A stretch of DNA of 64,000 nt. Origin: Bifidobacterium bifidum ATCC 29521 = JCM 1255 = DSM 20456. Lineage in GTDB: Bacteria > Actinomycetota > Actinomycetes > Actinomycetales > Bifidobacteriaceae. A program made the position numbers and the translations under genes. This document shows positions 1 through 64,000 of the stretch, piece after piece. Location: NCBI RefSeq assembly GCF_001025135.1, contig NZ_AP012323.1, positions 1,612,001 through 1,676,000 of the forward strand, in the 5' to 3' direction. Within the stretch, counting starts at the first letter, position 1. Each line of letters opens with the position of its first letter. The notes under the pieces are model-generated. The model had not been told where the DNA came from. It saw only the letters and a program-made list of their open reading frames with translations, and made no database searches.

Positions 1-2292
1 TTCCAGATCGAGCAGCCAGTCGGTTCCCTCCGCGATGGCGTCGGCAAGCGCCTCCCTGCTGTTCTGGAAGATGAGTTTGCGGTAGTTGAAGCCGTACATG
101 AGATCACGGCACACGTCGAGCTTTTCGAGGAATTTCGGATAGGCGGTCTCGGCGATGTTCATGTCGCCGTAATTGTGCTGGTCACGGCTGGTATAGTCCT
201 TCATCGCCCGCTTGAGCGCGCCTGCGATGCCAATGTAATCCACGACCAGACCGCCCTCCTTGCCCTTGCACACGCGGTTGACGCGGGCGATGGCCTGCAT
301 GAGGTTATGGCCCTTCATCGGCTTGAACACGTACATGGTGGACAGGCTGGGCACGTCGAAGCCGGTGAGCCACATGTCCACGACGATGGCGATCTTGAGG
401 GAATCGGAATCGTCCTTGAACCTGCGTTCCATCTCCTTCTTGTGCGTGGTGCCGCCGCACACGTCGAACCATTCCTCCGGATCCTGGTTCGACATGGTCA
501 TCACCACGCCGACCTTGTCTTTCCATTCGGGGCGCAGCTCCATGATCCTGTAGTAGATCTTCATCGCAATCGGCCGGCTGTACGCCACGATCAGGGCCTT
601 GCCGGCCAGGACGTCGGCGCGGTTGTTCTCGTAATGGTCCACGATGTCGCGGCACAATGCGTCGATGGTTTCAGGAGTGTCGAAGATGGCATCGAGGCCG
701 CCGAGGTCATGCTTGGACTTCTCCACGCTCGCCTCGTCGGCCTGGTCCGCGAACTCCTTGTAGACCGCGTCGATGCGGCCCAGCGCGTTCTCGTCAAGAT
801 GGAGCGAGACCACACGGCTTTCGTAGTAGACCGGCTTGGTGGACTCGTCCTCGACGGACTGGGTCATGTCGTACACGTCAATGTAGTCGCCGAAGATCTC
901 GCGGGTGTTGCGGTCATCCGTGGAGATCGGCGTTCCGGTGAAACCGATATAGGACGCGTTCGGCAGTGCCTTGCGCACGACACGGGCCGCGCCGACCGAC
1001 ACATGACCGTCCGCGTTGATCCGTTCGGTCAGGCCGTACTGGCCGCGGTGAGCCTCGTCCACCATCACCACAACGTTGCTCCGGTCGCACAACGGCTCGT
1101 CGCCGTCCGAGAACTTCTGCATGGTCGTGAAGATGATGCCGTTCGCCTCACGACCCTCAAGCAGTTCCTGAAGATTCCTGCGGCTCTCGGCCTGGACCGC
1201 CTTCTGGCGCAGGAACCTGGCGCAGCGGCTGAATTGTCCGAAAAGCTGGTCGTCGAGATCGTTGCGGTCGGTGATGACCACGATGGTCGGGCTTTCAAGA
1301 TAACGCTGCAGCAGATGTGCGAAGAACACCATCGAAAGCGATTTTCCGCTTCCCTGGGTGTGCCAGAACACGCCGATCCTGCCATCCCCATTGACGGCCT
1401 CTTCCGCTCTGACGATGGCTTTCCGCACCGCGAAATACTGGTGGTATGCGGCGATGATCTTCACGACCTTCTCGGAGGAATCGTTGAAGCATACGAAGTT
1501 TTGGATGATGTCGAGCAGCCGTTCCTTCGGGAGCATGCCGTCAATCATGGTGCTCCATGCCGCGGCTTTCGTTCCGGAATAGTCGCCGTCCGCCGACTTC
1601 CAAGCCACGTAACGGTCCTCGTCGGATGTGATCGTGCCGACCCTGGTCTGGGTCATATCGCTCATCACGCAGAACACGTTGGGCACGAACATGCTCGGTA
1701 TCTGCTTCATGTACTGGCGCAATTGCAGGTACGCGTGTGAAGCGTCCGTCTCCTCTCTCGACGGGGACTTCAGCTCGAACAACACCAACGGCATGCCGTT
1801 CACGAAAATGATGACATCGGGACGTTTCTCGGAATACTCCACGAACGTCCACTGGTTCACGACATGGAAATCGTTGTTCTCGGGATCGCCGAAATCAAGC
1901 AGCCGGACGATGTCATCACGCTCTTCCTTGCCGTCAAAGAAGTGCACTTCGACTCCTGATTGCAGGTAGTCATTGAATATCTCGTTGCGCTGCTCCAAGC
2001 TGCCGATCTCGACATTCTGAATCTTCCGGATGGCCTCCTCGACGGCTGCTTCCGGCAGATTTCTGTTGATTCGTCGCAACGCATCCGGGAGAATATCAGG
2101 AAGGAATACGTCGCGATACGAATCGTCGGTGCGGCGAACATCGGGCCCGTACAGGTGCTCATATCCAAGTTTTTCCGTCATATGATCGATGATCAGATTT
2201 TCGTACCATTCCTCGTTCAACGGATCCATGGACGTGAAGTTGTTCAGAGAACACTCCGAGACCGTATGAGATTCGGCTTTGGAAACAGCCAT
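1..2292 (-). CDS. hsdR: Type I restriction enzyme R (motor/nuclease) subunit HsdR, partial (C-terminus off the left edge)
   Basis: ATP-dependent DNA translocase and endonuclease subunit of a type I restriction-modification complex. About 764 N-terminal residues lie in the window; family members are usually about 1000 or more, so the C-terminus is beyond base 1. Reading the minus strand from the ATG at 2292 (upstream GGGGTGA), a PD-(D/E)xK-type nuclease segment ends in VVFELKSP near residue 170. Helicase motifs follow: Walker A TQGSGKS near 313, DEAH (MVDEAHRGQ) near 410, GFTGTP near 450, and late motifs WLTGFDVPS and QAIARVNRV near 660-690. The frame is open to the edge. The HsdM and HsdS partners are not in view and would be expected further left. 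No lesion is visible in this part. Confidence 0.93.
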   Translation of the reverse strand, partial: MAVSKAESHTVSECSLNNFTSMDPLNEEWYENLIIDHMTEKLGYEHLYGPDVRRTDDSYRDVFLPDILPDALRRINRNLPEAAVEEAIRKIQNVEIGSLEQRNEIFNDYLQSGVEVHFFDGKEERDDIVRLLDFGDPENNDFHVVNQWTFVEYSEKRPDVIIFVNGMPLVLFELKSPSREETDASHAYLQLRQYMKQIPSMFVPNVFCVMSDMTQTRVGTITSDEDRYVAWKSADGDYSGTKAAAWSTMIDGMLPKERLLDIIQNFVCFNDSSEKVVKIIAAYHQYFAVRKAIVRAEEAVNGDGRIGVFWHTQGSGKSLSMVFFAHLLQRYLESPTIVVITDRNDLDDQLFGQFSRCARFLRQKAVQAESRRNLQELLEGREANGIIFTTMQKFSDGDEPLCDRSNVVVMVDEAHRGQYGLTERINADGHVSVGAARVVRKALPNASYIGFTGTPISTDDRNTREIFGDYIDVYDMTQSVEDESTKPVYYESRVVSLHLDENALGRIDAVYKEFADQADEASVEKSKHDLGGLDAIFDTPETIDALCRDIVDHYENNRADVLAGKALIVAYSRPIAMKIYYRIMELRPEWKDKVGVVMTMSNQDPEEWFDVCGGTTHKKEMERRFKDDSDSLKIAIVVDMWLTGFDVPSLSTMYVFKPMKGHNLMQAIARVNRVCKGKEGGLVVDYIGIAGALKRAMKDYTSRDQHNYGDMNIAETAYPKFLEKLDVCRDLMYGFNYRKLIFQNSREALADAIAEGTDWLLDLE

Positions 2293-2817
2293 TGCTCACC
2301 CCACAAACATATGGATTCTCACGCAAACCACCTTTCGGTTAGTCTATCAACCAGCCTATCGTTTGGGTGTAATCAACATGGTTGCCGCAGATTTCTAGTG
2401 GCGGTTGCAACACCTGAAGTTTGAGTGGCCTTCCGCGGTCGCGTTGTTGGTTGTTGAGGTTATCACACGGCGTTGAGCCTGAAACCACGACACAAAACCT
2501 TCAGGCGTTGCAACCACCACTAGAATCCTCCTCACATCATGCCCAACTCCAAACGCGAAGTTAAAACATGTGATGAATTTGCGCGATAACCGGCATGACG
2601 GATGAAGACAATGCATCTTTAACCATGTGAGAGCGAAGAAACGCCATATTCAAAAACTGCATGCCGACCGCATTGAACAGTTGAATAAATACCTGACGCA
2701 ACCTTTATAGCATAACGCGGAACAACAAAAGAGGTCCCGCCGTTGAACGGCAGGACCACTTCATGCATTCCACGCGCCCGTGCGTCACGCAGCCGGCACG
2801 GTCGGCTCACCACGGCA
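2293..2817. other. Gene-free 525 bp between hsdR and ileS
   Basis: No convincing reading frame is present on either strand; the short frames lack ribosome binding sites and family resemblance. It holds the 5' flank of hsdR, the 3' flank of ileS and an imperfect inverted repeat listed separately. The base composition is more AT-rich than that of the flanking genes. Confidence 0.6.
2393..2525. repeat. 133 bp element bounded by 27 bp imperfect inverted repeats
   Basis: The left arm at 2393-2419 and the right arm at 2499-2525 are reverse complements at 25 of 27 positions, starting TTCTAGTGG on each side. The 79 bp between them has only weak internal symmetry and no reading frame. The layout resembles a miniature inverted-repeat element or a large cruciform. 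No flanking target duplication is obvious. Confidence 0.65.
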
Positions 2818-5800
2818 TCACGCCTTGGCGACCTCCACGCCCAGCTCGGCACCTTCCTTCACCGCGAAGGAGGTGGCCAGCGTCTCATGGGCGATCAGAT
2901 CGCGGAACCGCTCGACATCGGCCACATTGGCGGACGGCACGGTCAGCACCAGGGCGATGCGATCGGCGATGTCCAGGTCGGCGGCCTTGCGGGCGTCCTG
3001 CACGGCGCGAATCACGTCGCGGGCGTAGCCCTCGGCCTCCAGGTCGGCGGTCAGCACGGTATCGAGGATCACGAAACCGCCGGTGGGCAGAGCGGCCGAC
3101 ACGGAAGCGTCGACCTCGGCGGCGTTCTCCTCCTCCACGCGGTTGATTAGCTCGTATTCGCCAGCCTCCAGCGCAACCTCGCCGTTCGGCGTCTCGACGA
3201 CCGGAGCACCGGTCGCGGCATCGACGTGCCAGGCACCGGTCTTGGACGCCTTGATGGCGAACTGGACCTGCTTGCCGAGGCGCGGGCCGGCGGCGCGGGC
3301 GTTGACCTTCAGCTCGTGCACGATCTTCAGCCCCTGCGAACCGGCATCCTCCATCGTGCAGAACTCAATATCCTTTATATTAAGCTCTGACTTGAGAATT
3401 TCGTCGTACGCCTTGACGGCGTCCACATCCTCGACCACGACGGTGAGCTTGGCGAGCGGCTGGCGCACACGGATCTGGGCGGCCTTGCGCAACGACAGAG
3501 TGCCGGAGACGATCTCACGCACCTTCTCCATCGCGTCCACCAGTGCCGGGTCGTCGACCAGCACACGGCCAAGCTCGGTCGCCTCACCGGTCTTCTCGTC
3601 CGAGACGTACGGCCAATCGGCCAGATGCACGGATTCACCGCCGGTCAGGCCACGCCACACGGATTCGGACTCCATCGGGGCGAGCGGCGCGAGAACGCGC
3701 ATGAACACCTCAAGCACGGTGTACAGCGTGTTGAACGCGTTCGTGTCCTCCTTCCAGAAGCGGTCACGGGTGTTGCGGATGTACCAGTTGGTAAGCACGT
3801 CGATGAAGTCACTTGCCGCATCGCACGCGTCAGAAATCGCGAACTCGTCGAGCGACTTCTCTACACGCTCTACGAGCCTGCGGGTGCGGGCCAGCAGGTA
3901 ACGGTCCATCTCGGGCAGACCCGCCACCTCGTCCGCGCGCAGCTGACGGGCGTCGAAGCCGGCCCCGCCATTGGCCGCGTTCGCATACAGCGTGAAGAAG
4001 TAGTAGGAGCTCCACACCGGCAGCATGACCTGGCGCACGGTGTCGCGGATGCCCTCAGCGGTAACAATGAGGTTGCCGCCGCGCAGGATTGGTGACGACA
4101 TAAGGAACCAGCGCATGGCGTCGGAACCGTACTTGTCGAACACGCCGTTCACGTCCGGGTAGTTGCGCAGGTGCTTCGACATCTTCTGGCCGTCGGAACC
4201 GAGCACGATGCCGTGGCAGATCACGTTCTTGAACGCCGGGCGGTCGAACAGCGCGGTGGCCATCACGTGCAGCAGGTAGAACCAGCCGCGAGTCTGGCCG
4301 ATGTATTCGACAATGTAATCGGCCGGGAAGTGCTGCTCGAACTTCTCCTTGTTCTCGAACGGGTAGTGGAACTGCGCGAACGACATCGAACCGGATTCGA
4401 ACCAGCAGTCGAGCACGTCGCTGATACGGTGCATGTGGCTCTTGCCGGTCGGGTCGTCCGGGTTGACGCGCGTGAGGTTGTCGATCCACGGACGGTGCAT
4501 GTTGACGTTGCCGTCCTTGTCGCGCGGGTAGTCGCCGAAGTCGGCCTTGAGCTCCTCCAACGAACCGTACACGTCGACGCGCGGGTACTTCGGGTCATCG
4601 CTCACCCACACCGGGATCGGCGAACCCCAGAAGCGGTTGCGGGAGATCGACCAGTCGCGCGCGTTGGCGAGCCACTTACCGAACTGACCATCCTTGACAT
4701 TATCAGGAATCCAGTTGATCTGCTGGTTGAGCTCCAACAGGCGCGGCTTGATCTTCGTCACCGACACGAACCAGGAGCTCACAGGCTTGTAGATCAGCGG
4801 CGTGGCGCAACGCCAGCAATGCGGGTAGGAGTGCACATAGCTCTTCTCCTGGAACAGGATCGCGCGATGCTCGGCCGGGATCTCAGCCAGCGGGCCGTCT
4901 CCGTTGCGCAGGTTGCGCAGGATCGGCTTGTTCGCGTCGAACACGTACATGCCCTCGTAATCGGGGCACTGCGCGGTGAAGCGGCAGCCGGCGTCGAGCA
5001 CGTCAGTGCTCTTGATGCCGTGCGCGTTCAGCGTGTTCATATCGTCCTCACCATAGGGAGCCTGGTGAACCAGGCCGGTACCCTCGACGGTGTCTACGTA
5101 GTCCGCGGTAAAGATTTGGTAGCCTTCGGGCCCCGGCACGTTGCCCTCAGACTCGGCTTTGTCGCCAGCGAAGTACGGGAACACCGGCCAGTAACGCCAA
5201 CCGGCCATCTCGGAGCCCTTGAGCTCGCGCACGACCTCGTAATCCTCGCCGAGCTCCTTCTCGTACTTGGAGAGCAGGGGCTTGCCGAAGTAGAACTTCT
5301 TGCCGGCGTACTTGCCCTGCGTCGGGCGCACCTCGACATAGTCGATGTCAGCGCCGACGACGATTGCGAAGTTAGTGGGCACGGTCCACGGCGTGGTGGT
5401 CCAGAAGACCGCGTAGGCGTCCTCCTCGTCGCGCAGCTTCACGGCCACCGACACGGTGGTGTCCTGACGATCCTGATACACGTCGGCGTCCATGCGCAGC
5501 TCGTGCGCCGAAAGCGGCGTCTGATCCTTCGGGCAGTACGGCAGCACGCGGTAGCCCTGGTACGCCAGACCCTTCTCGTACAGCTGCTTGAACGCCCACA
5601 TCACCGACTCCATGTACGGGATGTTCAGCGTCTTGTACCCGTGCTCGAAGTCGACCCAGCGGGCCTGACGATGCACGTAATCCTGCCATTCGTGCGTGTA
5701 CTTCAGCACGGAGGCGCGGCAGGCGTCATTGAACTTGTCGATGCCCATCTTCTCGATCTGGTCGACCGAGTCGATGCCGAGCTCCTTCTGCGCCTCCAGC

Positions 5801-6144
5801 TCGGCGGGCAGACCGTGCGTGTCCCAGCCGAACACGCGGTTGACCTTGCGGCCCTTCATGGTCTGGTAGCGCGGGATCACGTCCTTCGCGTAACCGGTCA
5901 GCAGGTGGCCGTAGTGCGGCAGGCCGTTCGCGAACGGCGGGCCGTCGAAGAACACGAACTCGTTCTGGCTATGGTCGCCGGAAGGGTTGCGTTCAACGGA
6001 CTTGTTGAAGGTGTCGTCCTTGTCCCAATACTTCAGGACGGTTTCCTCCATGTTGGGGAAACTCGGGTTCGGCGCGACGCTGGCGGTCTCGCCGCCCTCG
6101 TTCGCCTTGGGATACACGTGGGAATTGGTGGTTTCGCTCACCAT
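2818..6144 (-). CDS. ileS: Isoleucyl-tRNA synthetase, long eukaryote-like (type 2) form
   Basis: Charges tRNA-Ile with isoleucine in the cytoplasm. The protein is 1108 residues, longer than the roughly 900-940 of the common bacterial type 1 form. The class I signature PPFANGLPHYGH is near residue 70, and the second signature reads KMSKHLRN near 650 instead of the canonical KMSKS. Between them lies the editing domain; the anticodon-binding domain follows in the C-terminal third. Type 2 enzymes are known to be poorly inhibited by mupirocin, so intrinsic resistance is a reasonable inference. The start at 6144 has a GGAGAG sequence just upstream. The gene sits behind a T-box leader (6365-6566) that should couple its expression to uncharged tRNA-Ile. 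Confidence 0.97.
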   Translation of the reverse strand: MVSETTNSHVYPKANEGGETASVAPNPSFPNMEETVLKYWDKDDTFNKSVERNPSGDHSQNEFVFFDGPPFANGLPHYGHLLTGYAKDVIPRYQTMKGRKVNRVFGWDTHGLPAELEAQKELGIDSVDQIEKMGIDKFNDACRASVLKYTHEWQDYVHRQARWVDFEHGYKTLNIPYMESVMWAFKQLYEKGLAYQGYRVLPYCPKDQTPLSAHELRMDADVYQDRQDTTVSVAVKLRDEEDAYAVFWTTTPWTVPTNFAIVVGADIDYVEVRPTQGKYAGKKFYFGKPLLSKYEKELGEDYEVVRELKGSEMAGWRYWPVFPYFAGDKAESEGNVPGPEGYQIFTADYVDTVEGTGLVHQAPYGEDDMNTLNAHGIKSTDVLDAGCRFTAQCPDYEGMYVFDANKPILRNLRNGDGPLAEIPAEHRAILFQEKSYVHSYPHCWRCATPLIYKPVSSWFVSVTKIKPRLLELNQQINWIPDNVKDGQFGKWLANARDWSISRNRFWGSPIPVWVSDDPKYPRVDVYGSLEELKADFGDYPRDKDGNVNMHRPWIDNLTRVNPDDPTGKSHMHRISDVLDCWFESGSMSFAQFHYPFENKEKFEQHFPADYIVEYIGQTRGWFYLLHVMATALFDRPAFKNVICHGIVLGSDGQKMSKHLRNYPDVNGVFDKYGSDAMRWFLMSSPILRGGNLIVTAEGIRDTVRQVMLPVWSSYYFFTLYANAANGGAGFDARQLRADEVAGLPEMDRYLLARTRRLVERVEKSLDEFAISDACDAASDFIDVLTNWYIRNTRDRFWKEDTNAFNTLYTVLEVFMRVLAPLAPMESESVWRGLTGGESVHLADWPYVSDEKTGEATELGRVLVDDPALVDAMEKVREIVSGTLSLRKAAQIRVRQPLAKLTVVVEDVDAVKAYDEILKSELNIKDIEFCTMEDAGSQGLKIVHELKVNARAAGPRLGKQVQFAIKASKTGAWHVDAATGAPVVETPNGEVALEAGEYELINRVEEENAAEVDASVSAALPTGGFVILDTVLTADLEAEGYARDVIRAVQDARKAADLDIADRIALVLTVPSANVADVERFRDLIAHETLATSFAVKEGAELGVEVAKA

Positions 6145-6364
6145 TGCTCTCCTCGATGTCGCATTGCACTGGTCCTACGGGAGCTGGCTATAGCGAACCA
6201 TTCACGGGAAGAACGGGGATTGAGACGGCCGTTCGCCACACCGGCGGCATATATGCGCCGGCGATGTCCTCGCGGCCGGAACCCTTGTTCCGCCCGGAAC
6301 GGCCGTCATGGCCATTCCCGCCTACGAGGACGATGATCGGCGGCATGCCCTCAGGCTGCCGACC

Positions 6365-6566
6365 GCCACCGCGGTACCACCTCGCTTGTCGCTCGCATCC
6401 GGCCATCCTAAGACGGCGAAAACTCGCGACCGCTTGTGTTCGGCTGTGACGGGCCGATCCCGTCGGTTCTACTCAGCTTCGTGCCGTCGACGTTCGATCG
6501 ACCGTCATGAAGCTTTTCTTCCGAAGACTCCCCGCTGATAACGGATCATCGCCTTGACTTCGGTGC
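6365..6566 (-). promoter_or_regulatory. T-box leader of ileS
   Basis: Reading the minus strand, the conserved T-box core GGTGGTACCGCGG lies at 6381-6369. The ACC/GG motif pairs with the acceptor end of uncharged tRNA. Upstream, an ATC triplet at 6539-6537, in a short purine-rich loop (TTATCAGC), is a plausible isoleucine specifier codon. This short Stem I is typical of actinobacterial ileS T-boxes, many of which act on translation. A candidate -10 box (TAGGAT) lies near 6571-6566. About 220 nt separate the core from the ileS start. Several GC-rich hairpins fall there, but there is no clear U-run terminator, so the output (translation or transcription) is not resolved. Confidence 0.85.
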
Positions 6567-6684
6567 ATATCCTAGCACGGTGTGTGGCCGACGGAACCGG
6601 GGTGTCCGCGAACGCCGTCGGCTCGCGGCCAGGCAATCATGCGAGGCCCGAAATCCGACCATCATGCCGGATGTACGCCGACGC

Positions 6685-7059
6685 TCAATCGCGCACGATG
6701 CTGCCGACGATCCCCGAGACAATGGACATGATGAGAGAGCCGAGCACCGCCCACCAGAACCCGTGCACCAGCACGCCAACACCGAACAGACTGATTGCCA
6801 ACCATGAGGCGAGCCGCATGAACAGCCAGTTGATGACCAGATACAGCAGCCCGAACGTGAGAATCGAAAACGGCAACGCGATCAGCTGCGTCACCGGCTT
6901 GATCGAGGCGTTGATCAGCGCCATGAACAGCGCGAACACTGCGATTCCCAAAATCGGAGGCTGCCCCACCGCGGTCATGCCGGGCAGAAGCACCACCATC
7001 ACCGCGGCCGCAACCGTCAGCACCAGCCATCGCATCAGAAAATCCTTCATGGCGCCCAT
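6685..7059 (-). CDS. Phage-holin-family (PF04020-like) small membrane protein
   Basis: A 124-residue integral membrane protein with four hydrophobic segments (about residues 10-28, 36-58, 62-84 and 92-118), ending in a short charged tail GSIVRD. Length, the NASIKP turn after helix 2 and the helix pattern match the widespread actinobacterial 4-TM 'phage holin family' proteins, whose role in the cell is not established; the name is historical and no phage genes surround it. A start at Met4 (7050) is also possible. It is read in the same direction as ileS but is separated from it by the T-box leader and its promoter. Confidence 0.75.
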   Translation of the reverse strand: MGAMKDFLMRWLVLTVAAAVMVVLLPGMTAVGQPPILGIAVFALFMALINASIKPVTQLIALPFSILTFGLLYLVINWLFMRLASWLAISLFGVGVLVHGFWWAVLGSLIMSIVSGIVGSIVRD

Positions 7060-7182
7060 CTTATGCCATCCAAGCCGTCACCGATCGGTTGCGATGTGCC
7101 GGTTCGGTGCATTCATCATATGTCGGGCACGATCATCGAGAACGATTGCACTTAAGGGCACAATCGCCGCCTAAAGACCCAG

Positions 7183-7210
7183 ACCACCCTCAGTCGGCTC
7201 CGCCGACAGC
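7183..7210. repeat. Short palindromic repeat, copy 1 (ACCACCCTCAGTCGGC type)
   Basis: Contains the perfect palindrome arms GTCGGC/GCCGAC (7193-7207) inside ACCACCCYCAGTCGGC...GCCGACAGC. Nearly the same word recurs at 8825-8852 on the other side of the aldehyde dehydrogenase. A second small imperfect palindrome (CTCCCGCCAGCAGGAG) follows directly. The layout resembles REP-type elements. Confidence 0.6.
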
Positions 7211-7315
7211 TCCCGCCAGCAGGAGCCAGCATGCAACTCCAATACGACGTCAGGGCGGAAATCGTCGATTACGTTCCGCGGATTCTTCGGCTACCATGCA
7301 AACAGGAGGACGACG

Positions 7316-8767
7316 ATGACTACAAAGGAAACGGCGGCGGCGACCACGACGAAGCAGGCAGCCGCCCGGCAACGGGCGTTCGCGCAACTGGACGCGACCT
7401 TCCGCTCAGGAGTCACCCGGCCACTGCGCTGGCGAAAGGCGCAACTCGACGCGATGGCCCGAATGCTGAGGCAGAATGCCACCGTCATCGCCCGTGCGGT
7501 ACGCGCCGACCTGGGCAAACCCGCCGCGGAGACCGCGCTGATGGAAATCGGGCTGGTGCTCGATGAGATTCGCTTCATCAAGCCACGCCTCGGCAGGTGG
7601 GCGGCGCGGCATCCCAAGCCGATGCATTACCTGCTGCAGCCCGCAGTCGGCTGGACAGTCGCCGAGCCGAAAGGCGTGGCGCTCATCATCTCGCCGTGGA
7701 ACTATCCGGTGCTGCTCAGTTTCGAGCCTATGGCGGACGCGATCGCCGCAGGCAATTGCGTGTGCATGAAACCATCGGAGCTGTCTCCGCACACCAGCGG
7801 CGTGATGGTGGACCTCATCGCACGGTACATGGACCCGCAGGCGTTCCGCGTGGTTCAGGGAGGACCGCAGGAGACGACAAAGCTGCTGGAGCAGCCGTTC
7901 AATCACATCTTCTACACCGGCGGAGGAAAAGTCGGTTCGATAGTCATGGCCGCCGCCGCGAAGCATCTCACACCGGTCACTTTGGAGCTCGGAGGCAAGT
8001 CGCCGGTGTTCGTCGACCGTACCGCGAACCTCGAAGTCGCCGCGCGGCGCATCGCCTGGGGGCGGTTCATCAACGCCGGGCAGACCTGCGTGGCACCCGA
8101 CTATGTGCTCGCAACGTCCGACGTCATCGAGCCGCTGGCAGGAAAGATCGCCAAGGCCGTCACGCGGTTCTTCGGCTCAGACCCGCAACATTCCGACAGT
8201 TTCGGACGCATCATCAACACCCGGCATTTCGACCGGCTGACTGCGCTGCTGCCCGATCCGAAGAACCCCGCCACCGGACGCACGGTATGCGGGGGCAATA
8301 CCAGACGCGATGACCTCTACATCGCACCGACCGTGCTATTGGGCGTCAAACCCGATGCGCTGGTGATGCAGGAGGAGATATTCGGCCCGATTCTGCCCAT
8401 TCTGGAAGTCGCCGACGCGAAGGCCGCAGTGGAATTCATCAACGCCCGGCCACGCCCGCTGTCGGCCTACGCGTTCACGGGCAGCAAGAGGGTACGGCGG
8501 ATGTTCGAGCGCGAAGTCAGTTGCGGAGCACTGGGATTCAACCTGCCGCTTGGCCATCTGATCTCCAGTCGGCTGCCGTTCGGCGGCGTGGGAGCTTCGG
8601 GCATGGGCTCATATCACGGCAAGGCCGGGTTCCTGGAGTTCAGTCATGTCAAGACCGTGGTCGGCAAGTCCGCGGTGCCGGATACGCTTTCGTTGGTGTA
8701 TCCGCCGTATGACGGCTTGAAGAAGATACTGATTTCGGCAGTCAGCCATACGCCGAGAGTGCGGTAG
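7316..8767 (+). CDS. Aldehyde dehydrogenase, class 3-like (NAD(P)-dependent)
   Basis: Oxidises an aldehyde to its acid with NAD(P)+; the physiological substrate cannot be told from sequence. The protein is 483 residues. The Rossmann-side motif SPWNYP is near residue 122, the glutamate motif ELGGKSP near 224 and the catalytic cysteine in GQTCVAPDY near 258. A C-terminal LPFGGVGASGMGSYHGK near 420-440 is typical of fatty/aromatic aldehyde dehydrogenases of the class 3 (CALDH/AlkH-like) group, which lack the extra C-terminal length of class 1/2. AGGAGG lies 5-7 nt before the ATG. It is a single-gene unit flanked on both sides by a short palindromic repeat family and followed by a hairpin at 8780-8801. 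Confidence 0.93.
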   Translation: MTTKETAAATTTKQAAARQRAFAQLDATFRSGVTRPLRWRKAQLDAMARMLRQNATVIARAVRADLGKPAAETALMEIGLVLDEIRFIKPRLGRWAARHPKPMHYLLQPAVGWTVAEPKGVALIISPWNYPVLLSFEPMADAIAAGNCVCMKPSELSPHTSGVMVDLIARYMDPQAFRVVQGGPQETTKLLEQPFNHIFYTGGGKVGSIVMAAAAKHLTPVTLELGGKSPVFVDRTANLEVAARRIAWGRFINAGQTCVAPDYVLATSDVIEPLAGKIAKAVTRFFGSDPQHSDSFGRIINTRHFDRLTALLPDPKNPATGRTVCGGNTRRDDLYIAPTVLLGVKPDALVMQEEIFGPILPILEVADAKAAVEFINARPRPLSAYAFTGSKRVRRMFEREVSCGALGFNLPLGHLISSRLPFGGVGASGMGSYHGKAGFLEFSHVKTVVGKSAVPDTLSLVYPPYDGLKKILISAVSHTPRVR

Positions 8768-8779
8768 CGGGACACGGCG

Positions 8780-8801
8780 CACCTCCCGCTGGCGGGAGGT
8801 G
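8780..8801 (+). terminator. Hairpin after the aldehyde dehydrogenase
   Basis: A perfect 22 bp palindrome (CACCTCCCGC paired with GCGGGAGGTG) starts 13 bp after the stop codon. It has no U-run, so it may act as a weak terminator, a 3' mRNA stabiliser or part of the adjoining repeat. Confidence 0.45.
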
Positions 8802-8824
8802 ACGTGCAGCGCCGGTGGGTGGTG

Positions 8825-8852
8825 ACCACCCCCAGTCGGCTCAGCCGACAGC
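8825..8852. repeat. Short palindromic repeat, copy 2
   Basis: Matches the copy at 7183-7210 (ACCACCCCCAGTCGGC, then GCCGACAGC). Its core palindrome GTCGGC/GCCGAC is at 8835-8849. It overlaps a second palindrome, GGGTGGTGACCACCC. Further weak symmetric sequence (GACGGGCTAAGC against GCTCAGCCCGTC) fills 8870-8965. Confidence 0.6.
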
Positions 8853-8980
8853 CCTTCGGCCCCTGCAATTATGGACGGGCTAAGCATGACTGTTCCGCTG
8901 GCTCATTGTCGTTCGCTCTTCGCCTACAAACAGCACCGCTGTTTGCTTGACGGCTCAGCCCGTCAACGGGGGCATAATGG

Positions 8981-9006
8981 AAAAGCCCCTCGCGATGAGG
9001 GGCTTT
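8981..9006 (-). terminator. Rho-independent terminator of the SPFH gene
   Basis: An AAAGCCCCTC/GAGGGGCTTT stem with a 5 nt loop, 19 bp past the stop codon at 9025. On the minus strand it ends in a short T-run (CTTTTCC). Confidence 0.85.
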
Positions 9007-9024
9007 ATCGATGAGTAGGACTTG

Positions 9025-9945
9025 TTACTTGGCTTCGTTGGTGGTGAGCATGGCCTTGGTGACCTGTTGGTAGAGATCCTCGTAGCCGCCGGGCGTGGAG
9101 GCGGGCAGCACGACGGTCTTGGTGTTGTTCGACTCGGACAGCGAGCGCATCACATCAAGGTACTGGTTGAACAGCACGACGTTGTTGACGTCGTTGATGT
9201 CCATGCCCACGGCCTGCAGGCTCTTGATCTGGTCGACGATGCCGTTTGCGATCTCACGACGGTAGTTGGCCTGGCCCTCACCCTGGAGTCGGGTCTTCTC
9301 GGCGTCCGCAGCGGCCTGCGTCTCGATCTGGATGCGCTGCGCCTCGGCACGCTGGCGGGTGGCCTCCTTCTCACGCTGCGCGGCGTTGATGGAGTCCATC
9401 GCGCTCTTGACCTGCGGGCTCGGGTCAATGGCGGTGATCAGCGTCTTGACGACGGTGAAGCCGAAGCGCGCCATCTCGGCGCCGACCGTCTTCTGCACGT
9501 CGAAGGCGACGTCGTCCTTGCGGGCGAAGGCGTCATCGAGGCTGAGCGCCGGGATCGCGGAACGCAGCGCGTCCTCCATGTAGCTCCTGAGCTGTCCGGC
9601 GGGATCGCGCAGCTCATAGTATGCGGTGGCGACGTTCTCAGGATTGACACGGAACTGCGTCGAAGCGACGACCGTGACGAACACGTTGTCGAGCGTCTTG
9701 GTTTCCAGCTGCACGTTCAGCTGGGAGACTCGCATGTTCGTCTTCGTCGAGATGCGGTCGACGAACGGGATCTTGGCGTGGATGCCGGCGAACTGGACCT
9801 TATTGTATTTGCCGAACCGTTCGATGATGTATGCCTGCTGTTGCGGCACGATGAAAATCGAGGCGCACAGCACGGCGAGGACGATGACGACGATGACGCC
9901 CGATATGATCAGAGCACCCGTCATTCCCACCAGAACACCCATCAT
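9025..9945 (-). CDS. SPFH/band-7 (stomatin/prohibitin-like) membrane-anchored protein
   Basis: A 306-residue protein with one N-terminal membrane helix (about residues 8-32) followed by a band-7 domain (IVPQQQAYIIERFGKYNKV at about 33-51, through about 190) and a long charged helix rich in Ala, Glu, Gln and Arg (residues 185-230) of the coiled-coil type seen in flotillin and stomatin homologues. This architecture and length match QmcA/HflK-like proteins that form ring assemblies in the membrane. A NfeD-type partner, common for some subfamilies, is not adjacent. Start ATG 9945 has AGGAGG just upstream. It is transcribed alone and ends at the terminator at 8981-9006. Confidence 0.92.
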   Translation of the reverse strand: MMGVLVGMTGALIISGVIVVIVLAVLCASIFIVPQQQAYIIERFGKYNKVQFAGIHAKIPFVDRISTKTNMRVSQLNVQLETKTLDNVFVTVVASTQFRVNPENVATAYYELRDPAGQLRSYMEDALRSAIPALSLDDAFARKDDVAFDVQKTVGAEMARFGFTVVKTLITAIDPSPQVKSAMDSINAAQREKEATRQRAEAQRIQIETQAAADAEKTRLQGEGQANYRREIANGIVDQIKSLQAVGMDINDVNNVVLFNQYLDVMRSLSESNNTKTVVLPASTPGGYEDLYQQVTKAMLTTNEAK

Positions 9946-10106
9946 TCCTCCTTGCCTGGTGTTGCCGCACCCTACTTTGGGTGCGATGTCTATTCCATCC
10001 TATCCGAAAACGACGGGCTTTCAGTGAAAGCTCACATAGAATTCAAGAGTTGTTCGCCGTGTGGCCCTTCTTCGTCTCACCGTACGGGACGGCGGCATGC
10101 CCACGT

Positions 10107-11402
10107 CTACTCCCCGTATGCGCCGGCTATGGCCCGGTCAAGGTCGGCCATCAGGTCTCCCGCGTCCTCAAGACCGATGGACAGACGAATCAGATCGTCG
10201 CTCACACCGGCGGCCTTGCGATACGATTCCGGCACCTCGCGGTGAGTGATGTTCGCGGGGTCGACGATCAGCGACCTTGCGTCGCCGATATTTGGCACAT
10301 ATGAGAACAGCTTCACGCCGTCGAGGATGCGACGCACACGGTCCGCGCCGCCTTCCACCTTGAACGAGAGGATCTGGCCGACGCCTCGGGGGAAGTATTT
10401 CCCGGCGAGCGCATGATACGGCGAGTCCGGCAACCCTGAATAATTCACCGACACGACATGCGGCGTGTGTTCGAGGTGCCCGGCGATGGCCGTCGCCGTT
10501 TCGACCTGGCGGGCGACCCGCTGCGGCAGCGTCTCCAGTCCGATCAGCTGCAGGTATGCGTTGAACGGGCTTTGCACGGCACCGAACGTGCGCAGGTATT
10601 TGACGCGGATGCGCCTGATGAACGCTTCGGAGCCAAACGCCCCGGAGAAGCTGCGCCGGTTGCCGTCGATGTCGGCGATGACCTGCTCAGGCCGCGTGAA
10701 TTGCAGGAAACGGCCGTTCGCCCAGTCGAACCGTCCGGCGTCGACGATCACGCCGCCGATGGCGTTGCCATGCCCGGTGATGCCCTTGGTGGTCGAATGC
10801 ACAACGATGTCGGCGCCGAATTCGATCGGGCGCAGCAGGTACGGCGTCGGCACGGTGTTGTCGAGAATCAGCGCCAGCCCGTGCCGGTGCGCCAGATCGG
10901 CCAGCGGACGGATATCGGTGATGGCGGTGTTCGGGTTGGCGACCGTCTCGGCGAAGATGGCACGGGTCGCGGGACCGATCAGAGACTCGATCTCATGCAG
11001 GTCGTTGATGTCCTTGACGAAATCAGCGTGGATGCCGAACTGCGGCAGGAAGTCGCCGAGCGCATCGACTGACGCCCCATACAGGTTCGTCGGCGCGATG
11101 ATGCGGCCACCGCCCTCCCCCGCGCACATCAGCGCGTATGACACCGCGGCCATGCCCGACGACACCGCCACCGCGCCGACGCCACCCTCCAGGGCGGCAA
11201 GCCGGCGTTCGAGCGCATCGACGGTCGGATTGGCGACTCTGGAATACTCGAACCCGGATATCTCACCGGCGGCCAGATCACGGCCACGAGCGGCGTTCTC
11301 CAAATCGAAGGCGGCGGAGGCGTAGATGGGCACGCTGACCGCATTGTCGTTGCGGTTCGCATTATACCCGCCATGAACCGCAAGCGTGCTGAAATCAGTC
11401 AT
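10107..11402 (-). CDS. metY: O-acetylhomoserine (O-acetylserine) sulfhydrylase-type PLP enzyme
   Basis: A PLP-dependent member of the Cys/Met metabolism family, likely joining sulfide or a thiol to O-acetylhomoserine to form homocysteine. 431 residues, the usual MetY length and longer than the roughly 380-390 of cystathionine enzymes. The PLP lysine lies in HSTTKGITGHGNAIGG near residue 205; the trailing G-HGNAIGG is characteristic of sulfhydrylases rather than lyases. I chose the ATG at 11402 (MTDFSTLAVHGGYN) because GAAAGGGA lies 8 bp before it; an in-frame ATG at 11456 would add an unconserved 18-residue tail. It follows a second PLP enzyme of the same superfamily (11547-12776), separated from it by a hairpin. 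Confidence 0.88.
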   Translation of the reverse strand: MTDFSTLAVHGGYNANRNDNAVSVPIYASAAFDLENAARGRDLAAGEISGFEYSRVANPTVDALERRLAALEGGVGAVAVSSGMAAVSYALMCAGEGGGRIIAPTNLYGASVDALGDFLPQFGIHADFVKDINDLHEIESLIGPATRAIFAETVANPNTAITDIRPLADLAHRHGLALILDNTVPTPYLLRPIEFGADIVVHSTTKGITGHGNAIGGVIVDAGRFDWANGRFLQFTRPEQVIADIDGNRRSFSGAFGSEAFIRRIRVKYLRTFGAVQSPFNAYLQLIGLETLPQRVARQVETATAIAGHLEHTPHVVSVNYSGLPDSPYHALAGKYFPRGVGQILSFKVEGGADRVRRILDGVKLFSYVPNIGDARSLIVDPANITHREVPESYRKAAGVSDDLIRLSIGLEDAGDLMADLDRAIAGAYGE

Positions 11403-11475
11403 TTCCAAATCCCTTTCATCCGCATGACCGCCAAAACAACGAACACCGACCGCCATATTTCTTCAAGACACGACA

Positions 11476-11512
11476 GTGCGGGCGTCATCGCCATGAACGT
11501 CAACGCCCGCAC
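11476..11512 (-). terminator. Hairpin between the two sulfur amino acid genes
   Basis: Arms GTGCGGGCGT and ACGCCCGCAC (10 bp, perfect) with a 17 nt loop, lying 35 bp after the stop of the 11547-12776 gene. There is no U-run, so it is either a weak terminator or a mRNA-processing hairpin separating the two genes. Confidence 0.45.
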
Positions 11513-11546
11513 GGCCCGCACCGCATGATAGGCACGGTACGCGACC

Positions 11547-12776
11547 CTATGCGGCCACTTCCGTCGTCAGCCGGTCGAGCACCTGACCGCTTACGCCGTC
11601 GATGCCCAGCGCCTCGAACGCCTTGTCGAAGCCCTGCCCCAGATCCTCGATCAGATCGGACACGTCCTCGATGCCCACCGACAGACGCACCAGCTCGTCG
11701 GTGATGCCCACCTTGAGACGCTCCTCGCGAGGCAGCTCGAAATGCGTCATGCGGCATGGCAGCTCGGCGAGGCTTTCCACCGCGCCCAGACTGACGGCGA
11801 GATGGAACACGTGCAGGTTGTCGAGCACGATGGACGGGTCAACCCCCGGCACCACTTCAAAGGACAGCACGCCGCCGAACCCCTTGAGTCCATTCTCGGC
11901 GAGCAGATGGTTGCGGTCGCCATACACGCCCGGGTAATGCACGGCCCGAACGAGCGGATGCGCCAGCAGGTATTCCGCCACGGCCTGCGCGTTGCGCTGC
12001 TGACACTCCATGCGCAGCGCTAACGTCTGGATGCCACGGCGCACGTCGTTGCATTCGGTCGGGGCGAGCACGCCGCCGAACCGGTTCTGCGCGAAGTAGA
12101 TGCCATTGCCGACCTCATCGTCCAACACCACCACAAGGCCGGCGTTCACCTCGGAATGGCCTGCCAGGTATTTGGTGGCCGAATGGATGACGATATCCGC
12201 GCCCAAATCGAGCGGCTGCTGCAGGTACGGGGTGACGAACGTGTTGTCGACGATGGACAGCGCGCCGTATCGGTGCGCGATGGCCGAGATGCGGTTGACG
12301 TTGTTGATCTGCAGCAGCGGGTTGGTCAGCGTCTCGAAATATACGGCGCTGGCCGCGCGGCCGCCTCTGTCGCGCCCGCTGATCGCGGCGTCGAGCGCCT
12401 TGTAGTCGGCGGTGTCGACGCTGTCGAACTCCAGCCCACGCTCGGCGAAGTACTCGTTGAACAGCGAATACGTGCCGCCGTAGATGTTCTTGCCGACCAC
12501 GATGCGGTCCCCGGGTTTGAAGATGGACAGCACCGCGTGAATCGCAGCGAGTCCGGACGCGAACGCGAAGCCGCGAGTCCCGTGCTCCAGCTGGGCGATC
12601 TGCTTTTCCAGAAAGTCGCGGGTCGGGTTGCCGCTGCGCGCATAATCCCAGCGGGGCATGGCGTTGACCGATTCGACAGTGTATGTGGATGAGTTGTAGA
12701 TGGGCGGGTTGACGGCTCCGGTGTTGTTGTCGTTGACCGGCAATCCGTGGACCAGCTGAGTGTTGAACCTCGTCAT
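11547..12776 (-). CDS. Cystathionine beta-lyase / gamma-synthase family PLP enzyme
   Basis: A transsulfuration-type PLP enzyme of 409 residues. The PLP-binding lysine is in HSATKYLAGHSEVNAG near residue 210. The cofactor region YARSGNPTRDFLE is near 48-60, with SGLAAIHAVL near 85. This subgroup includes cystathionine beta-lyase, gamma-lyase and gamma-synthase, which cannot be separated safely by eye; the adjacent sulfhydrylase makes a role in methionine or cysteine supply likely. I take the ATG at 12776 (MTRFNTQLVHG), preceded by GCAGGGGG, over an in-frame start at 12878 whose extra residues are not family-like. A candidate promoter with TTGCAA and TATAAA-like boxes lies around 12885-12912 on the minus strand. 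Confidence 0.85.
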   Translation of the reverse strand: MTRFNTQLVHGLPVNDNNTGAVNPPIYNSSTYTVESVNAMPRWDYARSGNPTRDFLEKQIAQLEHGTRGFAFASGLAAIHAVLSIFKPGDRIVVGKNIYGGTYSLFNEYFAERGLEFDSVDTADYKALDAAISGRDRGGRAASAVYFETLTNPLLQINNVNRISAIAHRYGALSIVDNTFVTPYLQQPLDLGADIVIHSATKYLAGHSEVNAGLVVVLDDEVGNGIYFAQNRFGGVLAPTECNDVRRGIQTLALRMECQQRNAQAVAEYLLAHPLVRAVHYPGVYGDRNHLLAENGLKGFGGVLSFEVVPGVDPSIVLDNLHVFHLAVSLGAVESLAELPCRMTHFELPREERLKVGITDELVRLSVGIEDVSDLIEDLGQGFDKAFEALGIDGVSGQVLDRLTTEVAA

Positions 12777-13183
12777 GAGCACCCCCTGCGGTTTTTTGGC
12801 GGGTTTCCCGATGAACCTCGCGTGACCCTTATGAAGGTAGTCAGCGGCCGGCGGCCTCGCAACCCGGACGGCATACACATTATTTATAGGATGCTCAAAA
12901 CCTTTGCAAACACTGGATTTTCACGACTTGCACGGCATCTTTGACGACCGGCAAGAGCCATTTGCGACACGCACGGAATGTTCTGGCGGCAACCAAGGCG
13001 CGACTAAGTGCGACATGGCTTCGCGCAGAAACCGACGCCACGACCCATCGGCCATCGTGATGTTCGTCACATCCGGGCCCTGCAGGGCATTTGGTCTCAC
13101 CCCGGCAGCGGAACCGGGCGATATGCTGGAGTGACGCCGGCGGGATCCACGCGCCGGAGGGACCCAAGCAAAGGAGCTCGCCC
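12777..13183. promoter_or_regulatory. 407 bp divergent control region
   Basis: Separates the divergent cystathionine-type enzyme (minus) and NADH oxidase-like gene (plus). On the minus strand a TTGCAA box and an AT-rich TATAAATAATG stretch around 12885-12912 form the best promoter candidate. On the plus strand GATATGCTGG near 13119-13128 gives a -10-like TATGCT before the oxidase gene. I saw no SAM riboswitch core and no reading frame. Confidence 0.45.
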
Positions 13184-14572
13184 ATGACCACCGTAGCCAT
13201 CGTCGGATGCACTCACGCGGGAACGTTCGCCGCCACATCCATCCTCAAGCAGCATCCCGACTGGACGGTCCACGTATTCGAACGCAACGACTCGCTGTCG
13301 TTCCTTTCCTGCGGCATCGCGCTGTGGGTCGGCGACCACGTGTCCGACCCGAAGCGCATGTTCTATTCGTCGCCGAAGGCCCTCGCCGAAGCCGGTGCCA
13401 CGATGCACATGCGCCACGACGTGCTCGATGTGGATGTCGCCGGCAAGGTGTTGCGCGCCCGTGACATGAACACCGGGGAAGTCGGCGAATACCGATACGA
13501 CAAACTGGTGATCACCACCGGTTCCGCGCCCGTGGTGCCGCCGATCGACGGGCTGGACGAGGCGCTCGAATCGGGACGCGTGCTGCTGTGCAAGAACTGG
13601 GACCATGCGATGGCGATCAAGGAGCGCGCGGGCAGCGCGAAATCGGCCGTCGTGATCGGCGCGGGGTACATCGGCGCGGAGATCGCCGAGCAGTTCAGCG
13701 AAATCGGCGTGAAGACCACGCTGGTGGATGCGCTGGACCGCGTGCTGGCGAACAATTTCGACGCGACCATCACCGATGACGTGGAGCAGGCGTTCGACGA
13801 GCATGGCGTGACCCTGGCGCTCGGCCAGAAGGTGACGGCGTTCCGGCCGGCGGCCGGCAGCGACGGGATCGAGGGCTCCGGCGTGACCGTGGTCACCGAG
13901 AAGGGCGAGTACACGGCCGATATGGCGATCCTGGGCGCCGGATTCCGCCCGAACACCGCGTTGTTCGCGGATCAGCTGCGTATGCTGAAGAACGGGGCGA
14001 TCGTCATCGACGACTACATGCGCGCCTCATTGCCGGACAACACGGTGCTCGACGACGTGTTCGCGGCGGGCGACAGCGCCACGGTCCGATACAACCCGAC
14101 CGGCGCGGACGATTACATCCCGCTCGCCACCAATGCGGTGCGGCAGGGGCTGCTCATCGGCGAGAACATCGTCGCCGCGACGAAGCGGTATCCCGGCACG
14201 CAGGCCACCAGCGCAGTGCAGTTGTACGATCTGGCGATGTCCGCCACGGGACTCACCGCCGGCGGCGCGAAACGCCGAGGCATCGCCGCGAAATCGACGA
14301 CGATCACGCAGGATTACCGCCCCGATTTCATGCTCACCACCACGCCGGTGACGACCACGCTGGTGTGGAGCCCGGTCACCCGGCGCATCCTGGGTGCGCA
14401 GTTCCTGTCGAAGCATGACATCTCGCAGGCGGCGAACGTCGTGTCCGTGGCCATTCAGGCGGGGTTCACGATCGATCAGCTCGCCGGCGCCGACCTGTTC
14501 TTCCAGCCGAACTTCAGCCAGCCGATCAATTTCGTCGGAGCCGTGGCCATTCAGGCAGTGGCCGAAAGCTGA
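13184..14572 (+). CDS. nox: NADH oxidase / CoA-disulfide reductase-like FAD enzyme
   Basis: A flavoprotein of the pyridine nucleotide-disulfide oxidoreductase class, 462 residues. The N-terminal FAD fold starts at TTVAIVGCTHAG (residues 2-13). The redox-active single cysteine lies in LSFLSCGIALW (Cys43), the hallmark of NADH oxidase, NADH peroxidase and CoA-disulfide reductase. The NAD fold is VVIGAGYIGAEIAEQFSEIG near 155. The second FAD motif is VFAAGDSATV near 292. A C-terminal dimerisation domain follows. Water-forming NADH oxidase is the likeliest role, scavenging oxygen and regenerating NAD+ in an aerotolerant anaerobe. Start chosen at 13184, with AAAGGAG 8 bp upstream. It is a single-gene unit. 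Confidence 0.88.
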   Translation: MTTVAIVGCTHAGTFAATSILKQHPDWTVHVFERNDSLSFLSCGIALWVGDHVSDPKRMFYSSPKALAEAGATMHMRHDVLDVDVAGKVLRARDMNTGEVGEYRYDKLVITTGSAPVVPPIDGLDEALESGRVLLCKNWDHAMAIKERAGSAKSAVVIGAGYIGAEIAEQFSEIGVKTTLVDALDRVLANNFDATITDDVEQAFDEHGVTLALGQKVTAFRPAAGSDGIEGSGVTVVTEKGEYTADMAILGAGFRPNTALFADQLRMLKNGAIVIDDYMRASLPDNTVLDDVFAAGDSATVRYNPTGADDYIPLATNAVRQGLLIGENIVAATKRYPGTQATSAVQLYDLAMSATGLTAGGAKRRGIAAKSTTITQDYRPDFMLTTTPVTTTLVWSPVTRRILGAQFLSKHDISQAANVVSVAIQAGFTIDQLAGADLFFQPNFSQPINFVGAVAIQAVAES

Positions 14573-14654
14573 CCCCAATCGTTGACTCGCGCTCAACGCG
14601 GATGCGAAAGCCCCGATCATTGGGAAACGGCCATTCCGGTTCTCGTATCCGCGG

Positions 14655-15899
14655 CTAATGCGAGCGCACGATTCGCATCAGCCGCGTGACCTGTTCGGCG
14701 GTGCGGGCCACGTTCGCACGGGCGTCGCGCAGCAGCTCATCGAGACTCGCGGCACCCGGCGCGGCACCGAAGACCGCATCGATGCCGCGCCCGTGCAGAC
14801 ACTCGATGCCGTCGCCGACGTGGCCGGCGATAGCAATCACCGGTTTGCCGTGCCGCTTCGCCACGGAGGCGACCCCGACCGGCGTCTTGCCGAACATGGT
14901 CTGCGCGTCAATCGAACCTTCGCCGGTGAACACGATGTCCGCCCATTGCGCGGCGGCATCCAGCCCGGACTGCTCGATCACCAAGTCGATACCCGGGCGA
15001 AAATCGGCGTGCAGCACGGCGAGCAGCGCCATGCCGATGCCGCCCGCCGCCCCTGCTCCGGGATGATCGGCGATGGGCGTGCGGGTACGGTGGTCAGGAC
15101 GGGAACGGTGGCCAGGAGACGATGATTCAGCCACGGCCGCTTCGACTTTTCCGCCATCGCCATTCCGTTCGGCGGGCACCTGTTCAGCGAGCGCACGTTC
15201 GATGACCGACGAGACGTGCCGCAGGGCGCCGTCCAACAGCGTCACGTCTTCGCGACTCGCGCCCTTCTGCGGGCCGAACACCGCGCTGGCGCCCTCGGGG
15301 CCGGTCAGCGGATTGGTCACATCGCAGGCGGCGATGACATGCACGTCGCCAAGCCGTCTGTCCAGGCCGCTTAGGTCAACGCGCTCCACTTCGGCGAGCG
15401 CCGCCCCGCCCGGCCGCACGTCACGCCCGTCATGGTCAAGCAGCCGCACCCCCAACGCCTGCAGGAGACCGCAGCCCGCGTCGTTGGTGGCGCTGCCGCC
15501 GAGCCCGACGATGATCGTCTCGGCGCCGGCGTCGAGCGCGGCCCGGATCAGTTCGCCCGTGCCGTATGACGTCGTGGCCTTCGGGTCGCGTTCGGATGGG
15601 CGCAGCAGCGCCAGTCCGCTGGCGGCGGCGGTCTCCACGACCGCGGTGCGGCCGTCGCCGAGCAGCGCGAGCCCGGCCTGCACTGGGCGTCCGAGGGGAT
15701 CGTGCGCGCTGGCCGTCAGCATTGTGCCGCCGGTGGCGTCGGCCAGCGCCCGCGCGGTTCCCTCTCCCCCGTCAGCCATGGGCAGGCATCGTATTTCGGC
15801 GTCGGGGTCGCCGCGGCGGATGCCTTCGGCCATGGCCCGTGCCGCCTCGGCGGCGGTCAGGCTCTCCTTGAAGGAATCAGGCGCACATAGGTATCGCAT
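14655..15899 (-). CDS. Glycerate kinase (GarK/GlxK family) with an internal insertion
   Basis: Phosphorylates D-glycerate with ATP (PF02595 type). 414 residues against about 375-385 normally. The N-terminus APDSFKESLTAAEAARAMAEG and the motif LPMADGGEGT (about residues 40-49) are diagnostic, and the C-terminal lobe has GAGAAGGIGMALLA and DIVFTGEGSIDAQT with GKTPVGVA. The extra length comes from a low-complexity Ser/Arg/His/Pro-rich insert at about residues 243-277. It starts 16 bp after the stop of the upstream ABC exporter on the same strand, so the two are probably co-transcribed. No strong ribosome site precedes the ATG, which fits translational coupling. Confidence 0.9.
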   Translation of the reverse strand: MRYLCAPDSFKESLTAAEAARAMAEGIRRGDPDAEIRCLPMADGGEGTARALADATGGTMLTASAHDPLGRPVQAGLALLGDGRTAVVETAAASGLALLRPSERDPKATTSYGTGELIRAALDAGAETIIVGLGGSATNDAGCGLLQALGVRLLDHDGRDVRPGGAALAEVERVDLSGLDRRLGDVHVIAACDVTNPLTGPEGASAVFGPQKGASREDVTLLDGALRHVSSVIERALAEQVPAERNGDGGKVEAAVAESSSPGHRSRPDHRTRTPIADHPGAGAAGGIGMALLAVLHADFRPGIDLVIEQSGLDAAAQWADIVFTGEGSIDAQTMFGKTPVGVASVAKRHGKPVIAIAGHVGDGIECLHGRGIDAVFGAAPGAASLDELLRDARANVARTAEQVTRLMRIVRSH

Positions 15900-15915
15900 C
15901 GCCGGATCACGCCTG

Positions 15916-18723
15916 CTATTCGGTGCGCAGCGCGGTGGCCGGGTCCTGCTTGGCGGCCTTGCGCGACGGAATCAGGCCGCCGATAAGGGTGAGCACCATG
16001 CTGAGCACCACCAGGATCACCGCTCCGGCCACCGGCAGCGCGGCGTTCACGTCGTTGGTGCCGATGAAATGGTGCAGCACCTGGTTGCCCGGTATGAGCA
16101 GCAGCAGCGTCACGCCTATGCCGATCAGGCCGGCGCACAGGCCGATGAGTCCGGTCTCCGCGTTGAACACCTGCGACACATTGCGCTTCGAGGCGCCCAT
16201 CGCGCGCAGGATGCCGATCTCCTTGGTGCGTTCCAGCACCGAGATGTACGTGATGATGCCGATCATGATCGACGACACCACCAGCGACACGGACACGAAC
16301 GCGATCAGCACATAGGAGATCACGTTGATGATCGTCGTCACCGAGCTCATCATCAGGCCGACGTAATCGGTGTAGACGATCTTGTCGGCCTTGGGCACGG
16401 TCTTGTTGTAGTCGGTGATGGCCTTGGACACGTGGTCCTTGTCCTCGAAGCTGTCGGTGTAGATGTTGATCGTCGAGGGCGCGTCCCGGCTCACCACGCC
16501 GAACGCGGCGAGGTTGTCGTCATACGTGCCGGTCGAGACGTACTGGTCGTAGATCTTGACCAGCACGTCCTGCGAGGCGGTGGCGATGTACTGGTCGAAG
16601 CTGTCGGCGAGCTGCTGCTCGCTCATCGCCGCCATCCGCTGCCCGCCCGCGGCTGACTGCCCGGCCTGCCCGGGCTGAGCCGACTGCGCTGACTGCGACT
16701 GCATCACGGCCTTGGCCATGTTCGCCTTGTCGCTCACGCCGAGCGAGGCCACATAGGTCTTGGCATCAGCGGCCTTCGCCGCGTCGTCCAACGGCGAGAA
16801 CGCCAGGCCGTTGAGCACGTCGCGGGTCTTGTCCTTCTCCTGGTCGGTGACGATGGCGCTGGAGTTCGCATGGTCGATCAGCTCGTCGGTCAGTGCGCGG
16901 GTGTAGCCGATTCCGGTGGCCAGCGGCGTGGCGGAGGCGTCCTTGATCGGCTTGACCACGCCCACGATCTTCAGCTGCTCCGCCGAGTCGAAGCGCTCTG
17001 CGATGGCGTCCGCGTCGTCGCCGATGTACGTGTAGTCGCCGTTCGCGTCCTTCACGTACTGGTCTGCGGCGGGTATCATGGCCAGCTTCTGCCCCATCGC
17101 CGTCGCGTAGTCGATCTTGCCGGTGGGTGTCTTGACCGTCTCGCCGTCGTTGAGCTTGTTCATCATGTCGGTGTAGTCGCTGGCCTTGAGCAGGCCCAGC
17201 TCATACAGCGTGGTGAGCGGTACCTTGTTGTCGTCGTCAAGCACGAGCACGACCTGGTCCTTGCCGGTCGGCCATGCGCCCTTGACCACGCAGTAGTTGT
17301 CGGTGATGACCTTGCTGATGAGCTGATCGTCCTTCGCCCCCGGCATGATTTCATGGAACGAGTCGGGCGACGCGCTCGTGTCGGTCTTGCCGGTCAGCAC
17401 CGTCATCTGCATGCTCGTCATGTCGGACATGCTCGACGACTGGCCCATCGAGCTCATCCGCGCAGCGTTCGATGTCGAATCGGACTTGGCACCGATGGTG
17501 ACGCCGTTCGCGGTGACCAGCGTGCCGTCGGGATCGTGGCTGAACACGGAGAACTTCACGTCGTACGTGTATTGGATGCCGGTTTCGCCGACATATTGGC
17601 GAACCTCGCTGTTGGGGTCGTCCAGATACTTCTTGAAATCGGCGAGGTTGTTCTTCGTGATGCTGCTCGTCAGGCTGGAGGCCTGCTTGATGCTGCGGTC
17701 GTCCGGGTAGATGCCGTCGTTCTTCGCCGATTTGCCTCCGGTCTCCTTGCCGCCCGCCTGGGCGCCCATGATGCTGGTCATGTCGAAGGTCTGCGAGTCG
17801 ATGGTGATCGGATAGGCGGTCATCGTGTCGCGCTGGATGCTGTCGATGTACGCGTTAACGCCGGTGGAAACCGACAGGATCAGGGCGATGCCGATGATGC
17901 CGATAGACCCGGCAAACGAGGTGAGCAGCGTACGGCCCTTCTTGGTCCTCAGATTGTTGAAGCTCAGCGCGATGGACGTGGCGAGCGACATCGAGGCCTT
18001 GCCCAGCCTCTTGTGTACGGGTGCCTCGGACGCGCCCTCCTCGACCTCGTACGGGTCGGAATCGCTGCGGATCACGCCGTCGCGCAGCTGGACGGTTCTG
18101 GTGGCGTACTGCTCGGCGAGCTCGGGATTATGTGTGACCATGACCACCAGACGGTCCTTCGCCACCTCCTTGAGCAGGTTCATGATCTGCACGGACGTGT
18201 CGGAGTCGAGCGCTCCGGTCGGCTCGTCGGCCAGCACGATGTCCGGGTCGTTGACCAGGGCGCGGGCGATGGCGACGCGCTGCATCTGCCCGCCGGACAG
18301 CTGGTTCGGCTTCTTGTTGATGTGGTCGCCCAGCCCGACCTGTTCGAGGGCCTTGCGGGCACGCTCCCGCCGTTCGGTACGGGATACGCCGGAGATCGTC
18401 AGCGCGAGCTCCACGTTCGACAGAATCGTCTGGTGCGGAATCAGGTTGTAGCTTTGGAACACGAAGCCGATCGTGTGGTTGCGGTACGAATTCCAGTCAC
18501 GGTCCTTGTACCGTTTGGTGGAGACCCCGTTGATGATCAGGTCGCCGCTGTCGTACCGGTCCAGGCCGCCGATGATGTTGAGCAGCGTGGTCTTGCCGGA
18601 ACCCGACGGGCCCAATATCGCCACGAATTCGCTGTCGCGCAGGTTCAGGCTGACGTCATCCAACGCCTTCTGCACAAAATCGCCGGTCTTGTATTGCTTG
18701 GAAATCGACTTGATCTGCAGCAC
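15916..18723 (-). CDS. ABC exporter with fused ATPase and FtsX-like permease (MacB-type)
   Basis: A 935-residue single-chain transporter. The N-terminal ATPase (about 1-230) has Walker A GPSGSGKT, signature [14 protein letters not shown] and Walker [16 protein letters not shown] membrane helix near 265-290 ([20 protein letters not shown]) leads into a large MacB_PCD-like periplasmic-type domain (about 290-775) that includes a Gln/Ala/Gly-rich stretch. Three C-terminal FtsX helices follow, ending TALRTE. Such proteins export lipids or peptides or act as mechanotransmission machines. I choose a GTG at 18723 ([10 protein letters not shown]) because AAGGGGAG lies just upstream; in-frame ATGs at 18744 and 18768 have no ribosome site. 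Glycerate kinase follows after 16 bp. Confidence 0.9.
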
Positions 18724-18978
18724 GATGCTCCCCTTATTACCCATGGGTGGTTCGTCGTATGTCTCCATGATTTGCGATATGACACCACTGTATCCGACCC
18801 GTTCCCCCAGCGCCTCGTGATTCACCGCAAGCATGGGGAATAAAACCGACAACAAACGACTTTGCGTCGCTTTGACATGACGGAACCGTGACGGCCCTCG
18901 CGCGTCAAGTGTGTGTATCAAGCATGCTTTGCGTTTTTTTAGCGCCCCCCTCAGCAGTTTTCCCATACAGTCGAAACC

Positions 18979-21393
18979 ATGACAGGACTCACTACATCTG
19001 AAGTCGAAGAACGCCGCGCGCGAGGCGAGGGCGAAACCGGGGCGCGAAGCGTCACCAAATCGACAGGCGCGATACTGCGCGAGAACATCTGCACGCTGTT
19101 CAACGCACTGAACTTCGCTATAGCGATACTGCTGTTCGCGGTCGGCGCGTACTCCAACATGCTGTTCATCGCGATCATCATCCTCAACATCGTCATCGGC
19201 ATCGCGCAGGAATTCAAGGCGAAGAAACTCGTCGACGAGCTGACGATCCTCAACCAGCCGCACGCGGTGGTGCTGCGCGACGGCAAGGAGACGACCATCG
19301 AGGCCGGCGACATCGTCAAGGACGATGTCATGGTGCTGGATTCCGGCAAGCAGATCTGCAACGACGCCGTGGTCATCGACGGCCGTCTGGAAGTCAACGA
19401 ATCGCTGCTGACCGGCGAAAGCGACTCCATCGACAAGACCGCCGGCAGCGAGCTGTATTCCGGCAGCTCGGTGATTTCCGGCCGCGCGTACGCCCGTGTG
19501 ACGCACGTCGGCGACGAGAACTACACGAATTCGCTGATCAACGAGGTGCGCCAGGAGAAGCGCGTGCACTCCGAGCTGCTGGATTCGATGCGCAAGGTCA
19601 CCCGGTTCACCAGCTTCCTGATCATCCCGCTGGGCGTGCTGCTGTTCGTCGAGGCGATGTTCCTGCGGCGCTCCGGCACGTACGACGCCGTGGTGTCGTC
19701 CGCCGCGGCGCTGCTCGGCATGCTGCCGAAGGGACTGGTGCTGCTGATCTCCGTGTCGCTGGCCACCGGCGTGATCCGCCTCGCGAAGGCCAAGATCCTC
19801 GTGCAGAACATCTATTCGCTGGAGACGCTGGCGCATGTGGACGTGCTGTGCCTCGACAAGACCGGCACGCTGACGGACGGCAACATGAGCGTGGACCGGA
19901 TCGTGCCGCTCGGCGAGCGCGGTGCCGCCGAGGATTCCGACGCGCTGCTGCGCGCCTACCTGGACGCCAGCGAGGACAACAACGTGACCATCGCGGCGCT
20001 GCGCGCCCATTTCGGTGCCGACGACTCCACCGCCGATGCCGGGCAGCCCGCGGCGCCCGCCAGTGACGGCCGTTTCGCCGCGCAGGCCATCATCCCGTTC
20101 TCATCGAAGCGCAAATGGGGCGCCATCACGATGCGCGCAGCGGCTGGTGCGGCAGACGCGCCTCGCCACGCGCAGGAGGGCGAGTCGGCCGCGACGGCGA
20201 CCGGAACCGTGTTCCTGGGCGCCCCGGAGCGCATCCTTGGCGCGAACCTGCCCGATGAGGCGGCCGCGCTGATGGGTCAGGGACTGCGTCTGATCGCCGT
20301 CGGATACCTGCCCGGCGCGTGGACGGACGAGGAGCGTCTGCCGGATGCGCTGCAGCCGATGTTCCTGATCGCGCTGCGCGACAACATCCGCCCGCGGGCC
20401 AAGGAGACGCTGGCGTACTTCCGCGACCAGGGCGTCGACGTGAAGGTCATCTCCGGCGACCATCCCGACACCGTCGCCGCCGTCGCCCGGCAGGCCGGCC
20501 TGGAGCGTTGGCGTGACGTCATCGACATGACCTCGGTGCCGGCGGACGCCCCGGATTCCACGTTCGACGACGTCGCCGGCCGATACACGGTGTTCTCTCG
20601 CGTCACCCCCAAGCAGAAGCGCCAGCTGGTGCAGGCGATGCAGCGGGCCGGGCATCAGGTCGCGATGACCGGCGACGGCGTGAATGACCTGCTCGCCCTG
20701 CGCGAGGCCGACTGCTCGATCGCCATCGCCTCCGGGTCGGACGCCGCGCGCCAGATCTCGCAGGTCGTGCTGCTCGACTCCGATTTCACCTACCTGCCGC
20801 AGGTGGTGCTGGAGGGCCGCAAGGTCGTCAACAACGTGACCCGCACGGCCGCCGTGTTCTTCATCAAGACGATCTACTCGGTGCTGGTGTCGTTCTTCTG
20901 CCTGGCTTTGAACGTCCCGTTCCCGTTCATTCCGATCCAGATCACGCTTGTCGATGCCTGCATCGAGGCGTGGCCGTCGTTCCTGACGATATTCGAATCG
21001 GACACGCGACGCATCCGCGGCCGGTTCCTGCCCACTGCGCTCGGCAAGGCGGCGCCGTTCGCGATCGTCGTCACCGGCATGATCATCGCATTCAGCCTCA
21101 TCGCTCCGTTCGGCGAGACGCAGAACCGCACGGTCATGTTCGCGCTGCTGGTCGCCGCGTCGATGGTCGCCGTGATCAAGAGCTGCGTGCCGTTCACGAA
21201 GATCCGCGTGTTCGTCTGCGTGACGATGGTGCTGGGTGCCCCGTTCGCGCTGCTCATCCTGCCGCACCTGTTCGAAGTGGTTGCGATGACCGGCCCGATG
21301 TGGGCATGGTTCGCGGTGGCGTTCGTGGTGATGATGGCCGTCACCGCCGCGATCATCGCGGCGCAGCGGGCATGGCTGCGGTCACGGCGCTGA
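18979..21393 (+). CDS. Cation-translocating P-type ATPase (CtpE-like)
   Basis: An 804-residue P-type ATPase. Actuator motif LTGES is near residue 152, phosphorylation motif DKTGTLTDG near 293 (Asp catalytic), hinge motif TGDGVNDLLAL near 560. Two membrane helices precede the actuator domain and about six follow the P-domain. The transmembrane M4 motif reads LPKGL where PEGL is usual in calcium and magnesium pumps, as in CtpE-type actinobacterial ATPases; mycobacterial CtpE is a calcium importer, but the ion here is not proven. No heavy-metal-binding domain is present. There is no Shine-Dalgarno sequence; TACAGT at 18966-18971 is spaced 7 nt before the ATG, suggesting a leaderless mRNA. It is divergent from the ABC exporter. 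Confidence 0.9.
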   Translation: MTGLTTSEVEERRARGEGETGARSVTKSTGAILRENICTLFNALNFAIAILLFAVGAYSNMLFIAIIILNIVIGIAQEFKAKKLVDELTILNQPHAVVLRDGKETTIEAGDIVKDDVMVLDSGKQICNDAVVIDGRLEVNESLLTGESDSIDKTAGSELYSGSSVISGRAYARVTHVGDENYTNSLINEVRQEKRVHSELLDSMRKVTRFTSFLIIPLGVLLFVEAMFLRRSGTYDAVVSSAAALLGMLPKGLVLLISVSLATGVIRLAKAKILVQNIYSLETLAHVDVLCLDKTGTLTDGNMSVDRIVPLGERGAAEDSDALLRAYLDASEDNNVTIAALRAHFGADDSTADAGQPAAPASDGRFAAQAIIPFSSKRKWGAITMRAAAGAADAPRHAQEGESAATATGTVFLGAPERILGANLPDEAAALMGQGLRLIAVGYLPGAWTDEERLPDALQPMFLIALRDNIRPRAKETLAYFRDQGVDVKVISGDHPDTVAAVARQAGLERWRDVIDMTSVPADAPDSTFDDVAGRYTVFSRVTPKQKRQLVQAMQRAGHQVAMTGDGVNDLLALREADCSIAIASGSDAARQISQVVLLDSDFTYLPQVVLEGRKVVNNVTRTAAVFFIKTIYSVLVSFFCLALNVPFPFIPIQITLVDACIEAWPSFLTIFESDTRRIRGRFLPTALGKAAPFAIVVTGMIIAFSLIAPFGETQNRTVMFALLVAASMVAVIKSCVPFTKIRVFVCVTMVLGAPFALLILPHLFEVVAMTGPMWAWFAVAFVVMMAVTAAIIAAQRAWLRSRR

Positions 21394-21531
21394 CCGGCGA
21401 GCGATTCCCCGTGATGCCGGCCGGCGTCCGGCCCGGAGCGATTCGGACATTCATGTTCGATGCGTTCCGGGCCGGGCACATGTGTTTTCCCTGACTGCGC
21501 GGTCACGGCAGAGAGCTGTTACAGTGAAGCC

Positions 21532-22056
21532 ATGCAGATGATACGACACGCCGATATGAGCGATCTGGATGCGCTGGCAGCGCTCGAATCCGAATGCTTT
21601 CCGCCGGCGGAGGCGGCGAGCCGCGACGCCATCGCCGACCGGTTGCGCACATACGCCGACCATTTCTGGCTGCTGTTCGACGACGACCGGCTGACGGCGG
21701 CCATCAACGGCATGGTCACCGACGAGCCGGATCTGGTCGATGCCATGTATGCGGACACGTCCATGCATGACGAGCGCGGCGCGTGGCAGATGCTGTTCAG
21801 CGTGTGCACCGACCCCGGGAGCCGACGGGAGAGGCGGGCGAGCCGCCTCATGCGCTCCGTCATCGAAGACGCGCGCGATGCCGGGCGAGACGGCCTGGTG
21901 CTGACGTGCAAGGAACCCCTGATCGGCTTCTATGAGCGTTTCGGGTACCGGGACGAGGGCGTCTGCGGTTCCCGTCACGGCGGCGCGGCTTGGCATCAGA
22001 TGCGTCTGGACTTTCGGCGGGAGCGGCAGCAGTCGTGTTGTCCACAGGGACGATAG
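21532..22056 (+). CDS. GNAT-family N-acetyltransferase
   Basis: A 174-residue acetyl-CoA-dependent acyltransferase. The N-terminus MIRHADMSDLDALAALESECF is a typical GNAT opening. Motif A is represented by the degenerate CTDPGSRRERRASRLMRSVI (about residues 83-102) where RGxGxG-type residues bind CoA. Motif B is FYERFGYRD near 145-153. Substrate unknown. There is no clear ribosome site; TACAGT ends 6 nt before the ATG, again fitting leaderless transcription. It lies 139 bp after the P-type ATPase on the same strand. Confidence 0.85.
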   Translation: MQMIRHADMSDLDALAALESECFPPAEAASRDAIADRLRTYADHFWLLFDDDRLTAAINGMVTDEPDLVDAMYADTSMHDERGAWQMLFSVCTDPGSRRERRASRLMRSVIEDARDAGRDGLVLTCKEPLIGFYERFGYRDEGVCGSRHGGAAWHQMRLDFRRERQQSCCPQGR

Positions 22057-22180
22057 ACAGTATGCGGTTTCATTGTTTTTCCGTGAATCCCCGCAGGAGC
22101 TGTGTCGCCGAACGGCCGCAGCGGCGGTCTGGCAGCAGCAGCCGAGATCGGCCGCCCCCCCCGAGTCTCGCGAGGTATGC

Positions 22181-22518
22181 ATGCAATCGAACATATCCGA
22201 TACCGCCGTAGCGCAGTCGAATTCCATGTCGAAGCGTGATCTGGTCCCGATCATCGTGATGATGGTCGGCAGCTTCACCGCCATCCTCAATCAGACGCTG
22301 ATGACCTCGGCGCTGCCCCATCTGATGCACGATTTCGACATCACCAGCAACACTGCGCAATGGCTGAGCACCGTGTTCATGCTGACGAACGGTACCATGA
22401 TCCCCATCAGCGCGTTCCTCGTCCAGAAGTTCACCACACGGCAGCTGTTCTTCTACGCGGTCGGCATGTTCCTGTTCGGCACGCTCGTGTGCACGGCGGC
22501 GCCCGGTTTCGGCGTCCT
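22181..22518 (+). pseudogene. MFS drug transporter (DHA2-like), truncated after about 113 residues
   Basis: The first ~113 residues of a 14-TM major facilitator protein are intact, from ATG 22181 (GAGG upstream). Recognisable parts are helix 1 (VPIIVMMVGSFTAILNQTLM), the SALPHLMHDF loop, and helices 2-3 (AQWLSTVFMLTNGTMIPISA, LFFYAVGMFLFGTLVC). At about 22510-22520 the family match stops inside APGFGVL, and the frame runs on into DNA that is the antisense of the adjacent merR gene, ending at 22678. More than 70% of the transporter is missing. The break coincides with the 3' truncation of merR, so a single deletion removed both convergent 3' ends. Confidence 0.85.
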
Positions 22519-22812
22519 GCGCTGCGCCTCGATGGCGGCGCGACGGTCCTCAAGCAGTGCGACGATGTCGTCGATATGCTCCGGTTCGTCGGCCTCGAAC
22601 GCGAAGAACCGCTTGAGGTCCTCGATGGACATGCCCGCGTGCTTGAAACAGCAGATCGTCCTCATGCGGTTGATATGACACTGGAGGTATATGCGCTGCC
22701 CGGCCGGCGTCCGGCCAACGTTGGTGAGCAGCCCCGCATCCTCGTAATACCGCAGCGTCGACGGCTCCATATGGAACATGTCGGCGACCTCGCGGATTGT
22801 GTATCGTTCCAT
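22453..22812 (-). pseudogene. MerR-family regulator, 3'-truncated
   Basis: The N-terminal winged-helix domain is complete: MERYTIREVADMFHMEPSTLRYYEDAGLL (residues 1-29), the wing NVGRTPAGQRIY, and the dimerisation helix through IEDLKRFFAFEADEPEHIDDIVALLEDRRAAIEAQRR (to about 99). After this the frame reads about 20 unrelated residues that are antisense to the MFS relic. The C-terminal part of the coiled coil and any effector-binding residues are therefore lost, although a 119-residue DNA-binding protein could still be made. It is divergent from the aldo/keto reductase gene, whose promoter has MerR-type geometry. Confidence 0.75.
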
Positions 22813-22852
22813 GCTCGACATTGTAGCCGCGAGGATGACACGCCGGACGCCC

Positions 22853-22883
22853 TTGCGCTCAAGCCAACTTGAAGCGTGACAAT
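22853..22883 (+). promoter_or_regulatory. MerR-type promoter and operator of the aldo/keto reductase
   Basis: TTGCGC (22853-22858) and GACAAT (22878-22883) are separated by 19 bp, the overlong spacer that MerR activators correct by DNA distortion. An inverted repeat, CGCTCAAG ccaa CTTGAAGCG (22856-22876), fills the spacer as expected of a MerR operator. It lies in the divergent gap between merR and the reductase. Confidence 0.65.
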
Positions 22884-22921
22884 GGAGACATCGGACCGAT
22901 CGACGACACCTGGAGGCACCC

Positions 22922-23929
22922 ATGTTCGAACCCACCGGCACCTACGCGCCCGCCACGACGCGCTACGACACCATGCTGTACAAGCGCTGCGGCGCCAGCG
23001 GCCTGAAGCTCCCGGCCATATCGCTGGGCTTCTGGCGCAACTTCGGCGACATCACGCCCTACGACCAGATGAAGGCCCTGGTGCTCACCGCATTCGACCA
23101 CGGCATCACGCACTTCGACCTGGCCAACAACTACGGCCCCGAACCCGGCGCCGCGGAGAAGAACGCGGGACGGCTGATCCGGCAATACCTCGCCGCCCAC
23201 CGCGACGAACTGGTCATCAGCACCAAGGCCGGCTACGAGATGTGGTCGGGCCCGTACGGCGATTGGGGCAGCCGCAAATACCTGCTCGCCTCACTCGACC
23301 AGAGCCTGGAACGCCTGGGACTCGACTACGTCGACATCTTCTACCATCACCGTCCGGACCCCGAGACTCCTTTGGAGGAAACGATGGGCGCGCTCGCCCA
23401 GGCCGTCGCCAGCGGCAAGGCGCTCTATGTGGGCCTGTCGAACTACGACGGGCCACAGCTGGAGCGGGCGGCGACGATCCTCGATGAACTGCACGTGCCG
23501 TTCATCATCAACCAGAACAAATACAACATCTTCGACCGCACCGTCGAGCGCAACGGGCTCAAGGACACCGCCAAGCACCTGGGCAAGGGTCTCATCACGT
23601 TCTGCCCGCTCGCGCAGGGTCTGCTGACCGACCGGTATCTCAACGGCATCCCCGCGGATTCGCGCGTGGCGCACGATCCGCGCTTCCTGCACGCCGACGA
23701 CGTGACGCGCGTCCACGGCCAGATCATGGCCCTGAACGAGATCGCCAAGCAGCGCGGGCAGACGCTCGCCGAGATGTCGCTCGCCTGGCTGCTGCACGAC
23801 GACGCCGTGACCAGCGTGCTCGCCGGCGCATCCAAGCCGCAGCAAATCATCGACAACATCGGGGCGCTGAAGAACACGGACTTCAGCGACGAGGAGCTGA
23901 AAGCCATCGACGAGATCTCCATGCAGTGA
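22922..23929 (+). CDS. yghZ: Aldo/keto reductase, YghZ/KvBeta-like
   Basis: An NADPH-dependent (alpha/beta)8 reductase, 335 residues, of the AKR14/YghZ group (L-glyceraldehyde-3-phosphate reductase, methylglyoxal detoxification) by resemblance. The catalytic tetrad is visible as Asp in HFDLANNYG (Asp65, Tyr70), Lys in STKAGYEMW (near 102) and His in FYHHRPDPETP (near 139). The cofactor-binding end ASKPQQIIDNI is near 307. GGAGG lies just before the ATG. The upstream promoter has the 19 bp spacer and dyad of a MerR target, so it was probably controlled by the divergent, now truncated MerR protein. It ends before a strong terminator at 24117-24145. Confidence 0.92.
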   Translation: MFEPTGTYAPATTRYDTMLYKRCGASGLKLPAISLGFWRNFGDITPYDQMKALVLTAFDHGITHFDLANNYGPEPGAAEKNAGRLIRQYLAAHRDELVISTKAGYEMWSGPYGDWGSRKYLLASLDQSLERLGLDYVDIFYHHRPDPETPLEETMGALAQAVASGKALYVGLSNYDGPQLERAATILDELHVPFIINQNKYNIFDRTVERNGLKDTAKHLGKGLITFCPLAQGLLTDRYLNGIPADSRVAHDPRFLHADDVTRVHGQIMALNEIAKQRGQTLAEMSLAWLLHDDAVTSVLAGASKPQQIIDNIGALKNTDFSDEELKAIDEISMQ

Positions 23930-24265
23930 CGAATACCGCTGGAAGTCGCATCCGGAAACGGCTCCCAGCGTACCGGAAGGAAACGTACCGGCATATATTC
24001 ATGCCAATCACAGCACAGCTTCCAGGATGGTGGAGTGATATGGAGGTTGTCGGCAAGAGCCGGCGAGGTCACTCAAGGTAACCCCACAATTGTCCCCCTC
24101 TCTCTTCTCCTTCTCACCCGGCCCTTTTGGGCCGGGTTTCCTTTTCTTCGGAGCCTGCGACACCGGAAAGCCGACGACGGCGAATCGTATCGCAATGGTG
24201 ATGTACAGTAGTGAGTTCGCCACGACCATTACGAGGCGGCTTCATGCCGCCGGGAGGAGACACCG
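23930..24265. other. 336 bp intergenic stretch with a terminator
   Basis: Holds the terminator at 24117-24145 and the exonuclease promoter region (TACAGT near 24205). Between 24000 and 24110 lies sequence with local symmetry (GTCGGCAAGAGCCGGC) and a pyrimidine-rich tract that I cannot assign to a tRNA, tmRNA, SRP RNA or riboswitch. The short minus-strand frame across it looks spurious. Confidence 0.4.
24117..24145 (+). terminator. Rho-independent terminator
   Basis: Perfect 8 bp stem CCCGGCCC/GGGCCGGG with a TTTT loop, followed by TTTCCTTTT. It is 188 bp after the aldo/keto reductase stop, so the transcript has an unusually long 3' region or contains a small RNA. Confidence 0.9.
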
Positions 24266-24808
24266 ATGCTGCCCGACGGGACACTGCCCGACGATTATGT
24301 CGTACTGGATCTGGAAACCACCGGTGTCAGCTGGTATCGGGACACCATCATCGAGTTCGGAGCGGTGAAGGTCGTCGACCGCAAGCCCGTCGACACCTAT
24401 CAGCAGTTGGTCAATCCGATGCGCAACCTCAATCCGTTCATCACGCAGCTGACCGGCATCACGCCGGACATGCTCGAACCGGCACCGACGCTGGACACCG
24501 TGCTGCCCGACTTCCTGCGCTGGTGCGGCGACGACGCGATGATCGGGCACAACATCATGCAGTTCGACATCAAGTTCATCGACCTGGCGGCGCAGCGCAT
24601 CCTGCACCATGCGGTGCCGAACCGCATCATCGATACGTTGCAGATGAGCCGGAGCATGTACCCGCAGTACAACCGACACCGGCTGGTCGACCTGATCCAG
24701 CGTTTCGACATCGCCGACGTCGAGGAGCACCGCGCGCTGTCGGACGCCGAGCAGACACAGATGTGCTTCGAATACATGCGCGACGAGCAGCGTCGCAGAG
24801 ACTGCTGA
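24266..24808 (+). CDS. DEDDh 3'-5' exonuclease (DnaQ/PolC epsilon-like)
   Basis: A 180-residue stand-alone exonuclease. Exo I motif VVLDLETTGVS (Asp15, Glu17), Exo II IGHNIMQFDIKF (near 92-103, Asp100) and Exo III EEHRALSDAEQT (His154, Asp159) give the DEDDh set. The length fits proofreading-type or PolC-type exonuclease domains of actinobacteria, acting on single-stranded DNA or RNA ends. GGAGGAG lies 8 bp before the ATG. It is convergent with citrate synthase; a long hairpin at 24828-24884 lies between them. Confidence 0.9.
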   Translation: MLPDGTLPDDYVVLDLETTGVSWYRDTIIEFGAVKVVDRKPVDTYQQLVNPMRNLNPFITQLTGITPDMLEPAPTLDTVLPDFLRWCGDDAMIGHNIMQFDIKFIDLAAQRILHHAVPNRIIDTLQMSRSMYPQYNRHRLVDLIQRFDIADVEEHRALSDAEQTQMCFEYMRDEQRRRDC

Positions 24809-24827
24809 GAGCGGAGAGAGCTGACTG

Positions 24828-24884
24828 ATGGCATTGGGCGTTGGCGCGCGGTCTCTGACGCCGCCCGCCAACGCTCAATGCCAT
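24828..24884. terminator. Long convergent hairpin between the exonuclease and gltA
   Basis: Arms of 19 nt (ATGGCATTGGGCGTTGGCG at 24828-24846 and its complement at 24866-24884) pair with one G-T wobble around a 19 nt loop. Neither side has a U-run. Its position after both convergent stop codons suggests bidirectional transcript end formation. Confidence 0.55.
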
Positions 24885-24905
24885 CGGCGCAGTTTTCCGC
24901 TTCCG

Positions 24906-26198
24906 TCAGCGTTGATTCAGGGGGATGTAGGCGCGCTCCACCTCGCCGGTGTACACCTGACGCGGACGACCGATCTTCGTGTTCGGGTCGGCGAGCATCT
25001 CGCGGTACTGGGCGATCCATCCGGGGATGCGGCCAAGCGCGAACAGCGTGGTGAACATCGCCGGATCGAAACCGATCGCGCGGTATATCAGGCCGGTGTA
25101 GAAGTCGACATTCGGATACAAGTGACGTGACACGAAATACTCGTCGTTGAGCGCGATGTCCTCAAGCTCGACCGCGACGTCGAACAGGGCGCGCTCGTCG
25201 GCGGGAAGCTTGCGGGTGTCCTCACGCGCGATGATCTTCTCCAGATACAGGCGCGCGATCGCGGCACGCGGATCATACGACTTGTACACGCGATGCCCCA
25301 GGCCTGAGATGCGATGCCCCTCGGCCTTCGCGTCCTCCACGAACTGGCGGACGGACTTGCCGGAGTCGCGGATCGCCTTCAACTGACGCAACACGGCCTC
25401 GTTCGCGCCGCCATGCAACGGCCCGGACAGCGCGTTGATGCCGGCGGAGATCGCCGCATACAGGTTCGCGTGGGCGGAGCCGGCGATGCGGACCACCGAC
25501 GTGGAGCAATTCTGCTCATGGTCGGCATGGATGATGAGCAGACGGCCGAGCGCGTGCACGTACAGCGGGTCGGAATCGAACCGCTCGTATGGCACGGCGA
25601 AGCACATGCGCAGGAAATCGTCGACGTAGCCGCGGGCGAGGTCCGGGTAGAGCATCGGCTCATCGCGGCGGCGCCGGAAAATGTAGCTGACCACCGTGCG
25701 CGCCTTCGCCATGATGATCTTCGCGGCCTCATCCAGCTGGTCGGAGTCGGTGATGTCGGTGGTGTCGGGGTAGAACGCCGCAAGCGCGTTCACCGCCGCA
25801 GCGAGCACGCTCATCGGATGGGCGGCACGGGGGAACGAGCCCATGAACGTGCGGAAATCCTCGCCCACCATGGTCTTGTGGTTGATGTCGCTGCAAAACC
25901 GGTCGTATTCCGCCTGCGTCGGCAGGTCGCCGTGTCGCAGCAGCCACGCGACCTCAAGGAAATCGGAATGCTCGCACAGCTGCTCGATGGGGTAGCCCCG
26001 GTAGCGCAGGATCGACCGATTGCCGTCTATGAACGTGATCTTCGATTCGCACTGCGCCGTGGTCAGGAAGCCGGGATCAAGCGTGACCCAGCCGTCGTTG
26101 CGCAGCTTGGAGACCACAATGCCATCCGGGCCGGCCGAAGCCTTGACGACCGGCAGCGTGTACTGATTCGAATCCACATGAAGTTCAGCTGTCGCCAT
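24906..26198 (-). CDS. gltA: Citrate synthase
   Basis: Condenses oxaloacetate and acetyl-CoA to citrate; in bifidobacteria it serves the partial TCA branch feeding 2-oxoglutarate and glutamate synthesis. 430 residues, hexameric type II-like. Catalytic histidines lie in HADHEQNCSTS (near 237) and GPLHGGANEAVL (near 275). The catalytic aspartate region is VDFYTGLIYRAIG (near 370). AAGGAG is placed 5 nt before ATG 26198. A TTGACA box lies about 40 bp upstream, but a matching -10 is unclear. Single gene ending at the 24828-24884 hairpin. Confidence 0.97.
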   Translation of the reverse strand: MATAELHVDSNQYTLPVVKASAGPDGIVVSKLRNDGWVTLDPGFLTTAQCESKITFIDGNRSILRYRGYPIEQLCEHSDFLEVAWLLRHGDLPTQAEYDRFCSDINHKTMVGEDFRTFMGSFPRAAHPMSVLAAAVNALAAFYPDTTDITDSDQLDEAAKIIMAKARTVVSYIFRRRRDEPMLYPDLARGYVDDFLRMCFAVPYERFDSDPLYVHALGRLLIIHADHEQNCSTSVVRIAGSAHANLYAAISAGINALSGPLHGGANEAVLRQLKAIRDSGKSVRQFVEDAKAEGHRISGLGHRVYKSYDPRAAIARLYLEKIIAREDTRKLPADERALFDVAVELEDIALNDEYFVSRHLYPNVDFYTGLIYRAIGFDPAMFTTLFALGRIPGWIAQYREMLADPNTKIGRPRQVYTGEVERAYIPLNQR

Positions 26199-26408
26199 GC
26201 ACGCTCCTTAATCCCTTGATTGAGTCGTTCGAATTGTCAAGTCGTCGAAATTATCGAATTCGTCGTCCCGGTGCCTTGTATTGGACACACTATATTGCGT
26301 GCATGTTTCCACCAAAAACGCCGCTCCAGCACGTGGACATCATCACATGCCAAAGCGGCGACGGCATCGCCCGATACAGACCGTGGGCGATGGACGACCG
26401 GTTGCCGG

Positions 26409-27185
26409 TCAGTCGCGGGTGGTCAGGATGACCGGACCGTTCTCGGTGATGGCGATCGTGTGCTCGCTGTGGGCGCCACGCGACCCGTCCTCGGAACGCA
26501 GCGTCCAGCCGTCCTTGGGGTCCTGGTAGATCTCGTCGGTGGTCTTGAGGAACCACGGTTCGATGGCGATGACCAGACCCGGGCGCAGGCGGTAGCCGTG
26601 GCCGGCCTTGCCGTCGTTGGCGACGTGCGGGTCGCCGTGCATGATGTGGCCGACGCCATGGCCGCCGAATTCCAAGTTGATCGGGTAGCCGTACGAACGG
26701 GCGATGTCGCCGATGGTGGAGGACACGTCGCCCAGACGGTTGCCCGGACGGGCCGCGTCAATGCCGGCGGCGAGCGCCTCCTCAGTGCACTTGATGAGCT
26801 TGAGGTCGCTCGGGTCGGGGTCGTTGCCGACCACGAAGCTGATGGCGGAGTCGCCGACCCAGCCGTTGACGCTGATGGCCAGATCAAGGCTGACAAGGTC
26901 CCCGTCCTTGAGGTTGTAGTCGAACGGGATGCCATGCAGCACTGCGTCGTTGACCGACGTGCAGATGTAGTGTGCGAACGGGCCGGTGCCGAAGTCCGGC
27001 GCATAATCCACGTAGCACGATTCGGCGCCCTTGCGGTCGACGATCTTCTTGTGCACGTACTCGTCGATCTCCAGCAGGTTGGTGCCGACCTTCGTCATGG
27101 CCTTGAGTTCCTTGAGAATCTCGCCGACGAAACGACCGGCCGGCTTCATCTCCTCGATTTCCTTAGCGGTTTTCAGTTCGATCAT
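26409..27185 (-). CDS. map: Methionine aminopeptidase, type I
   Basis: Removes the initiator methionine from nascent proteins. 258 residues with the pita-bread fold of type I enzymes. The metal ligands are visible: Asp in SLDLAISVNGWVGDSAISF (two aspartates, near residues 100 and 111), His in HGVGHIMHGDP (near 175), Glu in IAIEPWF (near 208) and Glu in AHSEHTIAI (near 240). No N-terminal SH3-binding or zinc-finger extension is present. It lies 24 bp downstream of the DUF308 gene's stop on the opposite reading order, that is, map is transcribed first with the DUF308 gene on its upstream side on the same strand. Confidence 0.96.
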   Translation of the reverse strand: MIELKTAKEIEEMKPAGRFVGEILKELKAMTKVGTNLLEIDEYVHKKIVDRKGAESCYVDYAPDFGTGPFAHYICTSVNDAVLHGIPFDYNLKDGDLVSLDLAISVNGWVGDSAISFVVGNDPDPSDLKLIKCTEEALAAGIDAARPGNRLGDVSSTIGDIARSYGYPINLEFGGHGVGHIMHGDPHVANDGKAGHGYRLRPGLVIAIEPWFLKTTDEIYQDPKDGWTLRSEDGSRGAHSEHTIAITENGPVILTTRD

Positions 27186-27209
27186 GCAACCCAGCCTACT
27201 GTGCGGGGG

Positions 27210-28115
27210 TTACTTACGCCTCGGACGGCCGAACTTGAACGCGCGGACCATCGAGGAAACACCCATGACGATCAGCGCACATCCGCAGAAAATCACCAGG
27301 AACAGCATCGACGAGACCGGCGAGACCAGTACGACGAGACCGGCGATAATCGAGATGATCGCGTACAGCACCGCCCAGCCGGAGCTCGGCAGGCGCCATG
27401 ATTCGGCGAGCGCCATCACGCCTTCCATCATCCAGCCGAGGCCAACCACCATCGTGATGAACACTGCGAGCGCCTGTCCGGACAGGGCCGCGTTCTTCAG
27501 CATGAGTACGCCGCCGACCGACAGCATTATGCCGATGAGGATGTCCAGGATGCGCCATCCGGCCGGCAGTCCCAATGTGACGATGGCGCTGACGATGCGG
27601 ATCACGCCGGAGACCACGAAGTAGATGCCGAGTGCGACGGCCGCGACGCCGAGCGTCTTGCCGGGCCAGATCAGCAGCGCGACGCCGAGCACGATCGCCG
27701 CGACGCCGATGATGCCGTACAGGCCGCGGATCGCGTTCTTCGCCTTCTGCGGCAGCATCTCCTCGATCAGCCGGAACGGGCTGAAGTCCTCCCAGCCGCC
27801 CTGCCCTTGCTGCTGGCCGGGCTGCTGTTGGCCGAACGGAGGCTGGTAGGCGTAGGGCTGGCCGTACGGGCGGCCTGGCTGGTCGGATGCGACATCTGGC
27901 TGCGTCTGGTATTGGCCGGATGAGGCGCCGTCCTGCGGCGCTCCCCCGTACGGGTATTGCCGACCCGCAGGCTGGCCTTGAGGCGCGTAGGCTCCGTATT
28001 CCGGCTCTCCGGCACGGCCGGTCTGTTCGTTCCCGCCGGGCTGTCCGCCGTCACCGCGCCCGTTGTCGCCATGTCCGTCGCTGTGCGGGAAAGGCCCGCC
28101 ATCGTATGTGCTCAT
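27210..28115 (-). CDS. DUF308 (HdeD-like) membrane protein with a Gly/Gln-rich N-terminus
   Basis: A roughly 301-residue membrane protein. The first ~130 residues are hydrophilic, rich in Gly, Gln, Pro and Tyr, with no cysteine pattern, and probably cytoplasmic. Then come six hydrophobic segments (about 150-300) arranged as HdeD-type paired helices, beginning AIRGLYGIIGVAAIVLGVALLIWPG and containing VVSGVIRI and VVLVSPVSSMLFL. Length and layout match actinobacterial DUF308 proteins of unknown role. Start taken at 28115 with AAGGAG upstream; the preceding ATG (28118) is an alternative. Methionine aminopeptidase follows 24 bp later on the same strand, probably as an operon. Confidence 0.82.
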   Translation of the reverse strand: MSTYDGGPFPHSDGHGDNGRGDGGQPGGNEQTGRAGEPEYGAYAPQGQPAGRQYPYGGAPQDGASSGQYQTQPDVASDQPGRPYGQPYAYQPPFGQQQPGQQQGQGGWEDFSPFRLIEEMLPQKAKNAIRGLYGIIGVAAIVLGVALLIWPGKTLGVAAVALGIYFVVSGVIRIVSAIVTLGLPAGWRILDILIGIMLSVGGVLMLKNAALSGQALAVFITMVVGLGWMMEGVMALAESWRLPSSGWAVLYAIISIIAGLVVLVSPVSSMLFLVIFCGCALIVMGVSSMVRAFKFGRPRRK

Positions 28116-28343
28116 CATGACTCCTTCACCGTTCATGCGGCCTGCCGTCAACCGTGTGCGGGCATCCGAAGCGGGCCACTTCGATATCGTCACCGTCACC
28201 ACCATATTCTAGACAAGTTGTCCAATTCATGCCATCAACACAACCCGCCGTTCCGTCCAATACCTTGCGTGTCGTTCGCTATGGGAAAAGACGGGCCGCG
28301 GAAGGTCAGAAGGAACGTCACCGAACCCGGATAGTATGAGACC

Positions 28344-30425
28344 ATGACCACAGATTTGACGTCCGGCCTCGATACGGCCGCTTTTTCCTCTGTTATCAAA
28401 CCATCCGACGATCTGTTCCGTTTCGTCAACGGCCCTTGGATCGACACGTACCGGCTGCCTGACGACAAGGCGCGCTACGGTTCCTTCGACAAGCTCGCGG
28501 AAGACGCCGAGAGCCAGATCCGCGACATCCTGGAGGACGAGGACTGCCCCGCAGCCAAGTCGCAGGCGCTGTACCGCTCGTTCATGGACACCGACGCCAT
28601 CGAGGCGGCCGGTGCCACGCCGATCAGGCCCGCCCTCGACGCCATCGACCACGCCGCCGACAAGGCGGCGCTGACCCGCACCATCGGAGCCCTCAAGCCC
28701 ATCGACATGGGGCCGGACGTCTTCGACATCGCCGTATTCGGCGACCCCAAGAACCCCGACACGAACGTCGTGCACCTCGAACAGTCCGGCATCGGCCTGC
28801 CCGACGAAGCCTACTACCGCGAGGACCACTACACCCCGATCCGCGAAGCCTACGTCGACATGGTCGCCAAGCAGCTGCGTCTGGCCGGCTACGGCGACGA
28901 GGAGACCACCCGCGCACAGGCGGGCCGCTTCCTCGATGTCGAGACCCGCATCGCCGCGAACCACTGGGACAACGTCGCCACGCGCGACTCGCAGAAGACC
29001 TACAACCCGACCGATTTCGCCACGCTGAGCGACGAATTGGCCCACTTCGACATCGCGGCGTGGGCCGACGCCTGGCAGGGCGCCTACGACGCCACGCCGG
29101 CGGCGAAGACCCAGCCGGTGGACCTGACGGCCGCGCTGCAGCACACCATCGTCCACGAGCCCAGCTTCCTCAAGGGCTTCGACGCCTTCTGGAACAACGC
29201 TGACCTTGACGACCTCAAGCTGTGGGCTCGCGTGCACGTCATCATCGGCACCGCGAGCCTGCTCAGCCACGACTACGACGCCGCCAACTTCGACTTCTAC
29301 GGCAAAGTGCTGTCCGGCACCACCCAGCAGCGCGACCGCTGGCGTCGCGGTGTCTCCCTGGTCAACGGCGTTTGCGGCGAGGACGTCGGCCGCGAATACG
29401 TCAAGCGTCACTTCCCCGAAAGCTCCAAGCAGCGTATGGGGCAGCTGGTCGGCAACCTGATCGACGCCTACCGCGTGTCGATCACCAACAGCGACTGGCT
29501 CGGCGAGGAGACCAAGGCCAAGGCGCTGGAGAAGCTGTCGAAGTTCACGCCGATGATCGGCTACACCGAGCGTTGGCGCGACTACACCGCGTTCGACGTG
29601 CATGCTGACGCCGGCCTGGTGGCGAACATGCAGGCCGCGGCGCTCTACGAGTGGGGCTTCCAGCTGTCCAAGGCCGGCAAGCCGGTCGACAAGGGCGAGT
29701 GGCTGATGAACCCGCAGACCGTGAACGCCTACTACGAGCCGAGCATGAACGTCATCGTGTTCCCGGCGGCCATTCTGCAGCCTCCTTTCTTCAACCCGGA
29801 TGCCGAGGACGCCGCGAACTACGGCGGCATCGGCGCGGTGATCGGTCACGAGATCGGCCACGGCTTCGACGACCAGGGCGCACAGTACGACGGTGACGGC
29901 GTGCTCAACGACTGGTGGACGGCCGACGACAAGGCCAACTTCGAAAAGCGCACGAAGGCGCTCATCGAGCAGTACAACGCCTTCGTGCCTACACAGCTGG
30001 ACGAGAAGTACGCCGACGAGCCGGACAAGGCGCCGCACGTCAACGGAGCGCTGACCATCGGCGAGAACATCGGCGACCTCGGCGGCGTGAACATCGCGCT
30101 GAAGGCCTACGCGTTCGCGCTCGACGAGGCCGCGGGACGCGACAAGGACGGCTCCGCGAAGGCTATCGAGGAGTCGCTGTCCGCGGCCCCGGTGATGGAC
30201 GGATGGACCGGCCTGCAGCGTTTCTTCCTGAGCTACGCCTCGATCTGGCGCTCGAAGAACCGTGACGAGCTCGCCGAGAAATACCTGCAGATCGACCCGC
30301 ACTCCCCCGCCGAATGCCGCACGAACGGCATCGTGCGCAACGTGGACCTGTTCTACCGTGCGTTTGATGTGACGCCCGACAGCGCCATGTGGCTCGACCC
30401 CGATAAGCGCGTACGCATCTGGTAA
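28344..30425 (+). CDS. pepO: M13-family zinc metallopeptidase (PepO/neprilysin-like)
   Basis: A 693-residue endopeptidase. The zinc-binding HEIGHGFD (HExxH) is near residue 500, the third ligand in GENIGDLGGVN near 572, and the substrate-binding NAYYEP near 463, in the usual M13 order. There is no signal peptide or membrane helix, so the enzyme is probably cytoplasmic and cleaves oligopeptides, as PepO does in lactic acid bacteria. No clear Shine-Dalgarno sequence precedes the ATG; a TAGTAT -10-like box ends 6 nt before it, compatible with leaderless initiation. It is divergent from the DUF308 gene and ends at a long hairpin shared with the ssb paralogue. Confidence 0.94.
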   Translation: MTTDLTSGLDTAAFSSVIKPSDDLFRFVNGPWIDTYRLPDDKARYGSFDKLAEDAESQIRDILEDEDCPAAKSQALYRSFMDTDAIEAAGATPIRPALDAIDHAADKAALTRTIGALKPIDMGPDVFDIAVFGDPKNPDTNVVHLEQSGIGLPDEAYYREDHYTPIREAYVDMVAKQLRLAGYGDEETTRAQAGRFLDVETRIAANHWDNVATRDSQKTYNPTDFATLSDELAHFDIAAWADAWQGAYDATPAAKTQPVDLTAALQHTIVHEPSFLKGFDAFWNNADLDDLKLWARVHVIIGTASLLSHDYDAANFDFYGKVLSGTTQQRDRWRRGVSLVNGVCGEDVGREYVKRHFPESSKQRMGQLVGNLIDAYRVSITNSDWLGEETKAKALEKLSKFTPMIGYTERWRDYTAFDVHADAGLVANMQAAALYEWGFQLSKAGKPVDKGEWLMNPQTVNAYYEPSMNVIVFPAAILQPPFFNPDAEDAANYGGIGAVIGHEIGHGFDDQGAQYDGDGVLNDWWTADDKANFEKRTKALIEQYNAFVPTQLDEKYADEPDKAPHVNGALTIGENIGDLGGVNIALKAYAFALDEAAGRDKDGSAKAIEESLSAAPVMDGWTGLQRFFLSYASIWRSKNRDELAEKYLQIDPHSPAECRTNGIVRNVDLFYRAFDVTPDSAMWLDPDKRVRIW

Positions 30426-30430
30426 TCCGT

Positions 30431-30468
30431 TGCCGGCAGGCAGGCTGAACCGCACCTGCCTGCCGGCA
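30431..30468. terminator. Bidirectional hairpin between pepO and the ssb paralogue
   Basis: A perfect 14 bp stem (TGCCGGCAGGCAGG against its complement) with a 10 nt loop between convergent stop codons. No U-run on either strand. Confidence 0.65.
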
Positions 30469-30470
30469 GA

Positions 30471-31137
30471 TCATCGGAATTCGGCTTCTCCCGCCGGCCG
30501 CATGTCCCCGGTCGTCGACTCATCGAGCGGCGATTCGGCGAATCCCGAACCGAACTCCTGCGCCTGTGAGGTCTCCTGCGTCTGTGAGGCCTGCGGATTA
30601 TTGGTCGGGGTTTCTTCGCCCAGATTATCGAACGTCACCGGCGTTGGATGCACCGGGCGCGCATCCGCCTGCTGTCCCGTGTCCGCCGTTGCCGTGCCGC
30701 CGCCCGGCGATGGCGGCAGGCCGGGATTCGCCGGCGTGCCGTTCCCCTGCGCCGGGGCGTCACGATCCGATTTCTGGAACTTCTTCAGTTCCGACACCCC
30801 GTAATTGATGTCGTGGCCGATATTGGTGGCCTCCACAACGATGCGGGAGCGCCTCTCATCGTTCTGGGTCGTCCATTCCTCCGTGCTGAGCACACCGGTC
30901 ACGATCGCCGCCTCCCCCACGTGCAATGACATGCGAGCGTTGGACGCGAGCGTCCTGAACGCCTTCACGGTAATCCATGTGGTCGGCAGGTTGCGCCATT
31001 CGCCGGTTCCGCCATCCCGGTACCGCCGCGTGCTGCCCATCCGAAACGAGCATCCCTCGATTCCCCCGCTGCGCCCGAACGGCACCGGCATCGATGACGA
31101 ACCCGGTGATGGTCACCGTCCCCTGTTGTATGGCCAT
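30471..31137 (-). pseudogene. Single-stranded DNA-binding protein paralogue with an N-terminal frameshift
   Basis: An OB-fold SSB-like protein split across two frames. ATG 31137 has an excellent ribosome site (AAAGGAGG) and opens with MAIQQGTVTITGFV, the first SSB strand. At about 31091-31095 the frame shifts by one, and the rest of the domain continues as MPVPFGRSGGIEGCSFRMGS, then TTWITVKAFRTLA and LHVGEAAIVTGVL. The C-terminal 90 residues are Pro/Gln/Thr-rich and end PAGEAEFR, without the acidic DDDIPF-type tip that recruits partner proteins. Internal initiation at 31091 would lose strand 1 and has no ribosome site. Either a real pseudogene or a sequencing error; the chromosomal ssb must be elsewhere. 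Confidence 0.7.
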
Positions 31138-31389
31138 GTCGGCCTCCTTTCCTTCCCTGTACTGACGTTGGACCGCCGATCCCCCCTTCGGCGGTGTACT
31201 CACTATCGCAGATTTCCCGCCGGCATCACATGGTTTTCGGACAATGTGGTCGAAGGCTACCCCTTTGGCGTGTTGTGGACAGCATGTGGATAGAAAACCG
31301 GTTATCCACAATCACGCCGTCAATGCCCCGGCTCATTCATGACCGGCTATGCTGGGTTCGGTATCGCAGACGAACAGCAAGGAGAATTC

Positions 31390-32331
31390 ATGGGCAAACC
31401 GCCATGGATGCGACAGACCCGTGTCACCGCCGACGGGGAAACCGAATTCCACGACACCGGCTTCCCCACCAGTTTCCTGTCCATATTCATCGGCCTGAGT
31501 ATGCCGAGGAATCCCCGCAAAGCGTTCTCGATGCACCGGGCCGTATGGTGGACGGTCGCCTGGCTGGCACTGTTCGCGGCGTTCACCGCCATACAGGCAT
31601 GGTATACATTCCAGACCCGTGACAGCGCGCGGATGGGGGAATGGTATCTGCACATGTTCGGCATCACCCTGGCGGGCGACTGGTGGCCGATCGCGGTTCT
31701 GCCCGTGCTGTTTGGCCCCGGGGGCGTCGTGTTATGGATATTGGGCGGCGTCTTCAACAATCGGCCCTGGATCGTCGCCATCGCCAATGTTCTCGTCCTG
31801 CAATTCATCATCAGCGCATTGGGCGCTTCCATCGGACACTTCGCCATGTTTCTGACGTTCGGTCCGCATGTGCCGGGACTGACCGATTCGACCACCGGCC
31901 GCGCAGCAGAGCAGCTGTATGTCTCCAGCTCACCGCAGACATGGATTCCCGGTCTCATCACCGCCGGCATCGCCCTGACGCTTGCCGTAATCATGGCCGC
32001 TGTCACTGGGGCGAGCAGCGCAAGGCAGAACGGCACGGCGATGAATCGTCTGCGCATCATCGCGTACGTCTTATCCTGCCTGGGATTCGTCGCATTGCTC
32101 ATAGCAATCTGCATAGTGCTTGCATTTCTGCGCAACAAGCAGACCAACATCCTGCTGGCGGTATTGGCGTTCCTGACGCTGATCGCATGGATTCCCGGAG
32201 AAATGAAGTCGATACGCCGCTGCGTCGCGGAACAACGTGATGCTTCATGGCAGTGCGTCGCGGGCAGCTTCCTGGCATTGGACCTGATATTCGTGCCGAT
32301 GCTAGCCGCCACCGCCCTCACCTCATGGTGA
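31390..32331 (+). CDS. Polytopic membrane protein of unknown function
   Basis: A 313-residue protein, not recognised. Start at 31390 (MGKPPWMRQTRV), with AAGGAG 6 nt upstream; an in-frame ATG at 31339 has none. The first ~50 residues are soluble. Then six to seven hydrophobic segments follow: VWWTVAWLALFAAFTAIQAW, WPIAVLPVLFGPGGVVLWIL, PWIVAIANVLVLQFIISALG, a Thr/Ser-rich outer loop, LITAGIALTLAVIMAAVTG, IIAYVLSCLGFVALLIAICI, ILLAVLAFLTLIAWIP and a last one near the C-terminus. Codon use is like its neighbours. It is divergent from the damaged ssb paralogue and convergent with proS. Confidence 0.75.
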   Translation: MGKPPWMRQTRVTADGETEFHDTGFPTSFLSIFIGLSMPRNPRKAFSMHRAVWWTVAWLALFAAFTAIQAWYTFQTRDSARMGEWYLHMFGITLAGDWWPIAVLPVLFGPGGVVLWILGGVFNNRPWIVAIANVLVLQFIISALGASIGHFAMFLTFGPHVPGLTDSTTGRAAEQLYVSSSPQTWIPGLITAGIALTLAVIMAAVTGASSARQNGTAMNRLRIIAYVLSCLGFVALLIAICIVLAFLRNKQTNILLAVLAFLTLIAWIPGEMKSIRRCVAEQRDASWQCVAGSFLALDLIFVPMLAATALTSW

Positions 32332-32360
32332 CAGACATGCGCCAGTCGGGCCCCCATCCT

Positions 32361-32400
32361 GCGAAAGTCCCATCCGAGCATGCGTAAACGGGACTTTCGC
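32361..32400. repeat. 40 bp palindromic repeat, copy 1
   Basis: Arms GCGAAAGTCCC (32361-32371) and GGGACTTTCGC (32390-32400) around an 18 nt loop. The same 40 bp layout with the same arms recurs at 35197-35236. Confidence 0.7.
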
Positions 32401-32424
32401 TGGGTGAAGAAGGAATAAAACGCA

Positions 32425-32462
32425 GAAGTGGGGGGTCTTTCGCATGAAAGACCCCCCACTTC
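32425..32462 (-). terminator. Rho-independent terminator of proS
   Basis: A 17 bp perfect stem (GAAGTGGGGGGTCTTTC and its complement) with a 4 nt loop, 25 bp after the proS stop. On the minus strand it is followed by TGCGTTTTATT. Confidence 0.85.
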
Positions 32463-32486
32463 GAGCGATCAGGAGAAGCAGCCGGA

Positions 32487-34307
32487 CTACTTGCCGAGCA
32501 GCGTGTCCAGACGCGACGCCAGCGTCTGCGCAGCGTCGGCGACCGGCACGGCGACGGAATCGGAGCTGTCACGGTTGCGGATCTCGATTGTTCCGTTATT
32601 CACGGTGTCACGGCCGGCGACTGCAATCAGCGGCACGCCGATCAGCTCGGCGTCCTTGAACTTGACGCCCGGGGAGACCTTCTTGCGGTCGTCGTAGATG
32701 ACCTCGATGCCGCGCTCCTCCAGTTCTGCGACCAGCTTCTCGGCCGCGTCGAACGCCGCCGCATCCTTGCCGGTGGCGACGACGTGCACCTGGGCGGGCG
32801 CGATGACGGCCGGCCATGCCAGACCGCGCTCGTCATGATGCGTCTCAGCGATGCAGGCGAGCACGCGGGAGACACCGATGCCGTAGCAGCCCATCCACAC
32901 GGGCACAGTCTTGCCGTTCTGGTCGAGCACCTTGAGGTCAAGCGCCTTGGAGTACTTGAGGCCAAGCTGGAACACCTGGCCAATCTCCACGCCGCGCTCG
33001 AAGCTCAGCGGGCCGGAACCATCCGGGCTCATGTCGCCATGACGCACCTCGACCGCCTCGACGGTGCCGTCGGCCTTGAAATCACGGCCGTACACGGCGT
33101 GGAAACGGTGCTTGCCCGCCTCGTCGCCGCCGATGATCCACTCAGTGCCCTCAGCCACGTGCGCGTCGATGAAGAAGCGCACCGGTTCGGCGACGCCCGC
33201 GGCCTCGCCCTGCTTGCCGAAGACCATCGGCCCCATGTAGCCGGCCACCATCTCGGGATGGGCCTTGAGATCGTCCTCGGTGGATTCCTCCAGCTCGGCG
33301 GGCGCGAACTGCGCCTCAAGACGCTTCATATCGACCTGACGGTCACCGGGCAGCGCCACGGCGATGACCTCGCGCCACGGCCCCTCATGATCATCGTCCT
33401 CGGGGTGCAGCACAGTCACGGCCACGGTCTTCAACGTGTCGGCGGCAGTCCATTCGCGGCCGTCCTCACGCGGGTACAGACGGTTGGCGGTGGCGACCAG
33501 ATCCTCGATGGTCTTGGAATCCGGGGTTTCACGGCTTTCCATCGCGGGCACGGCGGAGCTGTCCACGGCCGGCAGCTCTGGGGTGGTCAGCGCCTCGACG
33601 TTCCACGCCTTGCCGGAGGGCGCCAGCGCGAACGTGTCCTCACCAATCGCCATGGGAGCCAGGAACTCCTCGGACGCGGAACCACCCATCGGGCCGGACA
33701 TCGCGAACACGGGCACGTACTTCAGGTCGAGACGCTGGAAGATGCGCTCGTAGGCGCCGCGCTCGTCGTAGTACGCCTTCTTCATGCCCTCCTCGTCGAT
33801 GGTGAACGAGTAAGCGTCCTTCATGATGAACTCGCGGCCGCGGATCAGGCCCGCGCGCGGGCGGAACTCGTCGCGGTACTTGGTCTGGATCTGGTAGAGC
33901 GTGACCGGCAGGTCCTTGTACGAGGAGTACATATCCTTGACCAGCAGCGTGAACATTTCCTCATGCGTGGGGGCGAGCAGGTAGTCGGCCTCGTGACGGT
34001 CCTTCAGACGGAACAGGTTCTCGCCGTATTCCTCCCAGCGGTGGGTGGCCTCATACGGCTCGCGCGGCAGCAGCGCCGGGAAGTGGACCTCCTGGGCGCC
34101 GATGCCGTCGATCTCCTCGCGGACGATGGCCTCGATCTTGTTGAGGACCTTCAGACCCAGCGGCAGCCAGGTCCAGATACCGGGAGCCGCCTTGCGCACA
34201 TAGCCGGCGCGCAGCAGCAGTTTCGCCGAATCGGTGTCGGCGTCGGCGGGATCCTCGCGCAGCGTGCGCAGGAACATGGTGGACATTCGAAGTGCTTTGG
34301 AACTCAT
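32487..34307 (-). CDS. proS: Prolyl-tRNA synthetase (bacterial type, with editing insertion)
   Basis: Charges tRNA-Pro. About 606 residues; class IIa motif 1 ([18 protein letters not shown], ~40-57), motif 2 ([25 protein letters not shown], ~135-160) and motif 3 ([12 protein letters not shown], ~475-486) are present. A ~190-residue INS editing domain sits between motifs 2 and 3, as in typical bacterial enzymes. A C-terminal anticodon-binding domain (VHVVATGK to the end) closes the protein. Start at ATG 34307 ([15 protein letters not shown]) is preferred because the conserved region begins there; a further in-frame ATG at 34337 exists. A strong terminator for an older upstream gene lies only 68 bp before this start, so its promoter must be very short or lie within that relic. 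Confidence 0.96.
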
Positions 34308-34374
34308 GGGTTCCAAGGTATTCGCGTTCGGGGACATTGCGGGCCCGGTTCAGTTCGGCAAACCCGCAGTATTG

Positions 34375-34415
34375 AAAAAGGCCACCCACCCGGAGCTCAC
34401 CGAGCGAGCGGCCTT
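34375..34415 (-). terminator. Rho-independent terminator of the sorting-signal gene relic
   Basis: On the minus strand AAGGCC...GGCCTT closes a 16 bp stem containing several G-T wobbles and a TGAGCT loop, followed by TTTTTC. It ends transcription of the 34443-34690 relic and isolates proS from it. Confidence 0.8.
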
Positions 34416-34442
34416 CGTATTGGCCTCGCGGCCGTGCCGCTC

Positions 34443-34690
34443 TTATCGCGTCATCCGGCGCAGCCGTTCGAGGGTAATGCCGGCCGCCAGCATGGCCATC
34501 GCCAGGACGGTCACCAGCGACATGTCGATACCGGTATGGGTCAGAGAATCGGCCGCGGACATCTTGCCTCCCCGGCAACTACGCCCGTGTTCGCGCCCGG
34601 CTTGGCGGAAGACGAGCCATCACCCGACGTGCCACCCGGCACGGTACCGGGCTTGTTCTGCTCATTGCCGCCCGGCGCGGTGCTGTTCGG
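34443..34690 (-). pseudogene. C-terminal relic of a sortase-anchored surface protein
   Basis: The last 40 codons read MSAADSLTHTG then a hydrophobic helix IDMSLVTVLAMAMLAAGITL and the basic tail ERLRRMTR, a textbook cell-wall sorting signal with an LxxTG core (LTHTG). Upstream, in a different frame, is a Gly/Ser/Pro/Thr/Asn-rich linker (PGTVPGGTSGDGSSSAKPG) typical of wall-spanning stalks. The frame break is near 34563. No more than about 80 residues remain; at about 34680-34690 the sequence changes to a plus-strand membrane protein relic. The original terminator survives at 34375-34415. Confidence 0.7.
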
Positions 34691-35182
34691 TCTGGGCTGC
34701 GTGACGATAGCACTGCGGGCGGTTCATCAGAAAGGCCGTCAACCGTTGCGCGCATGGTCCCTGTACGCCTCTTTCTCTTTGCCCGTGTCGCTGATGCTGC
34801 TGTGCGACCTGCCGACGCTGCCGAGATACATGTCCGAAGCCGTCAGCGCGGCTGTCTTCACTATGCTCGCGGGAGCCGCCTGTCTTATCGGCCCGGGCAA
34901 TATGTCGCCGAGCGCATCATCGTCGCCTTCATCAGCGCTTTGAGCCTTACCGTCATCGCGATCGCCGATTTCAGCAATCGCATGGTTGAGAAAAACCTCG
35001 TGGCGATTGCCGCATATGTGCTGCTGCCGGCATTGGCCGCCACCGCATGGCTGCGTACATGCCATCCGATGGCCGACAGCGCGACCCGCAACCTGCGCTG
35101 GATATTCGGTGCCGCCGCGCGCTACGAGGCAAGCCTCAAATCGGTGCAATCGCTCGGAAAACGCATCTCACAGCTGCGCTAG
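34691..35182 (+). pseudogene. Membrane protein relic, 5'-truncated and frameshifted
   Basis: Hydrophobic coding sequence in two frames. The first frame gives GAVLFGLGCVTIALRAVHQ, SLYASFSLPVSLMLLCDLPT and SAAVFTMLAGAACLIGPG. A one-base shift near 34893 (in GGCCCGGGC) moves the reading to QYVAERIIVAFISALSLTVIAIADF and LVAIAAYVLLPALAATAW, ending GKRISQLR. The 5' end with its start codon is missing at the junction with the sorting-signal relic. The family is not recognised; about five membrane helices remain. Confidence 0.65.
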
Positions 35183-35196
35183 CGCACCGCTACCCG

Positions 35197-35236
35197 GCGA
35201 AAGTCCCATCAGCACCATCTCAAATGGGACTTTCGC
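35197..35236. repeat. 40 bp palindromic repeat, copy 2
   Basis: Arms GCGAAAGTCCCAT (35197-35209) and ATGGGACTTTCGC (35224-35236), 13 bp perfect, with a 14 nt loop. The total length equals that of copy 1 at 32361-32400; the loops differ. It lies between the membrane protein relic and the helicase stop. Confidence 0.7.
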
Positions 35237-35291
35237 GGGATTGATGCCTTCCTCCGCCCAATAACAGTCCCATATCCGAAAGCAGCTACCA

Positions 35292-36704
35292 CTAGAACAG
35301 CTCGGCTTGTTCGAATTCGCCAGCAGGCTCGTCCTCGGGAGGCGTTTGCGGCCGGAACGCAGCCACGCCCTCGTCGCCCAGCCGCGCGCTGGCGGCCTGT
35401 GACCTGCCGCGCAAATCGCCGTCGAGCATCACTGCATCCGCCGAAACCGCGAACATGCGCTCGTTGACGCCGGCAAGATACAATCCGCCCATGCGTTCCA
35501 CACGCGAGAGCGCCACATATCCCATGCCGGGCGCGAACGTGCGGCTCAGATCCATCACCGCCCGGTCGAGGGTCATCCCCTGCGACTTGTGGATGGTGAT
35601 CGCCCATGCGCATCGCAACGGCACCTGCGCCACGGACGCCATCACCGTGTCGCCGTCCATCATCTCCCACGTGGCCTGCTTCATCGTGACGATGTTGCCG
35701 TTCTCGAATTCCACGATGGGCCAACCGCCCTTGTTCTCGTTGGCGAAGCCGCGCACGGTACCGAGCGAACCGTTGACATACTGGTGGTCGGCGTCGTTGC
35801 GCAGTGCCATGACGGCGGCACCGGTCTTGAGCACGAGGCACTCCGGCGCCAGCATGTTGCGCTTGAGCCGTTCGACCAGGTGGGCCGGCCCCATCTGCTC
35901 GGCATGGAACTCGTGCGGCTCCTCGCCTATCCGCGCGAGCCTGGAATCGTTGAGATTATCGGCCTGCCGGTTGACGGGGAACAGGTGGACCGCCACCTCG
36001 CCCGGCTTCGGTGTCACACCGAGCCGCGTGACGAGCGCGTCACGGTCATCCTGATCCACGCATCCGGCGCGGATGTCGGTGAGCACGTGCAGCAGCCGGC
36101 CGTCGTCCTGACGATGCTGCTCGGTCAGATAGCAGATGACCGGCGCGAGTTCACCCCACACCAGCGATTCGGTGACGAATCCTTCCGGATTGAGTCCGGC
36201 CTTCGCGTACCGTTCGCGGGACGCCACGAAATCCGGGCCGGGCGGCAGCACGTCGCGGTCGCGCCCGGACACGGAGACCGGCGGCAGCTGGAAGAAGTCG
36301 CCGGACAGTACCACTTGCAATCCGCCGAACGGCCGAGGATCATGCCGCACTTCACGGCACACCTGATCGACCATGTCGAACAGCCAAGCGTGCATCATCG
36401 ACACCTCGTCGATGATGAGCACGTCGGCCGCCTGTATCTTGCGCCGACGACGGGTCTTGATGGTCTTCAGCAGATTTGGCGTCAGCACGTTGGCGAGTCC
36501 GACGCCGCTCCACGAGTGGATGGTCTGGCCGTCGATATGCGTGGCGGCGATGCCCGTTGACGCGGTGACGGCCACGTTCGCGCCGTCTGCGCGCGCCTGC
36601 CGGATGAACTCGTTCAGCACGTACGTCTTTCCTGCGCCGGGCGCACCCGTCAGGAACACGTTCGCGCCGGCGTTCAGAATCGCGAGCGCCTCAGACTGCC
36701 GCAT
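35292..36704 (-). CDS. PIF1-like ATP-dependent DNA helicase
   Basis: A 470-residue superfamily 1B helicase. Walker A TGAPGAGKT is near residue 19-27, motif Ia VAVTASTGIAATHIDGQTIHSW (~45-66) is characteristic of PIF1/RRM3, motif II is LIIDEVSMM (~94-102), motif III VVLSGDFFQLPP (~131-142), and the C-terminal motif VI region is YVALSRVERMGGLYL near 405-419. PIF1 relatives unwind 5'-3' and resolve G-quadruplexes or stalled forks. No extra nuclease or RNase H-like domain is present. It follows the HAD phosphatase by 71 bp on the same strand; ribosome site AGGAGG precedes ATG 36704. Confidence 0.92.
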   Translation of the reverse strand: MRQSEALAILNAGANVFLTGAPGAGKTYVLNEFIRQARADGANVAVTASTGIAATHIDGQTIHSWSGVGLANVLTPNLLKTIKTRRRRKIQAADVLIIDEVSMMHAWLFDMVDQVCREVRHDPRPFGGLQVVLSGDFFQLPPVSVSGRDRDVLPPGPDFVASRERYAKAGLNPEGFVTESLVWGELAPVICYLTEQHRQDDGRLLHVLTDIRAGCVDQDDRDALVTRLGVTPKPGEVAVHLFPVNRQADNLNDSRLARIGEEPHEFHAEQMGPAHLVERLKRNMLAPECLVLKTGAAVMALRNDADHQYVNGSLGTVRGFANENKGGWPIVEFENGNIVTMKQATWEMMDGDTVMASVAQVPLRCAWAITIHKSQGMTLDRAVMDLSRTFAPGMGYVALSRVERMGGLYLAGVNERMFAVSADAVMLDGDLRGRSQAASARLGDEGVAAFRPQTPPEDEPAGEFEQAELF

Positions 36705-36775
36705 ATGCCCTCCTTAAGCTCATGCATCACGCACGATCCGCGCGCCCTGGCGTATGACATCGCTCGCCTGCGGGC

Positions 36776-37627
36776 TCAGACCAGCCGGCGGACCACCTGC
36801 AGCACGCCGTGCTCGGTGTTGGCCGGCGCGATGTACCGCGCCGCGCGTTTCAGATCCGGATGCGCGTTGGCCATGGCGAACGACCATTCGCCGGCGTCGA
36901 GCATCTGCAAATCGTTGAGATAGTCGCCGAACACCGCCGTCTGCGCGGGCGTGACGCCGAGATGCCGCTGCAGCGCGACGACACCCTGCCGCTTGTCGGT
37001 TCCGGGATTCATGATATCGACCCAGTGCGCTCCGGATACCACCACCTGATGGGTGCGTTCCACATCGCCCAGCAGGTCCGCGGCCATGCCTTGCGCGTCG
37101 CCGAAATCGAAGATCGCCAGTTTCAGCACGGTTTCGTCCTCGGTCTCCAGCACCTCGTGCAGGTCGTCCACGATGCGCAGCGCCTTGTAGTATTTGGAGC
37201 ATTCCTCGACGAACGGCCTGTCCTGCCGCTGGATGTACGCCGTGTTCAGACCGCATATCACGAGTCCGATGTCATGCGAGCCCGACGCCACCGCGGCGTC
37301 CACCAGATCGATCAGCGTACGCGTGATGTCCCAGCTCACCCCGTGCACGTCGATGACGTTGTCGTCGGCGACCACGACGTTGCCGTTCTCCGCGATATAC
37401 GACATGGCGCCATCGACGCGGTCCGCGAACATGGAGCGCAGCGTGGCGAGCTGGCGGCCGGAAGCCGGCACGAACTCGACACCCTTGGCGTGCAGCTCGT
37501 CGAGCAGCGGCCAGAAGTCATCGGGGATGTTGCTGTCGCCGTCCAGCAGCGTGCCATCCATGTCCGCCACGATCAGGCGGATGTCGTGCGGCTTGTCGCA
37601 GATGGCGGTCCAATCGTTCGAGGTCAT
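36776..37627 (-). CDS. HAD-superfamily Cof-type phosphatase
   Basis: A 283-residue HAD hydrolase of the IIB (Cof/YidA) subfamily. Motif I is LIVADMDGTLLDGDSNIP near residue 18-35 (nucleophile Asp in DMDGT). Motif II is FVPASGRQLATL near 55. Motif III Lys lies in TDKRQGVVALQRHLGV near 210. Motif IV is VFGDYLNDLQMLDAGEWSFAMANAHPDLKRAA near 235-265. Such enzymes dephosphorylate sugar phosphates or cofactors; the substrate is open. It is in line with orn (56 bp upstream) and the PIF1-like helicase downstream, probably one transcript. Confidence 0.92.
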   Translation of the reverse strand: MTSNDWTAICDKPHDIRLIVADMDGTLLDGDSNIPDDFWPLLDELHAKGVEFVPASGRQLATLRSMFADRVDGAMSYIAENGNVVVADDNVIDVHGVSWDITRTLIDLVDAAVASGSHDIGLVICGLNTAYIQRQDRPFVEECSKYYKALRIVDDLHEVLETEDETVLKLAIFDFGDAQGMAADLLGDVERTHQVVVSGAHWVDIMNPGTDKRQGVVALQRHLGVTPAQTAVFGDYLNDLQMLDAGEWSFAMANAHPDLKRAARYIAPANTEHGVLQVVRRLV

Positions 37628-37683
37628 GGTGTCGTTCCTCTCAGTCGTGTGCGTGACGTTTTCTGTTTTTCGAGACCGGCCGG

Positions 37684-38334
37684 CTACTTATTCAGCAGGC
37701 TGGTGGCGACGATCTGGTCGGCGATGGCCTTCGACTCGGCCTCGTTCGGGCCGGGAGCCGGCGCCATGAACGCCTGACGGTAGTAGCGAAGCTCGTCCAG
37801 CGACTCGATGATGTCGGCGAGGGCGCGGTGCCCGCCGTTCTTGGCGGGGCGGTTCTCATACACCGCGGGGTACCAGCGGCGCGCGAGCTCCTTCAGCGTG
37901 CTCACGTCCACGCTGCGGTAGTGCAGATGGCTCATGAGACCCGGCATGTAATGGTCGAGGAATTTTTTGTCGGAGCCGATGGTGTTGCCCGCGAGCAGCG
38001 GCCTGACTCCGTCCGGCGTGAACCGCAGCACGTATTCGGTGACCTTGCGTTCCGCCTCTTCGAGGCTCAGGCCGTGCTCCCATTCGTTGATGAGCCCGGA
38101 ACGGGTGTGCATGGCGCGCACGAAGTCGTTCATGTGCGCGACGGCGGCGTCGGACGGCTTGATGACGTAGTCCACGCCTTCGTCCAACACGTTGAGGTCG
38201 AAATCGGTCGGGACCACGGACACTTCGACGAGCTCGTCGCCACCGAAGATGTCAAGTCCCGTCATCTCGCAATCAATCCAGATCAGGCGCGAATCCTTCG
38301 CGCTGTACGTTTCCGCATCATGGCTGTCGACCAT
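37684..38334 (-). CDS. orn: Oligoribonuclease
   Basis: A DEDDh 3'-5' exoribonuclease that degrades very short RNAs such as pGpG and nanoRNA. 216 residues, close to the usual 180-215. Exo [12 protein letters not shown] (Asp22, Glu24), Exo [21 protein letters not shown] (near 110-128) and Exo [23 protein letters not shown] (His and Asp near 175-185) are all intact. An N-terminal extension of about 15 residues precedes the core. First gene of the orn-HAD-helicase run on the minus strand. Confidence 0.95.
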
Positions 38335-38403
38335 CGCAAGCCGCCTTTCCTGCTGTGTTTTCCTAGGGAACGTTACAGGCTATAGCAGACCGGGGACGCA
38401 CCG

Positions 38404-38985
38404 TCAGGCCAGCGGGAAAGAGAGCAGCATCGTAGTGCCGGACGGGGACGAGGACTCCACCGCGACCGAGCCCCCCCCCATACCGGTTCGCCACGTCACG
38501 GGCGAGCGCGAGGCCGAGCTCGTACCCTTGGTGCGCGGTGCCGTCATCGTCCCGGGCGAAGCGGCGGAACAGTCGTTCGGGATCGCCGCCGATGACCGGC
38601 CCATGGTCGGACACGCGGATCTGCGCCCATTTGCGATGACGCGCACACCCGAGCAACACGGCCCTGCCGTCCGGATCCTTGATGATGCCGGAGTGCGGCT
38701 TGAGCACGCCCAGTCGCCCACCACCACGCTGGCCGTCTGGGCGTTGAACCCCCGCAGCAGCGCGCGCAACCGGTCCTGCAGTTCAATGAAGTGGAACGGC
38801 TTGGTCAAGTAGTCGTTCGCGCCGCAGTCCAGCCCTTCCACGATGTCGTCCACCTGCGCGAGCGCGGTCAGCATCAGCGCGGGTGTAGTGACGCCGGAGC
38901 CGCGCAGGGTGCGAATCAAATCCAGCCCGTCGCCGTCTGGCAGCCGGCGGTCGACGATCAGCGCGTCATGCTCTTGCCCTATCCA
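38404..38985 (-). pseudogene. Fused relic of a two-component system (receiver + histidine kinase ATPase)
   Basis: Minus strand. It begins mid-receiver (EHDALIVDRRLPDGDGLD, then LMLTALAQVDDIVEGLDCGANDYLTKPF with the receiver's Lys) and reaches VVVGDW, where the DNA-binding domain should start. At about 38705-38715 it jumps, in another frame, to the catalytic domain of a histidine kinase (VRVSDHGP-like WAQIRVSDHGPVIGGDPERLF and GYELGLALARDVANRYGG). A run of nine G (near 38471) then shifts the frame again to SVAVESSSPSGTTMLLSFPLA, the normal kinase C-terminus. Two glycines of the ATP-lid motifs are replaced (DHGPVI, GYELGL). The regulator's N-terminus, its DNA-binding domain and the kinase sensor part are all missing. 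Confidence 0.85.
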
Positions 38986-39087
38986 ATTGGGACCCCGCTA
39001 AAGCGCCGCTAAGAAGACACGCGGGCACGACGGAAGCTTGGTGTCGCGGCACGACATGACCCGCCGTTTCGGGGGAAACGGGACGGA

Positions 39088-39093
39088 TATAAT
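39088..39093 (+). promoter_or_regulatory. Candidate -10 box of the alpha-glucosidase gene
   Basis: A perfect TATAAT 87 bp before the start codon. The -35 region is poor; a GTTTC/GAAAC dyad (39066-39079) lies there instead, a possible operator site. Confidence 0.5.
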
Positions 39094-39179
39094 CTTGGAC
39101 ATTCGGGACGCGGCCGGCCGCGCGCCATTACGGCAGTGCAGGAACGGCAGCGGTACATGCATACGGCCAGGAGGACTAC

Positions 39180-40970
39180 ATGGCAGAGGAAACGCAATCT
39201 ATCACGACGCGGCACGACGCCGAGACCGACCCGGCACTGTGGTGGCGGCAAGCCGTGGTCTACCAGGTCTACCCGCGCAGCTTCCAGGACACCACCGGCT
39301 CCGGTCTGGGCGACATCAATGGCATCACCGGGCGGATCCCCTATCTGCGGCAGCTGGGCGTCGACGCGATCTGGCTGTCGCCCTTCTACCCGAGCGAACT
39401 CGCGGACGGCGGCTACGACGTGGCCGACTACCGTGACGTGGATCCGAAGCTCGGCTCGATGGACGACTTCGACCGGCTGGCCGCCGCCGCGCATGCGGCA
39501 GACATCAAAGTGGTGGTGGACATCGTGCCCAACCACAGCTCCCACCTGCACCCCTGGTTCCGTCAGGCGCTGGCGGACGGCCCCGGCTCCCCTGCGCGCG
39601 ACCGGTACATCTTCCGCGACGGCAAGGGCCCGAACGGCGACGAGCCGCCGACCCGCTGGCAGAACCATTTCGGAGGTCCGGCATGGACGCGCGTGGACGA
39701 CGGCCAATGGTACCTGCACATGTTCGCCAAGGAGCAGCCCGACTGGAACTGGAAGAACCCGGACGTGCGCGCCGATTTCCTTGAGACGCTGCGTTTCTGG
39801 TGCGATCACGGCGTGGACGGGTTCCGCATCGATGTGGCGCACGGGCTCGCCAAGGACCTCGACCGCGACGACCTCGACGACTACGTGGTGATGAGCACGA
39901 ACGACATGCCCGCGGACGGATCCCACCCAGTGCTCGACCGCGACGAGGTGCACGACATCTACCGTGAGTGGCGCCGAGAGGTGTTCAACCGCTACGATCC
40001 CCCGCGCTTCGCGGTCGCCGAGGCATGGGTCCGGCCGGAACGCCAGTACCTGTACGCGTCACCGGATGAACTGGGGCAGGTGTTCAACTTCGAGTTCGCC
40101 AAGGCGGATTGGACCTTCAACGCGATGAGCAAAGCCATCGACGAGGGGCTGGCGTGCGCCGAGATGTCGGGCTCGACGTCCACCTGGGTGATGAGCAACC
40201 ATGATGTACCGCGCCACGCCACGCGTTACGCGCTGCCGCAAGTGCCGACCGGCGAATACCATCAGATCGCCAACGACTGGCTGCTGCGTGACGGCACCAC
40301 CTATATCGAGGATCGCCAGGCCGGCGCATTGCGGGCACGCGCCGCACTGATGCTCGAAATGGCGCTGCCCGGCTCGGCCTACGTGTATCAGGGCGAGGAG
40401 CTGGGCCTGTTCGAGGTGGCGGATATTCCATGGGACCGCATCGAGGATCCCTCCGGCCTGCGCACCTCGCGGGCGCAGTCCACCAAGGGCCGTGACGGCT
40501 GCCGCGTGCCGCTGCCCTGGGTCGCGTCCGACGTGCCCGAGACGTACACGTCCGACAAGAGGCGCGTCCATGCCGGCTCGTTCGGGTTCTCCCCTGCCGT
40601 CAGTGACGCCGAACCACACCTCCCGCAGCCCGCGTGGTTCAAGGATTTCGCCATGGACATCCAGGACGCCGACGACGGCTCCATGCTGAACTTCTATCGT
40701 CGCGTGCTGCGGCTGCGTCACGAGATGCAGACTCCGGACACCAGTTGCACGTTGCTTCCCGAGAACCGTCCGATCGGCATGCGCGACGGCGCCGACGGCC
40801 AGCCCGGCGGCGTGATCGCCTACCGTCGTGCCAACGGTTGGGCGAATCTGACGAATTTCGGCGCCACACCGGTTTCGCTGCCCAACGGCGAGGTGCTGCT
40901 CTCGTCCGCGCCGCTCACCGATGACGGCCGGCTGCCGCAGGATACGTCCGTCTGGATGCGGCTGCGGTAG
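39180..40970 (+). CDS. GH13 alpha-glucosidase / oligo-1,6-glucosidase
   Basis: Cytoplasmic glycoside hydrolase of 596 residues that releases glucose from short alpha-glucosides such as maltose, isomaltose or sucrose-type sugars. GH13 regions in order: DIVPNHSS (~115), GFRIDVAH with the Asp nucleophile (~218), VAEAWV with the Glu acid/base (~280) and MSNHDVPRH with the transition-state Asp (~340). The N-terminal WWRQAVVYQVYPRSFQD and region YQGEELGL are typical of alpha-glucosidase subfamilies found in multiple copies in bifidobacteria. No signal peptide. AGGAGG lies 6 nt before the ATG. No adjacent transporter or LacI regulator is present, so it is a stand-alone catabolic gene here. Confidence 0.93.
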   Translation: MAEETQSITTRHDAETDPALWWRQAVVYQVYPRSFQDTTGSGLGDINGITGRIPYLRQLGVDAIWLSPFYPSELADGGYDVADYRDVDPKLGSMDDFDRLAAAAHAADIKVVVDIVPNHSSHLHPWFRQALADGPGSPARDRYIFRDGKGPNGDEPPTRWQNHFGGPAWTRVDDGQWYLHMFAKEQPDWNWKNPDVRADFLETLRFWCDHGVDGFRIDVAHGLAKDLDRDDLDDYVVMSTNDMPADGSHPVLDRDEVHDIYREWRREVFNRYDPPRFAVAEAWVRPERQYLYASPDELGQVFNFEFAKADWTFNAMSKAIDEGLACAEMSGSTSTWVMSNHDVPRHATRYALPQVPTGEYHQIANDWLLRDGTTYIEDRQAGALRARAALMLEMALPGSAYVYQGEELGLFEVADIPWDRIEDPSGLRTSRAQSTKGRDGCRVPLPWVASDVPETYTSDKRRVHAGSFGFSPAVSDAEPHLPQPAWFKDFAMDIQDADDGSMLNFYRRVLRLRHEMQTPDTSCTLLPENRPIGMRDGADGQPGGVIAYRRANGWANLTNFGATPVSLPNGEVLLSSAPLTDDGRLPQDTSVWMRLR

Positions 40971-41041
40971 GCCTGCCCGCGCCCGCCACGACGCGGGCGG
41001 CGGAGCCGATTCGACGCGGTCGGGCCTATATGCAAGATGAC

Positions 41042-41072
41042 GGGCTCCCCTCGCAAATCGTGAGGGGAGCCC
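41042..41072. terminator. Bidirectional terminator between alpha-glucosidase and guaB
   Basis: A perfect 11 bp stem GGGCTCCCCTC/GAGGGGAGCCC with a 9 nt loop, between convergent genes. Confidence 0.8.
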
Positions 41073-41123
41073 GCCATCATATTCATATGAGCCGAATCCT
41101 ATGAACCGATCGGCATCGGCCTA

Positions 41124-42737
<1,614 letters not shown>

Positions 42738-43919
42738 TCACGGGCGCCGTTTTTTCCCGTCACCGCTTTCGTCAAACGAATGACGTGCCCGTCGCCGCGC
42801 GGATGCATACGACTGGTTCTCCGCGGCGATCTCCGGCAGGCGACGCTTCAGATACGGGTACATCGTCGCCACCGTCAGCAACACCACGGCGATGACGAAG
42901 CCGATGAGCACATAATGGACCTTGAAGAACAACGTCATGATCGAGCCGACCGCGATCAGAGCCGCCCACCCCCACAGAATCAGCACCGCTCCCTGCACGG
43001 TGTGGCCGATGCGCAGCATGCGGTGGTGCAGATGCATACGGTCCGGGTGCATCGGCGACTGCCCGTGGCTGAGTCGGCGCACGATCGCCAGACACATGTC
43101 CAGCACTGGCAGGAACAGCACCAGGATCGGCAGCAGGATCGGCATGAACACCAGCAGGTACACGCTGGCATGAATCGACGCCGGATCCAGACGGCCGGTC
43201 ATCACGATTGACGCGCAGGTGATGAGATACCCGAGCAGCATCGAGCCGGAGTCGCCCATGAACAGCTTGGCCGGATGCCAGTTGTGCAGGATGAACCCGA
43301 TGCAGATGCCGACCATCGCCACGTCGATCAGCGTCGCCATCGAGGCGTAGGACGGCGAATTGCGCGCGATGATGTAGGAGTACGCGGCGAACGCGACGCC
43401 GCCGATGGCGACGATGCCCGCCGCGAGGCCGTCCAGGCCGTCGACGAAATTGACCGCGTTGATCGACGCGACGATCAGTATCGCGGTGATCGTCACCGAG
43501 ATACTGGGGCTGGCGGTGATCAGGGAGCCGAGCGGCAGCGATATGATCTGCAGGCCGCCCCACGCCACGAACACCGAGATCAGCAGCTGCCCGGCCATCT
43601 TCAGCATCCAGTCCAGATCCCACAGGTCGTCGGCCATGCCCAGCAGGCATATCAGCACCGCGCCGGCGAGGATCACCCACTCCTGGTTGTTGTTCTCGAA
43701 CAGTCCGGTCGTGAATGCGATGCGACTGGAGTAGATCATTGCGAACGCGAATCCGATCAGCATGCCCAGTCCGCCCATGCGCGGCGTCGGGATGGTGTGC
43801 ACGTCGCGCGCACGAACCTCTCCGACCGCGCCGATATGGATGGCGACATGGCGAATCAGCGGCGTGACCAGCCAGGTGACGCCGCCTGCGATGGCGGCGA
43901 TCAGCAGATATATCCTCAT
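42738..43919 (-). CDS. Undecaprenyl-phosphate GlcNAc-1-phosphate transferase-like (WecA/TagO family)
   Basis: A membrane enzyme of 393 residues that transfers a sugar phosphate to undecaprenyl phosphate, starting wall teichoic acid or polysaccharide assembly. About 10-11 membrane helices. Family signatures: PTPRMGGLGML near 44, GMADDLWDLDW near 94 (DDxxD), NAVNFVDGLDGLAAG near 150 (NxxNxxDGxDGL) and the cytosolic HxHHRML-like motif MHPDRMHLHHRMLR near 300, which marks the WecA group rather than MraY. Its ATG overlaps the stop of tsaC (ATGA at 43916-43919), implying coupled translation in an actinobacterial prfA-prmC-tsaC-wecA type operon. Confidence 0.92.
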   Translation of the reverse strand: MRIYLLIAAIAGGVTWLVTPLIRHVAIHIGAVGEVRARDVHTIPTPRMGGLGMLIGFAFAMIYSSRIAFTTGLFENNNQEWVILAGAVLICLLGMADDLWDLDWMLKMAGQLLISVFVAWGGLQIISLPLGSLITASPSISVTITAILIVASINAVNFVDGLDGLAAGIVAIGGVAFAAYSYIIARNSPSYASMATLIDVAMVGICIGFILHNWHPAKLFMGDSGSMLLGYLITCASIVMTGRLDPASIHASVYLLVFMPILLPILVLFLPVLDMCLAIVRRLSHGQSPMHPDRMHLHHRMLRIGHTVQGAVLILWGWAALIAVGSIMTLFFKVHYVLIGFVIAVVLLTVATMYPYLKRRLPEIAAENQSYASARRRARHSFDESGDGKKRRP

Positions 43920-44575
43920 GCGCCCAGACCACCACCGTTCATGTGCACGGCCTTGCGCACGACGGGCTGAGGGATGACACCCTCTCGCAGGATGACGATG
44001 CCGTCGCGCTCATGAGGGTCGGCGGCGACCACCGTGCTGGCGACATGGCCTTGCGTCGGCCCGCCGTCAAGATACAGCTGCACATCGTCGCCGAACGCCT
44101 GCACGGCCTCTTCGACCGTCTGCGCGCTTTCGTCGCCGGAACGGTTCGCGCTCGACGCGGCAAGAGGACCGAGCTCATTCAATATGCGCAGGGTCAGGGC
44201 CGAATTCGGCACGCGGATGCCCTGCGTACGCCTGCCCTGCGGGGTGGCACTGACCGTGGCGAGCGTGCAGTCCTCGCGGGCCACCGCGATCGGCGAGAAC
44301 GCACCAGGCAGGAACTGCGCGGCCAGCCGGTTCAGCGGCGACGGCAGGTCGAGCCCGAGCCCGTCCAACTGGTCGACGGATGCCAGCAGCACCTGCAGCG
44401 CTTTGAAGCGCGGGCGGCTCTTGACCTGATAGATGCGGTCGATTGCGGCCTCGTTGCGCGGGTCGCAGGCCACGCCATACACCGTGTCGGTGGGAATGAC
44501 CACCAAGCCTCCGCCTGCGATGACCGACGCCGCCTCGGCGAGGGATTCCTCATTCACCTTGCGAACCGCACTCAT
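43916..44575 (-). CDS. tsaC: L-threonylcarbamoyladenylate synthase (Sua5/YciO/TsaC family)
   Basis: Makes threonylcarbamoyl-AMP for the t6A37 modification of ANN-decoding tRNAs. About 219 residues, the catalytic domain only (no Sua5 C-terminal domain). Motifs: GGLVVIPTDTVYGVACDP near 22-40, IYQVKSRPRFKALQVLLAS near 50 and GIRVPNSALTLRILNELGPLAASSANRSGD near 140-168. Start taken at 44575 with GGGAGG upstream; in-frame sequence further 5' lacks conservation. It overlaps the wecA-like gene by 4 nt. On its upstream side the expected prmC neighbour is separated by an acetyltransferase relic on the opposite strand. Confidence 0.93.
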   Translation of the reverse strand: MSAVRKVNEESLAEAASVIAGGGLVVIPTDTVYGVACDPRNEAAIDRIYQVKSRPRFKALQVLLASVDQLDGLGLDLPSPLNRLAAQFLPGAFSPIAVAREDCTLATVSATPQGRRTQGIRVPNSALTLRILNELGPLAASSANRSGDESAQTVEEAVQAFGDDVQLYLDGGPTQGHVASTVVAADPHERDGIVILREGVIPQPVVRKAVHMNGGGLGA

Positions 44576-44765
44576 CAGACCTCCCGTATCGCGTATCACG
44601 CCCATCGCGGCGGTCACATGCCGCCGCGCGTATCCGAATACCGCTATCCAAGTATTATGGCACGTCCTGCCACACCGATGGTAGGCCGGTGCATGGCCCG
44701 ACGCCACGGGTTCGCTCTCCCCCGCGTCGCGCGGGCCGGCCTGGACACGGCTTCCCATTGCACCA

Positions 44766-45269
44766 TTGCGCCACGACTTGGCGCTGGCCGGCGCCGGCGA
44801 CGACGGGCCTCATGTGACGGTACGGCGGAGAGACACGACCGTATCCGCCCGCGAGCGCGAGGAAATGCTCGCCGGCAAACTCTACAATCCCGCCGACCCC
44901 GAGCTCTCCGCTATGCGAGAGCGCGCAGGCGACTTGTGCACCCGGTTCAACGCGCTGCCTCGGGGAGACCACGCCGGCCGAGCCGCGGTACTGGACGAGC
45001 TGCTGCCGCCGATGCATCCGATCCGGTTCCAGGACCGCAACGTGCGGCGTGCGGCTGACGGGTCGTATTACGACTACGAGTATGGCAAGCCGATCGTGAT
45101 CGGGTCGAACTGCTGGTTCGGCGGCAATGTGACGGTGGTCGGCGGCGTGACGATCGGCGAGGGCTGCGTGATCGGCGCCGGCTCGGCCCGGCCACGGCAT
45201 CAGATCCTGGGTCAGGATCTGACCGCGAACAGGTACCGGGGCCGGCCGGTCCAGTCGTCGCCGGTATAA
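44766..45269 (+). pseudogene. Maltose/galactoside O-acetyltransferase relic
   Basis: Coding direction is opposite to all neighbours. The N-terminal domain REREEMLAGKLYNPADPELSAMRERAGDLCTRFNAL matches Maa/LacA-type acetyltransferases. After DELLPP the left-handed beta-helix is missing its first ~50 residues (the GxGxxxxPPF...CDYG part), and reading resumes at HPIRFQDRN then EYGKPIVIGSNCWFGGNVTVVGGVTIGEGCVIGAGS. The last hexapeptide stretch and the SLAVGNPCRVIR-type C-terminus are absent: past about 45183 the frame runs into antisense of prmC. An internal deletion plus 3' truncation make it non-functional. Confidence 0.75.
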
Positions 45270-46201
45270 GCCTGGCCGAACCCGTTGGCCTGTGCGAAGG
45301 AGACCAGCCGCGGCCCCTGAGAGATGTCATGCTCCATCACCAGCACGCCGCCGGGGCGCAGCAATCCCGCCGCTCGCATCACGATCCGCTCCGGTATCAG
45401 CGTGCCGTCGGCGGAGCCGCCATACAGCGCCGCCTTCGGATCATGGTCGCGCACTTCGGGCTGTTCGGGGATCTGCGCTTCGGGGATGTACGGCGGATTC
45501 GTGACCACCATGTCGATGGTGCCGTCAAACTGGGCCAGCGTCGTGCCGCTGGTGGCGTCGCCGAGCTCGAGATGATAATTATCGGCGGCCAGCGGGTCGA
45601 GACGTGATATCCTCCGCCAGTTGCGCATCGTCCAGTCATAGGTGCGCGACACCTTCTCGACCGCCCACACCTGCGCGCCGCGCACCTCGGTGACCAGGGA
45701 CAGTCCGATGGCGCCGCTGCCCGCGCACAAATCCACGATACGCGGGGTGGACAGCCGTTCGCGCGTGAGCCAGTCGATGCCGGCCTGCACCACGGTCTCG
45801 GTTTCCGGGCGCGGGATGAACACGCCCGGACCGACTTCCAGATCGAGGTAGCGGAACGGGGCATGGCCTGTGATGTACTGCAACGGTTCACGTGCGGCCC
45901 GCCGAGCGATCATGGCGTGGAATCGGGCGAGCGCCGTGGTGACGGCATCGCCCGCAGTGGCGGAGCTGTCGGAGCTCGCGTCGCCGGCATCCGGGGCATC
46001 AAAACTCGCATGCTCGTGCGGCAGGCCGTCCAGAGGCTCCCCCATCAACATCGCCTTGTCTATGTCGCGCAGGTCGCGGCCGCACGCCTCGGCGAGCAAC
46101 AACTTGGCATCATGCTCGGGCGTGTCGATGTCGGCGTCATGCAGCGTCCGCGCCGCGGAGCGTATCACGTCTGTCACGTCATGGATGGATTCGGATGTCA
46201 T
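45212..46201 (-). CDS. prmC: Release factor glutamine methyltransferase
   Basis: Methylates the glutamine of the GGQ motif in release factors with S-adenosylmethionine. 329 residues, somewhat long because of a Ser/Asp/Ala-rich insert near residues 60-85. Motif I VDLCAGSGAIGLSL is near 172-185, and the catalytic NPPYIPEAQ near 235-243. The N-terminal helical domain REPLQYITGHAPFRYLDLEVGPGVFIPRPETE (~115-146) is typical of PrmC. Placed downstream of its substrate gene prfA, 264 bp away across a large palindrome. Its 3' end overlaps the trailing, antisense frame of the acetyltransferase relic. Confidence 0.95.
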   Translation of the reverse strand: MTSESIHDVTDVIRSAARTLHDADIDTPEHDAKLLLAEACGRDLRDIDKAMLMGEPLDGLPHEHASFDAPDAGDASSDSSATAGDAVTTALARFHAMIARRAAREPLQYITGHAPFRYLDLEVGPGVFIPRPETETVVQAGIDWLTRERLSTPRIVDLCAGSGAIGLSLVTEVRGAQVWAVEKVSRTYDWTMRNWRRISRLDPLAADNYHLELGDATSGTTLAQFDGTIDMVVTNPPYIPEAQIPEQPEVRDHDPKAALYGGSADGTLIPERIVMRAAGLLRPGGVLVMEHDISQGPRLVSFAQANGFGQAYTGDDWTGRPRYLFAVRS

Positions 46202-46290
46202 GGTGTCCTTCCGCTCGTTGGTGGCTCATCGTCTCAGGGCGTTCATATCACGGCGTTTCGCACCGGGGCGTCTGCCGGCATATTCGCCGT

Positions 46291-46404
46291 TGCGTCGCTA
46301 AGTGCGCGCCGAAACGAAGTACGCGCGCACATAGCGACGCAAACCACGGATTTTCCGTTCCTAAGTGCGCGCACTTGTCGTTTCGGCGCGCACTTAGCGA
46401 CGCA
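46291..46404. repeat. 114 bp nested palindrome between prfA and prmC
   Basis: The word GCGTCGCTAAGTGCGCGC occurs in direct and inverted forms four times (starting near 46292, 46323, 46361 and 46387, two of them imperfect). The whole 46291-46404 stretch folds as a long hairpin, or as two tandem hairpins. Outer arms pair over about 39 nt with few mismatches. No U-run. It lies in a polycistronic run, so it may attenuate or process the prfA-prmC transcript, or be a small mobile palindrome. Confidence 0.7.
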
Positions 46405-46465
46405 GAGACATCAATGGGGGTGCGATTCCCCAGGGAACCATCACTCTGACCCCGCCGATGGCCGG

Positions 46466-47554
46466 TCACTGCTGGTTGGCGAGCCGCTCGGCCTCGTCGG
46501 CTTGGATGTCGGAGTCGATCACGGCCTGCAGGTCGCCGTCGAGCACGGCGTCGAGGTTGTACGCCTTGTAGTTGGTGCGGTGGTCGACGATGCGGTTCTC
46601 CGGGAAGTTGTAGGTGCGGATGCGCTCGGAACGGTCGAGCGAACGCACCTGCGAGTGGCGCATATCGGCGGCCTCGGCGGCCTCCTGCTCATGCTTCATG
46701 GCGAGCAGGCGCGATTTCAGGACCCGCAACGCGGCGGCGCGGTTCTGGATCTGCGACTTCTCATCCTGCATGCTCACCACGATGCCAGTGGGGATGTGCG
46801 TCATGCGCACGGCGGAGTACGTGGTGTTCACGGACTGTCCGCCGGGACCGGAGCTCATGAAGATGTCGATTTTCAGGTCCTTCGGATCGATCTCGATCTC
46901 GTCGTCGTCCTCGTCGGCCTCGGGGAACACGATTACACCGGCCGCGGAGGTCTGGATGCGGCCCTGCGATTCGGTGACGGGGATGCGCTGCACGCGGTGC
47001 ACGCCGCCCTCGTATTTCAGGCTCGCCCACACACCGTCCTCCGGCGCGGGCGTGCCCTTGGCGCGAATGGCGATCTGCACGTCCTTGACGCCGCCGAGCT
47101 CGGTGGTGTTCTCGGACTGCACGGTGACGGCCCAGCCGCGCTTCTCAGCGTATCGCAGATACATGCGCAGCAGGTCGCCGGCGAACAGCGCCGCCTCCTC
47201 GCCGCCCGTACCGGCCTTGATCTCCATGATGACGTCCCGGGCGTCATCGGGGTCGCGCGGGATCAGCGCGTTCCGCAGCTTCTCCTCGGCCGCCGGCAGC
47301 TCGGCTTCGAGCCGCTTGGCCTCATCGGCGAATTCGGGATCCTCCCCCGCCATCTCGCGCGCGGCCTCAAGGTCGTCGCGCACGGCCGTGTATGACTGAT
47401 ACGCGGATACAATCGCGCCGAGTTCGGCATGACGACGACCCAGCTTGCGCATCTTATCGGGGTTCGTCACCACCTCGGGGCTCGCCATCTGCTGTTCGAT
47501 GGATTGGTATTCCTCCAACGCGGTCTGTGCCGCGGGGAACTGCTCGACTGCCAT
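46466..47554 (-). CDS. prfA: Peptide chain release factor 1
   Basis: Terminates translation at UAA and UAG. About 362 residues. The peptidyl-hydrolysis motif [18 protein letters not shown] is near residue 230. The codon-reading tripeptide region [15 protein letters not shown] near 182-196 has PVT where PAT or PxT is standard for RF1. Domain 1 has the usual N-terminal helices. I start at 47554 ([10 protein letters not shown]), with GGAAGGA about 12 nt upstream; an in-frame start at 47593 is less like the family. It lies 146 bp after rpmE, past rpmE's terminator, and precedes prmC, which modifies its GGQ glutamine. Confidence 0.96.
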
Positions 47555-47630
47555 GTCTGGCTTGTCCTTCCGGATAGTAACAACGGTCGGCACCGCGTCA
47601 TCATCGCTGTCGCGACGCCATTACAGATAC

Positions 47631-47691
47631 AAAAACGCCAGTCCCCCGAGCGGGTGCGCCGAAGCGCGCCCAACCCGTGCGGGACTGGCGT
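47631..47691 (-). terminator. Rho-independent terminator of rpmE
   Basis: Outer arms ACGCCAGTCCC/GGGACTGGCGT perfect, with additional inner pairing, 9 bp after the rpmE stop. On the minus strand it ends in TTTTTG. Confidence 0.92.
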
Positions 47692-47699
47692 CAGATACG

Positions 47700-47912
47700 C
47701 TACTTGGTCTTCTTGCCGTAACGCTTCTCGAAGCGAGCGACGCGGCCACCGGTGTCCAGAATCTTCTGCTTGCCGGTGTAGAAGGGGTGGCACTTCGAGC
47801 ACACGTCGACCGTCATGTGGTCGCCCTTGTAGGTGGAACGAGTGACGAAGGTGTTGCCGCATGAGCACAGGACTTCAACGGCATGATAATCAGGATGGAT
47901 ACCCTGCTGCAT
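47700..47912 (-). CDS. rpmE: Ribosomal protein bL31 (zinc-binding C+ form)
   Basis: A 70-residue large-subunit protein. Four cysteines (two in [10 protein letters not shown], two in [15 protein letters not shown]) form the zinc site of the C+ form, which is replaced by a Cys-less form under zinc starvation. The C-terminus is basic ([13 protein letters not shown]). Single gene with its own strong terminator, upstream of prfA as in many actinobacteria. AGGAG is placed upstream of the ATG. Confidence 0.96.
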
Positions 47913-48013
47913 GGTTTTGTCTCCTAGGGGATTCGGGGGACCCGGGTCGCCGCGCCCCGATGGCTGGCGTGAACCGGAACCTACGGAAGTATACGCCGAG
48001 GCATGGATTTCAG

Positions 48014-48087
48014 TGGGGCCGCAGGGGCTTGAACCCTGGACCGGCGGATTATGAGTCCGATGCTCTAACCGACTGAGCTACAGCCCC
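48014..48087 (-). tRNA. tRNA with CAT anticodon (elongator Met or lysidine-type Ile)
   Basis: A 74-nt cloverleaf on the minus strand: acceptor GGGGCTG pairs with the 3' CGGCCCC, D-arm AGCTCAGTCGGTTAGAGC, anticodon loop CTCATAA, T-loop TTCAAGC, discriminator A. CCA is not encoded. It lacks the initiator features (an unpaired first base and the GGG/CCC anticodon-stem pairs), so it is elongator tRNA-Met or the tRNA-Ile read after lysidine modification; Met is favoured. Confidence 0.92.
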
Positions 48088-48226
48088 ACGTTGGCGAATA
48101 GGCCAACCGTACTATTGTATAGCAGACCATCGGACTTGCGACACCCTCCCAACCGCCCATCGTCTGCCACGGCTATCATGTCGGCAGGGCCGGCAATCGG
48201 GCCGGGACACGCGGAAAGGAACGCAC

Positions 48227-49270
48227 ATGCGCATTGCGGTACCGCTGCCCGGCACGATGTGGGCGTTCGATGTCATCTCCATCATCCAGATCTTCGACGA
48301 CGATTCCGTCATGTACGGCTCGTCCGACCGTCCGGTCATCGACTTCATCGCGAATGCAAGCTCCAAGGCACTCGACCACGGCATGTCCATCGCCACCACC
48401 GCGCTGCGCGACTACCACGAGAAACCTGATCTGATCATCATCCCCGGTTTCGCCAACCCGCATGAGATCGCCACCGACAGGCGCACCAGGGACGCCAAGG
48501 CACGGCTGTTCACAGCCGATCCCGCCGACGCGCTCGCCATCCGCGACTGGCTGGTCGCGTCCCACCGCGAGGGCGTGGAGATCGCGGCCATGTGCACGGG
48601 CATGTTCGCGCTGGCATGGACCGGTCTGCTCGACGGCGTGGAATGCACCACGCACCTGCCGTTCCTCGACGATTTGGCCGCGCAGTTTCCCAAGGCGCTG
48701 GTGCAGAAGGACCGTCTGCTGACGCACAACGCGAAGCAGCGCATCTGGACGTCCGCCGGCGGCAGCATCTGTCTCGACCTGTGCATCGCGCTACTCGCCG
48801 AACATGCCGGGCAGTCCCTGGCGACGGCGGAGGCGAACATGCTGATGATGCATTACCCCCGTTCGGTGGCCACCCGGCGCAGCGACGGCGCTCCATCCGT
48901 CTTGCCGCGACCGTCCCGGCAGAGTGACGAGATCATCGCGCTGACCCGCAGAGTCCGCGAGCATCTCAGTTATGACTGGACGCTGACGACGCTTGCGCAG
49001 ACCTCCCACTCCTCCACGCGCTCGTTCCAGCGCCGGTTCAGCGAGGTCATGGGGGTGCCGCCGAGCACCTGGCTGCTGACGGAGCGTCTGAACGCCGCCA
49101 AGGAACTGCTGGAGCTCACCGATCTGCCGATGCAGCAGATTGCACTGAGAACGGGACTGCGCAACGCGGATTCGCTGCGCAAGCATTTCTCCGCCGCGTT
49201 CGGAGTCAGTCCGAGTCGGTATCGTCAGGATTTTCTGCGCACCGAATTGCGTCCGACGGAAAACGTGTGA
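48227..49270 (+). CDS. GlxA-type transcriptional regulator (DJ-1/PfpI domain + AraC HTH)
   Basis: A 347-residue regulator. The N-terminal half is a DJ-1/PfpI-like amidase-fold domain: PDLIIIPGFANPHEI near 65-79, and the nucleophile-elbow EIAAMCTGMFALAWTGLL near 120-137 with a cysteine at the elbow position. The C-terminal ~100 residues are an AraC double helix-turn-helix (TLTTLAQTSHSSTRSFQRRFSEVMG and PMQQIALRTGLRNADSLRKHFSAAFGVSPSRYR). Such proteins activate catabolic genes in response to nitrogenous or sugar-like ligands. AAAGGA lies 8 nt before the ATG. Its plus-strand neighbours, a GRP-family transporter and a Gfo/Idh dehydrogenase, are the obvious candidate targets. Confidence 0.92.
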   Translation: MRIAVPLPGTMWAFDVISIIQIFDDDSVMYGSSDRPVIDFIANASSKALDHGMSIATTALRDYHEKPDLIIIPGFANPHEIATDRRTRDAKARLFTADPADALAIRDWLVASHREGVEIAAMCTGMFALAWTGLLDGVECTTHLPFLDDLAAQFPKALVQKDRLLTHNAKQRIWTSAGGSICLDLCIALLAEHAGQSLATAEANMLMMHYPRSVATRRSDGAPSVLPRPSRQSDEIIALTRRVREHLSYDWTLTTLAQTSHSSTRSFQRRFSEVMGVPPSTWLLTERLNAAKELLELTDLPMQQIALRTGLRNADSLRKHFSAAFGVSPSRYRQDFLRTELRPTENV

Positions 49271-49569
49271 GCCCGCTGGCCGGCGAAACGAACATGAGGA
49301 GTCGGATATCGGCCACATGACGCGGATTTCTCTGTGTTCGTTTTGTTCGGTACTGTGCGCATTCCTCACACTTTTCTTATTGAGAATGATTCGCTGAACC
49401 ATCGGCGGGGCAAAGTGGCGCGTTCTTACCGATATTTGGCGCGAACCGACCGCATCGGCACCCGGTTTTCCCGCGACCGACGCTTAGACTCGGACTTGAA
49501 ACAATGTTGTTAACGCCATCATGACAGACACGGATGTGTGTCATGCCGGCGCGATGAAAGGATACGAAC

Positions 49570-50457
49570 ATGTGGCCTATCCTCTTGGCCCTGGTCCCCG
49601 CATTCGGCTGGGGTTTTCAGGGCATTGTCATGCAGAAGGTCGGCGGCACCACCGCCAACAAGCAGATGGGCATGGTGCTCACCACGCTGCTGTTCGGTAT
49701 CGTGGTGCTGATCTTCCACCCGATCAACTGGTCGTGGACGCTGATCGCGGCCGCGGCCATCAACGGCATCCCGTGGAGCATCGCGCAGATACTGCAGATC
49801 AAGTCCTTCGACTATCTGGGCGTGGCCCGCGCCATGCCGCTGTCCACTGGCATGCAGCTGGTGTTCACCACCCTGCTCGGCGCGCTGTTCTTCCATGAAT
49901 GGACGCACGGCTGGCAGTTCGGCTTCGGCATCTGCGCGCTCGTCGTCATCATCGTCGGCGTCGCCTGCACCGCCTTCCAGGAGAAGAGCGAGGACAAGGG
50001 TCCGTCGAACCTGAAGCGCGGCCTGCTCATCACCCTGATCTCCTCACTGCTGTATACCAGCTACGCCGCCGCCGGCAAGTTCTTCTCGGTCTCCAGCTGG
50101 GACATGCTGTTCCCGCAGGCCGTGTTCATGGTGCTCGGCACGACAATCATCTCCTTCTGCATGAGCGGCAAGGACGCGATGGACCCCGAAATCGGCGTGT
50201 TCGGCAAGAAGAGCTGGATGAACATGAGCACCGGCGCCCTGTTCGCTACCGCGAACCTCACCGTGATGCTGTCCAATGAGATGAACGGTCTGGCGGTCGG
50301 CTGGACGCTGTCGCAGATGAACGTCATCGTCGCCACGCTGGGCGGCCTGTTCATTCTCAAGGAGAAGAAGACCAAGAAGGAGATGGCGTTCGTCATCGCC
50401 GGCATGATTCTCATCGCGCTCGGCGGCATCCTGATCGGCATCACGAAGAACGCATGA
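49570..50457 (+). CDS. GRP-family sugar uptake protein (GlcU/RbsU-like)
   Basis: A 295-residue, ten-helix transporter of the glucose/ribose porter family in the drug/metabolite superfamily. The N-terminus MWPILLALVPAFGWGFQGIVMQKVGG and the repeat with PWSIAQILQIKSFDYLGVARAMPLSTGMQLV (near 58-90) are typical. GWTLSQMNVIVATLGGLFILKEKKTKKE (near 245-272) is the conserved second-half motif. Proton-driven uptake of a monosaccharide or polyol is expected. GAAAGG lies 9 nt before ATG 49570. The dehydrogenase start is 60 bp after this stop, so the two are co-transcribed; the GlxA-type regulator lies 299 bp upstream. Confidence 0.9.
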   Translation: MWPILLALVPAFGWGFQGIVMQKVGGTTANKQMGMVLTTLLFGIVVLIFHPINWSWTLIAAAAINGIPWSIAQILQIKSFDYLGVARAMPLSTGMQLVFTTLLGALFFHEWTHGWQFGFGICALVVIIVGVACTAFQEKSEDKGPSNLKRGLLITLISSLLYTSYAAAGKFFSVSSWDMLFPQAVFMVLGTTIISFCMSGKDAMDPEIGVFGKKSWMNMSTGALFATANLTVMLSNEMNGLAVGWTLSQMNVIVATLGGLFILKEKKTKKEMAFVIAGMILIALGGILIGITKNA

Positions 50458-50516
50458 CCGCCGCCCGCGCATCATCAACCATCAACCATCAACAAGTCAA
50501 CAAGGGAGTATCAACC

Positions 50517-51542
50517 ATGATCAATGTCGGTTTCATCGGATGCGGCGCCATGGGCCGCGACCACGTGCGTCGGATCACGGACAAGTGCGGCAACGCGCAG
50601 GTCGTCGGCGTATACGACACCGTGCTCGGCAACGCGAAGCAGGCCATCGAAGACAACCGCCTCGACGCGACGATCTACGATTCGGCCGATGCACTGATCG
50701 ACGATCCGAACGTCGACGCCGTCGTCATCGCCAGCCGCAACGACGTGCATCTCGACCCGCTGCTGCACACTATCGCGATCGGCAAGCCGACGTTCACCGA
50801 AAAGCCGATGACCATCAACGGCTCCGACAGCTGGAAGGTCGTCGAAGCCGAGGTGGCCAAGGGCCGCAAAACCATTCAGGTCGGTTTCAACTGGCGCTTC
50901 GACCCCGGCTACGACGCGATGAAGACCTTCGTCGGCGACGGACAGATCGGCTCCCTGCTGATGGCCGGCATGCGTCACTACAACGCGCAGGCATCCACGA
51001 GCTACTACGGCACCGACAACGTCATCAACGACACGCTCATCCACAACTTCGACGTGCTGCATTACATGTTCGACGGCGACATCACCAGCGTCGAGATGAA
51101 GTTCGCCCGGATGAACACGCTCAACCCGAACGGGGAGTCCCTGCGCGAACCGCAGCTGGCCATCGTCGAGTTCTCCGACGGAGCCCTCGCCACAGCCGAG
51201 GCGAACGTCAACTGCCAGTACGGCTACGACATCCAATGCCGCCTGGTCGGCGAGTCTGGCATCATCTCGCTGCCGGATGTCGCCACGCCGGAGGTGCGCA
51301 AGGCCGGTCAGATCAGCCACGCGATCTCGTCCGCCTGGTTCGACCGATTCATCGAGGCATACGACCGCGAGTTCGACCGGTTCTTCGCGAATATCGAGGC
51401 CGACCGGCAGCCGGGCGGCAAGGAGGCGACCGCATGGGACGGCTATGTGGCGAACGTGGTTGCCGACGCCGCGCTGGACAGCCTGCACCACGGCGGGCGC
51501 ATCCCCGTGACGCTCAACGAGCAGCCGGCGCTGTACCGGTAA
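50517..51542 (+). CDS. Gfo/Idh/MocA-family dehydrogenase (inositol 2-dehydrogenase-like)
   Basis: An NAD(P)-dependent sugar or cyclitol dehydrogenase, 341 residues. Rossmann start MINVGFIGCGAMGRDHVRR, the family lysine in TFTEKPMTINGSDSW near 95, and the catalytic Asp/His pair in NDTLIHNFDVLHYMFDG near 170-186 (D-x3-H spacing). It most resembles IolG-type inositol dehydrogenases, but related sugars are possible. Start at 50517 with AAGGGAG upstream rather than an in-frame ATG at 50454 that overlaps the transporter. It forms a transcription unit with the GRP transporter, suggesting uptake followed by oxidation of one substrate. Confidence 0.9.
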   Translation: MINVGFIGCGAMGRDHVRRITDKCGNAQVVGVYDTVLGNAKQAIEDNRLDATIYDSADALIDDPNVDAVVIASRNDVHLDPLLHTIAIGKPTFTEKPMTINGSDSWKVVEAEVAKGRKTIQVGFNWRFDPGYDAMKTFVGDGQIGSLLMAGMRHYNAQASTSYYGTDNVINDTLIHNFDVLHYMFDGDITSVEMKFARMNTLNPNGESLREPQLAIVEFSDGALATAEANVNCQYGYDIQCRLVGESGIISLPDVATPEVRKAGQISHAISSAWFDRFIEAYDREFDRFFANIEADRQPGGKEATAWDGYVANVVADAALDSLHHGGRIPVTLNEQPALYR

Positions 51543-51562
51543 TCCGCCGTTTGTTCAACGGC

Positions 51563-52867
51563 TCAGGCCGCCCACCACGGACGCAGCGGGTACCAGTTGC
51601 CCTTCGGCAGCCCCTCCTTGTCGGGCTTGACGGCGAGGAACTGGTGCACCTGGATGCCGTTGAGCTCGAAGTTCAACTCGCACGCGGCCAAATACAGGCC
51701 GTACACCTTCGCCCGCTCGTAGCCGACCTGCTTGACGGCGTCGGCCCAGTTGGCCTTGAGATTGGCGTTCCAATGATGCAGCGTCAGCGCGTAATGCTGC
51801 CGCAGGTTCTCCTGGTTGACGACCTCGAAGCCGGCGTCGTGCAGCGCCGACTCGATGAACCCGGGCGAGGCGAGGTCGCCGTCGGGGAAGATGTATCGGT
51901 CGAGGAACTCGTCCGTTCCGGGCCGGTTGTTCGGCTTGTCCTTGGAGATCGTGATCTGGTGGTTGAGCAGGCGGCCGGCCGGCTTGAGCAGCTTGAACAT
52001 CTCATCGAAGTAGTGGCGGTAGTTCTTCGCGCCCACATGTTCCATCATGCCCACCGAGGTGATGCCGTCGAAGTCTCGTTCCGGCACTTCGCGGTAGTCC
52101 ATCACGCGCAGCTCGGCCAGATTCTCCAGCCCTTCGCGCCTGATCCACTCCTGACCGTACTCGATCTGCTCGTGCGACAGCGATACTCCCAGTGCCTTGA
52201 TGCCGCGCTTGGCTGCGGCGATGACCAGAGCGCCCCAGCCGCATCCGATGTCAAGCATGCGGTCGCCGGGCTTGAGGTCCAGCTTGTCGAGCACCAGGTC
52301 GATTTTGTTGCGCTGCGCGTCATCCAGGCTCATGTCGGGCGTGTCGAACACCGCGCACGTGTACGTCATCGACGGTCCGATGAAGTCGGCGTAGAACTCG
52401 TTCGACAGGTCATAATGGAAGCTGACGGTCTCGGAGTCGGCCTTTTCGGTGTGCGGGAACAGACCGGACTTGATGCGTTCGAATTTCGAGGGGCCTTCGG
52501 ACTGCGGCACCTCCACCTTGTGGTAGCCGTGGCTGAGAACGGCCGCCCCCATGCGCGCCAGTTCGAGCGGAGATGGCTTTCGGATGTACGATGCCAGTTC
52601 GACGAGCTTGCGCAGCTGCGGATACGGGTCGGCCACGTCCAGTCCTTCGATGTCGAAGTAGCCCAGGATGTATGCGCGGGCCAAACCGATCTCGTTCAGG
52701 TTGCTCGCCAACTGATAGATGGCCTTAGGACTGGTGACCCGGACCTGCAGGTCGGCGTCTTCCGGCCCGAACGTCGATCCGTCGAAGGCTTCGATGCACA
52801 CCGGCGCGTCCTCTTTGAGGACCGCCTGCGCCATTTCACTTACCAACATGGTTTTTCCACTGCCCAT
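51563..52867 (-). CDS. cfa: Cyclopropane-fatty-acyl-phospholipid synthase
   Basis: Adds a methylene from S-adenosylmethionine across double bonds of membrane lipid acyl chains. About 434 residues. The SAM site DIGCGWGALVIAAAKRGIKALGVSLS is near residue 195-220. The Cfa-specific EMFKLLKPAGRLLNHQITISKD region is near 290. The C-terminal HYALTLHHWNANLKANW (near 380) is diagnostic. An N-terminal ~150-residue domain is also typical. Start 52867 with AGAGG upstream; in-frame starts at 52849 and 52912 are alternatives. Convergent with the Gfo/Idh gene with only 20 bp between stops. Confidence 0.94.
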   Translation of the reverse strand: MGSGKTMLVSEMAQAVLKEDAPVCIEAFDGSTFGPEDADLQVRVTSPKAIYQLASNLNEIGLARAYILGYFDIEGLDVADPYPQLRKLVELASYIRKPSPLELARMGAAVLSHGYHKVEVPQSEGPSKFERIKSGLFPHTEKADSETVSFHYDLSNEFYADFIGPSMTYTCAVFDTPDMSLDDAQRNKIDLVLDKLDLKPGDRMLDIGCGWGALVIAAAKRGIKALGVSLSHEQIEYGQEWIRREGLENLAELRVMDYREVPERDFDGITSVGMMEHVGAKNYRHYFDEMFKLLKPAGRLLNHQITISKDKPNNRPGTDEFLDRYIFPDGDLASPGFIESALHDAGFEVVNQENLRQHYALTLHHWNANLKANWADAVKQVGYERAKVYGLYLAACELNFELNGIQVHQFLAVKPDKEGLPKGNWYPLRPWWAA

Positions 52868-53050
52868 GTTTCGCCTCTTTTCCCAACGACTGTGCCTTGC
52901 CGGATATGGCAATCACCGTGTCACTGTAGTCCCGCGTCGTCATTTTTCGCGCTGCGAGGAAACAGAAATCGCTCACTATGCATGCATCGGGCAACCACTA
53001 TGTGACCAGCCACTCTGAAAGCGAACATTTGGCGGATATATATGGACAGC

Positions 53051-53105
53051 GCGGCCGCGCCAGTCGCATTCCGCATGTGAATCGGAATGCGGCCAGCGGG
53101 GCCGC
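53051..53105. other. Long GC-rich hairpin
   Basis: Two 23 nt arms (53051-53073 and 53083-53105) pair with four mismatches around a 9 nt loop. It lies 28 bp past the stop codon of the secreted protein gene (minus strand) and could end its transcript. The only T-run next to it is on the plus strand (GGTTTTC). Confidence 0.5.
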
Positions 53106-53133
53106 GGTTTTCAGGATGATCCCGGACCAGCCG

Positions 53134-53832
53134 TCATGAGACGGCGTTCATGTACTCCTTCAGGGATTCGCCGATGCCGCCGGACTCGCCAGACGACTTC
53201 AACGCGGTGACGTGCCCGTCGGTATCGACGCCAAGCACTCCGGAGATTGGGTTGATGGCATTGTAGACGACGTCATATTCGTTGAGTAGCAGCAGGAACT
53301 CGGCGGTGCCACTCGCCTTCGCCTCGTTCAGCAGCGTGGTTGACGTCTCGCGTCGAACGATGCCGCTCTTGTCGACGCCGCCCACCTGCGCGACCTCAAT
53401 GATGTCGCCGACTTTCGCGTCGCCCTTGATGACTTTGGTGACACGCACCCGGGTGACGGTCTCCGGCACGCCCAGCGCGTCCATGTCGATGTCGTCCTCC
53501 GTCAGCCCGTATTGCGGGTTCGTTTCAGGCGTTCCGGACGTGAAATCGATCTCGGGATACAGGATGCGCTCGCGCGAGTCGAGCGGGACACCGGTGACCA
53601 CCAGACCGGCGGCCTTGACGCCCTCTTCGGCGGAAGAGTAGCCGGGATAGTCGGCGGTGATGGACTCGGCGGTCTTCGCCGTGGTCTCTGTCGCGGTCTT
53701 CGCCGTATTCTGCGTCGAGTGGCCAGCGGTCGGAGAGCCGACGGAATGCATATGCACGGCGACACCTACCACCAGCGCCGCAACGAGCGCCACGACGGCG
53801 AGCGTGCCCTTGATGACGTTTGACTGCTTCAT
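53134..53832 (-). CDS. Membrane-anchored or secreted protein of unknown function
   Basis: A 232-residue protein with an N-terminal signal-anchor (KQSNVIKGTLAVVALVAALVVGVAVHMHS, residues 2-30), no lipobox, then a Thr/Ala-rich spacer (about 35-58) and a soluble domain. The domain has a beta-rich pattern (TRVRVTKVIKGDAKVGDIIEVAQVGGVDKSG, AEFLLLLNEYDVVYNAINPISGVLGVDTDGHV) reminiscent of small OB-like extracellular domains in Gram-positives, but I do not recognise the family. Single gene, preceded by the low-GC island on its 5' side. GAGGAG lies before the ATG. Confidence 0.75.
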   Translation of the reverse strand: MKQSNVIKGTLAVVALVAALVVGVAVHMHSVGSPTAGHSTQNTAKTATETTAKTAESITADYPGYSSAEEGVKAAGLVVTGVPLDSRERILYPEIDFTSGTPETNPQYGLTEDDIDMDALGVPETVTRVRVTKVIKGDAKVGDIIEVAQVGGVDKSGIVRRETSTTLLNEAKASGTAEFLLLLNEYDVVYNAINPISGVLGVDTDGHVTALKSSGESGGIGESLKEYMNAVS

Positions 53833-54060
53833 CAGTAACAGCTCCTCACGTAACTCATGTCATATGCCTGAGGCATACGGATATATCTTTCAATCACAGT
53901 TCAGCAACGGTATTCATCAGCGGCCAGACCGGTCGGCTGATTGATCCGTCGATTATTTTTTTCATATCAGTCTCCGATGTCCAGCATGCAGTGAATCCGC
54001 GCCAACTTCGCCGTTGACAGAGCATTGAGTAAAGAACAGCTGTTTTTTCGTATAAAAATA

Positions 54061-54090
54061 AGAGAAACGCTGTAAATTCAACGTTTCTCT
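54061..54090 (-). terminator. AT-rich terminator in the low-GC island
   Basis: Stem AGAGAAACG/CGTTTCTCT (9 bp, perfect) with a 12 nt loop; on the minus strand it is followed by TATTTTTAT. It could end the GrpB-family transcript or a lost mobile-element gene. Confidence 0.75.
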
Positions 54091-54103
54091 CACTTTTCAT
54101 CAA

Positions 54104-54125
54104 TGCCGCAGACCGGAATCGAACC
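54104..54125 (-). other. tRNA 3'-end fragment (possible attachment-site scar)
   Basis: On the minus strand 22 bp read as a T-loop and acceptor end (GGTTCGATTCCGG, then TCTGCGGCA), with no D- or anticodon arm. Such partial tRNA 3' ends mark the far junction of elements integrated by tyrosine recombinases. The matching complete tRNA is not in this window, and no integrase is present. Confidence 0.6.
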
Positions 54126-54231
54126 GTTTTACTTAATCTCAAATACTGATAGAAAGGGGCTTTGAAGACTTCATCACGGTTGCGGTGTTCAAAAAGTGTT
54201 CAAACGTTTGTTGCATACAAACTGAAATTTG

Positions 54232-54744
54232 TCATATCCCTATTTCTGAGTAGATTTTTTCGACAAACGGTGACTTATGTTCGATATATTTCTCAATATC
54301 AAATGGATAGAGCGCAGCGCCTTCTTCTTTAATTCTACTGTATTCACGCACAGCTTCCGGATGAGAACGCAAATATTCACGGAAAGCAATACGCCTTTTC
54401 AGTTCCTCAGAATCTCGCGGGCATACATATAGATGATGCTTCCGCAAATGGGTTTTGCCTTCATATTTAAATGCTTCCCGTCCGGCAATACCAAGGTTTC
54501 CTTCATGGTGATAGTCGATTCTTTCTAAGGCAGAGATTACAGCGTCAAGCATGGAGTAATCTTTAATGACGACATCAATATCAATAATCGGTTTCGCTGA
54601 TAAACCATGCACTGAAGTGCTGCCAACATGTTCTATCGCAAGAGCCAGTTGATCAAGAGCTTCCTGAATTTCACTCTTGATTTCACAAAAATCCCGCGCC
54701 CAGTGTTTATCATAAGGTAGCACAACAACATGCTTTGTAATCAT
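54232..54744 (-). CDS. GrpB-family (UPF0157) nucleotidyltransferase-like protein, low-GC
   Basis: A 170-residue GrpB/UPF0157 protein. The family core is AIEHVGSTSVHGLSAKPIIDIDVVI (about residues 36-60), with an aspartate pair resembling the nucleotidyltransferase fold, then LGIAGREAFKYEGKTHLRKHHLYVCPRDS near 85-113 and RIAFREYLRSHPEAVREYSRIKE. Cellular role unknown. GGAGG lies 8 bp before ATG 54744. The GC content is far below that of all neighbours and AT-ending codons are frequent, so it was probably acquired from a low-GC Firmicute. It is flanked by repeats (GTGTTCAAA) and a tRNA-end scar. Confidence 0.88.
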   Translation of the reverse strand: MITKHVVVLPYDKHWARDFCEIKSEIQEALDQLALAIEHVGSTSVHGLSAKPIIDIDVVIKDYSMLDAVISALERIDYHHEGNLGIAGREAFKYEGKTHLRKHHLYVCPRDSEELKRRIAFREYLRSHPEAVREYSRIKEEGAALYPFDIEKYIEHKSPFVEKIYSEIGI

Positions 54745-54921
54745 TCTCTTTACCTCCACAAATCCCGATTTGTCTGTTTCACAATGTCAATAAGAGGAAG
54801 AATAACAGGCTTGCTTTTCAGAATCTCGGTATTTCATCATAAAGTGTTCAAAGGTGTTCAAACATTTTATATAAAAAACAGCTATGACCAAGGTAAGTAT
54901 TTTCAAAGGCCGACATCGGCA

Positions 54922-54927
54922 TATACT
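54922..54927 (+). promoter_or_regulatory. -10 box for a probable leaderless transcript
   Basis: TATACT lies 7 nt before the mutarotase ATG, which would place the transcription start at or within a base of the A of the start codon. No Shine-Dalgarno sequence is present. Confidence 0.55.
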
Positions 54928-54934
54928 GTGATCT

Positions 54935-55801
54935 ATGATTACTACGTTTACTATTCGCAACGTCGCCAATGAAGACGGTGCCGCGCAGATCAGCGATTTC
55001 GGCGCTCACGTGCTCTCCTGGACGCCCGCGGGCGGCCATCCCGCCGTATGGCAGCCCAAGGCCGTCTATCTGGGCAAACCGATCCGCGGAGGCGTGCCCG
55101 TGGTACTGCCATGGTTCGCACTCGGTTTCGAGCATGGCGAAATCGCCGGTAAGAAGCCGAAGCACGGGTTCGCCCGCACCACTGTCTGGCATGTGGACGA
55201 GGACGCGACCGACGACCGACGCATCCGATACACGCTGTCCGACGCCGACGCGACGCCCGAACTGCTCGCCCAGCTGCATTCCGGGGCCTCCCCGCGGTTC
55301 CATGCGGTCTACGACATCGAAGTCGGCAAGGAGCTGACCATGACGCTGACCATCACCAACGACGGTACCGAGCCGCTGCGCTATGAGACCGCGCTGCACA
55401 CGCACTTCCATGTCGGCGACCTGACCCAGGTGAGCCTACACGGATTGGAGGGCTCCGACTATCTCGACGCCACGGTCGCCGGGTACCCTCCCCGCGTGCA
55501 GCCCGATGAGCCGGTGACCTTCGACGGCACCACGGTCGACCGCATCTACTACTCCACCGACACGTTGCGTCTGGATGACCCGGCATGGGATCGCGTCATC
55601 GTCATCGAGGCCCATGGCACGAAGCAGACCGTCACATGGAACCCGGGAACCGCGGCCGACACCGAAATCGGCGACATGCAGCCCGGCGAATGGCGCGATT
55701 TCGTAGCCATCGAGGCAGCCGCCTGCCGCGAGTATGCCATCGAGCTCGCTCCCGGCGAATCGCACGCGCTCACGCAGCGCATCAGCGTCGAGAACCGCTG
55801 A
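54935..55801 (+). CDS. D-hexose-6-phosphate mutarotase (aldose 1-epimerase family, YeaD-like)
   Basis: Interconverts anomers of glucose-6-phosphate-like sugars. 288 residues, all-beta fold. The RGGVPVVLPWFALG motif near 52-65 and KHGFARTTVWHV near 75-86 (catalytic His region) are characteristic of hexose-6-phosphate mutarotases. ALHTHFHVGDL near 150 holds the second His, and WNPG near 238 with the final Glu region GEWRDFVAIEAA follows. In bifidobacteria it would smooth flux into the fructose-6-phosphate shunt. It has no ribosome site and appears leaderless. Just downstream of the low-GC GrpB island. Confidence 0.92.
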   Translation: MITTFTIRNVANEDGAAQISDFGAHVLSWTPAGGHPAVWQPKAVYLGKPIRGGVPVVLPWFALGFEHGEIAGKKPKHGFARTTVWHVDEDATDDRRIRYTLSDADATPELLAQLHSGASPRFHAVYDIEVGKELTMTLTITNDGTEPLRYETALHTHFHVGDLTQVSLHGLEGSDYLDATVAGYPPRVQPDEPVTFDGTTVDRIYYSTDTLRLDDPAWDRVIVIEAHGTKQTVTWNPGTAADTEIGDMQPGEWRDFVAIEAAACREYAIELAPGESHALTQRISVENR

Positions 55802-55867
55802 AAAACCGATTCATTCATACGGCCGCCGCATCTGCCGGCGGCCGTCACCATCTCCGGCGGCAACCGT

Positions 55868-56980
55868 TCACAGCAGCTGATACAGCGCGGCGCTGGCGTT
55901 GGCTATCGCCGTCCACGACGAGCCGGAAGTCATGATGACGAACGCATAGTCGCCCTTGCCGGAATATACGATGCCCGCATCATGCAGGTACGAGTCGCGG
56001 AATCCGACCTTGTCGGCAACGGTTCCGTTGCCGCCGATGCCGGCCGGTATGCCGCTGCGGTACTGCTGCCGTTTCATCAGGCCGATCACCATGTCCCGGT
56101 CGTCGTCGTTCCAGATCTCGCCCCGATACAGTTTGGTCAGGATCAGCGCCAGATCGGCCGATGTCGTGCGCACGTCCAGATAATGCAATGTCGTGTTCTT
56201 CGCGCCGAGCGCGTTCGCCTGCTGCGTTACTTTGTCGTAGCCGGCGCCGTTATCGCGCATCAGCCATGCCTTGGGACATTCGTTGTCGGAATCAACGATC
56301 ATCGTGGTCAGGCACTGCTGCAGCGTCATGCCGTTGAGCGGCGAATCCCATGTCATCTCGCCTAATTCCACGGCCGTCACCATCGAATGCGCCACGAACA
56401 GCTTGTACGTGCTCGCCGATGCGAACACCTGGGAGGAGTCGATGTCGACGAGTGTGCCGGCATTGCTCAGATCGACCACGGAGACGGAATATCTCGCGCC
56501 GGAAAACACACCGGCCAGCGCGGCGGATGCCTGGGCAGTCAGGTCGCGTTCGGGCTGGGCCGGAGCCGGCATGGCCGCCTTGAACATGCTCCGAGACGCC
56601 GATTGGGAACGAACCCTGCCGGACCCCGACTTGTCGGAGAAACTTTCGTCGGAGGAGCCGTCATCGGCGGCACTGCCGTCGGTGGGGTCGACCGTGGCAC
56701 CGGACCGGGCCGCACCGGCTGATGAAACGCTGCCGGACGAGCCATCGCCATCGTTCGAGCACCCGCGCACGGACAATAGCACCACCATCGTCACCACGGA
56801 GAACATCGCGATCAGCACCGTCAGACGGCGGCGCACATACGTCAGCTCACGGGTGGATATTATTCGGCCGCCAGGCGGGTTCGCCCGCCGACGAGGGCCG
56901 ACACGACCGCCGGCATGCGTCACGATGCCGCGCAGGATACGTCCCGTCCTGCGCCGCGGCGGGCGCATATGCTTTGCCAT
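55868..56980 (-). CDS. Secreted/membrane-anchored serine hydrolase (class A beta-lactamase-like)
   Basis: A 370-residue protein with a basic N-terminal cytoplasmic tail (about 50 residues, many Arg), a membrane helix RLTVLIAMFSVVTMVVLLSV (~52-71), a Ser/Gly/Asp-rich spacer (72-140) and a beta-lactamase2-type domain. SASTYK near 190 supplies the Ser-x-x-Lys pair, SDNECPK near 236 the SDN motif, and DKVGFRDSYLHDAG near 330 replaces the KTG triad with KVG. Such proteins in Gram-positives are more often wall-related hydrolases than drug-resistance enzymes. GGGAGG lies before the ATG. Palindromic repeats about 110 bp upstream may be operators. Confidence 0.85.
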   Translation of the reverse strand: MAKHMRPPRRRTGRILRGIVTHAGGRVGPRRRANPPGGRIISTRELTYVRRRLTVLIAMFSVVTMVVLLSVRGCSNDGDGSSGSVSSAGAARSGATVDPTDGSAADDGSSDESFSDKSGSGRVRSQSASRSMFKAAMPAPAQPERDLTAQASAALAGVFSGARYSVSVVDLSNAGTLVDIDSSQVFASASTYKLFVAHSMVTAVELGEMTWDSPLNGMTLQQCLTTMIVDSDNECPKAWLMRDNGAGYDKVTQQANALGAKNTTLHYLDVRTTSADLALILTKLYRGEIWNDDDRDMVIGLMKRQQYRSGIPAGIGGNGTVADKVGFRDSYLHDAGIVYSGKGDYAFVIMTSGSSWTAIANASAALYQLL

Positions 56981-57086
56981 CGCGCACCTCCCCGACTGCT
57001 CACATCGACGCCCCCATTGTAACCCCCGAACGCAGCTAGTCAGGGGCGAGCATCCACACCTTGGTCACCCGTCATGGCACGGCTAA

Positions 57087-57119
57087 GACAGGTCATATAT
57101 ACGACAGGTCATATATGAC
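57087..57119. repeat. Two tandem 16-17 bp repeats with a palindrome
   Basis: GACAGGTCATATAT occurs twice in tandem (57087 and 57103), and the second copy completes the 12 bp palindrome GTCATATATGAC (57108-57119). It lies 107-139 bp upstream of the serine hydrolase start, a position suitable for an operator. Confidence 0.55.
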
Positions 57120-57120
57120 A

Positions 57121-57170
57121 GCCGGGCGTCGGCAGTATCGACAGGTACGTCGATGCCGCCGACGCCCGGC
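57121..57170 (-). terminator. Hairpin after the DEAD-box helicase
   Basis: Perfect 13 bp arms GCCGGGCGTCGGC/GCCGACGCCCGGC, with an inner ATCGAC/GTCGAT stem, 14 bp past the helicase stop codon. No long U-run follows. Confidence 0.65.
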
Positions 57171-57184
57171 CGGTCAATGATTAC

Positions 57185-59230
57185 TCAGCGACCGCGGCGG
57201 AACGGCGCCGCGTTGCGCTTGCCGTGCGACTTGCGGAATCCCGCGGCCTTGCGCGTGGCACGGTTCGGCCCGCTCTGGCTCCTGCGGTTCCGCCCGTCAC
57301 GACGGTTGTCACCGTCGTTGTTGTGCGAGCCGCCCTTGCGGTCCTCGAACGACGTGTCGTGGAAACGCCCGTTGCGACGGTTGCTGCGGCGATCGGCCTC
57401 GCGACCGTCAAACGGCGTGTTGAAATCGTCGCCGAAGTCGTTGCCGCGGCGCTTCTTGCCGCCCTTGCGACCCTCAGCGTCACGGTACTGACGCCGGTCG
57501 TCAAAACGGCCGTCATCGAAGCCGGAGCGCCCGTATCCGTCGAAACGGTCCCGCTTGGTGGTGTGCTTGCGCTTGCCGTGCGGCTTGCCCTCGCCGATGA
57601 TCGACATCTGCGATTCGTCCCGATGGTCGAACCGGTATTGGGCGCTCTCGCGGCCCTCCATTTCGGCGCCGTCATGACGATGGCCGTCACGGCGTGCGGA
57701 CGGACGGGAGAAATCATGCTCGCCGCCACGGGCGCGGGACTTGCGGCCGGAACGTCCCCGCCCGCCGCGCGCCTCACCACCGCGACCGCCCTTGCGATCG
57801 GAGCGGCCGGCGCGCTCGGAACGGCGCAAAGCCTCAAGCGCCTTGTCCAGCGACCAGCCCTCGACGACCGGCGCGTGCTCGCCGACCAACTCGGTCAGAT
57901 CTTCGGACGCCGGCGTGATTGCCACCGACTTGACTCGGATGCCGGCGCGCTTCATCATCTGGCGAGTGCTGCGGGCCTGATTCGGCAGGACGAGCGTCAC
58001 CACGTCACCCTGTTCGCCGGCGCGCGCAGTGCGGCCGGAACGATGCAGGAACGATTTGGGGTCGGCCGGCGGATCGGTCTGCACGACCAGCGTCACATCA
58101 TGGACGTCGATGCCGCGAGCGGCCACGTCGGTGGCAACCAATACGCGTACCAGGCCCTTCTCGAACGCCAACAGGTTGCGGTCACGCTGCTTCTGGCTGA
58201 GGTTGCCCTGCAGATCGACCGCGGGAATGCCCTCGTCGATCAGTTTCTTCGCCATCTTCTTGGCCTGGAACTTGGTGCGCGTGAACAGGATGCGCTTGCC
58301 GGTGCCGCTGGCCAGCAGACGAATCACCTCATGCTTGTTGCCCTGCGACACTTCGAACACGTGATGGGTCATCGTGTCGACCTGCGAGACGACAGAACTG
58401 ACCGCATGTACTTTCGCATCCGGCAGGAACCGCTTGACCAGCGCGTCCACGCCGTGGTCGAGCGTCGCCGAGAACAGCATACGCTGACCGCGCGAATCGG
58501 TCTGCTCCAGCAGACGCGTGACGGGCGGCAGGAATCCCATGTCGGCCATCTCGTCGGCCTCGTCGAGAATCGTGATCTCCACGGCGTCCAGAGACAGCTT
58601 GCCCTGACGCAGCAGATCCTCAAGACGTCCCGGGCAAGCGACGACGATATCGGCGCCCGCACGAAGCCCCGCGACCTGACGGGCGTAGCTCACGCCGCCA
58701 TACACGGTGACGGTGCTCATGCCGTACGCCTCGGCGAGCGGCTGAATCACCTCGTCGATCTGGTTGACGAGCTCACGGGTCGGCGCGAGCACCAATCCGC
58801 GCGGACGCGGCAGGGACGCCTGCTCCCGCGCGGCCTTCTCGTCGGACGCCTTGCGAATCTGCTCGAATTCCTTCATGGCCACTTCGGTGACGCTGTGCTC
58901 GCTCAGGCGGGCGACCAGCGGAATGGCGAATGCGAGCGTCTTGCCGGAGCCAGTCTGCCCGCGACCGAGCAGATCGACGCCGTTCAGCGAATCGGCGAGC
59001 GTGTCCGCCTGAATCGGGAACGCGGTGACCTTGCCGTCCATGGCGAGCACGTGCACCAGCGGCTTGGGCACGCCGAGCTCGGCGAACGTCGGAGCGGCAT
59101 CCTGCTCCTTGTCATCTGCGGAAGCATCAAGGGCGGCATCGATATCATCTATATCAACAGTGTCCGTATCGGTATGCATAACGGAACGCGCAGCGGAACC
59201 AGCCGCGAAATCATGGTGACGTTTCGGCAC
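57185..59230 (-). CDS. DEAD-box RNA helicase with an Arg/Gly-rich tail
   Basis: A 681-residue ATP-dependent RNA helicase (DeaD/CsdA/RhlE-like), involved in ribosome assembly or RNA decay. Q-motif FPIQADTL is near 72, motif I GRGQTGSGKT near 90, Ia PTRELVNQ near 150, II ILDEADEM near 224, III FSATLDH near 254, V ATDVAARGIDV near 365 and VI HRSGRTARAGEQGD near 395. Residues from about 470 onward form a long, basic, disordered tail rich in Arg, Gly, Asp and Ser (RGGRGRSGRKSRARGG and RRNGR repeats), which probably binds RNA non-specifically. The start is a GTG at 59230 with AAAGG 6 nt upstream. Stop at 57185 is followed by a hairpin. Confidence 0.94.
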   Translation of the reverse strand: MPKRHHDFAAGSAARSVMHTDTDTVDIDDIDAALDASADDKEQDAAPTFAELGVPKPLVHVLAMDGKVTAFPIQADTLADSLNGVDLLGRGQTGSGKTLAFAIPLVARLSEHSVTEVAMKEFEQIRKASDEKAAREQASLPRPRGLVLAPTRELVNQIDEVIQPLAEAYGMSTVTVYGGVSYARQVAGLRAGADIVVACPGRLEDLLRQGKLSLDAVEITILDEADEMADMGFLPPVTRLLEQTDSRGQRMLFSATLDHGVDALVKRFLPDAKVHAVSSVVSQVDTMTHHVFEVSQGNKHEVIRLLASGTGKRILFTRTKFQAKKMAKKLIDEGIPAVDLQGNLSQKQRDRNLLAFEKGLVRVLVATDVAARGIDVHDVTLVVQTDPPADPKSFLHRSGRTARAGEQGDVVTLVLPNQARSTRQMMKRAGIRVKSVAITPASEDLTELVGEHAPVVEGWSLDKALEALRRSERAGRSDRKGGRGGEARGGRGRSGRKSRARGGEHDFSRPSARRDGHRHDGAEMEGRESAQYRFDHRDESQMSIIGEGKPHGKRKHTTKRDRFDGYGRSGFDDGRFDDRRQYRDAEGRKGGKKRRGNDFGDDFNTPFDGREADRRSNRRNGRFHDTSFEDRKGGSHNNDGDNRRDGRNRRSQSGPNRATRKAAGFRKSHGKRNAAPFRRGR

Positions 59231-59424
59231 AATAGCCTTTCAACAACGAAGCCGATCACTTACGCGGCTTCTGACGGAGTGTCTACCATATCAGCACCCC
59301 CTCCCCAGGATGCCGGGCCGGACGCGGCGCGGCGCGGCGGTTTCGCTATTACCATGTTATCGGGCCGCCGATGACGTGCCAATGCGCGCCAATGCCATAT
59401 CGACTCATTGAGAGAGGTTCAACG

Positions 59425-60339
59425 ATGAAGAAAGGACTGTCCCCGACGACGGGGCGGGTCATGTTGCTGTGCTGCGCGATGCTGTGGGGAGGTAGCTATC
59501 CCATAGCCAAGGTCGCGATGGGTGTCGTCACGCCGCAATGGCTGATGGGATTGCGGCTAGTCGGCGCGTCGACGATCATGCTTATCCTGTTTCGCAAGCG
59601 AATCGTACCGTATCTGAACAAATCCATCATCATCCCGGGGCTGGTGACCGGGCTCACGTATTGGGGCACGATGATCAGCCAGACGGTCGGCCTGACGATG
59701 ATCGAACCCGGCCGCAGCGCATTCCTGACCTCGGCGTATTGCGTGCTGGTGCCGTTCGTCTCATGGCTGCTGATGCGGCAGCGCCCTGCGGCGCGCAACA
59801 TCGTCGCGGCCGCCCTGTGCCTGACCGGCGTCGGCTTCGTGTCGCTCGGGTCCGGGCTGGGCGGGCTCACGATTGGCACCGGCGACCTGTTGACGCTGCT
59901 GTGCGCGGTGATCTTTTCGTTCAATCTGGTGTGTCTGGGCAAGTGGAGCCGCGTCATCGACCCGGTGGCGCTGACGTTCGCGCAGTTCGTGACGGCCGGC
60001 GTGTGCTTCATAGTCGGCGCGTCGTTCAGCGAACCGGCGCCGAACGCCTCATGGCTTGCGCCGGGCGTCCTCGCATGCCTGGTCTACCTGTTTCTCGGCG
60101 CGACGATGCTGGCTCAGATCATGCAGAACGTCGGGCTCAAGGTGACCCCGCCTTCGCAGGCGTCGATCATCATGTGCCTGGAGACCGTGTTCAGCATGGT
60201 GTTTTCGGTGCTGTTCTATGGAGAGACTGTCAGTGGTGCTGCGGCGACCGGATTCGCGCTGATTTTCCTGGCGATACTGGTGTCGCAGATCCGGCTCAAC
60301 GGGCGTCTGCTGGAGCGGGTCGGCCGCAAGGCGCGGTAG
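59425..60339 (+). CDS. EamA/DMT-family transporter
   Basis: A 304-residue membrane protein with ten helices arranged as two EamA repeats. The first begins VMLLCCAMLWGGSYPIAKVAMG (residues 12-33), with WGTMISQTVGLTMIEPGRSAFLTSAYCVLVPFVSWLLM near 90-127 and the second-repeat hallmark PPSQASIIMCLETVFSMVFSVLFYGETVSG near 249-278. Export of a small metabolite is typical; the substrate is unknown. Start 59425 with GAGAGG upstream, in preference to an in-frame start at 59371. It is divergent from the helicase and followed directly by an 18-bp tandem repeat. Confidence 0.9.
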   Translation: MKKGLSPTTGRVMLLCCAMLWGGSYPIAKVAMGVVTPQWLMGLRLVGASTIMLILFRKRIVPYLNKSIIIPGLVTGLTYWGTMISQTVGLTMIEPGRSAFLTSAYCVLVPFVSWLLMRQRPAARNIVAAALCLTGVGFVSLGSGLGGLTIGTGDLLTLLCAVIFSFNLVCLGKWSRVIDPVALTFAQFVTAGVCFIVGASFSEPAPNASWLAPGVLACLVYLFLGATMLAQIMQNVGLKVTPPSQASIIMCLETVFSMVFSVLFYGETVSGAAATGFALIFLAILVSQIRLNGRLLERVGRKAR

Positions 60340-60344
60340 TGGTG

Positions 60345-60434
60345 CCACCACACGGCACCACACCACCACACGGCACCACACCACCACACGGCACCACACC
60401 ACCGTGCGACACCACGCCACCGTGCGACACGCCC
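60345..60434. repeat. Five tandem 18-bp units after the EamA gene
   Basis: CCACCACACGGCACCACA occurs three times exactly (60345, 60363, 60381), followed by two diverged units CCACCGTGCGACACCACG and CCACCGTGCGACACGCCC. There are no spacers, so it is a minisatellite and not CRISPR. It begins five bases after the EamA stop; translated past the stop it would read repeats of HGTTPP. Confidence 0.85.
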
Positions 60435-60539
60435 GGAGTGCGTAGCACAATCATCGAATCGTCACTGGCCATGCATTGCCATTGCGCCGTTCTTCGATTC
60501 GCACCTTGCGATTGTGCTACGCATTCCGGGCGTGTCGCA
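60423..60539. repeat. 117 bp inverted repeat with 31 bp arms
   Basis: The left arm at 60423-60453 starts TGCGACACGCCCGGA, and the right arm at 60509-60539 is its reverse complement with two mismatches. It overlaps the last unit of the tandem array, lies between the EamA gene and a decayed ABC gene, and has no U-run. The inner 55 bp also has partial dyad symmetry (ATCGAATCG/CGATTCG). Confidence 0.75.
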
Positions 60540-60552
60540 TGCAATCGTGCGG

Positions 60553-61692
60553 TCAGCGGCGACGCAGCTTGGCGAGCTGATAGACCTCGTCGGAGGCCGC
60601 GGCGACTTCTGGACTGGTCACGCACTTGCCCTCCTCATGGGCGAGCGCCATGATGTCGTCCTGCGTGGCCATGTCGAGATTGCCGGTCGGCTCGTCGGCG
60701 AGGACAATCGACGGACCATAGCTCAGCGCCCGCGCGATGGCGACGCGCTGCCGGAGTCGCCGCTCGTACCAGTCGAACCGGAACCACCCGAATCAGAGCT
60801 GCTGCCCGGAGCACCGCCCATATCGGCGCCGCGACCGAACTGCTCCTCCTGGCTGGCGGTCTGGGTCTCCTGCGAGGAGACGCAGCTGGTTCGACACGGG
60901 CACCGACGCCACGGCCCCGCCGGCCACGCCAAGCGCGATACCGCACATCGTCACGATCAGCAGCTCGATTGCGAACTGCGCCGCCACCTTGACCTTCTTC
61001 ACGCCGATGGCGGTGAGTACGCCGACCTCGTATTTGCGTTCGCGGATGTTGAACAGATTGAGCACGACCGCACCGACCGCCAGTACGACGATGAGCAGCG
61101 TAAGGGCGAACTTGGCGAGGCTGTCGAGCAGCACGAGGCTCGATTCGTGGTTCTCCACGTCGGCGGACTGCACGGTGTAGGTGTCGTCCAGTCCGGCCTT
61201 CCGGACGTCGGAAGCGAAGGTCTCATAGTCGTCGGCGCTGCCGAGCATGTAGGTGTAGCCCAGCTGGGTCGTGGTGTTGTTGTCATCGTCGTTCGCGGTG
61301 GTGTCGGCGTCCAAGCCAAGCGATTTGAGCGTGGAGACGGATGTGTATATCGCGTTGTCGGCGTCCTGCGAGGTGCCGCCCATCGGGCCCATCGCGCTGG
61401 TGTTGCTGGACGTGCTGTTCTTGTAGATGCCGCTGATGGTGAACGTGTAGGTCGTCGACGTGTCGGACGGGTTGGTGACGGTGATCTCGTCGCCGACCTT
61501 CAAGTCGTTGAAGTCGGCGAGCGCCTTGGAGATGATGACCTTGCCGTTGTCCGACTCGCCATAGCCGAACACTTCGCCGGACGACATCGTGAACGTGCCG
61601 TTCGCCGCGTTGGCGATGGCGGTGTCCGACGAGAATCCGGTGAGCGTGAAGTCGCCGGAGGTCATCATCATGACGCTAAGAGAGAACGTCAC
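60553..61692 (-). pseudogene. Decayed FtsX-type ABC permease fused to an ABC ATPase remnant
   Basis: Minus strand. The frame from a GTG at 61692 enters a MacB-like permease mid-domain (MTSGDFTLTGFSSD, then GKVIISKALADFNDLKVGDEITV) and continues through two FtsX helices (ALTLLIVVLAVGAVVLNLFNIRERKYEVGVLTAIG, FAIELLIVTMCGIALGVAGG) to SVPVSNQL. There the frame shifts, and a Gln/Ser/Gly-rich linker (SQETQTASQEEQFGRG) runs on to about 60765. It then joins the middle of an ABC ATPase ([22 protein letters not shown]), which ends [20 protein letters not shown]. Missing are the permease N-terminus, its last helices, and the ATPase Walker A and signature. A small deletion also affects the ATPase H-loop. 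Confidence 0.85.
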
Positions 61693-61789
61693 GACCGTCG
61701 AATCTTGTCTGGCTCTTTTCTGAAAACTCTCTGAACGGAGAAATACGATATTATGCCGGATACTGTCGCATTCGACGGCTTCCGATTCG

Positions 61790-62653
61790 TCACAGGTAGG
61801 TTTTCATCGCCAGATCAACGGTGAGTACGATGCCGGCGAGCACAGCCGCGATGCGCATGATCCGGGCCGGGATCCTGCGAGTGACGGGCGACGCTATGTA
61901 TCCGCCGATGAAGCAGCCGATGCACAGCAGGATGGCCGCAGGCCAGTCCACGACGCCGCGCACGATGAAGATGACCGACGCGCTGATGTTCGCACCGGTG
62001 CCGATCAGCGTCTTGAGCGCATTGATCTGATGGAACGGACCGATCTTGCCTGCGTCGAGCACCGCGAGCGCGCACGTGCCGGCACCGGCACCGAAATATC
62101 CGCTGTATACCGCCACGAACGCGACGCCGAGCCATATCCACCATGGGTCCTTGGACATGGGTTGTGTCGATGCGGGAGCCGACGCGGGCGCGCCGTCGCT
62201 CCCCTGCCCTTGTGGCGTCGTCAGGGATCTGGCCTGGGCCATGACGTCCGCCGCGGCCTGCCGCGCCTGCATGCGGCCGCGCGGATTGACCGCTATGATC
62301 AGCGAGCTGAACAGGATCAGCGGCGGAACGGCGAATTCGAAGATCTTCGGGTCGAGGCTGAGCAGCAGCGCAGCGCCGGCGACGCCTCCCACCGCGCCGA
62401 TGCTTACGTAGGTGATGGAACGCAGCCGCTGCCCGCGCAGCTCCTTGCGGGCGCCCAGCACGCCACCGATGCCGGTGCCGATCACGCCGACGGTATTGCT
62501 CGCGTTGGCGAGGACCGGCGGAATACCCAGCGCCAGCAGGGCCGGATACGATACCAGCGAAGACGCGCCGACCGCATATCCCACGAATCCGGCACCGATG
62601 CCGGCCAGCAGGATCAGCAGCATCGTCATCAGCGAAAAACCGGCAATCACCAC
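61790..62653 (-). CDS. TauE/SafE-family sulfite exporter-like permease
   Basis: A membrane protein of about 287 residues with eight hydrophobic segments in two halves, each opening with the GxxxGFxGxxxGxGxG-type turn: LLILLAGIGAGFVGYAVGASSLVSYPALLALG and VAFVAVYSGYFGAGAGTCALAVLDAG. These are TauE/SafE (PF01925) signatures for export of sulfur- or carbon-containing anions. A Gln/Ser/Ala/Pro-rich loop of about 40 residues separates the halves. I favour a GTG at 62653, with GGGGAG 8 bp upstream, over the in-frame ATG at 62671; ATG 62629 is also possible. Confidence 0.85.
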   Translation of the reverse strand: MVIAGFSLMTMLLILLAGIGAGFVGYAVGASSLVSYPALLALGIPPVLANASNTVGVIGTGIGGVLGARKELRGQRLRSITYVSIGAVGGVAGAALLLSLDPKIFEFAVPPLILFSSLIIAVNPRGRMQARQAAADVMAQARSLTTPQGQGSDGAPASAPASTQPMSKDPWWIWLGVAFVAVYSGYFGAGAGTCALAVLDAGKIGPFHQINALKTLIGTGANISASVIFIVRGVVDWPAAILLCIGCFIGGYIASPVTRRIPARIMRIAAVLAGIVLTVDLAMKTYL

Positions 62654-62801
62654 CGCATCAACTCCCCGCATATATGGACATCCCGACTCAGGGAGAATAC
62701 GTCAAAGCGGCACGGCCCGCAGCCGCTCGTCAACATAGCGGACATGAATCACGATGCGCGACGCGGTCGCACGATGGCCCGCGCTACAGCGATCCGAGTG
62801 C

Positions 62802-62960
62802 TCAGGCCTCCCCGCGCGGCACCGCGCCCGACAAGGACGCCGCATGATTGGCCACGCGCAGTTGCCCGTACACCAGCGCCCGCGTGAAATGGTGCGCGCA
62901 CAGACCATTACTTTCCGCAGGATTATGGCATCCCGCGATATTGCAGGTACGTTCCGACAT
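62802..62960 (-). CDS. Small Cys/His-rich protein (52 residues)
   Basis: MSERTCNIAGCHNPAESNGLCAHHF... contains CxxxxC-x9-CxxH spacing that could bind one zinc ion, as in small zinc-ribbon proteins of phages and actinobacteria. GGAAGGGGG lies 6 nt before ATG 62960. The C-terminal half (ALVYGQLRVANHAASLSGAV) is not recognisable. It lies between a TauE-family gene and a transposase relic; function unknown. A chance frame cannot be excluded. Confidence 0.5.
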   Translation of the reverse strand: MSERTCNIAGCHNPAESNGLCAHHFTRALVYGQLRVANHAASLSGAVPRGEA

Positions 62961-63031
62961 AACAGCCCCCTTCCACCGCCCCCCCCATGGATTACGGTGA
63001 TCTTCTCTGAGGCTTCTGATGTTTTTGTGGG

Positions 63032-63235
63032 TTAGATTACGGGTTGTGGCAGTCGGATGTCGAGTCCGCCGCATCTGGGCATGACCAGGGCGATGAGGTT
63101 GGTGACGCGGTGGAAGCCGTAGGCCATGCGGACGGTGACCTTGATCCTGTTGTTGAACGCCTCCGACTGCCCGGCGGTCAGCCTGTCGGGGTCCTTCAAT
63201 ACGGCGTACCCGGCGCCGCGCATGCGCCTGGCCGC
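63032..63235 (-). mobile_element. ISL3-family transposase C-terminal relic
   Basis: Sixty-odd residues remain: MRGAGYAVLKDPDRLTAGQSEAFNNRIKVTVRMAYGFHRVTNLIALVMPRCGGLDIRLPQPVI, of which LKDPDRLT and NNRIKVTVRMAYGF match two separate parts of ISL3 transposases. The ~80 residues normally between them are missing, so it has an internal deletion as well as a lost N-terminus. AT-rich sequence past the stop codon (62995-63030) could be the old element end, but I cannot delimit terminal repeats. Confidence 0.75.
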
Positions 63236-63278
63236 CTCCCCGTCGCCGCCGCGCGGGCGACCGCCGTCACGGCGGCGG

Positions 63279-64000
63279 TCATTGCTTCGTCGCGATCACC
63301 GACGTCGCGGCTGTCGCGGCGAACCCCTTGAGTACGTCTGCCATCACGTCACGGTCCTCGGCGTCGATGCCGCGGACGGCGGCGAGCATGACCGGCAACG
63401 ACTGCGTCCAATGCGAGGTGAGTTCGCCGAACGTGTCATACCCGCCGGCCTCGAGGACGGCGAACAGGTTCTCGATGAACCGGCGGCGATGCTCGTCATC
63501 GAACTTCGCCATCCACCCGTTGATCGTGCGCGCCAGATACCGGGAGCTCGCGGACAGGCCGCCGGCGTGCACGAACTCGCCGCGCTCGACCTGCCAGTTC
63601 AACGCGAAATGCTGCATGATGCTGGCGCCGTCGCTGGAGACGATCGTATAGCCGTCCTCCACATGCTCGCGCATCTCGAACAGCATGCCGACGATCGACG
63701 ATTCCGGCACCGACTTGTCGACGAGCGGCGCGACCCGCGCATAACCGGGAGTATCGAAGAAGTCGGCGTCGAAGCCCGGCCCGTCATGGCAGAACACGGC
63801 GATAAGGCGCTCCTGCACCGCGGCAGGCGCGTTTGCGGCCGCATACACCGCCAGATTGCCGCCTTTGGAATGGCCGCCGACCATGAGCGGGCCGTCCCGG
63901 CGCCCCGCGATGTCGGCCAGATACCGCGCGGCGGACTCCTGCGCGGCGACCGGACGACGGAACGCCATCGCGAAATCCTCCTTCCAGCCGACGATCGTGC
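63279..64000 (-). CDS. DUF2974 (Mbeg1-like) alpha/beta hydrolase, partial (5' end off the right edge)
   Basis: An alpha/beta-hydrolase of the DUF2974 family. The open frame enters from the right edge (TIVGWKEDFAMAFRRPVAAQ) and ends at 63279, giving about 239 residues; complete members are usually 350-400. The nucleophile elbow is GGHSKGGNLAVYAA (Ser in GHSKGG). The catalytic acid lies probably in FCHDGPGFDADF, and the His in QHFALNW. These proteins are found in Firmicutes and bifidobacteria with unknown physiological substrate, possibly lipids. No signal peptide can be judged because the N-terminus is missing. Confidence 0.88.
   Translation of the reverse strand, partial: TIVGWKEDFAMAFRRPVAAQESAARYLADIAGRRDGPLMVGGHSKGGNLAVYAAANAPAAVQERLIAVFCHDGPGFDADFFDTPGYARVAPLVDKSVPESSIVGMLFEMREHVEDGYTIVSSDGASIMQHFALNWQVERGEFVHAGGLSASSRYLARTINGWMAKFDDEHRRRFIENLFAVLEAGGYDTFGELTSHWTQSLPVMLAAVRGIDAEDRDVMADVLKGFAATAATSVIATKQ

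Follow-up and report, generated by a model that had tools for sequence, protein, structure and literature searches.

Introduction

Integrative and mobilizable elements are a class of mobile elements that has been reviewed in the literature. Among them, IME_Rho_tet carries tet genes and a relaxase, is bounded by terminal inverted repeats and is often found in MAFF2-type genes, with partial copies in Actinomycetota (PMC12904643). A second system that bears comparison with the present locus is that of the Treponema integrons, in which gene cassettes are associated with attC sites (PMC3607928).

Here we analyse a low-GC island within 64,000 nucleotides of Bifidobacterium bifidum DNA (the whole of this stretch, numbered from its first letter, is referred to as the window). 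Sequence comparison identifies the island as what is left of a small clostridial integrative element.

Results

Composition, limits and site of the island

The best AT-rich segment of the whole 64-kb window maps to positions 53810-54955, with a score of 127.1 against 28.5 for the runner-up. The GC content is 0.389 over 54031-54934 and 0.409 in the grpB gene, compared with 0.58-0.69 in the adjoining 500-base segments. A sequence-only reading of this DNA had described an island of low GC content at 53950-54930, with one GrpB-family gene and an AT-rich terminator. The low GC and the single GrpB-family gene are fully supported by our data (Table 1); the island does lie in that range, which is slightly wide for the inserted unit. 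As for the terminator, a hairpin with a T-rich minus-strand tail is present, although the automatic terminator scan flagged none. The runner-up AT-rich segment lies elsewhere in the window, at 2159-2732.

The inserted unit is flanked by an 8-bp direct repeat, TATAAAAA, at 54051-54058 and 54870-54877, and by two hairpin arms standing 824 nt apart. The 20-mer AGCTGTTTTTTCGTATAAAA at the left arm has a single match in the genome with up to 3 mismatches. No tRNA gene was found at the island site, and an Rfam search of the island with E values up to 1 gave four weak matches, far under the gathering scores, which we took as chance.

The neighbours of the site are CMAS, an epimerase and a beta-lactamase-like gene. 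The same neighbours are found in G042, the nearest species by flank DNA, where neither the island nor the gene at 53134-53832 lies between CMAS and the epimerase; the alignment of its intergenic DNA to the site was no better than shuffles, the epimerase start excepted. The gene at 53134-53832 has no Pfam match and has relatives in G042 (63% amino acid identity) and G039 (46%). Since, in the stretches compared, these relatives stand away from the CMAS and epimerase neighbours, this gene may also be a newcomer at the site.

Table 1. Features of the island and of its edges (positions in the window)
Feature	Position	Strand	Remarks
Interrupted host hairpin, left arm AGCTGTTTTTT	54038-54048		11 nt, 100% complementary to right arm
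Inserted unit, putative circularly permuted, deleted integrative element	54051-54869		819 bp, with the 8-bp repeat included once
Terminator-like hairpin of the element's right (tRNA-side) end, beyond the core	54062-54089	-	T-rich minus-strand tail follows
Attachment core, 3' end of clostridial tRNA-Leu(UAA)	54104-54125	-	22 bp; complete tRNA-Leu(taa) in L097, L146-L150, L153
Element left end (core and repeat pair)	54104-54230	-	97-98% over 123-126 bp to L146, L147, L148, L151, L152, L155
Left-end repeat pair GTGTTCAAA-AA-GTGTTCAAA	54185-54204	+	Same pair at native left ends
Cassette arm after grpB, AAATTTCAGTTTG	54218-54230	-	1 mismatch to AAATTCCNGTTTG; overlaps left-end edge
grpB cargo gene	54232-54744	-	170 aa; PF04229, 169.5 bits against a cut-off of 25.5
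Cassette arm before grpB, ACAAATCGG-GATTTGT	54758-54773	-	Exact match; recurs before unrelated genes
Cargo-slot leader remnant GTGAAACAGACAAATCGG	54765-54782	-	Final 15 nt the same as at the slot edge of L146, L147, MT839696
Integrase stub	54783-54842	+	Last 19 codons and stop; 18/19 residues as in native integrase
Right-end repeat pair GTGTTCAAA-G-GTGTTCAAA	54844-54862	+	Same pair about 63 bp from intact tRNA-Leu, L146-L149
Interrupted host hairpin, right arm AAAAAACAGCT	54873-54883		Perfect inverted repeat of left arm

Element ends and integrase stub match small clostridial elements

A 141-bp query (54102-54242) was searched against 397 genomes of one clostridial family, that of Eubacterium uniforme, which we take to be the Lachnospiraceae. 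Matches were obtained in 75 of them, most covering 22-25 bp of tRNA alone; longer ones, of 100-141 bp at 86-98% identity, occurred at nine places in seven genomes, and an eighth genome matched over 74 bp at 82%. The stretches compared below come from these eight genomes, one further genome and one viral record.

Specifically, in L146-L149 a complete tRNA-Leu(taa) is followed, about 63 bp further on, by a repeat pair identical to the right pair of the island, and, at a distance of 4.6-5.6 kb from the first core, there is a left end that includes the 22-bp core. All four elements encode a 418-aa tyrosine integrase, together with regulators and variable cargo. A Rep protein of 284 aa is intact in L147 and L149 and is represented by a shorter frame in L146, and L148 has other genes; one integrase and one Rep from these parent elements were assigned by Pfam to PF00589 and PF23343, respectively. 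In addition, L146 contains a second unit in tandem, of 1.2 kb and with a broken integrase. In L150 and L153 the tRNA-Leu is present and the right repeat pair absent; the left ends in L151 and L152 have neither tRNA-Leu nor right pair within the stretch examined.

The left-end repeat pair, with small changes in some cases, is present in L146-L152, L154 and L155 and not in L153 or L156, and probably represents the arm sites of the integrase. A search of the window for a GTGTTCAAA pair with a 3-nt spacer gave 0 matches, the actual spacers measuring 2 and 1 nt. The repeats that had been reported on both sides of the gene do exist as one pair on the left and one on the right, but they are the element's own end repeats and not a flanking duplication. 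The proposal of an integrated element that lost its integrase agrees with what we found: the complete integrase gene is absent from the island, and its last 19-21 codons remain. A search with the whole integrase independently met this stub (54777-54839, 86% over residues 398-418). Among 297 genomes of the order, part of the genus included, 50 had some integrase match, the best one apart from the stub being 38% over 66 aa, so that no close copy was met there. The Rep gene is absent as well, grpB being the sole sizeable gene from the integrase stub to the left end.

The 22-bp tRNA 3' end lacking the remaining tRNA, also part of the sequence-only reading, is present as described, and no tRNA gene accompanies it; its interpretation as the scar of a local host tRNA did not hold. 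When the genome was searched for a complete tRNA with this end, no other copy of the 22-mer was found with up to 3 mismatches, and a host tRNA was rejected as the source of the scar. The 22-mer was met in four viral contigs, and in L097 it forms the 3' end of a complete tRNA-Leu(taa). Being single-copy in its own genome and ending a complete tRNA in L097, the tRNA end is that of the donors' tRNA-Leu(UAA), carried inside the element. As there is no tRNA at the site and the core is unique in the genome, the island is a relic rather than an active member of the tRNA-Leu(UAA) elements.

No donor element carrying this grpB was found among the 397 genomes probed with the left end, and a query made of the left end and grpB revealed, in 391 genomes, neither a donor element nor a left end beyond the tRNA part. 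In the open-access literature we found no published name for the small clostridial tRNA-Leu(UAA) elements and, by title or abstract start, no paper on the element or on the arms described below, most subscription journals lying outside this coverage; when the same literature was queried by sequence letters, all of the matches listed were unrelated by title.

Two matching records labelled 'Bacteriophage sp.', both unverified and unannotated, were considered for a phage origin. It was rejected, since MT839696.1 (L206) is part of the tRNA-Leu element and MT836171.1 (L100) part of an ICE-like scaffold. In the viral contigs, 3 stretches fit the integrase pattern and none encodes a relative; pattern searches for the right-end repeats, the leader and the array each gave 0 matches. 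One viral contig (L114, 2471-2494) has a 24-bp exact match to the left-end repeat pair, in an intergenic position with unrelated genes around it.

Ancestry and predicted function of GrpB

The gene on the island is the only GrpB match in its genome, and in the genus GrpB occurs in 12 of 112 genomes, its own included. Ten of the other eleven are 25-37% identical to it in alignments of 136-170 aa, and the eleventh, a broken copy, reaches 45% over 51 aa; G042 has no GrpB at all. The check that had been suggested, a search for the best homologues outside Actinomycetota, led to Clostridia: the closest relatives outside the genus are clostridial, at 78% amino acid identity (among the best 80 of at least 492 confirmed stretches), in a search by single sequence, which recovers close relatives only.

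A tree was built from 53 rows, made up of half of the clostridial rows together with some additional ones. Eight GrpBs of the genus group in a single clade (100/100) at the end of a long branch, and two further ones have very long branches near the root. The island GrpB is placed among the clostridial rows, apparently nearest to L016 (fork support 85/30). Descent within the genus was rejected on account of the low identities and of the separate clade, and the island GrpB is, judging from its relatives, foreign. A second, distant GrpB-family gene was noticed near a left end in another clostridial genome (L154, 3364-3717).

The predicted GrpB model has a pLDDT of 95. Its fold matches PDB entries 2nrk (Z 20.8) and 6n39 (Z 18.1), a GrpB and the C-terminal part of a dephospho-CoA kinase, and, weakly, CdnE of the CD-NTases (Z 8.6). 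Residues G41, S42, T43, D55 and D57 are invariant in 20 sequences; we take them to be the G-S-T...D-x-D residues of the nucleotidyltransferase motif. The fold makes nucleotidyl transfer a likely predicted activity of the protein. A promoter scan of the island found 4 candidates, against 2.4 +/- 1.7 in shuffles, and 0 before grpB on its strand. With the upstream region of the slot deleted and no clear promoter before it, the expression of grpB may be low or absent.

A cargo slot with fixed edges

One upstream region (99-100% identical over 80 nt) is common to L146, L147 and MT839696 as far as AAACAGACAAATCGG, where three different cargos begin. In the island, the last 15 nt of this slot edge are followed by grpB. 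Cargos are also found in other settings: the SF0329 and membrane genes are common to L147 and MT836171 (97% over 993 bp, from the motif to the record end), and the NTF2-like gene of MT839696 occurs on a Vescimonas plasmid as well (99% over the 112 nt available, from the motif). L148-L150 have other cargo and lack this leader, and a 125-aa gene is present both in L149 and on the Vescimonas plasmid (90% over 415 bp). Several native elements have a similar sequence at the place of the after-gene arm AAATTTCAGTTTG. The cargo slot in which grpB sits thus has fixed edges, and it lies between short palindromic arms that are also found around unrelated single genes.

Distribution of the cassette arms

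The arms were counted in 167 loci (1.12 Mb), genus and order loci left out. ACAAATCGGNATTTGT (1 mismatch) had 23 distinct matches, 16 of them directly before a start codon (reversed control 0), and AAATTCCNGTTTG had 42, with 20 directly after a stop (reversed control 5, 0 after a stop); as the loci were partly picked by their match to GrpB or its leader, these counts are not an unbiased census. The after-gene arm AAATTCCNGTTTG followed the stop in 12 of 79 clostridial GrpB genes, compared with 0.35 expected, six of the 12 coming from a rabbit-gut cluster. The before-gene arm, linked to a ribosome-binding site, had 6 matches in 4 of 80 GrpB loci and 0 in one shuffle, and an arm with up to 3 mismatches lay near the gene in 19 of the 80, a count without control. 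Two-part sites numbered 20 (13 distinct, several poor) in 1.41 Mb, and 0 in one shuffle.

Clostridial GrpB loci were also compared in pairs, covering 0.4-4 kb per side. Among 54 pairs of at least 85% identity, 36 (17 loci) had the gene and its edges alone in common at E 1e-5, the homology extending by a median of 28 nt upstream of the start codon and 7 nt downstream of the stop codon; since 28 of these 36 are among eight rabbit-gut loci, the pairs are not independent. The other 18 pairs have other or longer DNA in common and are not counted among the 36. Of the 17 gene-only loci, some (L023, L068, L071, L079) have no clear arms.

Two Campylobacter plasmids, L228 and L230, are 98.8% (488 bp) and 99.6% (236 bp) identical on the two sides of a site at which one GNAT gene is present or absent. 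The GNAT gene lies upstream of an ANT(6) gene, its position coinciding exactly with ACAAATCGG-AATTTG, and the site is doubled. On Campylobacter plasmids the before-gene arm also precedes an ANT(6)-type aminoglycoside gene. Single genes with precise edges are therefore seen in the slot, in the plasmids and in the GrpB pairs. Rows of arm-bounded genes occur in L018 and L240. In L240 (G952:C19, 14615-16356), at a contig end, three small genes follow one another, each behind an arm; the two-arm sites measure about 61 nt, with a constant 33-nt spacer in three of them, and the row resembles an integron-like array. Single-strand folding of five cassette sites gave z values from -0.5 to -3.9, mostly unremarkable, and in an Rfam search of five loci with cassette sites tRNAs alone reached the gathering score. 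Inspected by eye, AAATTCCNGTTTG and ACAAATCGGNATTTGT are not obviously attC AAC/GTT triplets. All together, grpB resembles an exchangeable cassette; such cassettes would also move between other gut bacteria.

The order of the element appears permuted

In the native order, the core is directly followed, on the tRNA side, by element DNA with a hairpin ending in CTCTTATTTTT. In the island, that CTCTTATTTTT-type hairpin sequence lies beyond the core, outside the left end, so that the left and right element ends meet at the tRNA core, which is joined end-to-end. Over the 54 nt past the core, the island agrees at 46-48 positions with five native right ends (score 38-42) and at 7-45 positions with the outer flanks of eight left ends (score at most 33.5); as terminator-like sequence also lies past the core outside several donor left ends (43-45 of 54 in five of the eight), the permuted reading rests on a modest score difference and on two rejoined junctions. 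Once rejoined, the island ends agree with five native right ends in 85-88 of the 94 positions compared. The rejoined flanks read AGCTGTTTTTT-CGTAT-AAAAAACAGCT, a perfect 11-bp hairpin; none of 20000 mononucleotide shuffles of the 60-nt flanks reached it, and five reached 10 bp.

The element ends, the core, the integrase stub, the foreign gene and the slot edge are thus documented by alignment, and the permuted order rests on the junction and right-end fits.

Discussion

The data presented above are compatible with the following scenario. The source would have been a small clostridial element with a tyrosine integrase, Rep, a regulator and one cargo slot, whose native target is the 3' end of tRNA-Leu(UAA), and whose slot grpB may have entered as a gene cassette bounded by palindromic arms. 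A deletion would have removed the DNA from about integrase codon 399 to the slot leader, and a circle would have formed in which left and right ends were joined at the tRNA core. The circle may have entered the chromosome through one crossover within the 8-bp TATAAAAA, common to the circle and to the host hairpin, the crossover point in the circle lying just outside the right-end repeats; we infer this order of deletion and insertion. The outcome would be a permuted, immobile 819-bp relic with grpB as its sole intact gene, and the empty site expected from a permuted single crossover is CAGCTGTTTTTTCGTATAAAAAACAGCT. An intact hairpin, and with it an empty site, was not seen in any of the 112 genomes of the genus when up to 3 mismatches were allowed. 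The target does not resemble the core, so that the integrase is unlikely to have made the insertion. Taken as a whole, this account of a clostridial tRNA-Leu element that was deleted, circularised and entered by an 8-bp crossover appears to us quite probable.

A linear fragment of donor chromosome, acquired for example by transformation and inserted by two illegitimate joins, with the piece past the core being the donor's tRNA-Leu terminator, would agree with the similar hairpin in the outer flanks of the left ends in L148-L152 and with the tandem units in one donor-type genome (L146). It is nonetheless improbable, as the five native right ends fit that piece better, the breaks at the two ends of the island fall on the homologous point of the unit and show the same 8 bp, and the rejoined host DNA is a perfect hairpin; a shared breakpoint together with a restored hairpin makes two independent joins hardly likely. 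Far less credible still is a small transposon with terminal inverted repeats AGCTGTTTTTT, inserted by a transposase: it would explain the 11-nt perfect inverted repeat at the island edges, but the 20-nt end has no second genomic copy within 3 mismatches, the native element ends compared have no AGCTGTTTTTT-like sequence, and no target duplication was seen outside the repeat. A variant of the permuted-circle account, and not exclusive of it, is that the full element inserted first and that later deletions in this host reduced it to grpB. A plain internal deletion is indicated by the integrase stub and the slot leader, against which it can be noted that the donor type, too, has a short unit whose integrase is broken (the second unit of L146); we consider this variant a real possibility, somewhat short of an even chance.

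A broader and tentative proposal, which we would not yet favour over its negation, is an undescribed integron-like cassette system in gut Clostridia. Genes lying between AAATTCCNGTTTG after the stop and ACAAATCGG-NATTTGT before the start would move singly between genomes, plasmids and ICEs, and the small tRNA-Leu elements, with their promoter-like region and slot, would act as capture platforms from which cassettes reach even distant hosts, this grpB being an example. The same hairpin-directed recombination could also underlie the permuted insertion of the island within a host hairpin. The arms may instead be conserved leader and tail expression signals of many clostridial genes, moved by ordinary homologous or short-homology recombination. 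In many cases the before-gene arm overlaps the ribosome-binding region, no recombinase is linked to the palindromic arms, the folding of the five sites is mostly unremarkable, and most gene-only pairs come from eight rabbit-gut loci. Such signals do not readily account for a gene that is present or absent exactly at a doubled site in L228 and L230, for the 36 of 54 grpB pairs with gene and edges alone in common, or for identical upstream DNA behind which three cargos begin at the same base, and this second explanation is likewise conceivable at rather less than even probability.

The island documents DNA transfer from Clostridia to a distant host without the element's normal target, and shows that remains of this kind can be resolved to the single base. 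The cargo slot and the arms point to a mobile pool of gene cassettes in gut Clostridia. If a recombinase were found, the spread of single accessory gut genes without visible transposons, a long-standing question, would become testable.

Compared with known systems, the island shares with integrative and mobilizable elements such as IME_Rho_tet a pattern of Bacillota elements with broken copies in Actinomycetota. IME_Rho_tet differs in its tet genes and relaxase, and the word 'tRNA' is absent from the main text of its report (PMC12904643). With integron cassettes, as known from Treponema (PMC3607928), the arm-bounded genes have in common single genes, imperfect palindromes, rows and capture behind a promoter-like region; integron attC sites have R''/R' AAC and GTT triplets, which are not obvious in the arms found here, AAATTCCNGTTTG and ACAAATCGGNATTTGT. 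The gene itself has the sequence and fold of the GrpB / UPF0157 family (PF04229), and here it stands alone on a mobile relic. The closest likeness is to the clostridial tRNA-Leu(UAA) elements (L146, L147 and L149, with integrase PF00589, Rep PF23343 and XRE), with which the island has the left end, right repeats, core and integrase C-terminus in common, as well as the cargo slot seen in L146, L147 and MT839696. Unlike them, it lacks the integrase body and Rep, its order appears permuted and its site is not a tRNA; and, while the parent elements reside in Clostridia, the host of the island belongs to another group, of another phylum.
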